Shown here piece by piece: positions 1-64,000 of a DNA stretch of 64,000 nt. The translations under genes were made by a program, and so were the position numbers. Positions within the stretch are counted from its first letter, which is position 1. Each line of letters begins with the position of its first letter. The notes below the pieces were generated by a model, which was not told where the DNA came from, searched no databases, and was given only the letters and a program-made list of their open reading frames with translations. Origin of the DNA: Aotearoamyces nothofagi (Eukaryota; Ascomycota; Leotiomycetes; Leotiales; Tympanidaceae); contig JADDTR010000014.1 in assembly GCA_015345905.1 (NCBI GenBank), positions 310,001 to 374,000 of the forward strand. The letters are read 5' to 3'.

Positions 1-505
1 TAGACATCGCGGTTTCGGTAAGAGGAAGGGTACTGCGGACGCTCGTATGCCTAGGTATGCTCTCTTCACTGCTTGGGGTTCCAAACAACTGGAATGGGAC
101 CGCAAGATAAAACGATTAGTATGCTAATATATTTCCTGTTTAGCCAAGTTGTCTGGATGCGAAGACTCCGTGTCCTCCGCCGTCTTCTCGTAAAGTATCG
201 TGCCAGCGGCAAGATCGATAAGCACCTTTACCACGAGCTGTACCACCTCAGCAAGGGTAACACATTCAAGCACAAGAGAGCATTGGTTGAGCATGTAGGT
301 TCACCTGAGGAATAGTCAGCAAAACAAATCTAACAGTATACAGATCCACAGAGCGAAGGCTGAGAAGGCACGTGAGCGCGTCCTTAAGGAGGAGATGGAT
401 GCCAAGCGTGCGAAGACCAAGGCTGCCCGTGAGAGAAAGCAAGAGCGAGTCGTTGCCAAGCGAACTGCCCAGTTCGGTGAGGAGGAAGAGACTGAGACAA
501 AGTAA
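1..505 (+). CDS. RPL19: 60S ribosomal protein L19 (eL19), 3' part
   Basis: Structural protein of the large cytosolic ribosomal subunit. The window starts inside the gene. Visible exons are 1-54, 144-294 and 344-505, separated by introns 55-143 and 295-343 (GT..AG). The joined reading frame gives the conserved eL19 run [17 protein letters not shown], then [12 protein letters not shown], the block [12 protein letters not shown] and the long basic C-terminal helix ([10 protein letters not shown]...), ending in an acidic tail EEEETETK before TAA. The tail and basic helix are typical of eukaryotic eL19. The first half of the gene, with the start codon, lies outside the window. Intron-rich ribosomal protein genes are usual in Pezizomycotina. 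Assignment is very secure; only the missing 5' part limits the entry. Confidence 0.96.
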
Positions 506-877
506 AGGTTACATCAATCCACAGGGTAGTGTTTGGTTTGTGGCAAAGGTCTTAAATACAGGCTGGTTGCTTTTTCAACGTCTCTGGGCTTTCTGCATGT
601 ATTTCATGGACAATGGTATCATGACTTCACACGATAGTGTTTCTGTGAGACAGATGATGACTTTTGACCTCGACATGTGTAAATTCTGGATGTTATTTTG
701 ATATCGACGATCCCGATATGGCAGGGACTACTTGGCACTTACATACTATTTCACTGTCTGCTGTTGAATCTTCCAGGTCCCTTTTTTAGATTGGCATCTA
801 CAACGCCAATGCAATGCATCAAATCAAGTGGTTCCAACGCCCAATCTCTAGAGCAATTCTACTGCCCATTTCTCATC
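506..877. other. Convergent 3' intergenic region
   Basis: Shared downstream region of RPL19 (+) and the MFS transporter (-). It must hold both 3' UTRs. The open frames here are short and resemble nothing; no other signal was seen. Confidence 0.6.
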
Positions 878-2928
878 TCATCCATTCAACTGCCTATCCA
901 TCTCCTCCCTCCACTTCGGACCGTATCTCTTGATAGCCAATGTTGACAGCCCACTCACCAGTGTTATAATCCCCAACCCCGTAAACAGCCAGCCATTTCC
1001 AATGGCATCAATCAGGGGACTGGCCACAACGCCACCTACAGCACTAACGATGTTCCTCACGCAGTTATTTATCGCCACGCCACTACTGCTCTTCTTGGGC
1101 ATAAACTCCGTCAGCATCGTTGTGCTACAGCTGAATATCACCATGCTGCTAAGTCCAAAGAAGAAGCTTGCCACAGCTCCGACTTCCCACGGGAGGCCTT
1201 TGTCGACGGACCAACCGTACCACACCAGTGCCACCGGGTATATGGCGGCTCCCAACCAGGTATTCTCACGCATTCGGTCTTCGGGGATCAGTATTGGCTT
1301 TCCAGAGGCGTCATAGCGATTTGCCTTGTGGGCTTCACGATGCATGATGAAATCGCACCATTTGCCACCAACTGGAGATGCAATCACATACCCAAGACTG
1401 TTGGGGAGATACAACAACCCTACGATATTGGTCGAGAAGGAATAAGGAGGCTGAGAATAAGACTGTTCGATCGAGATATTGAGGATGTAGAGCGATCCGA
1501 AGGTGATGGATGCGTAGTAAACAGTTAGGGCAACAGCAGGGAAGCGCAGATATTTCATGATGAAAAGAGGATCGATGATACAGCGTTCAAAAACTGAGGC
1601 TAGTATCTTACCTTTCGCTTGGACTGATTGTATTGTTGTGACACGGGACAGAGTAGGTCCTAGTGTTACGTCTTCAGTATAGGAGGGGAGTGTATGTTGA
1701 ATAACTAGAGGTTTCGGAGCTTCGAGGGTTTCTGGGAGGCAGAAAGTGATAACGACGGTGAGGATGCCTCCATAGATGCACAAGAACCATTCAGCGCTTC
1801 GCCAGCCGAGGGCTTCTGATAGTGCTCCGCCAACAATTGGCGCAATAAGTGGTCCCATAAGAGGCCCAAGGTAGAATATGCCCATTGCCTTCCCACGATC
1901 TTTACTTTCCCAGATATCTGCCAAGCTTCCTGCCCCAACAGCTTGCGCCGAAGCAGCAGCGCCACCACTCAATACTCTCATTACAATTAGCATACTGATC
2001 GATGTGCTAACTGCGGCAAGAATACTCCATAGAGTAAACAGGGCGAACGACACCATATATATGGTTCTTCTTCCTAATGTTTCTGAAAACGATGACCACC
2101 ACAAGGGGAAAATTGCCATGCTAAGCATATACATAGCAACGTTGAGATTGCTTACTGCCGAGCCCGTATGGAACTGTGCGGCTATTTCTTGGAGAGAAGC
2201 TATGGACAATAGATCAGCGTTGGTGTTCATGTGAAAGACTGGCTTGAAGTCGACTAGATTTAAATGATCGTTATACACCATTATTTCCTCTGGCCTACTG
2301 GTATGCAGCATATATGTATATATGTATATATGTATATATGTATATATGTATATATGTATATATGTATATATACATTGGTCTGTGCCAGAGGCGTCGTTTC
2401 TAATATAGAACAGTAGAACCTACCGTTGGCAAGTATAAAAGTGGAAAATGAACATACGATAAAATATTGAGCTCCCCATCGGCGCCGTGGCAGCAGCACA
2501 AGCTACAACGAAGGTAATTGTCTGTTTGCCGGTGTTAGAATTCTCTCTTGGATTTTATCTTTCTCCTCTCCATTGCGAATTACCCATTTTGTGCTTCTCG
2601 CATAGTCATCCCTTGGATGTTCCACCTCAGCTATGATTGTTAAGCGTCCCAGAATGCCTCTCCGTTTGGAACGCGGTATTATTGACATGGGTCGTGATCG
2701 TACAGAAGATGATCTGACCCTTGAACAAGTATCTCCAATAGTATCGATAGGTGCAGGTTCAATTGTATCTGTCCAGGAGGATATCTGGGCATGTTCTGTA
2801 TCAAGATCTCTTTCGATTTCGACATCTTCAAACTTCTCATCTTGCACAGTTGCCATGTCAGGATGCATTATTCGCCCATCAATATCTTGTGGTACATGGT
2901 CCTTCTCAGGGTTCCTCTCTTCCGGCAT
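878..2928 (-). CDS. DHA1-family MFS drug/H+ antiporter
   Basis: Predicted plasma-membrane proton antiporter exporting drugs, weak acids or polyamines (family knowledge; substrate unknown). Model: exons 2584-2928, 2458-2521 and 878-2199 on the minus strand, 576 aa. Exon 1 encodes a hydrophilic cytosolic N-terminus of about 115 residues with the IPRSKRRG motif (85-91) seen before the first helix of fungal DHA1 proteins. The 64-bp exon 2 gives most of helix 1 (TITFVVACAAATAPMGSSIF), and joins in frame to PSLQEIAAQFHTGSAV. Motif A (SETLGRR) follows helix 2, and the antiporter motif C (GPLMGPLIAPIVGG) is in helix 5. A conserved C-half runs to residue 576. Length is usual for Qdr/Flr/Aqr-like members. 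The first two exons must be spliced in, because the large exon alone lacks helix 1. Intron 2 (2200-2457) is unusually long and contains a TATATGTA microsatellite. Confidence 0.9.
2310..2373. repeat. TATATGTA microsatellite inside MFS intron 2
   Basis: About eight head-to-tail copies of an 8-bp TATATGTA unit, lying wholly within the 258-bp second intron of the MFS gene. It is nearly self-complementary and could form cruciforms, and it is likely length-polymorphic. Confidence 0.9.
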
Positions 2929-3795
2929 ATTGGATGAACTGTCGCAGTGGGGAAGGTATGTATATAGATATGTATAGATCTATATATGTATATGTATATG
3001 TATACGTGTATATTTGTATGTATTGGACACTTGATGAGATAACAGAATACAAGCTTTGGCATAGCAGGCAAAGGATGCGAAAAGAGAGAAGGATAGAAAT
3101 AAGAATGGGCAGCGAGTGCACTGTATTGCACCTTACAGATCGACCTTGCCCGTCAACAACGCCCGAAGCTTGACTTACTTTGGGTCTACAATGCGACAGG
3201 GACTGTAGCAGTTAGTAATATAGTGTGGTCCAATCCAGCGGGGAGAGGCGACTGTTAATGCTTGTTGGCACGGATATTTGAAGCCGTGAGAATCGGGTCT
3301 TTAGAGGGGTAGATGGGTAGAGGGGTCGTACCGCAGCATGCACTGTCATGTTGAAAAGGAGCCATTTGGCGTGCTCAGTCCACATGTTCTGTACGCATAC
3401 TTGTTGTCCAGCAGTGCCGTATTGCCGAAGGAGCCTATCGTGCCCGTCAACCGTCAATGGCCACTACAATAGTAGCAAGCGAGGCCCTGTCCCCAGGGTC
3501 TCGAGGGCACCGTTTTGTAACAAATCGGGCATTTAAGCTGCCTTTTTTTTTTTTCTTGGTGCTTACCAGTCCCTTTCTTTATCATACAGCGCGTGGACGG
3601 TAAGAACTGTGGCAAGGCTCCTAGGACTTACCGCACGCTTTGTGTTTGCTATATGGGCAAACAAGAAAGGTACCCAGCTACAATCTACATACTTGACAAA
3701 GGCAAAACGGTGAGAAAAATACACGACTTATTGTCGAGCAATAGGCCAGACACTACCCAATAAGTCAGCCTCCAGGATATTAGCCTTTTCTTACT
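2929..3795. other. Divergent promoter region MFS / OTU
   Basis: 867 bp between the MFS start (minus) and the OTU gene start (plus). It contains a TATATG-type microsatellite near the MFS start and a T run at about 3543-3554. No gene was recognised; it must hold the promoters of both neighbours. Confidence 0.6.
2957..3022. repeat. TATATG-rich microsatellite upstream of MFS gene
   Basis: Irregular TATGTATA/TATATG repeat starting about 30 bp 5' of the MFS start codon, in its leader or promoter. It is related in sequence to the microsatellite in the same gene's second intron. Confidence 0.85.
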
Positions 3796-4731
3796 ATGGA
3801 GATGCTTGATGAGCTTCAAGCTCGGCATCGCAAGGAGCTTAAAGACTTGCAGGGGCGGATCACGCAGAAGAAGAAACAGGCAACCAAAAAGACCCGGAAG
3901 GGCGTGAACACCGAGTGTGAAGAGCTAGAGCGACAACTCAAGAACAAGCAAGAGGATGAACTCTCTGCACTGAGTGGTGACTCAGTTCCGGGTATTGACG
4001 ATGTTCCTGAGCTATATGCTGAAACAGCAGACGATGACACGCCTGCAACACCAACATCCGCCATGAATACGCCTGTCGATAGCCTAACAGATGTCCTCCA
4101 AAACTCGTCCATATCAACGCCGGCCAACTCCGAAGATGGTGCGCCTAAAAAACGCAACCGCCAGAAGGAACGACTAGTAAGGAGAGCTGCTGAACAAGAA
4201 GCTGCCTCCATTGAAGCGGAGAAGGAGGCAGCAAAACTCCCGAACTGGAAACGTCAAGAACGAACAGCAATGTTAAAAGCCTTCAAAGAGAATGGGCTGG
4301 TGGAAAAGGAGATACAGCCAGATGGACATTGCCTGTTTTCTGCTGTGGCGGATCAGCTTTCTCATATCGGAATCCCTGTGGGCGCTGAGTCCGAGAATGA
4401 GAAGACGGAGGTCATGAGATATAAGGCCGTGAGGAAAGCAGCTGCGAGGTACATCGAAGGTCACCCAGATGACTTTTCTGGGTTCTTGGATGAGCCTTTA
4501 GGGATATATGTAAACAAGATCCGGGATACGGCGGAGTGGGGTGGTCAATTGGAGCTTATTGCTCTGGCAAAGAGTTATAATGTTGAGATTTGTGTCTTAC
4601 AGGACGGAAGGATTGATCGACTTGGGCCTGGTGGCGAGAGTGGTTCTGAAACAGAGAAGATATGGTTGGCTTACTATCACCATGGTTATGGTTTAGGAGA
4701 GCATTACAATTCACTTCGAAAGGCTCCTTGA
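3796..4731 (+). CDS. OTU-domain deubiquitinating cysteine protease (Otu2/OTUD6-like)
   Basis: Predicted deubiquitinase; its relatives yeast Otu2 and human OTUD6 associate with ribosomes and act on ubiquitinated small-subunit proteins (family knowledge). Single exon, 311 aa. The N-terminal 60 residues are a charged helix with the family signature ARHRKELKDLQGRITQKKK and TKKTRKGVN. A low-complexity acidic, Ser/Thr-rich linker follows (60-150). The OTU core begins near 160 with the catalytic DGHC (Asp176, Cys179) and closes with the catalytic His303 in GEHYNSLR. Length and layout match the OTUD6 family. The first ATG opens the conserved N-terminal helix, so it was taken as the start. It ends 51 bp from the 3' end of the convergent SDR gene. 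Confidence 0.93.
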   Translation: MEMLDELQARHRKELKDLQGRITQKKKQATKKTRKGVNTECEELERQLKNKQEDELSALSGDSVPGIDDVPELYAETADDDTPATPTSAMNTPVDSLTDVLQNSSISTPANSEDGAPKKRNRQKERLVRRAAEQEAASIEAEKEAAKLPNWKRQERTAMLKAFKENGLVEKEIQPDGHCLFSAVADQLSHIGIPVGAESENEKTEVMRYKAVRKAAARYIEGHPDDFSGFLDEPLGIYVNKIRDTAEWGGQLELIALAKSYNVEICVLQDGRIDRLGPGGESGSETEKIWLAYYHHGYGLGEHYNSLRKAP

Positions 4732-4782
4732 ACAATCTCATCAGGATCAAACAAGGTCCGAGCCAAAATATGTTCCGCTATC

Positions 4783-5713
4783 CTATATCTTCGATCCCAC
4801 CAAACTCCCACCGTCAAGCGCAATCGTTGCCCCGTTGACATATGATCCCGCTCTACTACTCAAGAACAAGCATGTCCCAGCCACATCCTGAGGCGTACCA
4901 ATTCTTCCTAGCGGGATGCCGTCAATAATGCTCTCCTTAAAGTCCTTCAACGTCGCTGCCATCATCTTGCTTTCGAATGGGCCACACGCAATCACATTAG
5001 ATGTTATATTCCTCTTTCCCAGATGGTTTGCCAGTACTCGGGACAACTGATGCAAACCAGCTTTCGAAGCAGAATAAGCAAACGTCTCTAGAGCTGGAAC
5101 TCGCAGCCCGTCCACGGAGCCAATGTTGATAATTCGGGAAGGTGAAGTGGCAGTAGCGCCCGCCTCAAGTAAGGGAGTCAGTAGTTGTGTGATTGAGAAG
5201 ACACGTTGGAGATTTAGAGTCAAGACTCGGGTCCATGCTGAATCTGGATACTCGTTATACGGAGCGCCCCAGTTAGATCCAGAGTTGTTGACGAGAACGT
5301 CAAGATGATTCTCTCTTTTGGCAAGTTCCTCAGCCAGACGTTTGCAATCTTCGATTTTGTAAAAGTCCGCAGGGATAGCATGAGCCGTGCCTTGCTCTGT
5401 GTCAAAATATGTCAATAGCTGATGACAAGTTTCAATGATACCTACGAAAATGGCTACTGTAAAATGACCTCATACCTAAACTGTTCAACTCAATGCAAGC
5501 CCGTTCGCAAGCCTTGGCATCCCTTGAAGATATGTATACCTTTGCTCCATTTGCAACGAAGCCCTCTGAGATCATGCGCCCAACGCCTTTCGCGCCGCCT
5601 GTGACCAGGACGACCTTGTCCTAGACCACAGAGCGTGTTAGCATCGTCACCAATCGCCGTCTGCGTCTTGGAGACTCTCATACCTTCACATCAAACAGGC
5701 TTGCAGTATCCAT
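4783..5713 (-). CDS. Short-chain dehydrogenase/reductase (RhlG-like 3-oxoacyl reductase type)
   Basis: Predicted NAD(P)H-dependent oxidoreductase. Exons 5684-5713, 5476-5620 and 4783-5396 (minus) give 262 aa. The Rossmann cofactor motif TGGAKGVG is at 17-24, NNSG at 95-98, the catalytic Ser152 in NIGS, and Tyr166/Lys170 in YSASK. PLGRIGTPQDVA and the usual DGG near the C-terminus complete a classical SDR. The 30-bp first exon encodes only MDTASLFDVK. Intron 2 (5397-5475) uses the acceptor just before GAGCAAGG; an alternative AG upstream would bring in a stop. The best family match I know is fungal homologues of the rhamnolipid-type ketoacyl reductase; the substrate is unknown. The protein ends in SKI, which fits a weak peroxisomal PTS1 pattern (inference). 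Confidence 0.9.
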
Positions 5714-6048
5714 ATTATCGACTTATAATATACTATTTGGTAGGCAATGAGGTTGAGAGAATTGAAGGTTTCCCAAATCTATCTCACCCCCTCCGGCACT
5801 GAACGTCGAGCTTCTAACGAGCCTCGGCACAAACTGACGAATTACCGAACAGTATTTTAATGGTCGTCATCTCCAGTCTGCTTCAGCCTTGCAGCCTTAC
5901 GCGTCCCTAAATCGGCATTCCTCCAATGGACTTCCTACAGCAGCAAAATTACAGCGTAAATTGAACAAGTTCCTTACGAGACTTAATTGGATTTCTATCT
6001 ATTCCTAATGGTATAGTTATATAGTCTATAGGCACGGCCGGGCATAAA
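5714..6048. promoter_or_regulatory. Divergent promoter SDR / methyltransferase
   Basis: 335 bp between two divergent start codons, so it must hold both promoters. No ORF and no recognisable operator was seen. Confidence 0.5.
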
Positions 6049-6968
6049 ATGGGTAAATTACCAGACACACAATCAACCAGCACTCCGGTAGACGCCCGTA
6101 CCAGACTTCGCAATCATTTCGCAACGACTGAAGCGTCACAGCATGGACAGAAATGGGATGACCTTTACATAGAAGGATGGATGCCATGGGACCAAGGTAT
6201 TGCAAATCCGGCACTGGTGGACCTGCTACAAGAACGGCAAGATCTTCTCGGCGACTGCTTCGTTTCTGATACGGGAAAGGGGAGGCGGAGGAAAAGAGCT
6301 CTTGTGCCAGGTTGTGGGCTGGGGTACGATGTGCTCTTACTCAGCGCCTTTGGGTACGACGCTTACGGTCTTGAGATTTCCGAGACGGCCTTGAAGGCTG
6401 CTCGGGAGACGGAGAAGAGCCGGGCGGACGACGAGGCATATGTCGCCCGAGACCCTGATGTGGGGAGAGGGAAGGTCACCTGGCTGGCCGGGGATTTCTT
6501 CAGGGACTTCCTCGGAGATGGCGACGGAGATGGGAGATTTGACTTAGTTTATGATTATACAGTAGGTCGATGCGCTGTCGGCTATTTGGTGTATATTGAC
6601 CTCCGTAGTTCCTTTCTGCTATCCCGGTTTCTCTGCGCTCGGCTTGGTCTGATCGGATTAATCGCCTCCTGTCGCCAGATGGACGGCTTGTCTGTGTGGA
6701 GTTCCCAACTTACAAGGCACCTAATACGGGTGGTCCGCCGTGGGCTTTGCCACCAAAAGTATATACCGGTCATCTGCAGCGGCCCGGACAGGTGTTGATT
6801 TATGATGACGAGGCTGGCCTTCTCGAAGAGCAACTTGGAGAGCCAGCGCAGGACGGTCTTGAGAGGATTGCACATTTCCAGCCAGAGAGGACTCATAAAA
6901 TTGGCATGACTGCAGATGGCAAAGTGACCGATTGGGTCAGTGTTTGGAGCCATAAGACAGTCGCCTAA
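6049..6968 (+). CDS. SAM-dependent halide/thiol methyltransferase (TPMT superfamily)
   Basis: Predicted S-adenosylmethionine-dependent methyltransferase that methylates halide, bisulfide or thiol ions, as plant HOL and related fungal TMT1 proteins do (family knowledge). Exons 6049-6561 and 6609-6968 give 290 aa. The family signature WDDLYIEGWMPWDQG lies at 36-50. SAM motif I VPGCGLGYD is at 86-94, followed by the acidic GLEIS at 107-111 that binds the ribose. After the 47-bp intron the frame continues FLSAIPVSLR...LLSPDGRLVCVEFPTYK, the usual post-II strand. Without removing the intron the frame runs into a stop and the C-terminal third is lost. Length is normal for the family. The gene is divergent from the SDR; any functional link is conjecture. 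Confidence 0.92.
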
Positions 6969-7034
6969 TGGAATTCATTACCCATCATTCATTTTACTAA
7001 AACAAACTAAAGGAGCCTTGGCTTCATTCATCTC

Positions 7035-8850
7035 TCACGCACCCGACTCCCAGGGTAGCGCGAATGTCCCAACCCATTGCTCGACCTCACTCCTTAGCTG
7101 TACAATCTCAGTCTCGTTTTCGCCCTCACCTAGATACTCTAGGAACGCCTTAACGCTACCAGGGTTCTTCCTGCCTCTAGCCTCCGCAGCCTCGCGAGCG
7201 GTCTTATCTAGTCGCTGCGTGATGGTTACAGCTCTATTCACAACATCTGCTACTCTAACAAAGTCCTCAGGCTGGAAACCACGGGTGGTCATAGCTGGTG
7301 TGCCAATACGCAATCCACCAGGCTTGAGTGCTGATTTATCGCCTGGGACAGTGTTCTTGTTTGATGCAACGCCAACCAGTTCGAGGACACGCTCAACTCG
7401 GGCGCCGTCTACGCCTTGTGGTTTCAAATCCACAAGGACAAGATGATTATCGGTTCCGCCTGAAACTATAGTATAGCCCAAGCCGCCCTTGTCCTTAGGG
7501 TCGCCAAGACGCTTAGCCAATGCTTGTGCATTTGCTAGGACGGCCTCTTGGTAAACCTTGAATTCAGGACTCTGAGCTTGCTTTAGCGCTACTGCCAGAG
7601 CAGTAATAGTATGGTTATGAGGTCCACCTTGATGGCCAGGGAAAACAGATGAGTTGATAGGGCCTTCAAGATCATATAGCTCTTCCTTCTTCGTTTTAGG
7701 ATCAACCCGGCGAACTCCCTTCCTGAAGAATATCATTGCTCCTCTTGGGCCACGAAGAGACTTGTGGGTTGTAGTTGTTACCACATCTGAGTAGGCGAAA
7801 GGTGAGGGAAGAACATTAGCTGCCACAAGGCCAGATATGTGAGCCATATCACTGAGAAGATATGCCCCAACCTTGTCGGCAATCTTTCGGAAGCGATCAT
7901 AATCAAGCAACCTGCTGTATGCAGAGGTTCCAGCGACTATTATCTTCGGTCTGTAAAGGAGCGCAAGATCTTCCAACTTATCATAATCGATCAAGCCAGT
8001 TTTCTCATCCAAACGATAAGGTAGTGTCTCAAAATATTTAGAAATGGCAGAAATCTTTTTTGTCGGTGTTTGGTATCCATGTGACAAATGACCACCATGC
8101 GGTAAATCGAGCCCCATTATACGATCATGAGTATTGAGAAGAGCCGAGTAGGCATATAAATTCGCAGGCGATCCGGAGAGTGCTAGATAACGTTAGCCAA
8201 GAACAGACTTTACAGTAGAGGCTGAAGAAGACTTACGCTGAACATTTACACCCCATTCGGAATCTTTCAGACCAAATGTTTCCAACGCCCGCTTTTGGCA
8301 CAGCAGCTCGGCCTGATCAATGAATTCATTCCCACCATAATATCTTGCGCCCGGATATCCTTCAGAATACTTGTCTGTTTGAAGGGTAAGTATAGTTTGA
8401 TATTATGATTTGGAGATTATTGCGTCGCTCACTTTGCATAACACTTCCTAGGGCATCGAGGACAGCTTGGGATGTGAAGTTCTCAGAGGGAATGAGGTTG
8501 ATGAAATGCTTTTGGCGGTTTTTCTCCTACAAGCAATATTGGTGAGTAAAATATATATATGTATATACGCTACTCTCGAATATGCTGCATACCTTTTCAA
8601 TGATATCATAGACTACAGGGTCGGCATGTTCCAGATCTGCGGATAGAAGCTACAATTGAACCCACAATCAATCAGTGCTTGCAATATATGATGCGCAGGC
8701 ATGACAAACCCTTTGTTGGCTGTCTGGCGTTATGGAAGACGCAGCTCGCCGCGAGACACTCAGTGGGACAATGGCATGACGAGTTGATGCTGGAACAGCT
8801 GCCCTGCACGCAGCAGTCCGGAGCCCTGATCGAGATGCAAGAGATAACAT
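7035..8850 (-). CDS. SHM1: Serine hydroxymethyltransferase, mitochondrial form
   Basis: PLP enzyme interconverting serine and glycine while loading one-carbon units on tetrahydrofolate. Exons (minus) 8710-8850, 8593-8649, 8433-8526, 8237-8374 and 7035-8182 give 525 aa. Exon 1 encodes an Arg/Ala/Ser-rich presequence ([19 protein letters not shown]), arguing for mitochondrial import; Shm1 is the mitochondrial paralogue in yeast. The mature part starts [20 protein letters not shown] and contains [21 protein letters not shown] and the PLP-binding lysine in [13 protein letters not shown] (Lys284). The C-terminal domain includes the conserved [14 protein letters not shown]. All four introns are short with canonical ends; the first lies directly after the targeting peptide. 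The gene is followed upstream by two further amino-acid genes on the same strand. Confidence 0.96.
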
Positions 8851-9800
8851 TGCGATCTGGCTGGTATCAGCGATGGCTTCTCTGTGCGTGGCGGGAGCAA
8901 AGAACGCAGCTCACCTCAGGACGCTTTGTCCAGCTCGAACAATGTTGATATTCTGGGGTGATCCAATAATTGCCCGACGTTCAGACGGGCTTCCAACACC
9001 GAAACACCGCACGCACCCATCCACCCACCCACCGGAGATATGCCTTTTCCGCAGCCCGCAGGCCACTTAGCCGGGCCCTGCTCGCTGTGCCTATAAATCC
9101 GCTCGGTCGGTGCGCGCCAGCCGTTCTTGTTTGGACAACAACAACTAAATGCGAGAGGATTAGTGCTTCTACGACAGCTTCAGCTCTCGTCGACGGGCTT
9201 CGGCCGCTGTTGGCGGGCGATGTTGACGTGTTTCCTGGGTCGCTTCACCACCTCCTACAGGACAATTCAGCATATGATCGTACATAGTTGGACTTCAAGA
9301 CTTCATTCATCAACACTTCTGATATACCCTTCTCGTCGATCGTGGTGCCTTGTCTTGGGATCTTTCTCTCCCACTCCCCACCTTCCTATGGCTTGAATGG
9401 CTTCTGATACCAGTGTATCTTGAGCATCGGATTGATACTCGCCTCTCGGAGATATCTCCGGCGAGATATCGCAAACGGGGCCTGTAGTGTTTCTGGAGAG
9501 GTTTTTGTCGATTACTGACGAAAGGTATATCTGGATATTACTTGCTGCAACTATTCGCACTGTACCGTGCACGCTTTTCATACACAGAGAAAGTGCCCAA
9601 GTGATTCTGTCGAGATTTGGAACAGAAAGAACAGTCCATGGCCGATTCTTGGTTGGGGAAGCATATTTTTCAATATAATAACACATCTATAACCACAGTG
9701 ATCTAATGTCTAAATATGTTCCATGATACTGTGATATCACATGCTCAATAATCATGCTCTCTTCCTTTCCCACTTTACCTTCTTGCCTCTCTACTTCAGC
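8851..9800. other. Intergenic region between SHMT and PLP dehydratase genes
   Basis: 950 bp holding the SHMT promoter/leader and the 3' UTR of the next minus-strand gene. An open frame of 127 codons (9303-9686, minus) shows no family likeness and overlaps another open frame on the other strand, so it is not called. No RNA gene was seen. Confidence 0.5.
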
Positions 9801-11031
9801 TTATGCGGGTGCAAAGAACTGTCCCAGTGCTTCCATGCTGATATTTCCCCCACTTACCACAAGGCCCAAATCCCATCCATCGGGGCCAGCTTCCCTCTCC
9901 ACCAGCGACCTAAAATCCTCATTATACAGAGCCACAGCCAACGGCACCACGGCACTGGGTTCAACAACAATCTTCATCCTCTCAAGCACCAGCTTCAGAG
10001 CCTTCTTGATCTCGTCTTCCGTGACGCTATACATTGCCCTCACCTTCTTTGTGTCACTGATGATCGACCAGGGATATTCACCGATGGGCGTCCGGAGCCC
10101 GTCAGCAATCGTCAGCGTGCTGACCGTCTCGATTCTCTTCCCGGCCGCGAGCCCGCGCTTGCCGTCGTCCGCACCTTCGAACGAGGGTTCTGCGCCAAAC
10201 ACCGTTATGCCGGTCCCTTCACAGCTGATGGCCACACCCGAAAGTAGCCCGCCGCCGCCGCACGGCGCAATGATCGCATCCAAGCCCTTCCTCCCGCCTG
10301 CCTTCGCAGCCGGATCTCTCTTCTCTTGTGCAATCAACTCCTCGACCTGGCTCTGCATCTCCAGCCCTACCGTGCCCTGCCCGAGCATGATGTGTGGGTG
10401 GTCGTACGGCGGGATGAGGATCGCGCCCGTCTGTTCCTGCACGTCGACCACCACGGCTTCGCGCTCCGTCGATGTGCTCCCGCTGAAGACGACGTGGGCG
10501 CCGTAGCCTTTCGTCGCTGCGATCTTAGAGGGCGTCGAGATGGTCGGCATGACGATGTGTGCGGGCACGCCCATCGTGCGCGCCGCGAGAGCGAGGGCTT
10601 GCGCATGGTTCCCTGATGTTTTCCAGAGATGGTCAGCACGGGCACTTCCTATTTGAACAATCCAACCATAGAACAAAACAAAAGTCTGCCATACCACTAC
10701 TATGCGTAACAACCCCCCTCTCCCTCCCACCCCCCTCCTCCCAGCCCTTCTCCTCCATCAGCCTCCCCAGCGCATGAAACGCCCCGCGCGCCTTGAACGC
10801 GCCCACCTTTTGGAAGTTCTCGCACTTGAACCATAGTCTGAGCTGGGGTTTTGAAGGCGTGCGGCCCCCCCATTCGGTACCTGCGAGCTCCGAGGTTGTG
10901 CGCGGCGTCGAGGCGACCTGGGAGATCGTGCTGTTGGTGAGGACGGGCGTGTGGTGGATGTAGGGCCTCACGAGCGCGTGCGCCGAGATGACCGAGTCCC
11001 TGCTGAGGGGGAGGGAATTGGGGTCTGCCAT
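9801..11031 (-). CDS. Serine racemase / threonine dehydratase-type PLP enzyme
   Basis: Fold-type II PLP enzyme that racemises or dehydrates serine, threonine or a hydroxyaspartate (family knowledge; exact substrate not decidable from sequence). Exons 10695-11031 and 9801-10612 (minus), 382 aa. The PLP lysine is Lys80 in VGAFKARGAF. The substrate loop SSGNHAQ (111-117) is created by splicing across the single 82-bp intron. The phosphate-binding glycine loop CGGGGLLSG is at 230-238, and a GAEP segment matches the metal-site region of serine racemases. There is no C-terminal ACT-like regulatory domain, so it is the short catabolic/racemase form and not the biosynthetic Ilv1. It lies between SHMT and ketol-acid reductoisomerase in the same orientation. 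The N-terminus is slightly longer than usual, with a Pro/Thr insertion around 40-62. Confidence 0.9.
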
Positions 11032-11351
11032 TGTAGGGCAGAATTGAAGGAAGAGGGAAGGGAGAAAGAAAAACTGTTGTTGATCAAGAGCTGATCGTAG
11101 ATATAATGTGGCACATGGACGTTGATCAAGCTTATCGCCCGATACCGGGAGTTATGTAAACTACAAGGCGTACAAAGATATCAATCATTTCACGATAAGA
11201 AGACTAAACTTGTGCATAGACCGACAAACAACTTTTGCATTCCATTTCCGTAATTCACAAGTTGGCAGGAAGAATATAGTACATATGCGCCATTGACCAA
11301 AGAGAACGAAAAACATCCCTTCGCCACTCATCATCTCAAGAGTTTCGACAT
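11032..11351. other. Intergenic, promoter of PLP dehydratase gene
   Basis: 320 bp between the end of ILV5 and the start of the next minus-strand gene. AT-rich, no ORF, no recognisable regulatory site. Confidence 0.5.
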
Positions 11352-12805
11352 TTACTGGTTCTCGGGGCGGAGAGATCTAAATAATGTTAGGTTTCGCTAT
11401 AGAGTCAAGGGATGAGGCTTTGCTTACCGTACAGCCTTTCCTGCACGCCAGATCTCGAGATCTCTAATAGCCTTCATCTCATCCTCATACTTTTGTCTGT
11501 AATCTGGCTGGGAGTTGAACTCGAGGGATCGCTGAGTCTCCTTTCCAGTCTTGACAGAGTCGTATAATTCGTTGAAGACGGGCTTCAGGGCATCCTTGAA
11601 ACGACCGCTCCAGTCAATGGCACCACGTCTGGCAGTTGTAGAGCAAGCCTCGTACATCCAGTCCATGCCATTGGCACCGATCAATGGGTACAAACTCTGA
11701 GTGGCCTCCTCAACAGTCTCGTTGAAAGCCTCACTGGGGCTGTGGCCCTGCTCGCGGAGAACCTCGTATTGTGCGAGGAACATGCCGTGAATTCCGCCCA
11801 TCAAGCATCCACGCTCACCGTACAAGTCGGAGTAGACCTCCTTCTCAAAGGTGGTCTTGTACATGTATCCAGCTCCAATGGCAACACCAAGAGCGGTAGC
11901 CTTCTCCAATGCCTTGCCACTGACGTCTTGGTAGACGGCGATGGAAGCGTTGATACCACGACCCTCACGGAAAAGGGTTCGGACAGTTCGTCCAGAGCCC
12001 TTGGGTGCGACGAGGATGACATCAACGTCCGTTGGGACTTCGACCTTGGTAAGATCCTTGAAAACGGGAGAGAAACCGTGGGAGAAGTAAAGGGTCTATC
12101 AAAATTGTTAGTTTTAGACGACAAGTTGTCTTTATCGCTAAACGCTTACCTTTCCCTTCACGATCTGAGGCTTAATTGCGGGCCACGTCTCACTTTGCGC
12201 AGCATCGGAGAGCAAGTTCATGATGATGGTTCCCTTAGAAATGGCTTCATCAATCTCGAAGAGATTCTTTCCTGGGACCCAGCCATCTTGTACAGCCTCC
12301 TTCCATGATTGACCGTTCTTTCGGACACCAACAATGACGTTGATACCCTGGTCTCTCATGTTCAAGCCCTGACCGTGACCTTGGGAGCCTTTAAGATTGC
12401 GTCAGCATTGTTGAGAGTAAGGAGCGCACGTGAGATTTACCATAGCCAATCAATGCCATTGTGTCATTCTTGAAGTAATCCTATTGCTGTATCAGCACAA
12501 TCGATCTTGCCCGAGATTTCGAAGATCATGCGATATTCGAACGACTTCTATCAGGGGGGGACAGCCTCAAGACTCACCAAGAGCTGTTCACGAGGCCAGT
12601 CTGCTCGCTCATACACAACTTCCTTGTCCCCAGCGAAGTCAACAGTCTTCTTTCCGCGAACCTGCTGGGCAGCGCCAGAGAGGAGCGGGCGTGCGACAGT
12701 TGGTCTAACAGCAGCCGCTGCAGACATGAAGCTTCTGCGGACAGCTGGAGAGCCAATTTGGCGAGCCAAAGGGCGGAGGGCTTTTGTGAAGCTGCGAGAT
12801 GCCAT
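11352..12805 (-). CDS. ILV5: Ketol-acid reductoisomerase, mitochondrial
   Basis: NADPH-dependent second common enzyme of valine and isoleucine synthesis in the mitochondrial matrix; the yeast homologue also helps keep mtDNA stable (family knowledge). Exons (minus) 12578-12805, 12441-12480, 12150-12388, 11428-12095 and 11352-11376 give 399 aa. Exon 1 is a basic Ala/Ser/Arg presequence starting MASRSFTKALRPLARQIG. The Rossmann loop GYGSQGHGQG is built across the 40-bp second exon and its neighbour. The C-terminal knotted domain has KGSGRTVRTLFREGRGINAS and the metal-site run SDLYGERGCLMGG. The last exon is only 25 bp and encodes SLRPENQ, the usual fungal C-terminus. An in-frame ATG further upstream would add residues unlike the family, so the ATG at 12805 was preferred. 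Confidence 0.97.
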
Positions 12806-13302
12806 TTTCGGGATTTTGTCTGGAAGATTGGCAAAATTGTGCGTGTTGTTGCTTCTTCTAGACCTATATTTATTGTTTGGAGGTACAGTCACAGCCCAGA
12901 AAAAAGCTAGTTCGCCGAGATCGCTCGTAACTATGCGGTACTGCCTCAGGCAATAATGGCATGTCGTCGCCCCCTTCTTGGCCTTGGCAGTCATTTCCAA
13001 CTCGACTTTACGTATATCGCTCAAATAATATTCATAATAGTTGTCTACCTGTCGAGGCCAGAATAAAGTATTCAAACTAGGTGTAATACTTCTCCCCATT
13101 TCAATTAGGGCACTGAACATTTCTATGAACTAAAAAGAATGAGTTGTATATGGATGTACTGATCCGTCTTCATTTCTATATATTGTGGACTAGCCCTCGA
13201 TCAGCCCGACTTCCTTGAAGTCGAGATTTCTTGATATCATAACGCCTTGTGATGCCCATCTCTCATAAACAATTTCACATCTAAATTCTGGCTGTCCAAC
13301 CT
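12806..13302. promoter_or_regulatory. ILV5 promoter region / UBC12 3' region
   Basis: 497 bp between ILV5 start and UBC12 stop, both minus strand. No ORF of interest and no certain Gcn4/CPC1-type TGACTCA site was found in it. Confidence 0.4.
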
Positions 13303-14088
13303 TCACTTTAGGACCCTTTCAAAAGACTGACTCCTGACCGATCCACCTCCCATAGCTGACCTCACGTTCCTCTTGAATCCCTCTCTATTGGACCTGAGAT
13401 CCTCCGCTGCGTCTTTGTTAAGCGGATCTGATGCGTTCGGTTCCAGGAACAAGAACTATATATACACCTAGTCAGAAAGATGTTCGGTACGACGGGCTTA
13501 ATAACCCTCATGATAATAACCTCATGAATTTATGTGCATACCTGTAGCCCCACAATAACCGCATTCAAATTCAATACAGGTTTCCAATCCTCTCTCAGGA
13601 TGTTCAGACACACATTTCCCTCCAGGTCGATATTCGGATGGTAGATCTTTTGCGTGCATTTTACCTTCGGCGGCTCGTGCGGGAAGTTCTGGTTGATGGC
13701 GAAACTGAAGTGGAATCGGCCACCCTTGTACATGCCCTCATCGGGTTCGATAGTCAGGACAAAATTCAAGATATCGTCAGGATCTGGGAAGTCGGTACGC
13801 CATGTCTTGCTGGGTTCGAGTTCGGCGAGATCTAGGCGACGAAGTTAGTTAAAGCCGTTTGGCCAACTTGGTAAAGTTGGTGAAGTAGTTAATACCTTTT
13901 TGTATGCGCAGCTGGGCAGCCGTGACCTTCTTCTTCTTTGCTCCTCCAGCTCCTTCGGCATTCGCAGCTTGCTGCTGTTTCTGTTTCTGTAGTCATGTAA
14001 GCATGCCAAGCTGCCGAGGGTTTTGACGGCATGACGAGCCATCATGGCCATTGACAGGTTCTCGTACCATAGACCATATTTTCATCAT
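13303..14088 (-). CDS. UBC12: NEDD8-conjugating enzyme E2 Ubc12
   Basis: Carries NEDD8/Rub1 from its E1 to cullins, activating cullin-RING ligases. Exons (minus) 14068-14088, 13896-13986, 13542-13831 and 13303-13455 give 184 aa. The 21-bp first exon encodes MMKIWSM, the N-terminal peptide that docks on the NEDD8 E1. A Gln/Ala/Lys stretch and [19 protein letters not shown] follow. The catalytic cysteine is Cys112 in [19 protein letters not shown]. The last exon encodes [20 protein letters not shown], diagnostic for Ubc12 against other E2s. Length and order match yeast and human Ubc12. The tiny first exon is easily missed by gene finders; starting at the second exon would remove the E1-docking peptide. 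Confidence 0.96.
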
Positions 14089-14670
14089 CTTGGCGGAATG
14101 CGTCGGAAAGTTGAGAGAGGTTGGGCGTGTGGGGAGTATGGTCCTAGAATTCTATGTTGACACCAGCTTGAGCAGGCGCCGACTCGGTCTCACGCGGTTT
14201 CTAGATGGTGCTATCTGCGCGTCTACGAGAAGCGCCCAATATCGATACTAAGTGCCTACAGGGCCTTAGACGTAGGTGGGCGTTGATACGTATAGCAGAG
14301 GCGAATGCGTTGGAGGACGACGTGGTTCACGAATTTGTGGCGAGGCTATCTAATCTGCTTATCACGGAATAACGCCGTAACTTGTGGCCGCTACAAAATA
14401 GAATATTTGACCAAGCCTACATCCAGGGAACCAGGAATCGATTTTAGTACAGGAAAAGTAAAATTCAAGAACTTGTCACTAACTAGCAACAGGGGCTTCT
14501 AATTTTTTAACTTCAATATAGGGTGTGCCTGAAACACCATGTTAATGCTCTCGAGGCTTCTCTCTCCCTTATGTCGTGAAAAGCAAATTGATATCATTAA
14601 TCACATCCTACGCTATGCAAACACAGATTTTAGACGCGAATAATTCGCTAGAGCAGGAAGCTGCACGCAT
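14089..14670. other. Intergenic, UBC12 promoter / chitin synthase 3' region
   Basis: 582 bp, becoming AT-rich after about 14,380. A 56-codon plus-strand frame (14205-14372) preceded by an acceptor-like TTTCTAG reads somewhat protein-like but has no recognisable partner exon; not called as a gene. Confidence 0.45.
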
Positions 14671-17567
14671 CTAGTGCCTAATGAAACAGCACATAATACC
14701 TGACTTTCCCAAGAACCATACGCAGCCAATGAACCGTACTAGTGACAAAGCCGCAGTTGCAATAAGTAGAGCTTGAAAATATTTAGCAGTTCGAGCAGAT
14801 GCTGTACTCTGTCATGGAATTAGTATGTAGTGGCAATTTCAGTAGAAAGGGTCATAAGTAACTTACGCCGAATCCGAACGAATCAAAACTATCACTGGTA
14901 ATCAGTGCCGCCAATATAGCATTGGAGAAGATCCAAGCAGTGACGAGGGCCGTTCTGAAAGACTTATACGAGTCGTCGAGTGACTTTGTCTCGTCCTCCT
15001 TTTCTGGCTTATACTCCATCAGTGCTCGTTTGACAGTAGCTTCGAACTGGCTATCAATGTCCTCTTGAGGTTTGTCGATTTCTTCAATGACAGCAGACGT
15101 TCCTTCGACTTTAGTTGTCTGAGCAGAAGGCAAGGCATCAACCTTGTCTGAACCCTTAGTTCCCCATGACACATCATGCCAATTGCTAAATGCATAAACG
15201 TTCAATATATTGACAGAAGATGACATGACAAGCATATACTGGAGGAATGAGTGAAACATATGCCATGGGTCCAGGTACAGAATTGATGCCACAAACCACA
15301 GGCCAAAGGTTGAAGCAACTGCAATGATAATAATCCCAGAGGAGTTCGAAGAGAAAATGTTCGTCGTAAAGATGGATGTCTTATCCGAACCTCCTTCAGA
15401 GAAGGCACGAACTACCAGATAGCCGGAAAGAACCATGACATAGGCTTGGATTAAGGCAAAGACTATGAACGATGTCATATAGGTGTATCGCGAACCCTTG
15501 GGTCGATTTCCGAGTGCAAGGATAAATTGTAGCCCGAGGAAGAAGAGGTAGAGGTATTTGAGCACTGTGTTCACAATGGGTGTCGCGGTGTCTCCGAATG
15601 GCCAACCATGGTGTTCTGAGCTGGTCGCAGAGGGAGTCTGAGGCAACCCGACAAGATCCATAATAACGGTTGTAGTCAACCAGAAAGATGCCAGGGAAAA
15701 CCATGCCAGGAAGACGGTGCAGAAGTTGTAAATAAGTTGAACATGTAAAAAAAACATCCGGATGATGTTGTGGCTAGACTTATACATCCGGAAAAAATGC
15801 ATCCCAGAATAAATGCTAGCTGCAAACGAACCGTTGAGCCATCTTCGTCTCTGGCCAATGAACTCAGGAGCACCTTCCGGAACATCGGTTTCGCCTTTGG
15901 CAGCTTTGATGTATTTCAAATGCCACTTAGCACCAGCTTTAGCCACCAACTCGAAGCACAGAATACGATCCTCGGCCAAGAACATGTTCTTCTTGAAAAT
16001 ATTCATGCCTTCGATGCCCTTCTTGCCAAGAATTTTAGAAAGAGTATGATCGCCGTGGAAATATTGGTCGAGGGGCCGCCCCATGATCGCTCTGAATCGA
16101 TATGCTGAGAAGGCTCCTGGCAAGACGCTGACGTACCCAAAAGAACTCTCGAGGGGTTTATCGAGAATGTTGCTAATCTTATACTCGAAGTTCTGTGCTG
16201 CAACAAGTGGATTGATAAGCTTTCGACCACCTTTGCCCAGCATAGCATGAATCTCTCCACAGGCTCCTCCAAGGTCCTTGTCATTGTAGAATCCTTCCCA
16301 GAGGCTGAGCAGGGATTTTGCACCTGGCTTAGTACCAGCGTCAAGAAGGATGCACACTTCAGGATTCAAGATGCGGCCAAAAGCATTGAACAACCAGCGG
16401 TGAGAATTGATCTTCTTTGTGTTCTTCTGCTTCAGGCAGAATATCATCTGGACGGGCGGTAGGTTGTTTTGGCCTTTCTCTTGAGGTCGGATAAGTTGTT
16501 GGTTAGCAGTTACCGACAGCTGCGTCGTGTATTCGAAAATGTGAGTGACCGTTTCTTTGCCATCAACATCCTTCTTCATGACTCCATCTTGGAACACGCC
16601 AACAGTAGCCAAGACATCAAGTACATCCTTGTCGCACGCATCAAGGCCATCAAAGACCAAGCAGACAACAATCTTTTGCCACGCAGGACCCCCTTTATTC
16701 CAAAACTCGGATTTCTTCAGATTGACAATATCACGAATGTTTTGCATTACGCCGTGCAGGGTTCGAGCCACCAATACCTTGTCCTCGTTGTAGTATGTAA
16801 TTGCAATAAGAAGTTCCGTATGACGATTATACATTGCTGGGCGAAGATTGTAACCATTCTTGAGTGTGTAATCGTTTGGGTCGCATGTAGCCGCAGTATA
16901 TCGCATGTGGGTGAACTCCTCACTCCCACTCTCAAGGTCTTCCTTAAATCTAGTAGAAACCCAAGTCAATTACTGGCATCTTTCTAAATGGGGGAGACCT
17001 GATACGAACTTGGGCTCGATTGCATTCTTGATGGCACTGGGAACTGGATAATCGATGCTAAGGACAGAGCCTTGGACCAGCTTCACCTTCTTTGTAGCAT
17101 ATCGTTTAAGGCCGCCACCCCCAGGTGCTTGTCTCCGCCGCCACGCCTCTGTAGAGTCGGTGTCTGCCCTCGAGTATGGCGAATCGGTCCGCGGAGGAGC
17201 CCCATACGGAGCGTCTTCAAGTTGGTGCCCATACGAAATATTTTCGTATTCACTGCCATATGGCTGAGCATCCGGTGTTGCGTATGTCTCCGTCAAGCTG
17301 TATGCCGAAAGTGGTCTATTCACGACAGGATTGGGGCTCTGTCGACCAGGATCTTGAAAAGGGCTTGCAAATGGTGCGGGACCGGCTCCCAGTAACGATC
17401 TCTCCGCTTCGTCATCAGAATCAGCTCGAGGCGGGAGGTGATACTACATCAAGTCAGTACAGCTCCGTTGCAACACGACCTCATCTACTCACTCCGGTGC
17501 TACCCGTGGGAGGTAGGTCTTGGAGTTGCTGATCTGCTTCGTAATTTTTGCTCCTCGGATAGGCCAT
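14671..17567 (-). CDS. Chitin synthase, class III (ChsB/Chs-1 type)
   Basis: Processive membrane glycosyltransferase (GT2) making cell-wall chitin at hyphal tips; class III enzymes are restricted to filamentous fungi and needed for normal polar growth (family knowledge). Exons (minus) 17493-17567, 17010-17443, 14867-16949 and 14671-14808 give 909 aa. The N-terminus (1-100) is Ser/Pro/Tyr-rich. The chitin-synthase N-domain starts at [18 protein letters not shown]. Catalytic signatures are LLDAGTKP (Asp373 region), EDRILCFE (496-503) and QRRRWLNGS (536-544), followed by a cluster of C-terminal transmembrane helices. The last exon restores the conserved ending [14 protein letters not shown]. The class is inferred from sequence runs such as [20 protein letters not shown]. 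Intron 2 uses a weak donor GTTCGT; the stronger-looking GTATCA a few bases on would break frame. Confidence 0.94.
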
Positions 17568-18184
17568 GATGTGCACCAAGAGCCTTTGTTCGCTCTGTCG
17601 TGTCTGGTATGATTTCAAAGTCTTGTGCTATAATGCAAGAGACTTGTTGAGCTGCTCTCCCAAGCAGTCTTCCTGTCCCGACCTTTTTGTTGGGTCGCAG
17701 AGGGCGGAGGTGGGAGTCAGCCGGTTGCACGTTTTGTATGTACTTCGGCAAGGCTGATTGACAAAGGCAGCACGAGGCTGGTTGCATTAAGTGAATGACG
17801 AGACGCAACGGGACGGTTTTAAGGAGAGAGGACAAAGAGGAGAAAGAGATTTCTATGAAACAACAGCCCTCCTCAGCCCTGGGGGATCTGGCGAAAGGAG
17901 GCTGCGACCTACAACGTACAGCACAGTACTATTCGTGGCGCAGGAGGTGCTGATCAGGGATTGAGGAAGCGAAGTGCTGGTACCGCAAGTTGCCCCAGAG
18001 ACACTCGATCCCACTGCACGTCACCACAATTTCAGGTTACAGGCAAACCGGCCAAGAGCCCATCCAGGGTCCTGGGGCGAGCGAGCTCACAGGAGGAGCA
18101 CAGTAGGGCAAGGCAGCCCGTGCAGCTCAGCAGCCTCTAGCCTGTGCGGGCACAGTAAGACGGTAGATACAGAGCAGGCAGGGC

Positions 18185-18217
18185 AGTGCAGCGCGGTGCA
18201 GCGCGGTGCAGCGCAGT
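18185..18217. repeat. 10-bp minisatellite (GCAGCGCGGT)
   Basis: Three tandem copies of a GTGCAGCGCG-type 10-bp unit inside the GC-rich island. Confidence 0.8.
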
Positions 18218-18257
18218 GATGCACCATACAGTGCATACATGCCGTACGCACAGCATG

Positions 18258-18286
18258 TACAGGACATACAGGACATACAGGACATA
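18258..18286. repeat. 10-bp minisatellite (TACAGGACAT)
   Basis: Three perfect tandem copies of TACAGGACAT, 40 bp downstream of another 10-bp repeat. Confidence 0.85.
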
Positions 18287-19779
18287 GAGCGATGCAGGAC
18301 GTCGACCCAGGACATGCCGAGGACTGGCTGGTGTACGCCGGCATTGCTAGCAAGCCCTCTGGTGCCCGAGCGATCGATAGGCCGGCGATCGATCATGCCT
18401 GGTTTCTGCCAGTTTCACCGCATCCCGGCAGCATGCGAAACCATGCTACCGACGTTTGGCGATCACTGCCGCCTGGGCTGCAGGCTTTGCAGCCTTTGCA
18501 GCCTCTGCAGCTCTCGCAGCTCTCGCGCCTCAGCACGGCGTGCACGTTCGGTCCAGCAACGACGGCGGCGTGGCAAGCGCAGCTCCCCGTCCACACCGCT
18601 GCCGTTCTAATCAATGGGTGTAACATCGTCGAACATCGTCACTGCAACGCCGTCCTGGCACCCCTCTGGCCGGCAGCACGGCACTGTCCTGTGCGGCATG
18701 TCCGGTGCTGGACAGCTGGACAGCACTGGGCGGGAAAATGCAATGGGCAATGGACGTCCAGCTGCCGCCCAGCTGCCGCCCAGCTGCCGTCCGCCCGACC
18801 GTGGGTCGCTGGAGACTCTGACGCCTCTGCGCCGAGCGCGCCTAGAGGGTATTTTTAGAAATGGGTGGTGGCCGGTTAAACGACCTAGGGATGGTAAGAT
18901 ACAGTCTATACTGTACAGTGTGTCCACTATGTGCAGTATGTGCCTAATGTCAGCAGGGTGGCGCTGTACTTACGGTACCTTGGGTACTATAAGGGACCTG
19001 AGGTACGCCTACCTTGCTCAAGGTGGCCGCCAAGGTACTCCGTACTGTACCTTTCCCGTACTCGGGGTCCCTGGGTGCTGCTGTTCTATGTATGGTATAC
19101 CTGTGTTCCTTACTGCTAGACAGCACAGCACCGTACAGCACGGCGCTGTGCTAACTATAACTCCCTTCTCCCGCCCGCGATGCCTAGCGAGCGTTCCATC
19201 CTGCCAGCCAGGAGCCCATAGCGCGCGGATCCCCAACTTCGCCAGCGGGTGCTTGCGGTCCGCAGCCTCGCTCCAAGTGGGGCCGCGAAGAACAAAGGAA
19301 CGCTTCGCGAAGGCTCGTCCATTCGTGCTGCCACGCTGCCACGCTGCCACGCTGCCCGCAATCCACCACTGTACCCATGTGGCTAGGCAAGTACGGCCTT
19401 CCGCGCAGTCCACGTAACCGGCAAATTTATCTGACTCGGACTATGTTGGGTTCCTTCGTGGATGCGGTGCTGGGCGTGGGCATCATTGGCTGGAGAGCTC
19501 GTGCTAGCCACCACTCACGCACCTGCTTCATTTCCGGCCTGGCCCACGGGATTCCGCTGTGACAAAGGAAAGGAGTTATGTCACGTGGCTCACGCTCGGA
19601 TGTGGTCGACGGCCAGTGTGCCAGTGTGCCAGTGAGCAAGCCGTGATCAACATACAGTATACTCCGTATGTAGCTGCGTATCCTATTGTTCGGTAGGGTT
19701 CCTCGATACCACATACCATACTGTACTTATTATTGGCTCAATGGCCCATCAGAGCACATGTACGTCCATACGGAGTCTA

Positions 19780-20190
19780 TTTAAAATGCACATTCTATAT
19801 CAGTCTTGTATTGGGTTTTTGTCGAGGCTCTATATTATTTATTATGTTTTTATTAGAGAAACTTAGAAACCTGTAAGCAGCACATATACATACCGAGTCC
19901 ACGAAGGTCCATACAGATCCCGCTCGCCATATTTCCGAACTTCCCTTGCTAGCCTAGTAGCGGTTGTTTGACTCGTTTGAAATATTCATGCTTTAATTGC
20001 AAATATACATGAATAATAATAAATTAATCATAAATTAATAATCCACGCAGTAGGAATTATGGGCTTCTAGACTCCTAGGTCGTATTTAACGTATGGTACA
20101 GCAACACCTCATATATCCAGGCTCTTTATTATATTTCCTTAAAAAATGTTCGTAAGCATGCGCATGCTTTTAAAATCAGCTACGCCATGT
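19780..20190. other. AT-rich patch within the GC-rich intergenic region
   Basis: Abrupt switch to AT-rich sequence with TATTTATTATG- and AATAATAATAAATT-like stretches. No coding frame or terminal repeats were recognised. It may be a decayed repeat or a replication- or matrix-type element; nothing in the sequence decides. Confidence 0.4.
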
Positions 20191-20386
20191 GTATTCCATC
20201 GCTTGCCTCAATCTACTACGGAAATGCACGCCTGCTAGGCTGTTAATCTGGATGGTGGGTTTCAACAAGAATGCTGATTCCTGTCCGAACAAGTGCTCAG
20301 TTGGATGTACTGAGTCCGCAATAAACATGATCGCTTACTGCTATAACAGTACGGCATATAACGAGAACGCATCTTCGCAATCTGCT

Positions 20387-20427
20387 AAGTCTAAATGCCA
20401 AGTCTAAATGCCAAGTCTAAACGCCAA
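20387..20427. repeat. 13-bp tandem repeat (AAGTCTAAATGCC)
   Basis: Three copies of AAGTCTAAATGCC, the third with one base changed. Confidence 0.8.
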
Positions 20428-21430
20428 AAGTGCATTCGCAATAAGGCCATCCAAGACAGGCGAGGAGGACTAAGAGCCAGTGCTCGATAAACCCACCTGG
20501 AGCGTTCGTCGTTGTCGATTGGAAGGATTCATGCTGTGGTAAAAAGAAAAAAAACAATTCTAGCTCAACACGCTGCATTGCGAGTCAGCACTTTGCCAGA
20601 TATCGCCCAGATTGTAACATGCTTTCTCTTCAGCACCCAGCTGGCTCTTATACGATAATTATGACTGCAAGTCTGGAACGCCTAATTCGACGACTTGCTC
20701 CTGTCAATTAATGACGCCCCGTTCCTGATGGTGGAATAATCCAATCATCGCCTCCCGTTGCGACCCACACCCCTTTGACATTGACCCTTGATACCTACCT
20801 AGGCAGAGTCCGCCCTGGAACCCCATCTGCGCCGCCCTTCCACCTGACGCCCTCTCATCGACAACGACAACATCAACCCTCATCTTCGCTCCATCCTGTC
20901 CTGATCGATATCAGCGTCGAGGGACCTTATACGCCGGCCTCACTCCAGTTTCTGAGCTCATCTCAGAGTCCGCTCGTTTCTCCCAACTTCTTTCCCAGAC
21001 TGTGACAATCCCAATCCTTCACCTAAATCAACTTTGCGTTTCACGTACGGCTTCTTGCAGATATTCCTACCCATTAATTCGGCTGTTTCTTGCGATTCCT
21101 ACACTGCGATCTTGTATCAAGGCTGTAAAGGGAAAAAGCGGATTGGCACTGCGACACGCCTGCGTCGACTGCCGTACCTGAAACACGCTTTTCAATTGAC
21201 CGATTGCACCTGAGGCTGGACCCTTCCGGACTTTGAGCTTTTGAACGAGGATATTACACAGCCCCTCATCTAACAGTAAAGGCGCTGTCAATTATTGTTG
21301 AGACGATCCTGTCTGTACGAATCTCTAATCAATTTGACGGTACACTTTTATCTTACGAGCAGTATCAACAATTATCGCGATGTCACTTACTGGCGACTGT
21401 CAGTATTACTTGGCCCTGCTGTGATAGAAA

Positions 21431-22663
21431 ATGGCTGACTCGGACTTAGTGACGCGCGATCTCTGGAGTCGAGATTGCGTTGTATGTCCTTCTACAACAC
21501 CCTCGTGCCCTACATGCGCCTCGGGAGAGAAATGCTCGATATCAGTTCAGACTTGTGATACATGTCAATATACGAGTTGTGTTGCAGACGCGACCCAGTC
21601 TTCTGCATCTGCAACAGCATCCTCTTCAGCCTCCACGACTTCGTCGACTTCTTCGAAAAGCAGCCCAAATATTGGCGCGATTGCTGGGGGTGTTGTCGGC
21701 GGCGTTGTTGCAGTCGCACTCCTTGTATACTTGGTCTGGAGGTTCTGTATCAAGACCAAGAGACAACAATACGAGCAAGACAACTGGGTCGAGTTTACCG
21801 AGGAGCCAACGGAAGCGGAGAAGGAATTCACAATGCGGCGAGACGCTCGAGCTTCTACTCATACCGTCGGTTCTATCGCATCTACTGTCTTCACACGCGC
21901 ATCAAACATCATTCAAATCGCCTATATACCCGGCGTTACCAACAGATCAGCACCATCGACTCCTGGTCTTCTGGTTCCTCCCGTTCCGCCTATCCCAATA
22001 GCGCTATCGTCGCCGTCAAGTACTGGTGATTATCAAGACCAGCATTTCTTCATGCCAGGAGATCTGCGAGACTCGACATACTCGGGCATGACTGATAGAA
22101 CGTCTTATGCTCATAGATCCAGTGTTGCCTCCACTATATATGGAAAGAATGCCGTCGTTTCTCCCGTACCAGCTCAGACGGTCATCCGAGGAAAGGCTGC
22201 CGTTGTCAGTGTCAAAGGCGCCAGCAGCCCCGGTGATCTTGCACCACCAGTACCTAGTGTAGACTATGGCAAGTACAAGAAAGATCCACCAAGTCCAGCT
22301 TTCAGCGTCGGGTCTACATTTCTGAACAGTGCAAGCGCCGCAACACAGATGAAGCCCACCGTGGTTAGAATTGCAAGCGATTCAAAGAGCAAGCCTTCAC
22401 CGTCTAACGCCGAGGACGACGAGCAACGGCAAGGCCTGATGGATCGGGAATCGAGTGCAATCACAATCATTGACGATACACCAAATGTGGAGCAAGGTCC
22501 GTTCGGCGACCCTCCAACGCGAGCCAAAGGCCACACTAAGAACGGGAGTTTGAGTGCGGTGATTGAGGAGGCAACGAAGAAAGCCCACGGTGATGTTCGA
22601 GCTGGTCTGGGACTGAAACGGGAGAGTACGCCATTTGGGGACGAGCATGCAACGGATTCATGA
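21431..22663 (+). CDS. OPY2: Opy2-type membrane anchor protein
   Basis: In yeast, Opy2 anchors Ste50 and hence Ste11 at the plasma membrane in HOG and filamentation MAPK signalling (family knowledge). Single exon, 410 aa. The extracellular N-terminus carries the Opy2 cysteine domain: eight cysteines at 16, 19, 26, 29, 35, 42, 45 and 50 in a CxxC-type array including CPTCASGEKC and TCDTCQYTSC. A Ser/Thr/Ala-rich stalk (54-79) is likely O-glycosylated. One transmembrane helix spans 81-106 (IGAIAGGVVGGVVAVALLVY), followed by basic RFCIKTKR. The long cytosolic tail contains WVEFTEEPTEAEKEF, then low-complexity Ser/Pro-rich sequence. No classic signal peptide is seen, as expected for this N-out single-pass family. 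An in-frame start further upstream is not available. Confidence 0.88.
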   Translation: MADSDLVTRDLWSRDCVVCPSTTPSCPTCASGEKCSISVQTCDTCQYTSCVADATQSSASATASSSASTTSSTSSKSSPNIGAIAGGVVGGVVAVALLVYLVWRFCIKTKRQQYEQDNWVEFTEEPTEAEKEFTMRRDARASTHTVGSIASTVFTRASNIIQIAYIPGVTNRSAPSTPGLLVPPVPPIPIALSSPSSTGDYQDQHFFMPGDLRDSTYSGMTDRTSYAHRSSVASTIYGKNAVVSPVPAQTVIRGKAAVVSVKGASSPGDLAPPVPSVDYGKYKKDPPSPAFSVGSTFLNSASAATQMKPTVVRIASDSKSKPSPSNAEDDEQRQGLMDRESSAITIIDDTPNVEQGPFGDPPTRAKGHTKNGSLSAVIEEATKKAHGDVRAGLGLKRESTPFGDEHATDS

Positions 22664-23472
22664 TGCAAGATGGGCTCAAGTGATCTGTTTAGGTAGACTT
22701 CTAACTTCTTTTCGCAACTACTTTTGAGGGCGTTTTAAGGCAAGGTACGGGAGGCAGAACCAAGGGACATCAGCGATTTGTCCACGGATACGTAGAGTAT
22801 AGGACGGCACATCTGAAAGCTGCTCGTGCCATGCTCGACGACCTACTCTAGCTCTGGAGTATGTGTTCTCATGTTGAAGAAATTTAGCAAATGGCTCAGG
22901 CATATATTATTATTATTATTATTAAAAAAAAAAAAAGGAGTGTCAGATTTACTGGAGCCCATTTTGTGGTCCGAGAAGAATGCTTGAAGAAAATTCACGC
23001 CACGTGTATGGTGCATCGCGCACCGCGCACCGCGCACCGCGCATCGTGCATCGATGATCAGCTCACCAGTATCAGTAGTAGTGCTATGCTCCAAATGGAC
23101 CGAGACCTGTTTCAGCATCTCCTGGCGGCATCATGGAGGGTGGCAGGTGCCTTAAGAGACTGGAGCAGAACGCGACGGTTTTATATTCCCAGATCCCCAG
23201 CGGCCGGGGCGTGGCCGGCGCAAGCAGCAGCTGGCCGGCGCTCTACACGGCCTCTACACCCAGGCACGGCAGGCAGGCAGGCACGGCAGGCGCCCAGCCA
23301 GCAGCTTCCCCAAACGAAGCTGCACCGACAGGGGGGGGGGCGGGCTGGAGGGTGATGGAGAGGGTGATGGAGAGTGTGATGGAGAGTGACGGGCGGCCGA
23401 GCGACGGAGGGCAGAGGAGGGAAGTGGGAGGGAGGGACGGAGGGAGAGCAAGCTCGGCGCCGGTTAGGGCAC

Positions 23473-23509
23473 GGGCAGGGCAGGCAGGGCAGGCAGGGCA
23501 GGCAGGGCA
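23473..23509. repeat. 9-bp minisatellite (GGCAGGGCA)
   Basis: Four tandem GGCAGGGCA-like copies. Confidence 0.8.
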
Positions 23510-23974
23510 CTATGACCACTATGGCCACTATTTCGACTACTGTATTTCCACTATTAGCACTATTAGCACTATTACCACTACTGTACGGTATTACCACTAT
23601 CGGCAGGGTGTAGTTGAAGAATTGGAAGGTAGTGCAGCGCAGCGCAGCGTCGGGGGCTGTCGCGGTATCCATCCGTCCCTCTGTGCGCCGAGCACTGTAT
23701 AGCAGCGTAGAGCAGCGTAGAGTAGAGTAGAGTACAGCGCAGTGCCGGTACAGCAAGCACCTGCTAGCACCGAGGCATGGCGCTGTAGCAGAGTACACTG
23801 CCTGCCTGGAACGCGCCTTAGGGCCGCTGGAGGGCCAAGGAGCCGTGCCGCCACTTGCCCGTGTGCCTGCCAAGGTGCTGCAAGTACAGGACGGGACTGG
23901 ACTGCACTGTACTGGACTTTTGCACAGCACCTCTCTGGGTAAGAAGGTGCTAGCGAGCAAGGCGCCAAGGCAAG

Positions 23975-24030
23975 CACAGTACTGTACGGTATGGTACGGT
24001 ATGGTACTGTATGGTGCTGTGCTGTACAGC
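23975..24030. repeat. GTAC-type repeat tract
   Basis: Run built from GTACTGTACGGTATG-like words, with TACTGTAC and GTACGGTATG repeated. One of many such tracts confined to the gene-free islands. Confidence 0.75.
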
Positions 24031-24179
24031 CCAGCCAGGCCAGCCAGTGCCCTGCCTCGCCGACAGCAGGCTAGGGTTAGCGAGGCCAGCCAGGCCCGCC
24101 AGGCCCGCCAGGCCAAGCCCCGCCAGCATCGCACGAGCTTCTGTCGCCAGCAGCCGCGGCCGGGCCTATAGCACGAGCC

Positions 24180-24213
24180 GGCCAGCGGCCAGCGGCCAGC
24201 GGCCAGCGGCCAG
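24180..24213. repeat. 7-bp minisatellite (CGGCCAG)
   Basis: Four tandem copies of CGGCCAG. Confidence 0.85.
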
Positions 24214-24318
24214 ATACCCCAGCGCTGGCCCAGCGCTGGCCACTCGCTGCTGCAGTCTCCCAGTCCAGTCGACCTCTGCCGGCCTACCGACGTGCCTGGG
24301 CTGCTTGTTCGGCTCGGG

Positions 24319-24352
24319 CTGTCTGGCTGTCTGGCTGTCTGGCTGTCTGGCT
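24319..24352. repeat. 8-bp minisatellite (GTCTGGCT)
   Basis: Four perfect copies of GTCTGGCT. Confidence 0.85.
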
Positions 24353-24705
24353 CGGGGCTGTAGACATCCAGCACCGCTGGGCGAGGTGTCTGGGCTGCGC
24401 AACAGCGCGCGAACCCCCCCAGCACGCACCGTCTGGCAGCGACGTCGGCGACCTATCCTATGCTATCCCATCCCACGCCATACCGTGCCCGCTGGCGGCG
24501 CACAGATGGAATAGATGTATGCCTGGGCAGGCTGGCTACGCAGTACAGCGTGTACAGTGTGTACTGTATGGTATGTACGGTGTCAGCATCCGTCCGCCCA
24601 GCAGAGCTGGCAGCCAAGAACGATCGCTGCCCAGCGTGTCCAGCGCCCAGCTCCCTGTGCCGCAGACACAGCACTGCACTGCACAGCACGAGTGCCCCGT
24701 AGGCG

Positions 24706-24752
24706 GTACACAGTACACAGCACGCAGTACTGTACTGTACTGTACACACACA
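24706..24752. repeat. GTAC-type repeat tract
   Basis: Contains repeated CAGTACACAG and TACTGTAC words ending in a CA run. Confidence 0.75.
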
Positions 24753-24793
24753 CCTACACTACACTACCTCACCAGTTGCTCGCTGCAGTCCCC

Positions 24794-24851
24794 GTTCCTC
24801 GCTCCTCACACTCCCTCTCACTCTCTCTCTCACTCTCACTCTCACTTACAG
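24794..24851 (+). promoter_or_regulatory. CT-rich tract upstream of RAS2
   Basis: A long CTCTCACTCTC tract on the plus strand ending in CTTACAG. In filamentous fungi such pyrimidine tracts mark core promoters. Here it also resembles a 3' splice site of a leader intron. It lies about 0.8 kb before the RAS2 start. Which of the two it is cannot be decided without transcript data. Confidence 0.4.
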
Positions 24852-25012
24852 AACACACTAAAACACCACAGCACAGAGCCCCTCCCCCCCCCTACTGCGC
24901 TACGCTATCCCGCGCGCACGACTCTGGATCCTCTTTCGACGGAGCACACCGGCTCCTTTTCTGGCTCCTATCCAGCAGGTAGTCTGGGTAGTTATTGTGG
25001 ATCGATATTGCA

Positions 25013-25070
25013 CACGCATAGCACGCATAGCACGCATAGCACGCATAGCACGCATAGCACCCGTAGCACC
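25013..25070. repeat. 10-bp minisatellite (CACGCATAGC)
   Basis: Five to six copies of CACGCATAGC, the last ones diverged to CACCCGTAGC. It lies within the presumed RAS2 promoter/leader. Confidence 0.85.
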
Positions 25071-25661
25071 CATTGCCGCACCCGTTGCTGCACCCAGAAC
25101 CCTCCTCGCCGTGCCCGTGTCCTCCAGGCCCTCTCGCTCTCGCGCTCTCTCTTGCAAGCCCTCGCACTTGCGCTGCCACTGCCACTGCCACTGCCTCTGC
25201 CTCTGCCTCTGCCTCTGGCTCTTGCTGCGCCTGCAACTCAATCCTCCCTCCCTCCCTCTCCTCCCCCCCCCCGCCGCCCCATAAAGCCGCCTCCCCAAAA
25301 TCCGATCACGAAAAAAAGCTCCCCGTCGCGCTGTCGGCTGCCGTACTCGCCCGCGATTGGGGAAGCGCTGCTGGAAGTGGGACGGCAGAGCACGACGGAA
25401 GCCCGAGCTTTAGCTTTTGCTGCTGCTGCTGCGCTCGCCCTTCCCACTACGGAATTGAGGGTCGACGATCTCTCACTTTCCCCGTCCATTTTTATCACCA
25501 CTTCATTCGCTGTTCCACCACTCTATCCCACCCTCGAATTCTCCGACGCAAATCCCCTCGCCCTCGACTCTCGCCGTCCTGCTGCCTGCCCGGTGGTCTC
25601 CAGCGACGACTTCCCATCTGCACATGCTCACGAGCAGCCTCCCTGAATCCCCTCTGCGAGT

Positions 25662-26473
25662 ATGGCGGGCAAAATGATTCTCTACAAGCTGGTGGTCCTT
25701 GGCGACGGCGGTGTGGGCAAGGTTAGACCACGGTGCTTCCCATGCTTCCCCCGACTGCAGCTGACTCTCCCAGACCGCCCTGACGATACAGCTCTGCCTG
25801 CAGCACTTCGTCGAGACGTGAGTACCCATCCCGTCTGCGCATGGCCCGGAGCAGAAGACTGACCAATGCGTGCCACAGCTACGACCCGACCATCGAGGAC
25901 TCGTACCGGAAGCAGGTCGTGATAGATGGCCAGTCCTGCATGCTGGAGGTCCTGGACACGGCCGGCCAGGAGGAATACACTGCGCTGCGGGATCAATGGA
26001 TCCGGGACGGCGAAGGGTTTGTGCTCGTATACAGCATCTCCTCGCGATCGTCATTCACTCGCATCCAGAGATTCCACCACCAGATCCAGCGGGTGAAGGA
26101 AGCTTCGGCCTCCTCGCCCTCGTATCCCGGCTCACCAATTGCCGCCGCCGCACCGGCTGGCAATGTTCCCGTCATGCTTGTTGGGAACAAGAGCGATAGG
26201 GTCACGGAACGAGAGGTCTCGACACAGGAGGGCCATGCTCTGGCTCGAGAGCTGGGCTGCGAGTTCGTAGAGGCGTCGGCGAAGAACTGCATCAACGTCG
26301 AGAAGGCCTTTTATGACGTTGTGCGCCTTCTGCGCCGCCAGCGCCAGCAGTCGATCAGACAGGCCCCAGATCGAAGAGGTACCTTGGGGGGCGGAGGCGA
26401 CGGTGGACGGGAGCGGGACCCTCATAGAATCTATCGGGAGAAGAAGAGGGGCCAGAAGTGCGTTATCTTATGA
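25662..26473 (+). CDS. RAS2: Ras-family GTPase (RasB / Ras-2 type)
   Basis: Membrane-bound GTPase switch controlling polar growth and morphogenesis; the RasB/Ras-2 clade is distinct from RasA (family knowledge). Exons 25662-25721, 25774-25817 and 25879-26473 give 232 aa. The P-loop GDGGVGKT (14-21) is completed across intron 1. The effector loop YDPTIEDSY (36-44) starts the third exon. Switch II DTAGQEEY is at 61-68, NKSD at 138-141 and SAK later. The protein ends in the CAAX box CVIL; a terminal Leu predicts geranylgeranylation. Relative to canonical Ras there is a Ser/Ala/Pro/Tyr insertion at about 110-130, and a Gly-rich basic tail before the CAAX box. The clade call rests on MAGK.ILYKLVVLGDGGVGK and DQWIRDGEGF. 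Confidence 0.94.
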
Positions 26474-27617
26474 GCATCTCGTCATTTACTGCCATACACG
26501 GCCTGTTTTTTTTTTTTTGGAGACTTCCGGCTCTGCTAGAGCTTAGAGTATGCATGACTGTTACGACACGACATTTGCTTGGCTGGCGCCGCCATGCCCA
26601 CCCTTCAATTCTCATCTACAAATTGCGAGACACCCCACCACCGACACATACTTCACTTCGATGTGATCACATTTACTACGGACCTTTCACATCCTTACCC
26701 CCCGAATCTGATTTTCTGCAGGCGGCGAATGGAGTACCAAAAAGAGAGGCAAATGGCGTATGATGAATAATGGGCCGATTCATCTCGACATAACGAAGGT
26801 GCATTGCCTGCAGGCTGGTGTTCTGGGCGTTACAATGAGGTCTCCTTTTACATTCGGGTCCCACGGCTACACGATCATCTGTTCACCTCCAGATTCGCCA
26901 ATACTTTTCTGAAGTTTATATTAGGTAGCTCAGAGAGCTCACAGAGAGCATCCGGACGAGACTTGCTCTCTCTGAGCACTTTTCCCCGTTGAGAATTAAA
27001 AGCTGCAAAGGCATTGAATATCTAGAACCATTCATTAAACTCTTGAGGACCTCGCCCCTTTGCCATGCGCGTGGCGTGGCCTCGTTTCATGATGATGCCT
27101 TGCCATGAAGTACAGTACCATAGATGATGACGGGCTAAATAAATAGCTAAATGGAAACCTTTTTAAATAAGCGATGGTGTGTTTTTTTTGTTCGTCCATC
27201 CGCAACCCCGTGCAGAGCGCGTGCTTCCCTCTAGGTCCCTAGAATTGTCCCTAGAACTGGCGGAGGGCCGCGGTAGAGCGAGGGCGCGAGCGGATTAGAT
27301 GGGTTGGGATGGGATGGGATGGGGCTAGGAGAGGATGTGCGGCAGCGGTTATAGGATCGGGGAGTAGTACTAGCATGGGAGTGCACGTCGCGACGGAGAC
27401 GAGAACGAGAACGAGAACGGTGGCGCAGGCGCAGGGCGGAAGGAGGGAGGGAGGGACGGGTGGGTGAAGGAAAAAAAAAAAGGCAAACATAGCATCTTGC
27501 TTGCTTGCTTATCGATAAGGCTGAACGGATCCGATAGATAGATGGATGGTGTGGTGTCATATGGTGACGTTGGGTAGATGAGGGGGGAGGGAGGAGGGAG
27601 AGGGGGATGGGGATGTA

Positions 27618-27618
27618 G

Positions 27619-27673
<55 letters not shown>

Positions 27674-27681
27674 GATGATGA
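27618..27681. repeat. Compound (TA)n(GA)n(GAT)n microsatellite
   Basis: A TA dinucleotide run passes into a GA run of about 17 units and then GAT triplets. Confidence 0.9.
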
Positions 27682-27743
27682 GAATGATAAATAATGAATG
27701 AGAATTGTAGTTTTATTTATAGATGGAGAGATGGAGATTCGAG

Positions 27744-27787
27744 AGATGGGATGGGATGAGATGGGATGGGATGAGATGAGATGAGAT
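27744..27787. repeat. GATGG/GATGA microsatellite
   Basis: Tandem five-base GATGG and GATGA units. Confidence 0.85.
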
Positions 27788-29409
27788 TGTATATACATGT
27801 ACATATACATGTACACAGTATACATATATATACATATACGCATCGATATATATACCGCACCAGCCGTACCCTACCCTACCAGACCAGACTATAGACAACA
27901 GCCTAGATACCCAGACCTGTACAGACACAAGTATATATCCTCACAAGCCACCTCACCTCACTACATGCATGCATGCACAAGATGAACCTCCGTCTGCCCG
28001 TCCGTCCGGCCGCGGCGCCGTTCATTATAGCACTGCACATATACAAGTATACAGTCCCCGGCCAGTCCAGCCATACCGTACCGCACCGCACAATGCAATA
28101 ACCTGTGTGCATCTCCCGATCCCGGATCTTGAAGCATCGGACTTGCTCGCTCGCTTGCCTGCCTGCCTGCCTCTCTAGCTACTCCCTCCCTCTCTCTCTC
28201 TCGTCTTCGCACACAACTCTACGCCTACGCGTACTGTCCTTTACAGAGAAAAATAAAAAGAATAAAAATAAAAAATAAAACAGAAGAGAGAGAGAGAGAG
28301 CGTTCCCCCAAACCCTGCAAGTGTCGCTATATCCTCTCCCCGCACCTACAGCAGCTTCCCCACCTCCCGCCGTGCCCGCCTTACCTGCCCAGCTCAACTC
28401 AGCTCAACCCAGCTCGACTCAAGAAGAAAAAAGCAAATCATTATCAACGACGAGAAGAAGTGCACGTTCTGTCCGAGCCCTGCAGGCGAGCCCCCGGCCG
28501 GCATGCGCCCTCCCAGGCAGGTACGGGCTGTGCTTTCTTTTCTGATATGTCAGATGTATGCCTGCGCTGCAGCGAGGCGCCCGGCCGACCGGTCGGTGCC
28601 TCTCCTTTGGCGATGATTGGGTTACGGAGGGCTGGTCCTCCTCTCCGCCCTCTTCTCTTGCCTGCCCCCCCCCCGCCCCTTTTCCCTCCTTTAGGCTTTT
28701 GCACGTGAAGAGGATTGGGGATGCGCTGGCGGGCCGGGCTCTCATCTCGGGCTGGGGATATTTTCCTTCCCCATCTGTTCCTTCTGCGGATTCCCGCTCT
28801 CGAAGCCCATCCTTCAGGTCGGTATACGGGAGACGATGAAGGAACGGTGTGCTTGGCAGCTTTGCTGGAGGGCGCGTGTGGAGGTGTGGGGGCGGGTGCG
28901 GGCGAGGCTTGGCTGGCTGCTTGGTACCAGCTGGGCATGTCTCGGCCTCTGCAGAAGACTGCCTCCTCTCCACTCCTTCGTGCCCATCTCGGATACTTCG
29001 AGGTGGCGTACCGCTCCCGTAGGTTATGCTCTCCTCGTCAAAGACGGTTTGCCCAGACTGCCTGGCTCGGGCAGCACCAGCTTCCCAAGCTATGGATCCC
29101 ACATCCGTAAAGAGTCGTGCAGGCGGAGTAGCCCCAGCCGATCGCCCTCTCCTTCTGCGCAAGTTGTAACTCCTAGAAACCGCACCGCGCCCAGTCGCAC
29201 CCCGCACTCTCGGCCCCCGTGGGGACATATCACGCCTCCCAAACTCGTCAAGCCGAAACACCCGTCGACGGTACGGTACCTGTGCAAACCGTCTATACGA
29301 TATATCTACCGGCCCGACCGCCCGATCCCGAATCCAAACTACACGTCCCGATCCTTTCGAATGTCTTCGATGCCGTCCTGCTGCTGGCGAGCCGGAACCT
29401 TCTAAGAAA

Positions 29410-29428
29410 GGGGGGGGGGGGGGGGGGG
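29410..29428 (+). repeat. Run of 19 G
   Basis: Uninterrupted G homopolymer on the plus strand. It may form a G-quadruplex and is also a place where assemblies often err. Confidence 0.85.
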
Positions 29429-30068
29429 CATCGGGCAGCCAAGTCCGGCATCCGGAAATCCCGTCGGATTCGACCCGGACAAAGCACGTCGAGGGAGGGC
29501 GGGGGTGGAGCAGGGCAGAGGGAGAGAAGGGCTTCTTGGCACTCCTGCCCGGCCTCGAATCGACGCCCCTGGGTACGCCGCGGAACGGCGTCAGCCTTGC
29601 AGGCCACCATCTCGCGGCGGCAATGGAGCTGAAACGCTCCTCGTTGCGGCACGGCACACACGACGCGGCGGATCCCACCGCCGTCCGGCCCGGCTGCTGA
29701 TTCCAAATTGGATATGCGAATCGGAGTTGTGGGATGGCTCGGATGCGGCGTGGCCTGTAAGCACGATGCGGCTGCGTGCGTTGAGACGCCTGGGACGGGC
29801 AGGACAGGCGGGCTCATGCAGGAGAAACGGTGCGTGTGCCGACGGAGGTTGTCTATGACGAGCAGAACTCCTCGGGTCACTACGGCCCGATCCGGGCTAC
29901 GATGTATGGGAGGACAATAGGCCTTTGGATTAGGCTGACCGGACCCTATGTCTCAATATGCGTGACCCTATCTATCATATGCAATGCTTCCATGTATGCC
30001 CCAATGCTTGTTGGCCATTAAAATGCAAGTACAAACCTAGCCAATGCCGTATAATAATCCATCATGCG

Positions 30069-31467
30069 TCATGGAGCAACCGGCTGGGTATCTGAGATTC
30101 TTCCGCCACCCTCTTCTACATCAACTGGATGTTTATCCAAACTCTCATACCACTGTATCGTGCTCCCAATCAAGAACGCCCAGCTACCCCAGAACGTTGC
30201 AAGAGCACTTTCATACAATACTGCCTCCGAACTACCGTAACCCAGAGCTCCACATATCGTAAAGCCAAACGCACCTATCAGGTTCCACAGTCCAATATGC
30301 CAACCCAGCACTTTAGGCGCGGGCAGATACCATTTTTGCTGAGTCTCGAGCATGAAGAGAACTCCAGAAATGATGAAGCCAGTCCCGCCTATTACCTGTG
30401 GTGCCCAGAACGCGCCGTTGAGGGCTGGTTGGGACATGTTATCATATATACCGGGTAAGGAGGTGAAGCCGGCGATCCAAAAGATGGTGGCTCCAACCAT
30501 TTGAGCCAAGCAAGCCAAAAACCCTATTTCATGGATATAGTGGTGAGTTAATTCGTGCCAGGTCGGAAACCAAGTCCAGGTACGGACACCCTTAGATTCA
30601 GGCTGGGGCTTTGACGCCACAGGTTCAGAGTTGGATGGTTTATCTAGCAAGTCAGTTGATGTATTTACAGAGTAGACCAGGGATTTAAACCACCTTCTAA
30701 GATTCGGCCTTTGCCTACGACGTTCTTCTTATTCGCATGATGATGGGTACAGTGCGTCTTATCCGGCCGTACACGTATTAGTCCTTTCTCTGACATGACT
30801 TCTTCCAACGCCCAGCCAAAGCAATCGCTGCGATTTTCATTGACCGCTTCTATCATAAGCAGCACACTCCCAAATTCGAAGACTGTCGCGCCTATGAACG
30901 CTGTGACACCACCGGCGACCAACGTTTCGCCGTCGAACTCAGATGAGGGGAGTTGCAATGGCAACCAGGCGAAGAAGCCATTGAAGCACCACACGACCGA
31001 ACCAAGTGTGAATATGATTGCGACTAGGTATGACACGTCCCAGTAGGGGTAGGTGCTGAACATTCGCCATATTCCTTTCACAATTTCTTTGAGCGAGTTC
31101 GTTGGAAGAGGAGTGAGGTACTTGGCGTCATTGTCGGCCTCTGGGGTTATAGCAATGGCGTGTCGACCTAGAAGTAATGGCGATCAGTACGACAGATCAA
31201 TATAGGCTGGGCCATGTACCTACCTTTGCGATTGTCTCTGGCTCGCCATTTCTGGAATATAGCGGCAGCTCGTTGTTCATTCGAACTCGTCGCCGTGCTT
31301 GAATCCGGCGCATCCCTATCATCGGTTTCGTGTTCATTGGCTGCTTTGGTGACAATTGTATCATCGATGGGAATTTTTCGACGTCGTATTGTTGGATTGA
31401 GGAAGGGAACAGGCCCCAAGGCGACTCCCTCGTAATGGCGAGTGCTAAAATGATGATAGGCCCCCAT
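30069..31467 (-). CDS. Conserved fungal multi-pass membrane protein, function unknown
   Basis: I recognise this only as a type of uncharacterised integral membrane protein common in ascomycetes. Exons (minus) 31224-31467, 30694-31167 and 30069-30643 give 430 aa. The first ~120 residues are hydrophilic, starting MGAYHHFSTRHYEGVALG. About eight hydrophobic segments follow, beginning at YWDVSYLVAIIFTLGSVVW, with a charged loop between the two halves (HCTHHHANKK). The second half has HELTHHYIHEIGFLACLAQM, GFIISGVLFMLETQQKWY and GWHIGLWNLIGAFGFTICG. His clusters at the membrane edge are notable but their role is unknown. Both introns are short (49-56 bp) and phase 1, and all junctions stay in frame. 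No transporter motif that I know is present. It is divergent from the dehalogenase gene across 414 bp. Confidence 0.85.
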
Positions 31468-31881
31468 GACGTTTCTGGCTCAGCAGATCCTAATGATGTA
31501 AACCGTAAATTAAAACCACTGAACTGAGGACTAATTCCTCATGCAGGTATCAGAAGGAATTGTCATATTTCATTCCCAGTCGGTAGTTCACCACGAAGCT
31601 GGATAATGACGCAGTTTTGAAGGCCTTGATCTGGGGTACTGGAGGTTCCAAGCTTTTCGTAACAGGGTTACGAGTTAGGACGCGTACCAAGAAGGCTTGT
31701 CCAGAAGCTTGCCGGCGATTGGTGATTACAAGTAAGGGATTCTGGTTACCGAGCACCTCGCCGCGGTTAAAGCGCACGTGAAGCCGTAGGCGCAACCTCA
31801 AATGCTTTTCAGCTATCATCCTGATGGCCAATTTGTTGCAATTTCTAGATGGAACTTAAGTATTAAAAATATTTATTTATC
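31468..31881. promoter_or_regulatory. Divergent promoter, membrane protein / dehalogenase
   Basis: 414 bp between two start codons, AT-rich near the dehalogenase (TATTTATTTATC just before its ATG). No other signal was recognised. Confidence 0.5.
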
Positions 31882-32697
31882 ATGACTTCTTCAAGCTGGG
31901 ATCTGATCAAGTCGCCACCCAAGGCCTTGACATTCGATGTCTTTGGGACCGTTGTAGACTGGCGGAAGACGGTGACATCAACTTTGATATGCAGCGCGGC
32001 TGCGAAAACAGCGTCCTCCTCGCGCTCTGCGAATCTCTCTCCTGAACTTCGTAGACGATTGCCAGAGCTTACTGATGAGTTTTGGGGGTCGTTTGCACAA
32101 CAATGGAGAAACACTTACAAGGCTTTTGTTAAAGGTTATAAGCCAAACGAAGACGCTTGGAGAGATATCGATGAACACCATTACTTAAGTTTGAAAGAGC
32201 TGCTTAAACAGTCGGACCTGGACGGCCTGTATGATGAAAATGAGGTAGAGGACTTGAGCAAGGTCTGGCACTTTCTGGATCCGTGGGCAGATTCGCCGTT
32301 GGGTCTACAGAAACTAGGCTCGCGTTTCGTGACCTCGTCGTTATCCAATGGCAACCAATCATTGCTAAAGGATCTGAACGAGCATGGAAATCTTGGGTTC
32401 CAACTGCTCCAGTCTTCCGAAGACTTCAAGGCCTACAAACCGCACTACTCTGTGTACCTTGGTGCCGTCAGGAAGCTTGGTGTTCAACCTGGCGAGGTTG
32501 CAATGGTGGCGGCGCACCTAAGCGACCTGAGGGCTGCCAGGGATTGTGGGTATAGGACAATCTATGTGGAGAGGAGGATGGAGGAGGATTGGACCCCTGA
32601 GCAGGAGGAGTATAAAGTTGCAAAAACGTGGGTTGATATGTGGGTAACCGAGGAAGAGGACGGCTTTCTGGAAGTTGCCCGGAGGTTTGGGATATAG
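31882..32697 (+). CDS. Haloacid dehalogenase type II (HAD superfamily)
   Basis: Predicted hydrolase of the 2-haloacid dehalogenase class, which displaces halide from short 2-halo acids through an aspartyl ester; many fungal members have unknown natural substrates (family knowledge). Single exon, 271 aa. The nucleophile is Asp19 in LTFDVFGTVVDWR. Motif II is TSSLSNGN (151-158), the motif III lysine is in DFKAYKPHYS (Lys183/Lys186), and motif IV is AAHLSDLRAARDCG (Asp215), followed by YRTIYVERR as in other type II enzymes. A helical cap (about 30-140) lies between motifs I and II. The length is slightly above bacterial enzymes, usual for fungi. The start is the only ATG that keeps the short conserved N-terminus. 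Confidence 0.92.
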   Translation: MTSSSWDLIKSPPKALTFDVFGTVVDWRKTVTSTLICSAAAKTASSSRSANLSPELRRRLPELTDEFWGSFAQQWRNTYKAFVKGYKPNEDAWRDIDEHHYLSLKELLKQSDLDGLYDENEVEDLSKVWHFLDPWADSPLGLQKLGSRFVTSSLSNGNQSLLKDLNEHGNLGFQLLQSSEDFKAYKPHYSVYLGAVRKLGVQPGEVAMVAAHLSDLRAARDCGYRTIYVERRMEEDWTPEQEEYKVAKTWVDMWVTEEEDGFLEVARRFGI

Positions 32698-33865
32698 GAT
32701 TAAGGCGTAGAGCTTGATTATCTCTGTGTTTTAAAATGCACTGGAATTCCACCAGTCCAAGATAGAAGCACATGTAGCTTGACTGTACGCACATGGAGGA
32801 TGCACTAAAGTTGCGCTTTGGGCAACGAGGACTCGAGAAGTAGTGTGGCTGATGCCAGCTTGAATATCTCGGCACCAAATAAAGCTCTCACTTCTGTAGT
32901 TACTAACGATAACTTTGTATAAAATTTTATGCAGCGACTTTAGTCAGTGATTCGGATGTTGACGTTAGCCATGTGCGGTTGACTAGATTATTTGTCTCCT
33001 CGGTGTAATTAATACTGAAAGTATGGAGCTTGTGACGGCAAAAGACTCGAGGCTTCATATGGTTACATATGGTTACATAGTGGTAGCAAGGCCGGCTCGT
33101 GAGGCGCTTTGGTGTGAAAACCGATGGCATAACGGCATTGCAGCACGCCAGCCTCCCCTACAAAACGGTCGCTAATCACATCCCCGTGTAACGCAGAGCG
33201 TTCCCGTGTGCAATTTTTTATTGCATCTGTATACGACAGTGTTTACCACGCCATGTAAGCCGCAGATGCAAAGCCCTAATCAAGAGAGCAACTGTCGCGA
33301 GATATCCAGCGCAGCCCTAAAAGAGGGCTGCTGTTATGTCGACCAGCACACGCCGACGCCGAAGCACAGTAGAGATCGTATGTGTGCGTGCGGCTGTAGC
33401 GGCGGCTGTAAGTCTGTATGTCTACACGCCTGTACAGTAGCTGCTGAGCTAGTATTAGGCTTATATAGCATAGCATAGTGCTGGACTCGTACTATCCTGA
33501 CCCCTGAACAATAGTACCTCCATCGTTAGCGATCTGGGCAAGACAAAGGTATTGTATGATTATTCAGGGGTGAGATAAGAGGTACAGTAGATAGTACAGT
33601 CTAGTCTAGTAGTAACTCGCGCGTCAATACGAGCGTCGCGGTCCGCGGTTCACGGTGTCAAGGACTCACGATGATCCCATCTCCAGAAAGACACGGTACA
33701 TGCAACAACATGGCCATTGTGACTGCGGAAGTGACCCGTGGTGACCCGAGCGCACGATCACGGCACATCATATGATGGAGGTGCGATAAAGGCCACAGAG
33801 CTTATATCCCAAACGGCTGGATAGGGTGGTGCTGCAGGCTCCTATGCAATTACCGCAGAGCAGCA

Positions 33866-33933
33866 AGTACAGCCAGTACAGCCAGTACAGCCAGGACAGC
33901 CAGGACAGCCAGGACAGCCAGGACAGCCAGTAC
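33866..33933. repeat. 10-bp minisatellite (AGTACAGCC / AGGACAGCC)
   Basis: About seven copies of a 10-bp ACAGCCAGTA/ACAGCCAGGA unit, with the variant G copies grouped in the second half. Confidence 0.9.
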
Positions 33934-34969
33934 CTGCACGTACAGTACGTAGGCCGTAGCAAGACTACGTGTACTGTGCTACTGGACTGGAGGCACCGCA
34001 AGGACGGAGTACGGATACGTCTCTCCCAAAACAAAAGAGCTCGGGTGACGAAGAAATTAATTGTGATGGACTACACATCAGCTGCAGCCAAGCCGCTGTC
34101 TCGAGCGTCGGCCTGGGGCTACGGGTAGGCTTGCAGGGCAGAACTCCCAGGGACCCATAACGAGTAACTTCGCCCACTCCCAAGCCCGCCGGAAGCCCGC
34201 AAAACCCCTGAAGGGCTCCTTCTTCGGAGTCGATTAACGACGGCCGGCGTCGACTGGGACCCCGAGACGTGCCTGCGCTATGCATTGTTCAGGCATATCA
34301 AATCGTCCAGGGTAGCGCTGCAGGAAAATCCGATACGCCCAATATCCGTGCTTTACTTACTGTACAGCAAGTATACAGAACAACGTGCAAGTAGATTGAT
34401 TGATATGCAGTGCGTCCCGGCGTGACAAGCTGCAAGCCCACGGCGAGCGCTTCTTTCTCGTAGACATACTGTGCAGTAGTCGTCAGTGTGGACGGGGCAT
34501 GCAGCGTGCCTCCAGCAAGCCCGTTTCCCCCACTACACTACTGTATATATACAGCACAGTACGTGCTGTTGAGCACAGGACTGGAGACTCTGAGCTTAGC
34601 CGTGGCCAGTAGCATGGTGCATGCACCACGTACGCACGTCCTGTAGGGAGCAGGAAGTGATGATCAGGGAGCAAGGAGACGGAGAACGAGGCCAAAGGAT
34701 TGAAAATGGGCCGTGCCGTCGTGAAGGCCATCGCATCCCGCGTGCGCGTCGTTGGTGGGCACTCCTCGTTGGTGCTGAACCCGACCGTCCAGCAATCCTG
34801 TACTGTGCTGCTGCTGCTGCTGCTGCTTCTCATCTCCGGATGCTTGCCCTCTCTCGAAGGCCGCCTTCTGCGTCACTCTGTACCAGCACTATTGGAGTGG
34901 ACTGTAAGAGAGCAACGCACTGACGGAGGGTTGTTTGGCCCAGAGACGTCGTCGTGTACACTGCTTACT

Positions 34970-35001
34970 GTGCTGTACTGTACTGTACTGTACAGTAATG
35001 T
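34970..35001. repeat. TGTAC repeat tract
   Basis: Five copies of TGTAC followed by its mirror-like AGTAATG: a clean example of the GTAC-type tracts. Confidence 0.85.
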
Positions 35002-35094
35002 AATGTCTGCACCTGCACTGTCCGTACTGCGCTGTGTGCGGCGCAGCGAGAGGACGTACAGTAATTACAGAGGACGGTGGGCTGGCGTGGCTGG

Positions 35095-35158
35095 GTAGCG
35101 GTAGGGTAACGGTAGGGTAACGGTAGGGTAGGGTAGTAGCCAGGTAGCGGTAGGGTAT
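35095..35158. repeat. GGTAGGGTAAC minisatellite
   Basis: Repeated GGTAGGGTAAC and GTAGCGGTAGGGTA units. It looks like telomere repeats at first glance but is not a (TTAGGG)n array. Confidence 0.8.
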
Positions 35159-35185
35159 GGGAGGGTGCCCGGGCAGGGAGTCTGT

Positions 35186-35224
35186 ACTGCACTGCACTGC
35201 ACTGCACTGCACTGCACTGCACTG
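35186..35224. repeat. 5-bp repeat (ACTGC)
   Basis: Seven perfect ACTGC copies. Confidence 0.9.
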
Positions 35225-35426
35225 GACGTCCAGTAATCGGTTCGGGGCAGCACAGCGGAGCCACTTCCCTTCCAGCAGCAGGTCCGGTGCTGGGAGCGGC
35301 GGCCCAGCACCCCCCGGCGGTGCGGTCCAGCACCTGTGCAGCCCCCAAATCTGAGCCTGAACGTCCGTCCTGGCGCCGACTCGCGAGGCAAATCCCGCGG
35401 CCCAGCGCCCGCGGTGTGAAACGCGC

Positions 35427-35460
35427 TACACCCGCACACCCGCACACCCGCACACCCGCC
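35427..35460. repeat. 8-bp repeat (CACACCCG)
   Basis: Four tandem copies of CACACCCG. Confidence 0.85.
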
Positions 35461-37530
35461 CTGCCTCCCTTCCGGGCCTCGCGACTCTGGGATTGTGCAG
35501 TGCATTGTTCTGCCGTCCCCAGGTTCCAACAGCCGGCACAGTCCGCCCGGCCGTGCCAGGCACCTCGCACCTCGCACCGCGCACCGCACAGCAAGTCGTG
35601 GGTACAGCCACTGCTGGATGCTGGATGCCACTGCTGGATGTCGATGTCTCCTGGACTCCTTCGTGGGCCGTCATCGCAGTGCTGTCTGCCAGTCTCAGTA
35701 TCGCCCTCCGCGAGGACATGGCCGATTCACAGGGTCCCTCGGCTCCTCCGCAACGAACTCGCTCGCTCGTCCTCCGCAAGGTTCAGTAATTGATGATGCA
35801 TCTCGCATCTTGCATGAACAATGGGTATCAGCAGCGCCACGGGATGCCCATGTGCCCGCTCGACTTCCCCTGCCGCCAGTGCGAGCCACGGCGTTGGAGG
35901 GTCCTCGCGCACAGGATGCAGCACTGCTCGTCGCTGTCGCTGTTGCTGTCGCTGTCGCCGGGGCTCCCAGCGGCACTCGGCGGCTCTCCCTCAGTGGCTT
36001 TGCCCTGGACGGTCGTCGCTGGGTTCCGCAATAGGGCTTAAGGGGGCTCTGCTAAGTCTATGCTAACGGGGCAAGAGTCCATGCTAAGTCTCTGCTAAGT
36101 CCATGCACGTCGATGCACCTTCTGTGCGCCCCTCACGCCGCTCCACTGGGCACCCGGGCAGTGCAGAGAGTGCACGTCGTCTACTCCATCCTGGGCTCGC
36201 ATTCATGCTGTAGCTTCGCCTGTAGTGTCTGTAGGTGGTGTCTGTAGTGCATGGAGCATCCTGCCATATTGGCGCCTCATTTCCTCCTCCCCCCCGTCGC
36301 CTGCTGATCCCCTGTGCTTCCTCTAGCCACTTTGGCCCCGTTCCAACAACGGCAGCGCAGAGCATAGTACATCTAGTCTCTGTCCATAGCCTCCGTGAGC
36401 TTCATGCCCTCGTTTTCTCGCGATAGATGCATCTTTGGACTCGCAGCTCTCCTTGCCATTGAGCGCCTTCTGTGTCGGTGCTGTGCGCTGTCTCTGTCGG
36501 ATTCGAGGCGCAAACACTGCTGCTGCTACGTCGGACTCGCCGATTGCGGGAGACGACAGGCATTTGAGCCTGGCCTGGCCTTGTCGACGCGCCTGACGCT
36601 GTACCATTTTGCCTTTGGCTGATCAGCGATTAAGCAAGCCTACGGGTACGTACATTCCTCATGGCCTTACCCCACCAAATCATCAAGAGACCTGCAACAC
36701 CACGCATTGATTGAACAGAGCAATTGAAAGTAACAATGGCTAACATGGTGTTGGGCAGTCGTTCAGTTGGAGATCCTCGATCGTTTTTCCTCCAGTGCCC
36801 GACGGCAGCGACCTCAGGTCTCACCTCCTTTTCCGCTGTCTCACTACATCGCCAGGTACTACGCCTCGCTGCTGCTGCAAGCAAGCCACAATTGCGATTG
36901 TCACATTTGAATATAAAACATAAACTCCGATCAGAAATTAGCTTTCTGCCACTCAAGCAACGGTTATAGTCTGTTGTAGGGGGAAAGAAAGACGAGAAAT
37001 TTTACAGAGCTTGAGATGCGTTGCGTCTCGTAAAGGCCTCTATTTGAAGATATTCTATGGCGTATGCTCTGCTGACTGATAAAAGGTGCGTAAAGAATGG
37101 AATGGCCAAGGACCCATCAAGAGTTTTTGAAAAGGCCTTTCAACTACTGATGCACAAGAATTGGAGCTTGCTAACCTATTTTCTCGCGGTATACAGTTCT
37201 TGAATTCTTCTAATCTATGTCGAGTTTGCGTACGGTGACTGGGATCCCTGTAGGTGTGTAACTCATATGTTTCGTACGAGTCAGGTCCTTGCCTTATTCA
37301 TTCATATTGCTCGTCAGGGTACTGACTTCTTCCGTCCAGTTAACAGAGTCACATTAAATACTTTTGGTTGTACGGCATAGTTCATCTGAAAATTTCCGTA
37401 TAATCTTGGCGGTAAAGAAACTCAGATCCTCATTGACAATCGTCCGGAGTGCATGGTTCATCTTCAATCAGTAGCATATTTACTGAAGACGGAAATGTTT
37501 ATAGTTCTGGCTAGGGAATAATCTTGCAGT

Positions 37531-40500
37531 ATGGCGGCAGAAATGGCTGCGTGGGAGACAGACGACGAGTATGCCGCGGCTGCTGAGGCTTCTTTACCTA
37601 CTCCATCCGATACGCCTTACAGAACTCCATCCCGCGCTTCTCGACGTTCCTCACGGCGTAAATCTTCGTCGCCAGCATCTTCGTCTCCTCCGCCGTTACC
37701 GCATGGGGAGCCTATTGGCCGGCGAAATTCGAAAGATGTTACAAACGATGAAAGTATCTCTATACTTGACCCCCGGCGATTTACGCCGACGTTGCATGCA
37801 AATCTCGTTTCCGAAATTCTCAATCTCCGGAGAGATCAGGAAGAGAAGTCAAAGGTTATAGAAAATCTTGAGACTAGCCTCCATATGTCGCGTGGCGAAT
37901 CCGAGTCCCTAGCAGCCACTCTTGCTAGCAATTCAAAAGAGACTCGATCCCTGAAGCGTCAGCTAGCTTTGCTCGAAGGCGGCACATCTTCAGCTCTAGG
38001 TGAACTTGCAAGAGAACGTGATGAGGCTGTTGACAGTGTGTTAGATACCAAGCGACGCTTGGACGCTGCGCAAAAGAAACTGAGGTCACAGGAAGAGAAT
38101 GCAGACAGAGTGCAAGAACTCTGGATACGGGATAAGGATACCTGGGATGAGGATAGGAGAAAGTATGAACGCAAAATCCATGTGACCGAGGGACGCCTGA
38201 AGGCTGTTCTCGAGGAGGTCGTGACCTACCAGACGGCCCATCAACAAATCCTTCAGAATACTGGAGACAATGAGGTCGACGAGTTGTCAAGAGAAAATGG
38301 CGTTAGTCACGGGAGTGATACAGCCAGTGTCCGCTCAATGAGCATGACTAACAGTGTTCGATTTTCGATGCTAGGTGGACTAAATGGTTACGGAGGCTCG
38401 AAACTCAATGGCTTGAGCCTGGCTGATGAGCTTGGTCTTGATGGCGAAGACGAAGATCAACACACCGACCACGATGGCCGAGAAAGTGTTCTATCGATGC
38501 TTCACAAGCGGAATCATAGTCGTGACAGTGTTATGTCAAGGACGCATAAGCGAAACCAAAGCCTCGACAGTTTAATGCGCCCAGGCAGTGTCACTCGCGG
38601 CAGATTCCTAGCCAACGAAGCGGTCTTGGAAGAGCTCGAGAGTGGTATAATCGAGGATGATGAGACTCCAGTTCCAAATGTGCCTAAGTACGTCGATACA
38701 GGAATTCAGTATTCTCCTCCGCCGTCCCCAGTGCCTGGGGAAGCTGTAGTACCAGATATCATAGTGAGCGAAAGGTATACGAGGGAGAAAAATGGAGGAC
38801 ATGAGTTAGAGGTCGAGGCAAATCAGCGCCGTAAGCGTGTTCATGCCAGTCCACCACTTGCACTTGAACCTACAAGTACGCATGAAATCATGATATCCGC
38901 TGCGTCGCAAACGGTGGACGGACCTTTAAGCCCACCAAGAACTCCGAAATCACCTATGAGATTTGCTTCACCTCCACCAAGCATTGCCCCGCTCGGGACG
39001 GATACGAAATCTAGTGCAACGCAGACAGATACACCTCCGTCGACCCCTACTATAATGGAAGCGCCACGGCTCCCCATTCCCATCCCCTTTATCTCGATTC
39101 ATCCGCCAACATCTAGACCGGGAACTCCTAGGGAACCATTGTTACCGCAGCATTTCAAGGATGTGGCTTGCCAGGTATCAATGCAAGTACCCGTCTCTTC
39201 GCGATCGATATCCGTTCAAACAGAAGAGATTAGGGTAGACCAACGCATGAATCTTCTTCCTAAACATTTACAGCCTTCCATGATATCTTCGAGATCTTCA
39301 TCCCCAGAACCTGTTTCTCAGGGAGTAGAAAATTTATCTTCCGTGCCTGCCCCCGTGCCACCTCGAAACCCGAGACGGATGAAGAGCAAGCAAAGCATAG
39401 TGGAGGTTCCATCATCGCCACCTCAACCTCCACCTCAAGCATTACAGCCCATGGCCATTGAGACTCATGATGCCTATCCAGGGAACAATGACAACGGGCC
39501 ACTCGCGAAGGATAGAGGGACTATCAGAAGACCACATCGGATTAGTAGCTTGTTTGCTGGCTTCGACACCGTAAGTTCGGATGAGGCTGAAGACTTCGCT
39601 GATGCCGACTTGAGCGAGGGCGATTTCGTAACTGCTCTGTCAGCACCTCGACCTAAGAAATCAATGGGCAAGTTGGGCAAACGAACTCCCGTAGCTCCTA
39701 CCTCAGTGCCAGAAGATGTCGAACCTGTCGATGACGTTGTACCGCAGCAAGCTAAGAGTTCGATGAGGCAACCCGGAAATTCCGATTCAAATGGTGTTTC
39801 TACATTAGCTGATGCACCGCCACTGTCTGGACAGAGGACTTCAATGAGACCGGCCCGTCAAATGGATAAGCCATTATCTTTGGTGTCAACAGCAAAGCAG
39901 GGAACTATGCGACGTGCCGCTTTGATTACCAGCGGTGTGGCGGCTCACCATGGTCGCTCTCGAAGTCCTAGCCTCCCCGAATCTAGTAGGGAGCCACCGT
40001 TCCCAATTCCTACGCGTGCTAGTTCCAGAAAGCCTCCATTTAGTGTTAGTGCACCAAGTTATGGCAATAGAAGCCCAACTCGTGATCCTTTGTCAACTCA
40101 CGGAAGACGGTATTCACGAGGAGGGCACTATCGTGTCAACAGCATCCGCAAGGTTAGATCTGCTGCTGCACTCCCTGGTAACCAACAGAAATATCGACGT
40201 CACGGAAGCAGGTCTCCCCCACCATTATCAGCATCTACCGAGGCGCCGGAAAGTCCGCAATTACCTCCTATGCCCAACAATGATATTACATCACCTTATG
40301 CTGCGCAGTACGATGGCCATGCTTCGAGCCGTTATAGAATGCACAGACAACAGCCTTCGACCAATACAGCAAATACTTTCAATACCGGGAGTCAGTCTGT
40401 CGGCAGTTCTGTTCAAGCAACTGGTGTCGTTGATGCTATTGCACAGACAATGGTAGGCGAATGGATGTGGAAGTATGTGAGGAGGCGAAAGTCTTTTGGC

Positions 40501-41924
40501 ATGCCAGACTCTGCTGGCCTAGATGGGGATACTGCAAATGGGGTGCGTCACAAACGTTGGGTCTGGCTTGCACCATATGAACGAGCTGTTATGTGGAGCA
40601 GTAAACAGCCAACCTCTGGATCTGCCTTGATGGGCAAGAGTGGTCGAAAACGTAAGTTGCCAGTCTCCAACCATGCTGAAGTCGAAACTGATCCCAAACA
40701 GTGACTATACAATCCGTACTTGACGTCAAAGATGACAACGCATCCCCCAAAGGTATTTCTGGACCTATCTTTAACCGCTCAATCTTAATCCTGACCCCCG
40801 CCCGTGCCCTCAAATTTACTGCAACCACACGCGAGCGTCACTACATCTGGCTCACTGCCCTCTCGTTCCTCGCCCATTCTTCTCAAGCTGTCCCAGACAT
40901 TATGGTACCACAACCACCACCACAACCAATGTCCGACTTCGAAGCCCCCCGCCAAGCAACCGCTCGTCTGCGAAAAAACGGAATTCGTGATTCCATCCGG
41001 TTAGCTAAAGGGAAAACTAATATGACCATGAGCTCTGGTCCCACGAGTGTAAATTCAAGCATCCGGGGCGGAAATGGGGGCGAACTTAGCATACGTACAG
41101 AGCCTAGTACACGTGGTGCGAGTGCAGGCGGCGACCATAATGGGAGGGAGATTATATCTGTCTTTGGCAGCCATGAACCTCTGACCGAAGCGGCTGATCC
41201 ACCAATTGTCCCACGCTTCACAGATCGCACTTATACCGGCAGTCACGGACGTAAACGTAGCAATACAGGCTCGCGGATCCCACCTCCTCTCTCGTTTCGT
41301 GGCTTTTCTGACCGTGGGCCAGCAACCGTTGCAGCCGGCGGAGGAGGGTTCACTGGTGGCCCAGTTGGTGGAGGCGGCAGCGGCTTTACCGGAAATGGAT
41401 TTAGTCATGGTCACGCCCCGACATCAAGCACTGCCGGTCTGAGTACTGGCACAAATGGCTCAAGCGATATATACAATGGATCACAACGCTCTTCGTCTGT
41501 GATGGGTGGGAATAGTGTCTCTTATACCAATGGTCCGTCTGTATCTGGTCCTTCCTCGATCCGAACCTCGGATGCTTCAGCTCGTCCCGGTGTCGTCGTC
41601 AACAACTTTTTCGATGCTGTTGGCACAGTACGGATGGAGGCTTTCATAAGCCCGATGGCATTGAGCAGATTTGATAACTTCCCGGAGGAGACTGCGGAGA
41701 TGGGAATTAATAATAGATTTGGGAGAAGCATAGGCCATGGCGGGGTCCAAAGGATGAGAAGTAGAGAAAGAAGACGGCGAAGTAGGAATAGAGACAGTTA
41801 TTATGCTGTGAAGGGACGAGGCATGGGTGGTAATGACACTGCAGATTATTATGGGGGAAGTAAGACTGCAGGAGAAGAGGAATATGTCCGCGAGCGAAGC
41901 GATGATCCGTTTAGAGGATTCTGA
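37531..41924 (+). CDS. Cortical PH-domain protein, ApsA/Num1/Mcp5-like
   Basis: Related to A. nidulans ApsA and yeast Num1, which anchor dynein and mitochondria at the cell cortex for nuclear migration (family knowledge). Exons 37531-40651 and 40702-41924 give 1447 aa. The N-terminus is acidic and Ser/Pro-rich. DPRRFTPTLHANLVSEILNL (about 88-107) opens a coiled-coil region to about 250 (EEKSKVIENLETSL, RSLKRQLALLE). A long disordered Ser/Pro/Arg-rich middle follows. The PH domain spans about 974-1102, from MVGEWMWKYVRRRK through HKRWVWLAPYERAVMWSSKQ, crosses the 50-bp intron, and ends WLTALSFLAHSSQ. A Gly/Ser-rich tail follows. The intron removes an in-frame read-through; spliced GRK-LTIQSVLDVKDD matches the family. 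An acceptor-like sequence just before the ATG allows a leader intron or further 5' exon. Confidence 0.88.
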
Positions 41925-42870
41925 TAGCATCTTGGTCAGAAGGATGCTGTTTCGAAAATCCAAATATCAAAGCATAGAGAAGCTGTGGCATTCTCGTTTG
42001 TTCTGGGGGAAGGTGGGGTTGGAACAGGGCTGGGCAATCAGGGCAAGGGCAGGTGGCATTGAGGGATTACCGACGGATGGTATTGACGGATGGCTCAGGC
42101 CTGGCACAAACGGAGTTTGGATTTCTGCGGCATGACTCACTCCCTCTGGTCGGGTTCTTCCTCCTTGTTTTTTATTTATTTATATATATACGATTTAGAT
42201 TCTTGGAAGGGGGGGGTGGCGTAGCGTAGAAGCGAAGCCGTGCTATACCCCGAGCCCTGTTCTGTTCTGTTCTGTTCGCGAGGATACCCGGCATGGATTG
42301 GTGTAATTTTCATCCCACTGTACAGGGCTAGATCTGAGCGCGAGCCGGGGGAGGAGTTAATGATATCAGAAAGCATCTAGATCCGTCGCTCCCCCCCCCT
42401 CTTGCGGTCTCCTCCTTTTCTTTCTGGCGAGGAGCAGCGCGGGAGGCCGGCATGGTCGAGCAGTGCCTCGCCTGGCAAGCTCTCTGCGACATTGATGAAT
42501 CAGAGAGCTCTTCTCCAGACGCCGGAGTGGCGATGTGGGTTCAGCTTGCAGCACGTGACTTATAGACGAGATTCGCTGATTCGGAGGGATTCATTTGTAT
42601 GTACACTGTAGTATTTGGTAGAGACGTGGGCTGTGAGTAGGAGGGGAGGGGTCTGGAGCCTGGGGTACTACATATATATATGTATATACGTTCAATGATA
42701 ATCGCAAGGCCATGTACGAAGCAGATGAAGTCCATCGTCTGGCAGCCTGATGCTAGTTCTAGGTTCTAGTTCATTTCGTCCAGGTTACAGCTGGGGTTGA
42801 TTACAATAGGCATATAAGCCCTCCTCATCACGACACATGGCGAAAGAGAGAGGGTAGATGAATGTACAAG

Positions 42871-42900
42871 GACAGTACAGTACAGTACAGTACAATACAA
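42871..42900. repeat. CAGTA repeat tract
   Basis: Four or more ACAGT copies then ACAAT copies: the GTAC-type word family on the opposite strand sense. Confidence 0.85.
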
Positions 42901-43731
42901 TCGGCTCGCGAGCTAGCCCCATCATGATGTTTCTGTCTGGTCCTAGGGACGTTGCGACGATGACGCGTCTCGCGCAAGAGAGGGTGAGGAGGTATCCACT
43001 GTACGAAAAGGCCCTTTGTGGTTAACGATGAGAGGTGGCTGGGTAGTAGAGGTAGTGGGAATAGCAGAAACAGGATCGAGTAGGCTCTTTTCTTCACCCG
43101 CAAAGTGTCTCTGGGGGATGGACGGGCTTGAAATGGGTTGCGAGAGGGGGGAGGCAGAAAGGAGGGGAATGGGCTGATGCGTCAATTGGTGGTGTGGCGT
43201 CTGGGGTGCTGTGAGCAGACAGACAAGACAACATGGCTGTCCACGAAACGCAGTAGATGGCAGAACAATAATGCAACTCGAGCATGCGGTAGGTAGCATC
43301 CTCTTGCTGCTTGCCTCTGTCATCCTCTCCGAGCGAGCCGTATGTACTCGCTGTACAAGTACAGACAACAGACATCCGCTGTGCCCTTTGCACGAGCTCC
43401 AGGGCAGGCACAGGCATGTACAAAGGAGTCCGGCCTGTACGGTCTGGTCTGCGAGTTCGATGCTACAGGGACCTGCGAACAGAATTGGTCCATTGGCAAC
43501 ACCAAGCAAGCTATTGGCAGCTGGAACCACCAGCCTAGGAAACCCGATGAGAGCCGAGCTAACTAGCTTAGGTAGCTTATAGTGCTATCTACAACCTCGG
43601 GGGCCTAGGAGAACTGCCTAACTGGGCAAGCACCTCTGGATAAATGCCCAGGGTGCAGTATCTGGAAGATAAGGGGCGAGAGTGAGCGAGAGTGAAGGAG
43701 AGTGAAGGAGATGGCTACGTAGGTGGCTACG

Positions 43732-43780
43732 TAGGTGCCAATAGGTGCCAATAGGTGCCAATAGGTGCCAATAGGTGCCT
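43732..43780. repeat. 10-bp minisatellite (AGGTGCCAAT)
   Basis: Five perfect copies of AGGTGCCAAT. Confidence 0.9.
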
Positions 43781-44035
43781 GGAGATGCATGTAGATACGT
43801 ACCTTGGTTGCCTGTATTGCCTTTAGGGACGACGGACAAAGGCCAGACCCGATCCATGCCACAGAGCGAACCGACTGGGCCAGTGATCAACCCAGGTAGC
43901 TGCTGCAAGAGGTTGGCCGATGGAGATCAGTTGATCGAGACTGGCGGGTGGAGATTGATTGATAGACAGACCTCAGCAAGTAACCTTATGTCAGCCAAGG
44001 ACCGAAGGCAGACGGACCCTTCTTGCCTGACGCCG

Positions 44036-44130
44036 AGCAGTGAGTAGTGGTCAGTGAGTAGTGGTCAGTGAGTAGTGAGTGAGTAGTGAGTGAGTAGTGA
44101 GCAGTGAGCAGTCAGCAGTGAGCAGCCCAG
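44036..44130. repeat. AGTGAGTAGTGGTC minisatellite
   Basis: Irregular array of AGTGAGTAGTG, AGTGGTC and AGTGAGCAG units. Confidence 0.85.
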
Positions 44131-44431
44131 CCAGGTAGGTTGGGGGTGGGCATAAGACAGCTACCTACCTAGCCAGCTAGACAGCTACCTTGGCCGCCCT
44201 ACGGATAACGAAGAGCAAGAAGAAGAGGGAGAGAGGGAGAGAGGGAGAGCGAGATAAGATGAGAGAGGGGCCGACAGACAGGGCTGCAGCAGCGCTTGTG
44301 GCTGTGGTGGCTCGGGCCTGCGCTGCCCCGCCCGTCTTGCGTCTTGCGTCTTGCGTCTTCTCGCACCTTCCTTCTCCCTACGGGCCTACGGGCATCCTCT
44401 GGTTACAGCGCGGTGCAGCTTCTGTTGAGTA

Positions 44432-44503
44432 AGTACAGTTACAGTACAGTAGTGCAGTACAGTACAGCACAGTACATTACATTACTGCACCGTACCGTAC
44501 CGT
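44432..44503. repeat. GTAC-type repeat tract
   Basis: Dense ACAGTAC, GCAGTAC, ACATTAC and CGTAC words over about 70 bp. Confidence 0.8.
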
Positions 44504-45343
44504 CGCCCCTCCTTGCTGCCCCTGCCTGGCAGGGCTCAAGGCACTCTGCTCGGAGGCTATTTATGGAATCCCGGCCGCGCCAGCGCAGCCCGAGCAGGGC
44601 GCTTGGCCGCCTCGGGTAGCGCCTGGCGCAGGCCTTGGGTGGCCCCCCTGCCTGCCCGCGCTAGCTGACCCAAGGGGCGCGCCTGACGGGACTGCTGGGC
44701 TGGAGGTCCGCGCCGGCCCCGTGACCGAGAGGAGCCTCGGCTTGGCGGCCAGGTGACGAGTCGAGTCGAGTCGAGTCGAGTCACCGGATTGCTGGGTGCC
44801 CTGCCCTGTGCTTGTCCTGGGGAGGATTCGCGATTTCCTGCGCTGTGCAGTCCTGGCCCTCTCGTACTCGCCTTCCTGCCCGCTTCCAGCTGGCCCGCCG
44901 ACTGTCCTGCTCTGTCCTGCTCTGTCCTGCTCCAGTGCCTCGCTGGCCAAGAGTGCTGAGGTCGGTACGGTACAGCGGGTGCGCCACACCTCAGGCCCGT
45001 CGTCGCCTTTGCTCGCTTCGCGGAAGACCCGGGCCCAGGACGGCCTCACGTGACGCTGTGTGTACATACTGTACGTAACGCCGTCCCCCCCGTCCTGCCG
45101 CCGCTTCTGACGGGTCAGCCCTGCATTAGCCAGTCGCCAGTCGCCGCCCGGCTCCCCCGGCTGATGCGTCGGCGCGATGCATGTGCATGTGCATGTGCAT
45201 GTGCCTGTGCTTGGCCCGGCCTGCCACTGGCTGCTCCGTTCATGTCATTTCCTGTCATTTCCTCCAAAATCTCATCTCATTTACCGTGTGGGAGAGAGAC
45301 CTCGTGTTTGCGGGCCTGAGGTCTTTCCAATCTACAGATAGAG

Positions 45344-45380
45344 ATACTGTACTGTACAGTACTACTGTATACAGTGCAGT
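45344..45380. repeat. GTAC-type repeat tract
   Basis: TACTGTACTGTACAGTACTA-like palindromic run. Confidence 0.8.
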
Positions 45381-45896
45381 CCACACCACACATCCATGAC
45401 GGTCCTCCGTAATCGGTGCTGCTGGCTGTGCTTTTGCGCCGCTCTCCGTCCCCCACAGAGCAGCCTTTGCCGGTTTGCAAGGACACTGCGACGGGCGCAG
45501 CATTGCCTACGCCCTCACGAGCAACTGGCTGCCGTCATGCCCAGCACAGATCAGTCCTCGTATATTGTCCATCTTGCAATTACAGTACACTGAGTTGTCG
45601 TGGCGGGCGTGGCACGGCGCCGTGGCACGGACTTCGCTCGATCGGCCGGGCCAGTGCGCACAGATGCGATTGAGGGGAAGCCTGATCCCCTATTTCGCAT
45701 CCTTTGCTGTACCATCCATGTCCTGGCATTGCGCTTCCCCTTTTGTCCTGCTCACCACTGCAACCCCCATCCCTCCTCTGCCCATGTCCGCCAGCCCTCC
45801 TTCCGTCCGGCATCTCTCCTGCTCCCCATTGGAGCCATGTCCATAAGCCATATCCTAGGAGGGAAGGGTAATAGATACGAGGTAGTAGTTATGGGG

Positions 45897-45996
45897 TAAT
45901 GGCAATGGGCTGTAATGGCAATGGCTATAATGGCAATGGCTATAATGGCAATGGCTATAATGGCAATGGCTATAATGGCAATGGCTATAATGGCAA
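45897..45996. repeat. 15-bp minisatellite (AATGGCAATGGCTAT)
   Basis: About six copies of a 15-bp unit. Being a multiple of three, it makes a long but meaningless open frame on both strands. Confidence 0.9.
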
Positions 45997-46657
45997 GGAA
46001 CATGTGCGTGGAAAAGGGTGACCAGCTAAATCATACCTGCCTGGCTTTCGAGATTCCTTCACCACCTGGCTCGAGTCGACCACATAGCGTCGAGCGTCTC
46101 CTCGAAGACCAAGAAATGTAGCCACGCAAGTGTTATTAAATATCATGTATAGAACAATTGCAACTCCTTCGCAAACGCTCAAGAATGGAACCAAACTTAT
46201 CGCCAGAGATAGTGTGAATGTGTCTGTATTGTGCATGAGCTCAGAGCCGCCGCTCCTTCCTAACCGACCAGAGAGACCGTCGAGCCCACCAAGGAACATA
46301 TCCCCAACTAACCACCCAAAAGACGACTGCACATTAAAGCTCTGGTAGGCACATGGCATGGCATGACAGGGATCATCTTGCCGTCCCAATAGCCACCAGA
46401 TCAAGCAAGTACAAGAAGTTGACTGTGACCTTGACGTGTCTTGGCCATAAATTAGAGACAAATACTCTAGAGAGAAATACAGAACACCTTTTTAATCCCG
46501 CCCTCTTTTCCATCCAGCGACCGAGCCCCTCCTCCCATTTTGATTGACTCCAGCCACGTCTCAAACCACGTCGCCGTGGTGGGAGCCGATAGCCCAGAAA
46601 ATTGTCTAATGAAAGGAAATCCTGCTTCGTGACTCTGGCGGGAAAGGAATTCGCTGC

Positions 46658-47373
46658 TTACAAAATGTAAGCAGCGACACCGAGGAGACCAGCAAGGCCG
46701 GCAGCGGCACCAGCACCGGCACGGTTAGCGGCACCGGTGTAGGTGGATGAGGCGCTGGTGGTAACTGATCCAGTTCCGACGGCAGTGGTTGAAGCAGCAA
46801 CAACAGCGGCGGTAGTAGCCTCGACGGTGCTGTTAACATAGACTGCTGATGTGGCGACTGAGGCAGCGGTGGTAGCTGCGGCGACTGCGGAGGTGGTCAC
46901 GGAGCTACAAAGAAAAAGTCAGCCAGTGAAGATTTAACTGCGCGAAAACATGGATACCAGGTGCTGCAGTACACTACTGAAGAAACGGTCGAGAGCTTGG
47001 ACACGGTGCATGGGCAGTTGGTGATGGTGATAGTCTCAGACTGTAGACGGGAAAAAGTTAGCATTTATTCATCGTGGAGCTGAGATTGATCCAGCTATGA
47101 GAAGTATGTGCGCGTGCAGTGCATCCCATTAGATGGTTATATCAAAGCTAAACGCCAATTCTCATAGCCAGGTGGAAGTCATTCAAGCCACAGGAAGCTT
47201 ACCTCGGTGGCGGTGTAGGTGACACCGTTGTAGGTGAGCTCGGTGGAGGATGGGCAGACGGTGGTGTAGGCAGTGACAACATCGGTGACCCAGACGGCGG
47301 AGGCAGTGGCGTTGGAAGCGGCAGCAGCAGTGGCCACAAGGGCAGCAGTGAAAGCAGCGACGGTGAATTGCAT
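46658..47373 (-). CDS. Small secreted Ser/Thr/Ala-rich, probably GPI-anchored wall protein (CCG-6-like)
   Basis: Exons (minus) 47203-47373, 46958-47040 and 46658-46904 give 166 aa. The N-terminus MQFTVAAFTAALVATAAAAS is a clear signal peptide, cleaved near residue 19-20. The core has VWVTDVVTAYTTVCPSSTEL, TYNGVTYTATESETITITNC and PCTVSKLSTVSSVVYCSTC: a short domain with four to five cysteines that I associate with Neurospora clock-controlled CCG-6-like and similar wall proteins. The C-terminal half is a Thr/Ser/Ala/Val repeat likely to be O-mannosylated. It ends in a hydrophobic tail (GAGAAAGLAGLLGVAAYIL) after small residues, which fits a GPI attachment signal. Such proteins are usually abundant cell-wall constituents of unknown exact role. 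All three exons are needed: the first alone has neither second cysteine cluster nor tail. Confidence 0.87.
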
Positions 47374-47701
47374 CTTGACGGTTTGGTTTGGATGGTACTT
47401 AAAAAGTAATGGGTTGAAGGTGGTTGAGGTAGACGGAGGGATGGTTCTTTCAAACGGATATCTGTTGGTTGAACGAATGTAAGTGACTAAAAGTCAGATG
47501 TGTATGTATGAACGAAAGTGTGGGTAAAAGAAGGAAGAAGAAGAGGATGGTTGGGGATGGATCGGTCTTATACCGTGACAGGCCGGGGGGGGGCAGACAC
47601 TTAGTCAACAGCAGTAATGCCAGTAATGCCAGTGATGCCCGGTAATGCCCACAGGCAGGCGGCAGGCAGCCTAGAGACACATCAGGAGCTAGGGGGGTAT
47701 A

Positions 47702-47840
47702 CAGTGGGTGGCCAGAAGTATTCGACCTGGTACGTGCCCGCCGAACCAATAGATCATGTAGACAATAAGACTGAATAATTTTATTGGTGATGAAAAGTGG
47801 GCCTGCACGTACCAGGTCGAATACTTCTGGCCACCCACTG
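47702..47840 (+). mobile_element. Tc1/mariner-type MITE, copy 1
   Basis: 139-bp non-autonomous element with perfect 36-bp terminal inverted repeats beginning CAGTGGGTGGCCAGAAGTAT and a 67-bp core. It is flanked by TA on both sides (47,700-47,701 and 47,841-47,842), the target duplication made by Tc1/mariner/IS630 transposases. It has no coding capacity. Copy 2 (50,445-50,583) has the same sequence on the opposite strand with no difference that I can find, implying very recent movement. Assignment to the superfamily rests on the TA duplication and CAGTG ends; no transposase gene is in the window. The whole element could fold as one hairpin. Confidence 0.88.
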
Positions 47841-48430
47841 TACCTGTACCGGCTACCAAGGTGAGCCACAGGAGGCGACAGCAGGCTACAGACGGCTAGC
47901 CTGGGCAAGGCCGCGCGAGGGCCATTGGCGCAGGAGCCTGGCGGCCTAGCCTGTCCGGGCCGGATCCACGCCTGTTCGGGCAGGCCGGCTGGGAGAAGAG
48001 GCCAAAATAGCACAAACAGCACGAACAGCACGAATAGGAGGTATGGGTCGGGCAAGCGCAAGCGTGCCGTGCGTGCGTCGTGAATTTCTTTGCTCCGTAC
48101 TAAGGCAGGTACGGTGCCAGGCACCTCCGTCAACTGCGGCGCTAGGGGGCTAGCGTCTGCAGCCACCGTCCGAAGTCCCGCCTGCAAGCCCTGCACGCTG
48201 CGCTGCTCGTCCAGGCACCTTAGCCACCAGATTCGCGCTGCCCTAGTGCTGCTCGCGGCCTAGCAGGTGCGGTAGGCTGCCGGGCCTTGCTGGAGGCGGA
48301 GTAGTGCAGCCCTGAGGAGCCCGCTACGGTAGGTACGGCACTCGCTGCAGCCACACCACCCGCCCAGTGTCTTACAGTCCTGTGCGTACAGTACAGCGCA
48401 GTAGGTACTGTAGTTGCTGGCTGTGCCTCC

Positions 48431-48470
48431 GTTATCCGCCATCCGCCATCCGCCATCCGCCATCCGCCGT
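48431..48470. repeat. 7-bp minisatellite (CCGCCAT)
   Basis: About five copies of CCGCCAT. Confidence 0.85.
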
Positions 48471-49956
48471 GCGCTATCTGCCATCCGCGGATACGTACTC
48501 TCCATCCTCCTGCCTCCCTTATCTTGCAGTGCCTTGGATGCCTATAAGTACCCTGAGCTACGCCCTTGGGTCCTGGCCGAGTGCTGCTGCTGCAGTTCCA
48601 GGCGCTCAAGGTAGGTAGTCAACACCGCCTAAGGTCCCATAAGTACTCAGGTTTGCCGAGTCGCCCACCAGCTGGCATTCTTTGGTACGTGTATACCTAC
48701 CAGCCTTAGGTACCCTACTGCTGACTACAGTACTAATACATCCAGTAGTGTCGACGTGGGTAACTAGGTCGGCCCGGCTGTTCCTTTAGACGGCCAAATT
48801 ACTGCGACGGCCTCTGCCCTATCAGCGCAGGGCGAAAGGGCTGTCTCCTTGGCTTCCATTCCCAGATGGAACACACAAGCCTTCTACTGGCGCGCTGGAC
48901 TTCTGCCCTGGGTGTAGCAGCATCGTGCACTCCATACAAATGTGGCAATAATGCCTACCTTACGTGCCCGAGCTGCTGCTACGATGCTCCCAGGGCCTAA
49001 CCTAGGAGCAATGCCAAGTGCAGCAGGTAATTGCTGGTATGGGTGGGTGGGTTGGCGGGCAGGCTGGTAGACTCGACCTTCTTTTCTCTGTACCAAGTAT
49101 TCTGTAATCTGTACAGGTCCGCCAGCTGGAAATCCCGGCCATGCCCCGTTGTACACAGTACGGAGAACCTGGTGATGACAGCGTGACTATCCACCCAGCC
49201 GGCCAATAATAGCATCGCTAATTCTCTATACTGCAATCAGAAGTATGGCCCCTTCCAGAATGCAGGATTTGCAGGATTTGCAGGATTTGCCCGTCTCTCA
49301 GACTCCCAGGCGTGCCTGCCGTTCCGGGGTTTCCGTAGCAGAGAACGGTACCTAGTTCTTGCAGAGCATCCCGTTCTCTCATGCAGCTGCGCATGGCGTC
49401 TACGCAGTGTGCGTACCTAGCACGCACAACCGTATAGATACAGATACAGAGATAGATGGCAACTGTGCCAGCTTTTCATACGAGAGCCTGTTGACGCTGG
49501 GTCGCTGTTGTTGCGCGCGCGCCCCCCCTCCCCCAAGCGCACGCCCCAGGCCCCTGTGCGCCTTTCGCAGGAGTGTCAGGCAATATGACCTGCCTGGATC
49601 TGACAGGGATCGCCAGGAAAAGCCCACGCAAAGCCCCTCCCCCAAATTACAGCAAAAGCTTAGCTGGCGCTTCACCCAGTCTGGCTTGCTTCATTAGACA
49701 GCCGTGAGACAGCCATTTTGAGTACTGCATTGGCAGCAGCTGGTAGGTGGTTGGCAGATGGCTGATGGCAGATGGCTGATGGCTGATGGCACTTGGCACA
49801 CAGTGCACTTGGGGGCTTGGGGCTTGGGGCTTGGTCCTGTGGTTGGGACTGCAACCGCTTCAAGGGAGATGATGGTGACACAGGAGAGTACAGCATGGTA
49901 CAGTCACAGTTCAGGAGACAGCAACTGTCTCTCGGTAGGTAGGTGCTTGGGTGCGG

Positions 49957-49980
49957 AGTACAGTACAGTACTTACAGTAC
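49957..49980. repeat. GTAC-type repeat tract
   Basis: Repeated GTACA/CAGTA words, ACAGTACAGTACTTACAGTA. Confidence 0.75.
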
Positions 49981-50444
49981 GCGCACTGTGCAGTATATAA
50001 ATAACGGAACTAGCCCTGGAGGAGCCCTATGCCAAGTCGCCAACACCAAGCATGGCCGATAAAGAATTCGTGATGAGATCTCCCCAGCTAGGTAGATGCA
50101 CTGCAGTGCTACTTGCATGTGCGTACGTACTGCAGAACGAGGCAAGTTACTCACCGTACAGTACTGTAGATACTGATGATACCGTGGTCTGTGTCGCAGC
50201 GGGCAGACTCGACGGAGCACCCGTCCAGATGGATGCAAAACCCCAGGGCACCCCAGCCCCGGTTCCCTTTCATTTGGTCTCATGCAAATCTCGCATACGT
50301 GCATACGAGTACCAAGATATGGTCCTGTACTGCGTCTACAGTACTGTACTGTGCTCCGTGCTGTGCTGTGCTGTAACTCTTCCGCGGCCTGGCCAGCCAA
50401 GTGCCAGCGTACCGCCAGCTAAGGTAAGGTATGCAGAACACTTA

Positions 50445-50583
50445 CAGTGGGTGGCCAGAAGTATTCGACCTGGTACGTGCAGGCCCACTTTTCATCACCA
50501 ATAAAATTATTCAGTCTTATTGTCTACATGATCTATTGGTTCGGCGGGCACGTACCAGGTCGAATACTTCTGGCCACCCACTG
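50445..50583 (-). mobile_element. Tc1/mariner-type MITE, copy 2
   Basis: Same 139-bp element as at 47,702-47,840 but in inverted orientation, with 36-bp terminal repeats, 67-bp core and flanking TA at 50,443-50,444 and 50,584-50,585. Read on the minus strand it is identical to copy 1 over its full length. The two copies bracket 2.6 kb, so recombination between them would invert that segment. Confidence 0.88.
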
Positions 50584-52453
50584 TACGTACTGATTCCGCG
50601 TTCCCCAGCGTATCCAGGGGCTTGCTTACTCGGGAGCCCCCTAAGGTGCTTGACGGTGTTGTACTATAGCCCTCTCTGTACACTGCGTTCCTATGCTACG
50701 GTAGTACACGGCGATTAATCAGTCTTCGCTCCCCTCGAGTCGCCCGCTGGACCCGCCCGAGGAAGGTTCTTACAACCCTACTACACCCGCTTCAGTTCTG
50801 ATCCAAAGTGCAGACCCCAGCAGCTCTTCCACAACACGGTGAAGCCTGACATCATACGCCGAGTCGAGCAGAAAAATCAAATTGCCCGAGATTGTAGCAG
50901 CTTCCAGAATTGTCGCAGTTTGGCGCCTTGCAAGCCAGAATCCCGCCGAGTCGCTGAGTCGTTCGCTGTGCGTGCCCACGGTACCCTAATTTCGGTCCAC
51001 TGTGTGCCGGGTAACCAGTGGCCAGCCCCATGGCTAAGAATAGATTGCTCGGCCCTGCCACTGTGCGTGCTGGGTGGAGATGCGGCTCATTCGCGTCTTG
51101 GTCCGAATCAGCATGTCTGATGTATGTACTGTATCTGAAGTCAGGGTATATAAACAATATTCGTCATCATCACGGCACAGTAGTAGTAATAATAATAATA
51201 ATAAACATATCGAGAGTACCTGCGCAAGCGTGTGCAGGCCACACTTTCACAGCTCTGTAGACATTTCTTTCTGCTGCAGCAATCCTCTTCGGCCAGCCGT
51301 TTGCTAGGGGGTCGCAACCCTGCAGCCCCGCAGGGCTGTTAATGGCCGAGGAATGTAGCCGTTGATCTTTGATCTTTGATCTTGTGATCTGGGCTTGCAT
51401 TCCACGGGAACCGCCACTCCGCCGACAAGGTGATCCATCCCGACTGCTTCATTCGCTATCGTCGCGCGGCTTGGCAACAGTGAGAACTTGCGGCGGCTGC
51501 TGTTTTATGTAAGCACCCAAGGTACGTGACGAGGTATGGGCGACCCTCCGCTCGGTAGGTCGAGTGGCAAGTGAGCTGCATACTGGAGCGGGCACAGACA
51601 TACTGTTCTTCCTTCGCTGTTAGTCACGTGACATCGCTATGGCTGGCCTCGCCGACTCGCAGCACTACTTTACCAAGGTATCAATGCATTGTTACCGTCT
51701 GTACTCCGTCCGTATTCGAGTGACCCATCCCAGAGTGGCCGGCTGGCCTCTCCCCTTCTCGTTCGCAGTACTTGTAGGCACTGTTACTGCCCAAGTACCA
51801 GTACGTATTCCCTGGCGGAGTCCTCTTTGCCGAATGCCGCCTTACCGAGCTCGAACGGAATGCGGGGGAATGGGAACGCCAACGTCGCTCCAGCTTCCAC
51901 TGCACCTCCTCGCTCCCGCTGAAGAAGCTTGGAGGTGTGGTGAACGCATGCATAGAGTACTGCACATACAGCACATATGGCATAGATACTCGGGTACATG
52001 CGCGCACAACACTGGAGGTTATCAAGTCCGTTTCTCCGGTCCACGAGCCGTGGCTAAAATCCTAGGCCTCACCTGCAGTGCCGTGAGTGCTGCATATATC
52101 TGTTAAATGCGTGACTACATCTAATAGCCATCTTGCAAGTTTCTTCGGCATACTTGTCTGTGTTGGCAAAGAGGTGCTATCAATAGATGTCGATATCTCT
52201 TCAATCCCCTCACTTGTATGTCTAAAAAACAACTGCAATTACTTGCTATTTCCCGCCATTAAAACGACCTGTTCAACGAATTGCAGGTGCTCGCTGTTGA
52301 GAACAACTGCTGCAATATTCGAAAGAAGGAGTAGCCACAAGTACTATCTAGCACTCTTTATCAAGAGCTTTGGCTGTAAGCGTAGAGTTGATAATCCGTC
52401 TGATGCTCGATAACTAACATTCAGTTGTCGATACAGCTCGAAACAGTCTAACA

Positions 52454-54709
52454 ATGGCCACCCATCCACAAGACGAAGTCTATCGTCGCTCTATTACCGA
52501 TCCCGAGTCATTCTGGGCAGATCAAGCTTCCCACCTCTACTGGCACAAGAATCCATCGAAAGCACTTACAAAGACCACAAAGGTACTGAAGAGTGGGGTT
52601 TCCCATGGCCACTGGGAATGGTTTGCAGGCGGCGAGATATCAACCTGCTACAACTGCGTGGATAGGCATGTGGCTTCTGGCAATGGAGACTCAACAGCTA
52701 TCTTTTGGGATAGTCCAGTGACGGCAAGTAAAGAGAGGTACACGTATAAACAGCTGCTTAAGGAAGTAGAAATCTTTGCTGGCGTTCTCAGAGAGGAGGG
52801 TGTGAAAAGGGGGGATGTAGTTTTAATATACAGTTAGTATAGCACATCCATAAACATATACCCACGCTAACGGTAATAGTGCCAATGATTCCAGCTGCAT
52901 TGATTGCGATGCTTGCTATCTCTCGACTTGGGGCAATTCATACCGTTGTATTCGGAGGCTTTGCGTCTAAATCACTAGCACAACGCATCGAAGCATCAAA
53001 GCCAGTTATCATTCTTACCGCATCATGTGGAATCGATGGTACAAAGCCTGCTGTAAGCTACCAGCCCTATATTCGACAAGCAATTGGTCGTTCTTCTTTC
53101 AAACCCCCGAAGACCATAATCTGGCAACGTGACCAGCTGCGGTGGGATCCAGTAAACAAAGAAGCTGGAGAGCGCAATTGGCAACGACTAGTCAAGAGCG
53201 CAAGAGATCGCGGTTTGAAAGCAGCATGTGTTCCGGTCAAAGCCAGCGATGGCGTATATATCATTTATACATCCGGTACAACTGGGTCGCCGAAAGGTGT
53301 ACTCCGGGAGGCTGGTGGGCACGCAGTGGGCTTGCATTTTTCAATAAACTATCTCTTCGGCATACACGGGCCTGGCGATGTGATGTTTTGTGCGTCGGAT
53401 ATTGGATGGGTGGTTGGGCATAGCTACATCCTATATGCACCTCTTTTGACCGGTGCAGCAACTGTGTTGTACGAGGGTAAACCAGTCGGAACACCAAATG
53501 CAGGCACATTCTGGCGGATCATAGAGGAATACAGGGTAGGTTATTTCCTATTCGTTGAGAAACTAAATGGCTAACATTATTATCGTAGGTGAACACCCTA
53601 TCAACAGCACCTACAGCTCTACGAGCTATTCGACGTGACGATCCGGCAAATAAACTCTTCTCCGAGATAGGTGAAAGGGGCGGCCTAAGGAGCCTCAAGG
53701 CCCTATTTTTAGCTGGTGAGAGATCTGAACCTAGTATCGTAACCATGTATCAAGATCTATTGAAGAAGTACGGAGGTGGGGGTGCCGATGTCATCGATAA
53801 TTGGTGGTCCTCTGAGTCTGGATCCCCCATTTCCGGGATTGCGCTTGTCCCGTATGCAGGCAAAGACCGCAAGACAAAGGTGTTGACGGCGCCCTTGAAA
53901 GTCAAGCCTGGGAGCGCAGGTAAGGCTATGCCTGGGTTCGACGTACGGGTCGTGAATGATGAAGGCATTGAGGTGGAGAAGGGCAAGATGGGGAATATCG
54001 TCCTAGCGATTCCTCTTGCTCCTACAGCCTTTCGTACCCTATGGGGAGATGAAGAGCGGTTCTATAAGGGTTATATGAGACGGTTCGAGGGCAAATGGAT
54101 TGATACTGGCGATGCTGGTATGATTGATCTAGAAGGATACATCCACGTGATGTCGAGATCTGACGACATCATCAACGTTGCAGCACACCGTTTTAGCACT
54201 GGTAAGCCAAGATTGGTCTCTATCGGCCATTCTAGTGAGCCAGAAACTGACGCATGACCTTAGGCTCCATCGAACAAGCCATCTCTTCACACCCGGCAAT
54301 TACCGAATGCTGTGTCGTCGGCATTCCCGATTCTCTCAAAGGCCACTTACCCTTCGCTTTCGTCACTCTATCAACTCCCGATCACCCAGAATCTGCAATC
54401 CCATCCGACCAGCTAACCGCCGAGGTACAGAAACTCGTCCGCACGCAGATCGGCGCGATTGCATCTCTTGGTGGCATAATCCATGGAAAGCGTATAATCC
54501 CCAAGACGCGATCGGGCAAGACGCTCAGGCGCGTGCTACGAGAGTTGTTGGAGAACGCTGTGCACGGGGATTTTGATAAGGAGGTGCAGGTCCCGGCTAC
54601 CGTGGAGGATGCTAGCGTTGTCGAGGTTGCGAGGGAGAAGATCGCCGAGTATTTCAAAGAGAAAGGCGGCGACTTGCACAAGGCTACCGAGACTAGGTCA
54701 AAGCTGTAG
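52454..54709 (+). CDS. Acetyl/propionyl-CoA synthetase-like AMP-forming enzyme with peroxisomal SKL end
   Basis: Activates a short-chain carboxylic acid to its CoA ester via the acyl-AMP. Exons 52454-52832, 52880-53535, 53589-54201 and 54264-54709 give 697 aa. The N-terminal segment SITDPESFWADQASHLYWHK is typical of the acetyl-CoA synthetase/ACSS3 subgroup. The AMP-binding motif YTSGTTGSPKG is at 256-266, followed by DVMFCASDIGWVVGHSY. IDNWWSSESGSP replaces the TDNWWQTETG of relatives. WIDTGDAG and RSDDIINVAAHRFSTG follow, and the catalytic lysine is Lys635 in PKTRSGKTLRR. The substrate is probably propionate or another short acid (family inference). The last three residues are SKL, a perfect type 1 peroxisomal targeting signal, so a peroxisomal site of action is likely. 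All four exons stay in frame. Confidence 0.92.
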
Positions 54710-55859
54710 TGTAGAAGCTGGCCACCCGTTTTCGGTTGCTCCTTATACTGCAACTTGCTTGATATCAATGATGAATTAGTCCAGTTTAGTGCCGGCCAGG
54801 TTGCTAACCAGCTGCTTCGAAAATGGCGGGCGTCGTATTCTTGAACTCTCAATTACCTAGATAGCATCCAAAAAAAGATATTCAAAGAGCAGGCATCTAC
54901 TCTGAACCTCGCTATCCGATCTTGGTCTTATCCCATACAGTGTGTCCTGAGTCCGGCTTCTAGATACGGCAAGGTACAGCTTGCCACCCCCGAAACTAGA
55001 ACCTACGACCCTGGGCGTCCTGTCACTTTCCTCCACTCTCTTCTGCTCCGTTCCTTTCTCCGGTCCGTCTTTCCCCCTTGGTGCTTCCAACTTGCCTATA
55101 TTACATCAACTAAGAACAAGCTGCACATGCCTCCTCTAGACGAGCACACTAGTAGAAGGCGATGTCCTCATATATTCAAGACTAACAGGACACTATAAAC
55201 AATTGGCACAGATCCTAAACTCTAATCAAACCTTTGGATTCCCAGAAACACTGTGTTGCTTCCAGAAGCTCTGTATATTTCAAAACAAAAGCTGTTACAT
55301 ATTCACAAAGGCATCATCACGTCAAAAAGGCAGGATGGAAGAGACTCGAACACAAATAGCTTTTAATTGTCCTCATCACATCATTCATGAGCTACATAAG
55401 ATAACCCACCAAGCCAAGGAAATTCATTATCATCATGTTGAAGAAGCTAAGGGGATGGGTGAAGGCTTTGAGGACCAATCACCACGCCTAGGTTCATAAA
55501 AGGCGGTTGGCATCCCGAGAGACGCATGTGTATCTGTGATATCATGAATATTACGCCCATCTGTTCGCGGCGTCATTCATCAGCCATGGAATGGTCTGTC
55601 TTGTGGATGAAGTCGTAAGTTCGTAGTCATTTAAAGCAAAAAGAAAATTGGTCAGACAAATAGAATAACATCCGTGTATTGAGGGCTTAGGAAATCTCGA
55701 ATGAGTGTGTGCTGGTTTTAATAAAAGGGCCCCGGGACGCACCCAAGGTCTATCAAGCTTGATGAGCTGGCGTGCCACCAAGTGCGGAAATAGAATGCAG
55801 GAGAGTAGTCAGGCACCATCTATGATAGATACTATGGACTTAAGAAATTCCGATGACGG
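54710..55859. other. Convergent 3' intergenic region
   Basis: 1.15 kb between the 3' ends of the synthetase gene and StuA, AT-rich, no gene recognised. A short stretch near 55,330-55,345 resembles a tRNA T-loop but no cloverleaf can be drawn around it. Confidence 0.55.
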
Positions 55860-57951
55860 TCATCGACGACGCTGTGTAATGGTGGATCGAGTACGGTTTA
55901 GAGGTGTATCGTAAGTATTGGGACCAGGTACCGAACCCTCACGAATCGTCTTTCGTCTCTTGAGTCCATCGATATCTCCAACGCCTGGACCTCGACTTGA
56001 CGGACGTGGATCATCATCTTCATCACGACCTCGTTTACTGCCAGTAGTGACCCCATTGATAATCGGTTGTTGTGAAGCGTAACCATTAGACATCGAGCTC
56101 CCCAGATCAGGTTGTGCAGCATAAACTTCGCCGCCCGTGCTCCCATTTGCCGTACCTCTCTCACTACTCATGACATTATAAAGATTACTTGATGGGGGTT
56201 GAACTCGCGGCGGAGTGTTGTAGCCGCCTTGCTGCTGTGCATAGTATGGTTGTGACGAACTAGCTGTTCGCGGAGTCGCACGCCCTGACCCCGCTTGATG
56301 GTTAGGAGAGCCAGTCATCTCAGGGGATAAATGCGCATGATCCGCTGCTAAAGAGCCAACTGGAGGCCCCGGTGCATAGTTGTATGGACCGCGAGTTGAG
56401 TCGTACGAGGCATTGTTATCGTGGGTGTATTCCCCATCATGCTCATGTTCAGCTTCGTCGTCGCCTTGCCCATGGCCCACCTGCTCGTTTCCCTGGCTCT
56501 GATGGATCATTCCGCCAGACCCTTTTGGATCGTGTTGATCTGACTCCGCTCCCGAGCCTTGGGCACGACCTGTCGGAGGACCCATTTCGTTCTTGATATA
56601 GGAATTGGGTTGGCCGTAACGAGCCATAGCCTGAGGTCCTCCATTTGCTTGGGGGTAAGAGCTTTGTTGAACTGGTGGAGCCGAATACATCTGTCTAGAG
56701 GTGTCGTAAGGCTGAGAGCTCTGCTGATACTGCTGCATACTCTGAAGAGAGGCACCGGGGGGTGTCGTGGCTGGGGTAGTGGGCATGGAGCGCGCGTTGC
56801 TTAGACCCGTATCAATGGCCAGTGGATTTGAGCCTTGCACGTTGTTCATTCCTTGTCCTCCCCACTGGAAACTGCCTTCTGCTGTGCCCATGTTGGCCAT
56901 CACACTCGAAGCACTTGTTGGAGGAGTAGGAAATGTATGCGAGCGCTGTAGGTCAGGACGGCCGATGCCAGGATGAGGTGCCAAAGAGTGTTGGGGACCC
57001 GGAAGTCCACCTCCGATGGAGTTTTGCATCGAGTGATGATGATGCGACTGCATCGAAGGTAGTCCTGGTGCTTGAGAATTCCGTAACTGGTTTTGTTCTT
57101 GCTTTCGGCGTTCAGCAGCCGCCATTACGACATTGGTACGACTTTGGTTGGTTGGGTGGTATAAAAGGGCTCCAATGTTATGGACAAACAGAGGATAAAG
57201 GAGTTCTGTTATTTTCTCCTTATTTGCAAAATCGAGAGCGCGCTCAAACGGAATCCTATCTATGTTAGTTGAAGATTCAGGCCACTGATGCACAGATCAC
57301 ATACCAGACACCCTTCAAATGCATTGGTCCAATCTTCACGACGTGTCTCATCTTTTCACTCTTTAAAATTCCATCTCTACGACCCCGCGTCATTCCCGCA
57401 ACATTTAAAAGCTTTGTACCATTGATCATATGATTATCTATAAAGCCGAGTTAGAAATGCTCAGAGAAGTCGGGTGTCGGACTAGTGAAATTTTACTGAC
57501 CTTCTCGTCGGGCAACGCAAACACCCTTGGCCTCAACCTGAAAGCAGAGACTACCCTCATCTTCCCACAAGGTTGCCGTGACCCTAGGTTTCATACCCGG
57601 TGGGGCTATCTGACCAGTAGAATCAAACCCTTGCTGAGGAGCATAGCCCTGGCCGGCCATGACCGGCTGTGCAGAAGACATGGGTGGAAGGGAGAGCACG
57701 TTTGGTTGTGATCCCATTGGACCAGAAACCTGATGACTCGCTTGCTGAGGCGAAGTGAGGCCATTAGAGTATCCATACTGTCCATATGAGCCCTGCGCTG
57801 GCGAATATTGGCCTGGTCCGGGTTGCAGTAATGGAGGCTGTTGATGATGGGAATAATGCGCCATTCCGCCCGATGTCACTGTTTGTGGGGCCGGAGCTTG
57901 CCCAGCTGACATATGAGAAGAATAATACATGTCGGGAGGAGCTTGGTTCAT
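55860..57951 (-). CDS. stuA: APSES transcription factor StuA/Asm-1
   Basis: Nuclear regulator of conidiation and differentiation with a bHLH-like APSES DNA-binding domain (family knowledge). Exons (minus) 57501-57951, 57305-57437 and 55860-57255 give 659 aa. The N-terminus [20 protein letters not shown], followed by a Pro/Gln/Tyr-rich region, matches other StuA proteins. The APSES domain runs about 120-230: [54 protein letters not shown] and [31 protein letters not shown] and a Gln/Pro/Ser-rich tail follow. Two basic runs near the end (SKRGRDED and LKRRKTIR) may be nuclear localisation signals. Splicing creates the conserved KGVWIPFER. The reading frame stays open for 180 codons before this ATG without another ATG. 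Confidence 0.94.
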
Positions 57952-59619
57952 GTTGGCATAAGGTTCTTGAGAGTATGAGTAGCCCGAACCAGGTTGTTGA
58001 CTACCAATGAACGAAGACTGGTGCGCTAATGGAGCAGGAAGGCCTCCGGTGCTAGGAAGGGTGGGAGAGGGCGTCTTTGGGGCGTTAGAAGACCCGTTGG
58101 TGTATGATGTTTGAGAACTCCCGTTCAAAATTGATGATGAGCCAAGAGAGCTCACCCGAGGCGACGACGTACCAGAGGAGTAGGCCTGTTGCGGCTGTGG
58201 CAGAGGTAGTGATGGCAACCTCTCATTCACGTATAGGGGGCGTTGGGCTGCGTGATGATTGTAGAATGGTACGTCGATCGGCCCTCGGGTTGAGACTTGG
58301 GATAGGGACGGAAGATCCAGATTTTCGGTTGAGATGGAAGTCCTGAGACGACCGAAAAAATTAGGTTCCCAAGCAAACTGTAAATGGTTGAGCGTCCGAA
58401 TCGCTGGTTCCTTGTGGATCAGACACAGATAATCCCCAGCTTTAGAGTTCGTTTGTGTATTGGGAGGGTTAGTGATAGCCGACGAACCCAATTCAGGCTT
58501 CGATGTCTACTGGCGGTAGAAACGTGAAGCACTTCCTAGTGAGTTCGATGGAGTTTCCTCAGAGAATCTCGATATTAGACAGGACGACCTAAGCTTCACA
58601 AATGTATGTCGCCAAGGGTTTGATAAGCACTTTTTGTGGGTGATAAATGACGCTTGAATCGCAGAACAAGATTCGGTGTGTAGGACGCGTTATTCGTAAA
58701 TAGTCGTTAAAGAAGCTTCAATGCGCTTGCTTTGGATCCAATTGAGACTGGGATATGACTGAAGCTCCTCGAAAGAGCAGACGACAATTAGGCGAAGCTC
58801 CAAAGACCAGAAATACAGATGCTTTGCAAGGTCGCTTTTCTAGAAGTGCAACTGTGGCGATAACGTGCGGAGGAGGTTCGTGAAGGAGTTCGTGAGTCTC
58901 GTTGAGGGCTGCCAAAGCACCGTCGGTGGCTTAGTCTATGACGGGCGGTACCTTATGGATGTCAAGATGCTTCCTAGACCTCTAATGCAGGTCCAATTAA
59001 TTAGTCGAGTGACAACCAAAGGATCTTGGAGAAGAGAAGCTATGAACGCGAATTGGATACGATGCAGGAATGGTGCAGCACATACCTTTTCCTGCCTGCA
59101 CCTCTGAGCAGAATAATAGAGAGGTCGGTGTTGGGGAGGAGGGAGGAGGAGGAGGAAGAGGAAAGGCGGATGTGGATGCGGTGGTAGGATTGTGTTTGGC
59201 AGTAGCCGGAGGAGAGGTTGGGATGTTGCCAAACTGAGTTATCGGTGGCTCGAAAAGATCGCACACCAGCGCCGCTACCTGCCCACTAGCCAATTGGCCT
59301 ACGGCAGCTCTAATGGACGCTAGAGAGGGTCAAAGCCAAGGTACCTTTGCTAGCAGGTCAGTTGGAGGGAGACGGGCAAACGAAGCGCCCACCAGCGCAA
59401 AGGCAGAGAGACGCTCGGGAGGGCGAGGAGGCGAGGCAGGCCTGCGGGCTACGCAGCGCCAGAGGGAACCGCCAGAGGGCCAGAGGGCCAGAGGGCAGAG
59501 AGGCCAGGGCCAGGGCCAGAGGCGGCGCCAGCGCCAGAGCAGAGCAGCCAGAGCAGCCAGCGGGCAGCGGGCAGCGGGCAGGCAGGACGGGCAGGGCAGA
59601 GAGCGACGAGTCGGCGCAG

Positions 59620-59651
59620 ACGAGACGAGACGAGACGAGACGAGACGAGAG
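59620..59651. repeat. 5-bp repeat (GAGAC)
   Basis: Six or more copies of ACGAG. Confidence 0.9.
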
Positions 59652-59967
59652 ACACCACACGCGCACACACACACAGCTCCAGCACACACCACTCCGCTCC
59701 CCTGCCAATGCAGCCTGGGAGGCTAGCAGGCCAGGATGGCTCGGCGTGCCGGGGTATTCGGCTGCTACAGGTCGCTAGAGGCGCTACTGGACCGCACTGA
59801 ACCGCACTGAACCGTACAGCACGGTACTGTTGCTGCTGCGGTGCTGGTGCTGGCGCTGGTGGGTGCTGGGACAGCTGCCGGGGCTGCTGCTGGGGCTGCT
59901 GCTGGTGCTGCCTGCCTGCTTTGTTTGCCCGCCCGCGCACCTCGCCGGCCAGGGCTAGGCTCAGCAC

Positions 59968-60016
59968 TAGGTACTGTACTGTATGCACTGTATGTAGGCA
60001 CTGTACAGTATCTATC
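59968..60016. repeat. GTAC-type repeat tract
   Basis: Repeated TACTGTA/GCACTGTA words ending CTGTACAGTATC. Confidence 0.75.
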
Positions 60017-60668
60017 ACTGTGGATTCTGGGCGCTGGACGCTGGGCGCTGGCCGCTGGACGCTGGACGCTGGCCGCTGGCCGCCCACTAGGCGCTGGACG
60101 GCGGGGCTGTGGAGTGGGAACAAAGCCCCCGCTGCTCCCTCCGTGGCTCCGTCCGGCAGGCCCTGTGCGGTGCTGGCTGAACAATGCCCTCCGATCGGAT
60201 GCGTGATAGCGCCAGATACGGCCCTGGAGCCCTGGCCGCTGCCCCTGGGTGGTGGTGCCCGCGACAGGACAGCGTGTGCCCTGTTTTGCCGGTCGCTGCT
60301 GCTGCGCTGGCTGCTGGCTGCTGGCTGCTGCTGCCTTGTTCGTATGCCTGGGTGACGGTGACAGTGACTGGTGGCGGCCGTCGTCTCTGGCGGTGGGGGG
60401 TGCGTTCGAGGGGACACGGATCGTAGCTCGATTCAGCGCGCCCGCCGAGGATCGAATCAGGGTGCGGCGCGCCTGCGGTATTCTGTACAGCTGTCCCGTC
60501 GTTGGCCACGTTGCTGAGTTGGTGTGGATAGCGCAGGGTGGGAACGAGTAAGGCAGGTCAGCAGCAATTGACGCTTGATGCGTCCCGAGGCATATGCCAG
60601 CGCCGGCGGGCTCTACGGGCTGGATTGCGTCTGCCGTCTGTTACGGGCGAGACGTCAGTGGGCACGGT

Positions 60669-60718
60669 GCACTGGCACTGGCACTGGCACTGGCACTGGC
60701 ACTGGCACTGGCGCTGGC
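60669..60718. repeat. 6-bp repeat (ACTGGC)
   Basis: About eight copies of ACTGGC. Confidence 0.9.
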
Positions 60719-60844
60719 CTGCACGGGGCTGGGCGTGTGTGCTCTCTACGAGAAATCTACAGAGCTATGGCATTGTGGGTGCGGTGAGGACGGCCGTTTG
60801 GACCGGCGATCAACTGAGATGCACAACTGCAGGCAGATCCCGTG

Positions 60845-60879
60845 GTGCAGAGTGCAGAGTGCAGAGTGCAGAGTGCAGC
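60845..60879. repeat. 8-bp repeat (GTGCAGA)
   Basis: Four copies of an AGTGCAG-type unit. A related GCACAGA array lies at about 60,936-60,985. Confidence 0.85.
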
Positions 60880-62386
60880 TGTACAGTACATCCATCGGTG
60901 CAGCGGCGCTGTGTGCAGCGATCAAGCCTGGGCAAGGCGCACAGAGCACGGCGCACAGAGCACAGAGCACAGAGCACAGAGCCGGGCAATAGATAGGGAC
61001 AGATGCTGTAGGGCACGGAAATGCTCCGATTGCCTTTGCGGCGATAGTGCAATGCCTCATTCCTCCTACAAAGCGCAAGCCTGCCAGGCCGTATGTACAG
61101 CACCGGACAGTATGGTGCTCGTCCGTACGTCGACGTCGGTAGTGGCAGGTGGAGTGCAGGAGATACCGTAGATGCAGGTGAGGACGGGGCCCTTTGGCAG
61201 GCAGAGAAGCATTGATGCTGCGGTAGAAGATGCGGGCCGTTGCGCAAGGTTGGAGTAGAGAGAGGCTGTTGCATACATGCCTCCAGCACATGTAGAACAT
61301 CGGCGGGCTATTTCCAACCTGCATTCTGCAAATGGCCTCACCTCCACGACGCTACTGTGGTATATCTGAGGTATGCCTGCCTTGGCTCTTGTGCAGCCCT
61401 CTGGTAGGCTACCAGAATAGCTGCTCCACGCTGCATTTCGTCCCGGGCTGCCCTTCGTATGTCCATGACAGCAGCGCCCAACACGACGGGCGCAGGTCGC
61501 AGGCACTACAGCACTCGTCGTCCCGGATATTAGGGTGCTCACGGGAATATTGCAGCTGGCAGTCTGGCACGGAACAAAACTCCACCGCGCAATTCTCCTC
61601 GCCTCATGCCTCGTCTGCTCTATCCGGAGTCCCGCTCTAGAACAGCCGGAAGCGCAGGCTGCTGGACGTTCGTTCAGGCTTCGCCGGCTGGGTCCAGTGA
61701 ATCAGTGACGACGGATCCCTGAAGAGCCCCCCTAGGATGTGGGAACAGTGGAGCGAACATGGCATGGATGGTGCAAGTTTCAGGCATCAGGGCTCTAGAG
61801 AGGCGGACAAGCCGCAGCATGCTCCCACGGCTCGGAAAGGGCCTACAGTACAGGACATACCAGACCGTCTGCTCCAGCTTGTGGGGGTTCGATGCAGGGT
61901 TCCACGGGAAACAGCGCACCGATGTGCTCTAGGGGAGCCCTTCGAATGCGAACACGGCCGGTTCTTTGATTCTTGATCTCCAGCGGCGGCGGGTATATAC
62001 GAGCACTGTCGAAGGGAAGGGCACACGGCTCTGCCGGTAGCGGGCTGCATCAGCGGTCCACACGTGCACTAGAAGAACTGAGGAGACGCGCATAGATATT
62101 GTCTCTTGTGCTTCTGCTGCTGCTACTGCTGCTTCTGGGCATTGTCAACACACGATACTGTGGATATACACTACTACTTGCCCTACTAGATATCTAACTA
62201 CTGTAGGAGTGTTCACAACTACACACTGCCAGCCCTTAGCCTCCTCCCTCCTGCGATCTGGTCCATACACAGTACGGTTCTTTCCAACCGCGAATCTAGG
62301 GATATGAACAGCCGCGTCTGCGGCCCGACGCATCGTTAGCTTTGCGAAGTCGACGTGACTGCTCGCTACTCGCTGTCCGCTCCTCG

Positions 62387-62812
62387 CTACTCGCAAATAC
62401 TAAATACAGGATCCACAAGTTGGGGAGGACTTGAGAGGGAGGAACAGAAGGGCATAAGGGCATAAGGGCCGGAATGGGAGTATGAGGTACGGCGACACTC
62501 GAGCAAGCTTCCATCATCAGACTCACAGTACATGTAAAGCGGTAATATACAAGTAGGATCGTCAATTCCTGCCACTGTCACCTTTGTTCCGGAAGGTATC
62601 TGTCTATTCTTATAACCTGCTTCTACGAGTAATGCTAGAATCAAAAGTGAACACGGAGCGCCAAGATGAGCCAAAAGCTTTTTTATTTCTTTTACTTTAG
62701 CCAGTTTTGGGCCTGATGCGTCACGCAAACATCTCGACCGTGTCATGTCGACGAGAAGGTCCTTTAAAGTACTACTGTTACGGGTAGCAATGCCCCAGCC
62801 ATTGGATTCCAT
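62387..62812 (-). CDS. Unrecognised protein-like open frame, possibly a gene fragment
   Basis: I do not recognise this frame. It starts MESNGWGIATRNSSTLKDLL and its first ~95 codons read like a folded protein (KLAKVKEIKKLLAHLG, LLILALLVEAGYKNRQIPSG, KVTVAGIDDPTCILPLYMYC). Codon use is AT-richer than the surrounding island. At 62,526 a GTGAGT donor-like site follows the protein-like part, and the residues after it are low-complexity, so the true exon may end there at 62,527. No partner exon was found. It could be a lone exon, a remnant of an older gene, or chance. Confidence 0.25.
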   Translation of the reverse strand: MESNGWGIATRNSSTLKDLLVDMTRSRCLRDASGPKLAKVKEIKKLLAHLGAPCSLLILALLVEAGYKNRQIPSGTKVTVAGIDDPTCILPLYMYCESDDGSLLECRRTSYSHSGPYALMPFCSSLSSPPQLVDPVFSICE

Positions 62813-63628
62813 GAATTCCCTTGGCCACCAACAGTAATATCGCTCACGAGATCCGGAGACGTCAATCCATTTTCGGGTAACTCCAATAATTAATTATATG
62901 CGAGTCTCACAGAACCCAAGCCCGAGGCTACCTTCAAATTTGAACGCTCACACCTGTGACCACCGAAGATATATGCAAGGTTTTGATGGGAAAGTAGCAC
63001 AAGGGAAGATTCAGGGGAAGCTTCTATATATGCCAATTTTGGAAACCCCAACCAAAGCTGCTGTCGTAATATAACAGTCGCAGCATCGTGCGTTGTTGAA
63101 GGTTGCCAACGTGTGCGTTCGACTTTTAAAGTAGCCTCGACCCGTAAATGTCATATACTCGTTCTTCTACGTAACATTGATGGTTGAGTGCGAGGCACGT
63201 ACGACTACTGAGCCTCAAGTCTCGTCTGATTGATCATGTCACATCCGTCCTTGATGACCCGTATACCGTGGTTGTCGGTCAGGAAAGATGATTGCCACCA
63301 TGCGGGTTGATCTTGCAGATCCCTCGCCTTCATCCGTCTCTACTCGAGCGTGATCTAGAGTACCCAAGAGACTCGACGCGGGAACGTACTCCAGCACAAC
63401 AGCGCCCATATTAGCAAGCCAGCCAGAATTGGGACCAAGAGACGTCTTCCATCAAAGGCCAAACGGGATGCAAAAGAGCTCTCGTGATCCGCGATGCGGG
63501 GGCCCTAGAGATCCTGACGCCTTGTCACGCATTGCTGATGCGGCGCCCCGAGACACAGCAGCAGCACCGTTCATGAACGATAGCCTTGCTCCGTAAGTCC
63601 TCCGTGCAGGCACCTTGCAGGCTGGCTG

Positions 63629-63677
63629 GCTGGCAAGCTGGCAAGCTGGCAAGCTGACAGGCTGACAGGCTTACAGG
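63629..63677. repeat. GGCAAGCT/GACAGGCT minisatellite
   Basis: Three GGCAAGCT copies followed by GACAGGCT and TACAGG variants. Confidence 0.85.
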
Positions 63678-64000
63678 AAGGGAATGCCCAGCTGCCTCAG
63701 TTGCTGCTATTTGGACCTTGCTCGGCAGATAATGCAGTACAGCAACGGGCAACGGATCAGACGGAGTAAACGTACGTGGGCATGGATGGGTACGGACAGA
63801 GTGCACGCTTCGCGCTGGCTCTGGGAATCGAGACGACTCCTGTGCCGGGTGGCTGTACAGAGCAGGTGTACGAGTATCTGCCTGGAGAGCACGGTACACA
63901 CAGCAGAACTGTATATCATGGCAAGCTGGCCACGAGTCACGTTGTCTTACACAACCTTCGAGCTCCTCGACAACCATTCGCGATGCGTGACCCACGTATC

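Follow-up and report, generated by a model that had tools for sequence, protein, structure and literature searches.

The window, a 64,000-nucleotide stretch of DNA corresponding to C14:310001-374000 in a genome of 25,475,336 bases and 55 contigs, carries two short inverted-repeat elements 2.6 kb apart and in opposite orientation. The pair raises three questions: whether the copies are independent insertions of a miniature inverted-repeat element (MITE) or a single insertion and its local duplicate, which enzyme moved them, and whether the family is still moving.

Structure of the element pair

For structural characterization of the pair, direct sequence comparison was used. An initial annotation, made from the letters alone, had described identical 139-bp elements with perfect 36-bp terminal inverted repeats (TIRs), a 67-bp core and TA at both edges, and each of these features was reproduced. 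After reverse-complementing one copy, 139 of 139 bases were identical. The first 36 bases of the element are the exact reverse complement of the last 36, and each copy is bordered by a TA pair of its own (Table 1).

Table 1. Positions in the window of the two MITE copies, their parts and the flanking TA dinucleotides
Feature	Position	Strand	Basis or remark
MITE copy 1, 139 bp	47702..47840	+	identical to copy 2 and C6:445284-445422
Left TIR, copy 1, 36 bp	47702..47737	+	perfect inverted match to 47805-47840; 36/36 to right end of C3 Tc1-like element
Core, copy 1, 67 bp, non-coding	47738..47804	+	genome search
Right TIR, copy 1, 36 bp	47805..47840	-	inverted match to left TIR
TA target duplication, left of copy 1	47700..47701	.	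sequence read
TA target duplication, right of copy 1	47841..47842	.	sequence read
MITE copy 2, 139 bp, opposite orientation	50445..50583	-	reverse complement identical to copy 1
TIR, copy 2, low-coordinate end, 36 bp	50445..50480	+	inverted-repeat comparison
TIR, copy 2, high-coordinate end, 36 bp	50548..50583	-	inverted-repeat comparison
TA target duplication, low side of copy 2	50443..50444	.	sequence read
TA target duplication, high side of copy 2	50584..50585	.	sequence read

When the 60-base flanks of the two copies were compared, 13/60 and 21/60 positions agreed, which is near chance. As the flanks are unrelated beyond the TA, the pair represents separate insertions rather than a single segment that was duplicated. 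The proximity and identity of the copies would also be expected had one insertion undergone a local inverted duplication, the identity then being that of a duplicate, but the unrelated flanks, the separate TA pairs and the presence of a third identical copy on another contig leave this explanation with very little probability. A composite transposon made up of both copies and the DNA between them was likewise rejected, because the 2604-bp spacer occurs only once in the genome; apart from itself it matched five pieces of 37–54 bp.

The two copies lie in a stretch of ∼11 kb (41925-52842) in which no gene has yet been recognised; a long open frame extends to 41924 on one side, and on the other an AMP-binding enzyme occupies the DNA from 52843. 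Scans of the window with Rfam and for tRNAs gave no match. A crude hydrophobicity scan for secreted-protein genes, covering 45.5–52.8 kb, returned four candidate frames; the one at 50073 (143 aa) extends into MITE copy 2.

In the minimum-energy fold of the MITE as RNA, 36 pairs are terminal and 17 are inner (−89 kcal/mol, z −14.1 relative to 200 shuffles); as DNA, the corresponding values were −51.7 kcal/mol and z −13.5. With 106 of 139 bases paired, the "near-complete hairpin folding" first ascribed to the element is a fair description, though not an exact one. A role as a source of small RNAs, which the initial annotation put forward on the strength of this folding, would be a candidate function.

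Copies elsewhere in the genome

A DNA search of the genome identified at least six full copies of the MITE on five contigs, together with one half copy on C5. In addition to the window pair, full copies were found on C6 (identical), C17 (one base deleted), C16 (4 changes) and C43 (5 changes), such that pairwise differences among the six range from 0 to 6 and three copies are identical. TA is present at both edges of all six, for which the probability is ∼2e-16 with random flanks at the TA frequency of the window. Only two copies with shared flanking sequence, the outcome that had been named in advance as pointing to local duplication, is excluded by this number of copies and by their unrelated flanks. 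Flanks of 1.5 kb were compared among all copies and remnants and, the overlap between the window copies aside, gave one match, of 42 bp at 83%, between the right flank of the C6 copy and DNA ∼1.1 kb to the right of a Tc1-like element on C3. The element is therefore short and non-coding, with TIRs, dispersed copies and unrelated flanks, as is characteristic of a MITE, and at 139 bp it is too short for a transposase gene.

The TIR was then used as a search term in its own right. A 22-base pattern, allowing up to 3 mismatches, gave 17 matches across the whole genome and 0 for the reversed pattern used as control, so the matches are not attributable to chance. Twelve of them are the ends of the six full copies and two are the ends of the C3 element, with one more each on C5, C23 and C17. 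Outside the full copies, the genome search recovered the 67-bp core only as a partial match in the C5 half copy.

The half copy (C5:456190-456261) corresponds to MITE positions 1–72 at 100% and is preceded on its left by TG in place of TA. It ends in GACTG followed by TA, which resembles the true end, CACTG followed by TA, and it is perhaps the product of an aberrant one-ended event. The C17 MITE is situated inside a gap of ∼550 bp (C17:340770-341322) between two divergently oriented open frames and could for this reason sit between two promoters.

Insertion at TA

To look for empty sites, we joined the flanks at each of seven sites (those of the six MITE copies plus the C3 element) and queried the genome with them. 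Of 18 matches, 14 were the sites themselves, and the remaining 4 were all relatives of the C6 site that crossed its junction. These four sequences (C9, C20 twice and C26) run through the insertion point without a MITE and are 74–78% alike to the joined C6 site, or 72–88% over shorter stretches. In three of the four (C20 twice and C26), a single TA occupies the insertion point, showing that the C6 MITE entered this repeat at TA and duplicated it; the C9 relative has TG in place of TA and one extra base beside it. This search gave no empty-site relative for the other six sites (five MITE copies and the C3 element); the empty TA sites that the initial annotation proposed to look for were seen for the C6 copy only. 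The C6, C9, C20 and C26 repeats constitute a dispersed family, one member of which took the C6 MITE.

Because three copies are identical, movement in the recent past is likely. Near-identical short dispersed repeats can be homogenised, and gene conversion among old copies might have produced the same identity; moreover, any dating from 139 bp is weak. Against this, the copies fall into two groups that retain 4 fixed differences, so homogenisation has not been general, and conversion leaves the insertion at the C6 site unexplained. We consider gene conversion an improbable source of the identity and favor recent movement.

A Tc1-like relative with the same ends

The C3 element identified through the TIR search (C3:347816-349073) is a 1258-bp Tc1-like element with TA at both edges, and its right end matches the MITE TIR at 36 of 36 bases. 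Its minus strand contains a frame of ∼342 codons with 20 internal stops (1 TGA, 11 TAG and 8 TAA). Within this frame is the stretch SPNLNPIENL, typical of Tc1 transposases. The frame matches Pfam DDE_3 weakly (E 0.0011; 19.3 bits, below the cut-off of 28.6) and, at 27% identity (E 1.8e-27), a Tc1-like frame on C1 that is open. A full-length Tc1/mariner element with the same 36-bp ends, proposed at the outset as the partner to search for, was thus found, but in a form whose frame is no longer intact.

When the C3 frame was used as a protein query, nine matches were obtained: the frame itself, C1:1116174 (the 27% match) and seven others (C50, C17, C7:102022, C8, C26, C5 and C10), each of which has at least one stop within the matched stretch. 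No match to the TIR pattern was found beside the transposase matches at C1:1116174, C50, C7:102022 or C8. At the DNA level, remnants of the C3 element were detected on C17 (an end and ∼400 bp at 71%), C23 (an end, 69–114 bp) and C7 (an end and ∼190 bp at 72%), along with an internal fragment, C1:695682-695887, with no recognisable ends within the 2.5 kb inspected. Searches of the genome that are blind to introns revealed no intact transposase with MITE-type ends, and the partner is accordingly identified by its ends alone. Judged on these shared ends, the C3 element is likely to be the parent of the MITE.

A DDE_3 family search of the genome gave 13 matches, 9 of them above cut-off. Another DDE_3 transposase frame, interrupted by one stop (C3:343930-344964), lies ∼3 kb from the C3 Tc1-like element; the match within it, C3:344068, was rejected as parent since no MITE-type end is nearby. 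The match at C6:739284-739547, in a 308-aa open frame, was not matched by the C3 protein and has no TIR-pattern match nearby.

The open frame at C1:1116174 was also rejected as parent because its ends differ from the MITE TIR. It belongs to a second Tc1-like family, of which the C1 member (C1:1116025-1117389) has an open 363-aa frame and a C8 member (C8:141071-142447; 84% identity) shows strong RIP-type damage. MITEs are known in general to be moved by partners with merely similar ends, and this intact transposase, with 27% identity to that of the C3 element, might cross-mobilise the MITE, in which case the family could still be active. Its end, however, has 16 of 26 positions in common with the MITE TIR, compared with 36 of 36 for the C3 element, and such cross-mobilisation appears unlikely. 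The family of the C3 element is thus preferred as the source of the enzyme.

RIP-type mutation in the long elements and the MITE

The left and right ends of the C3 element were compared over 69 positions, of which 12 differ, all by C-to-T or G-to-A changes. Seven of these are in CpG, 4 in CpA and 1 in CpC, so that CpA does not lead in this small sample. Comparison of the remnants with the C3 element gave, for C17, 49 C-to-T/G-to-A changes (25 in CpA), 15 in the reverse direction and 16 transversions and, for C23, 29 C-to-T/G-to-A changes versus 7 reverse; the AT-rich C7 remnant (25% GC) showed no bias (16 versus 21). The C3 element has a TpA/ApT ratio of 1.22 and a (CpA+TpG)/(ApC+GpT) ratio of 0.88, where the window has 0.82 and 1.27; the reference values for RIP given in PMC4188875 are >0.89 and <1.03, respectively. 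The only full-length relative found has decayed by RIP-type mutation.

The second Tc1-like family served as an internal control. Its 1.36-kb pair, open on C1 and with 17 stops in the matched stretch on C8, differs by 204 substitutions, and 187 of these are C-to-T or G-to-A in the direction C1 to C8 (92 in CpA). DNA-methylase domain matches were found at four places in the genome, in six pieces, and may include RID.

The MITE copies themselves carry little of this kind of change. One private TpG-to-TpA change was seen, in C43, and the four positions that separate the two copy groups include three transitions, two of them in CpA; the RIP indices of the element, 0.90 and 1.10, have little meaning for 139 bp. 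RIP has been described in PMC4188875 for duplications of >400 bp. The suggestion that the MITE is too short to be hit fits these values and the damage to the 1.36-kb control pair. Escape from RIP through shortness is unproven, however: a spread of the MITE later than the last RIP episode would fit its scant damage equally.

Mechanism and activity

Taken from the ends and insertion sites, the element is with high confidence a mimp-like MITE, i.e. a short, non-coding element with impala/Tc1-type ends that would have been mobilised in trans and inserted at TA. In the proposed mechanism, a Tc1-type transposase acting in trans would bind the 36-bp ends, excise the MITE and insert it at a TA site, with duplication of the TA. 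The enzyme was probably a then-intact transposase of the C3 element's family. Movement would have been fairly recent, given the three identical copies, and would have ended when RIP destroyed the source of enzyme in this lineage; the window pair would be two separate insertions, possibly the outcome of a local hop.

Past movement in trans is well supported: insertion at TA, a Tc1-type relative sharing the ends and the empty C6 site support the Tc1/mariner mobilisation put forward in the initial annotation. Its further suggestion of a family "moving now or very recently" probably holds for the recent past. Present activity is unsupported, as the searches revealed no enzyme that is both intact and flanked by such ends, and the only full-length relative found has 20 stops.

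Comparison with mimp, impala and other fungal MITEs

The 67-bp core of the MITE does not occur in the C3 element, and mimp cores likewise differ from impala. To identify further ends of this type, a degenerate 23-base pattern of the mimp motif was searched with up to 3 mismatches, together with a control. The 26 matches (6 in the control) comprise 17 known ends, 1 C7 remnant, 4 CAGTGGGATGACA ends and 4 that are chance-like. The CAGTGGGATGACA(G/A)AAGT ends, at C10:338600, C5:1163003, C26:342906 and C6:1010636, are close to mimp-type ends, and those on C10, C5 and C26 adjoin Tc1-like transposase matches.

The mimps of Fusarium oxysporum and its relatives are described as short non-coding MITEs with Tc1/impala-like ends that insert at TA (PMC5579170), and the present element resembles them in all of these respects. 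Its TIR fits 15 of the 16 positions in the mimp motif published for Fusarium (PMC5579170). The length given for mimps is 180–220 bp (PMC5579170) or 200–220 bp (PMC3599309), which the 139-bp element does not reach; since both the strict motif and the usual 180–220 bp are departed from, the element is termed mimp-like and not mimp. The Fol4287 genome is reported to contain many mimps and impala copies without a full-length transposase (PMC3599309, Schmidt et al. 2013), and here, too, the only full-length relative found with the MITE is a broken one. Unlike Fol4287, in which no two mimps are reported to be identical (PMC3599309), three identical copies are present.

The impala element of F. oxysporum is described as encoding 340 aa, with 37-bp TIRs, insertion at TA and low copy number (PMC5579170). 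The C3 element may be comparable in its ∼342 codons, 36-bp shared end, TA insertion and low copy number, and differs in that the only full-length copy found has its frame broken by internal stops. It may be called impala-type by TIR motif, frame length and layout. The epichloae offer a further parallel: their MITEs are reported to occupy intergenic regions in genomes whose repeats carry RIP mutations, and an autonomous parent, Waru, is named for one of them (PMC3585121).

The mimp survey by van Dam and Rep, as described, covered Fusarium genomes only, 83 of F. oxysporum and 52 others (PMC5579170). Among the matches listed in our literature search on mimp, the mimp-centred studies all concern Fusarium, with mimp mentioned in one paper on rice Stowaway and one on coral MITEs; a search uniting miniature inverted-repeat, Tc1, impala, RIP and fungi returned no publication from the collection searched. 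At 25.5 Mb the present genome would be small for a Fusarium, and its assembly may lack some sequence.

The system is ordinary in kind and involves no new mechanism. Its broadest reading, which we offer tentatively as plausible but short of probable, is that of a mimp/impala system in a probably non-Fusarium fungus, in which RIP would have destroyed the long parents and the 139-bp MITE, shorter than RIP sees, would have outlived its enzyme source. What the locus provides is a closely traced MITE and likely parent, with ends, target site, empty-site comparison and a RIP-decayed relative in one genome. The long Tc1-type repeats are RIP-damaged and the 139-bp derivative hardly so, a natural illustration of a MITE outlasting its damaged relative, and mimp-like elements may be worth seeking more widely.
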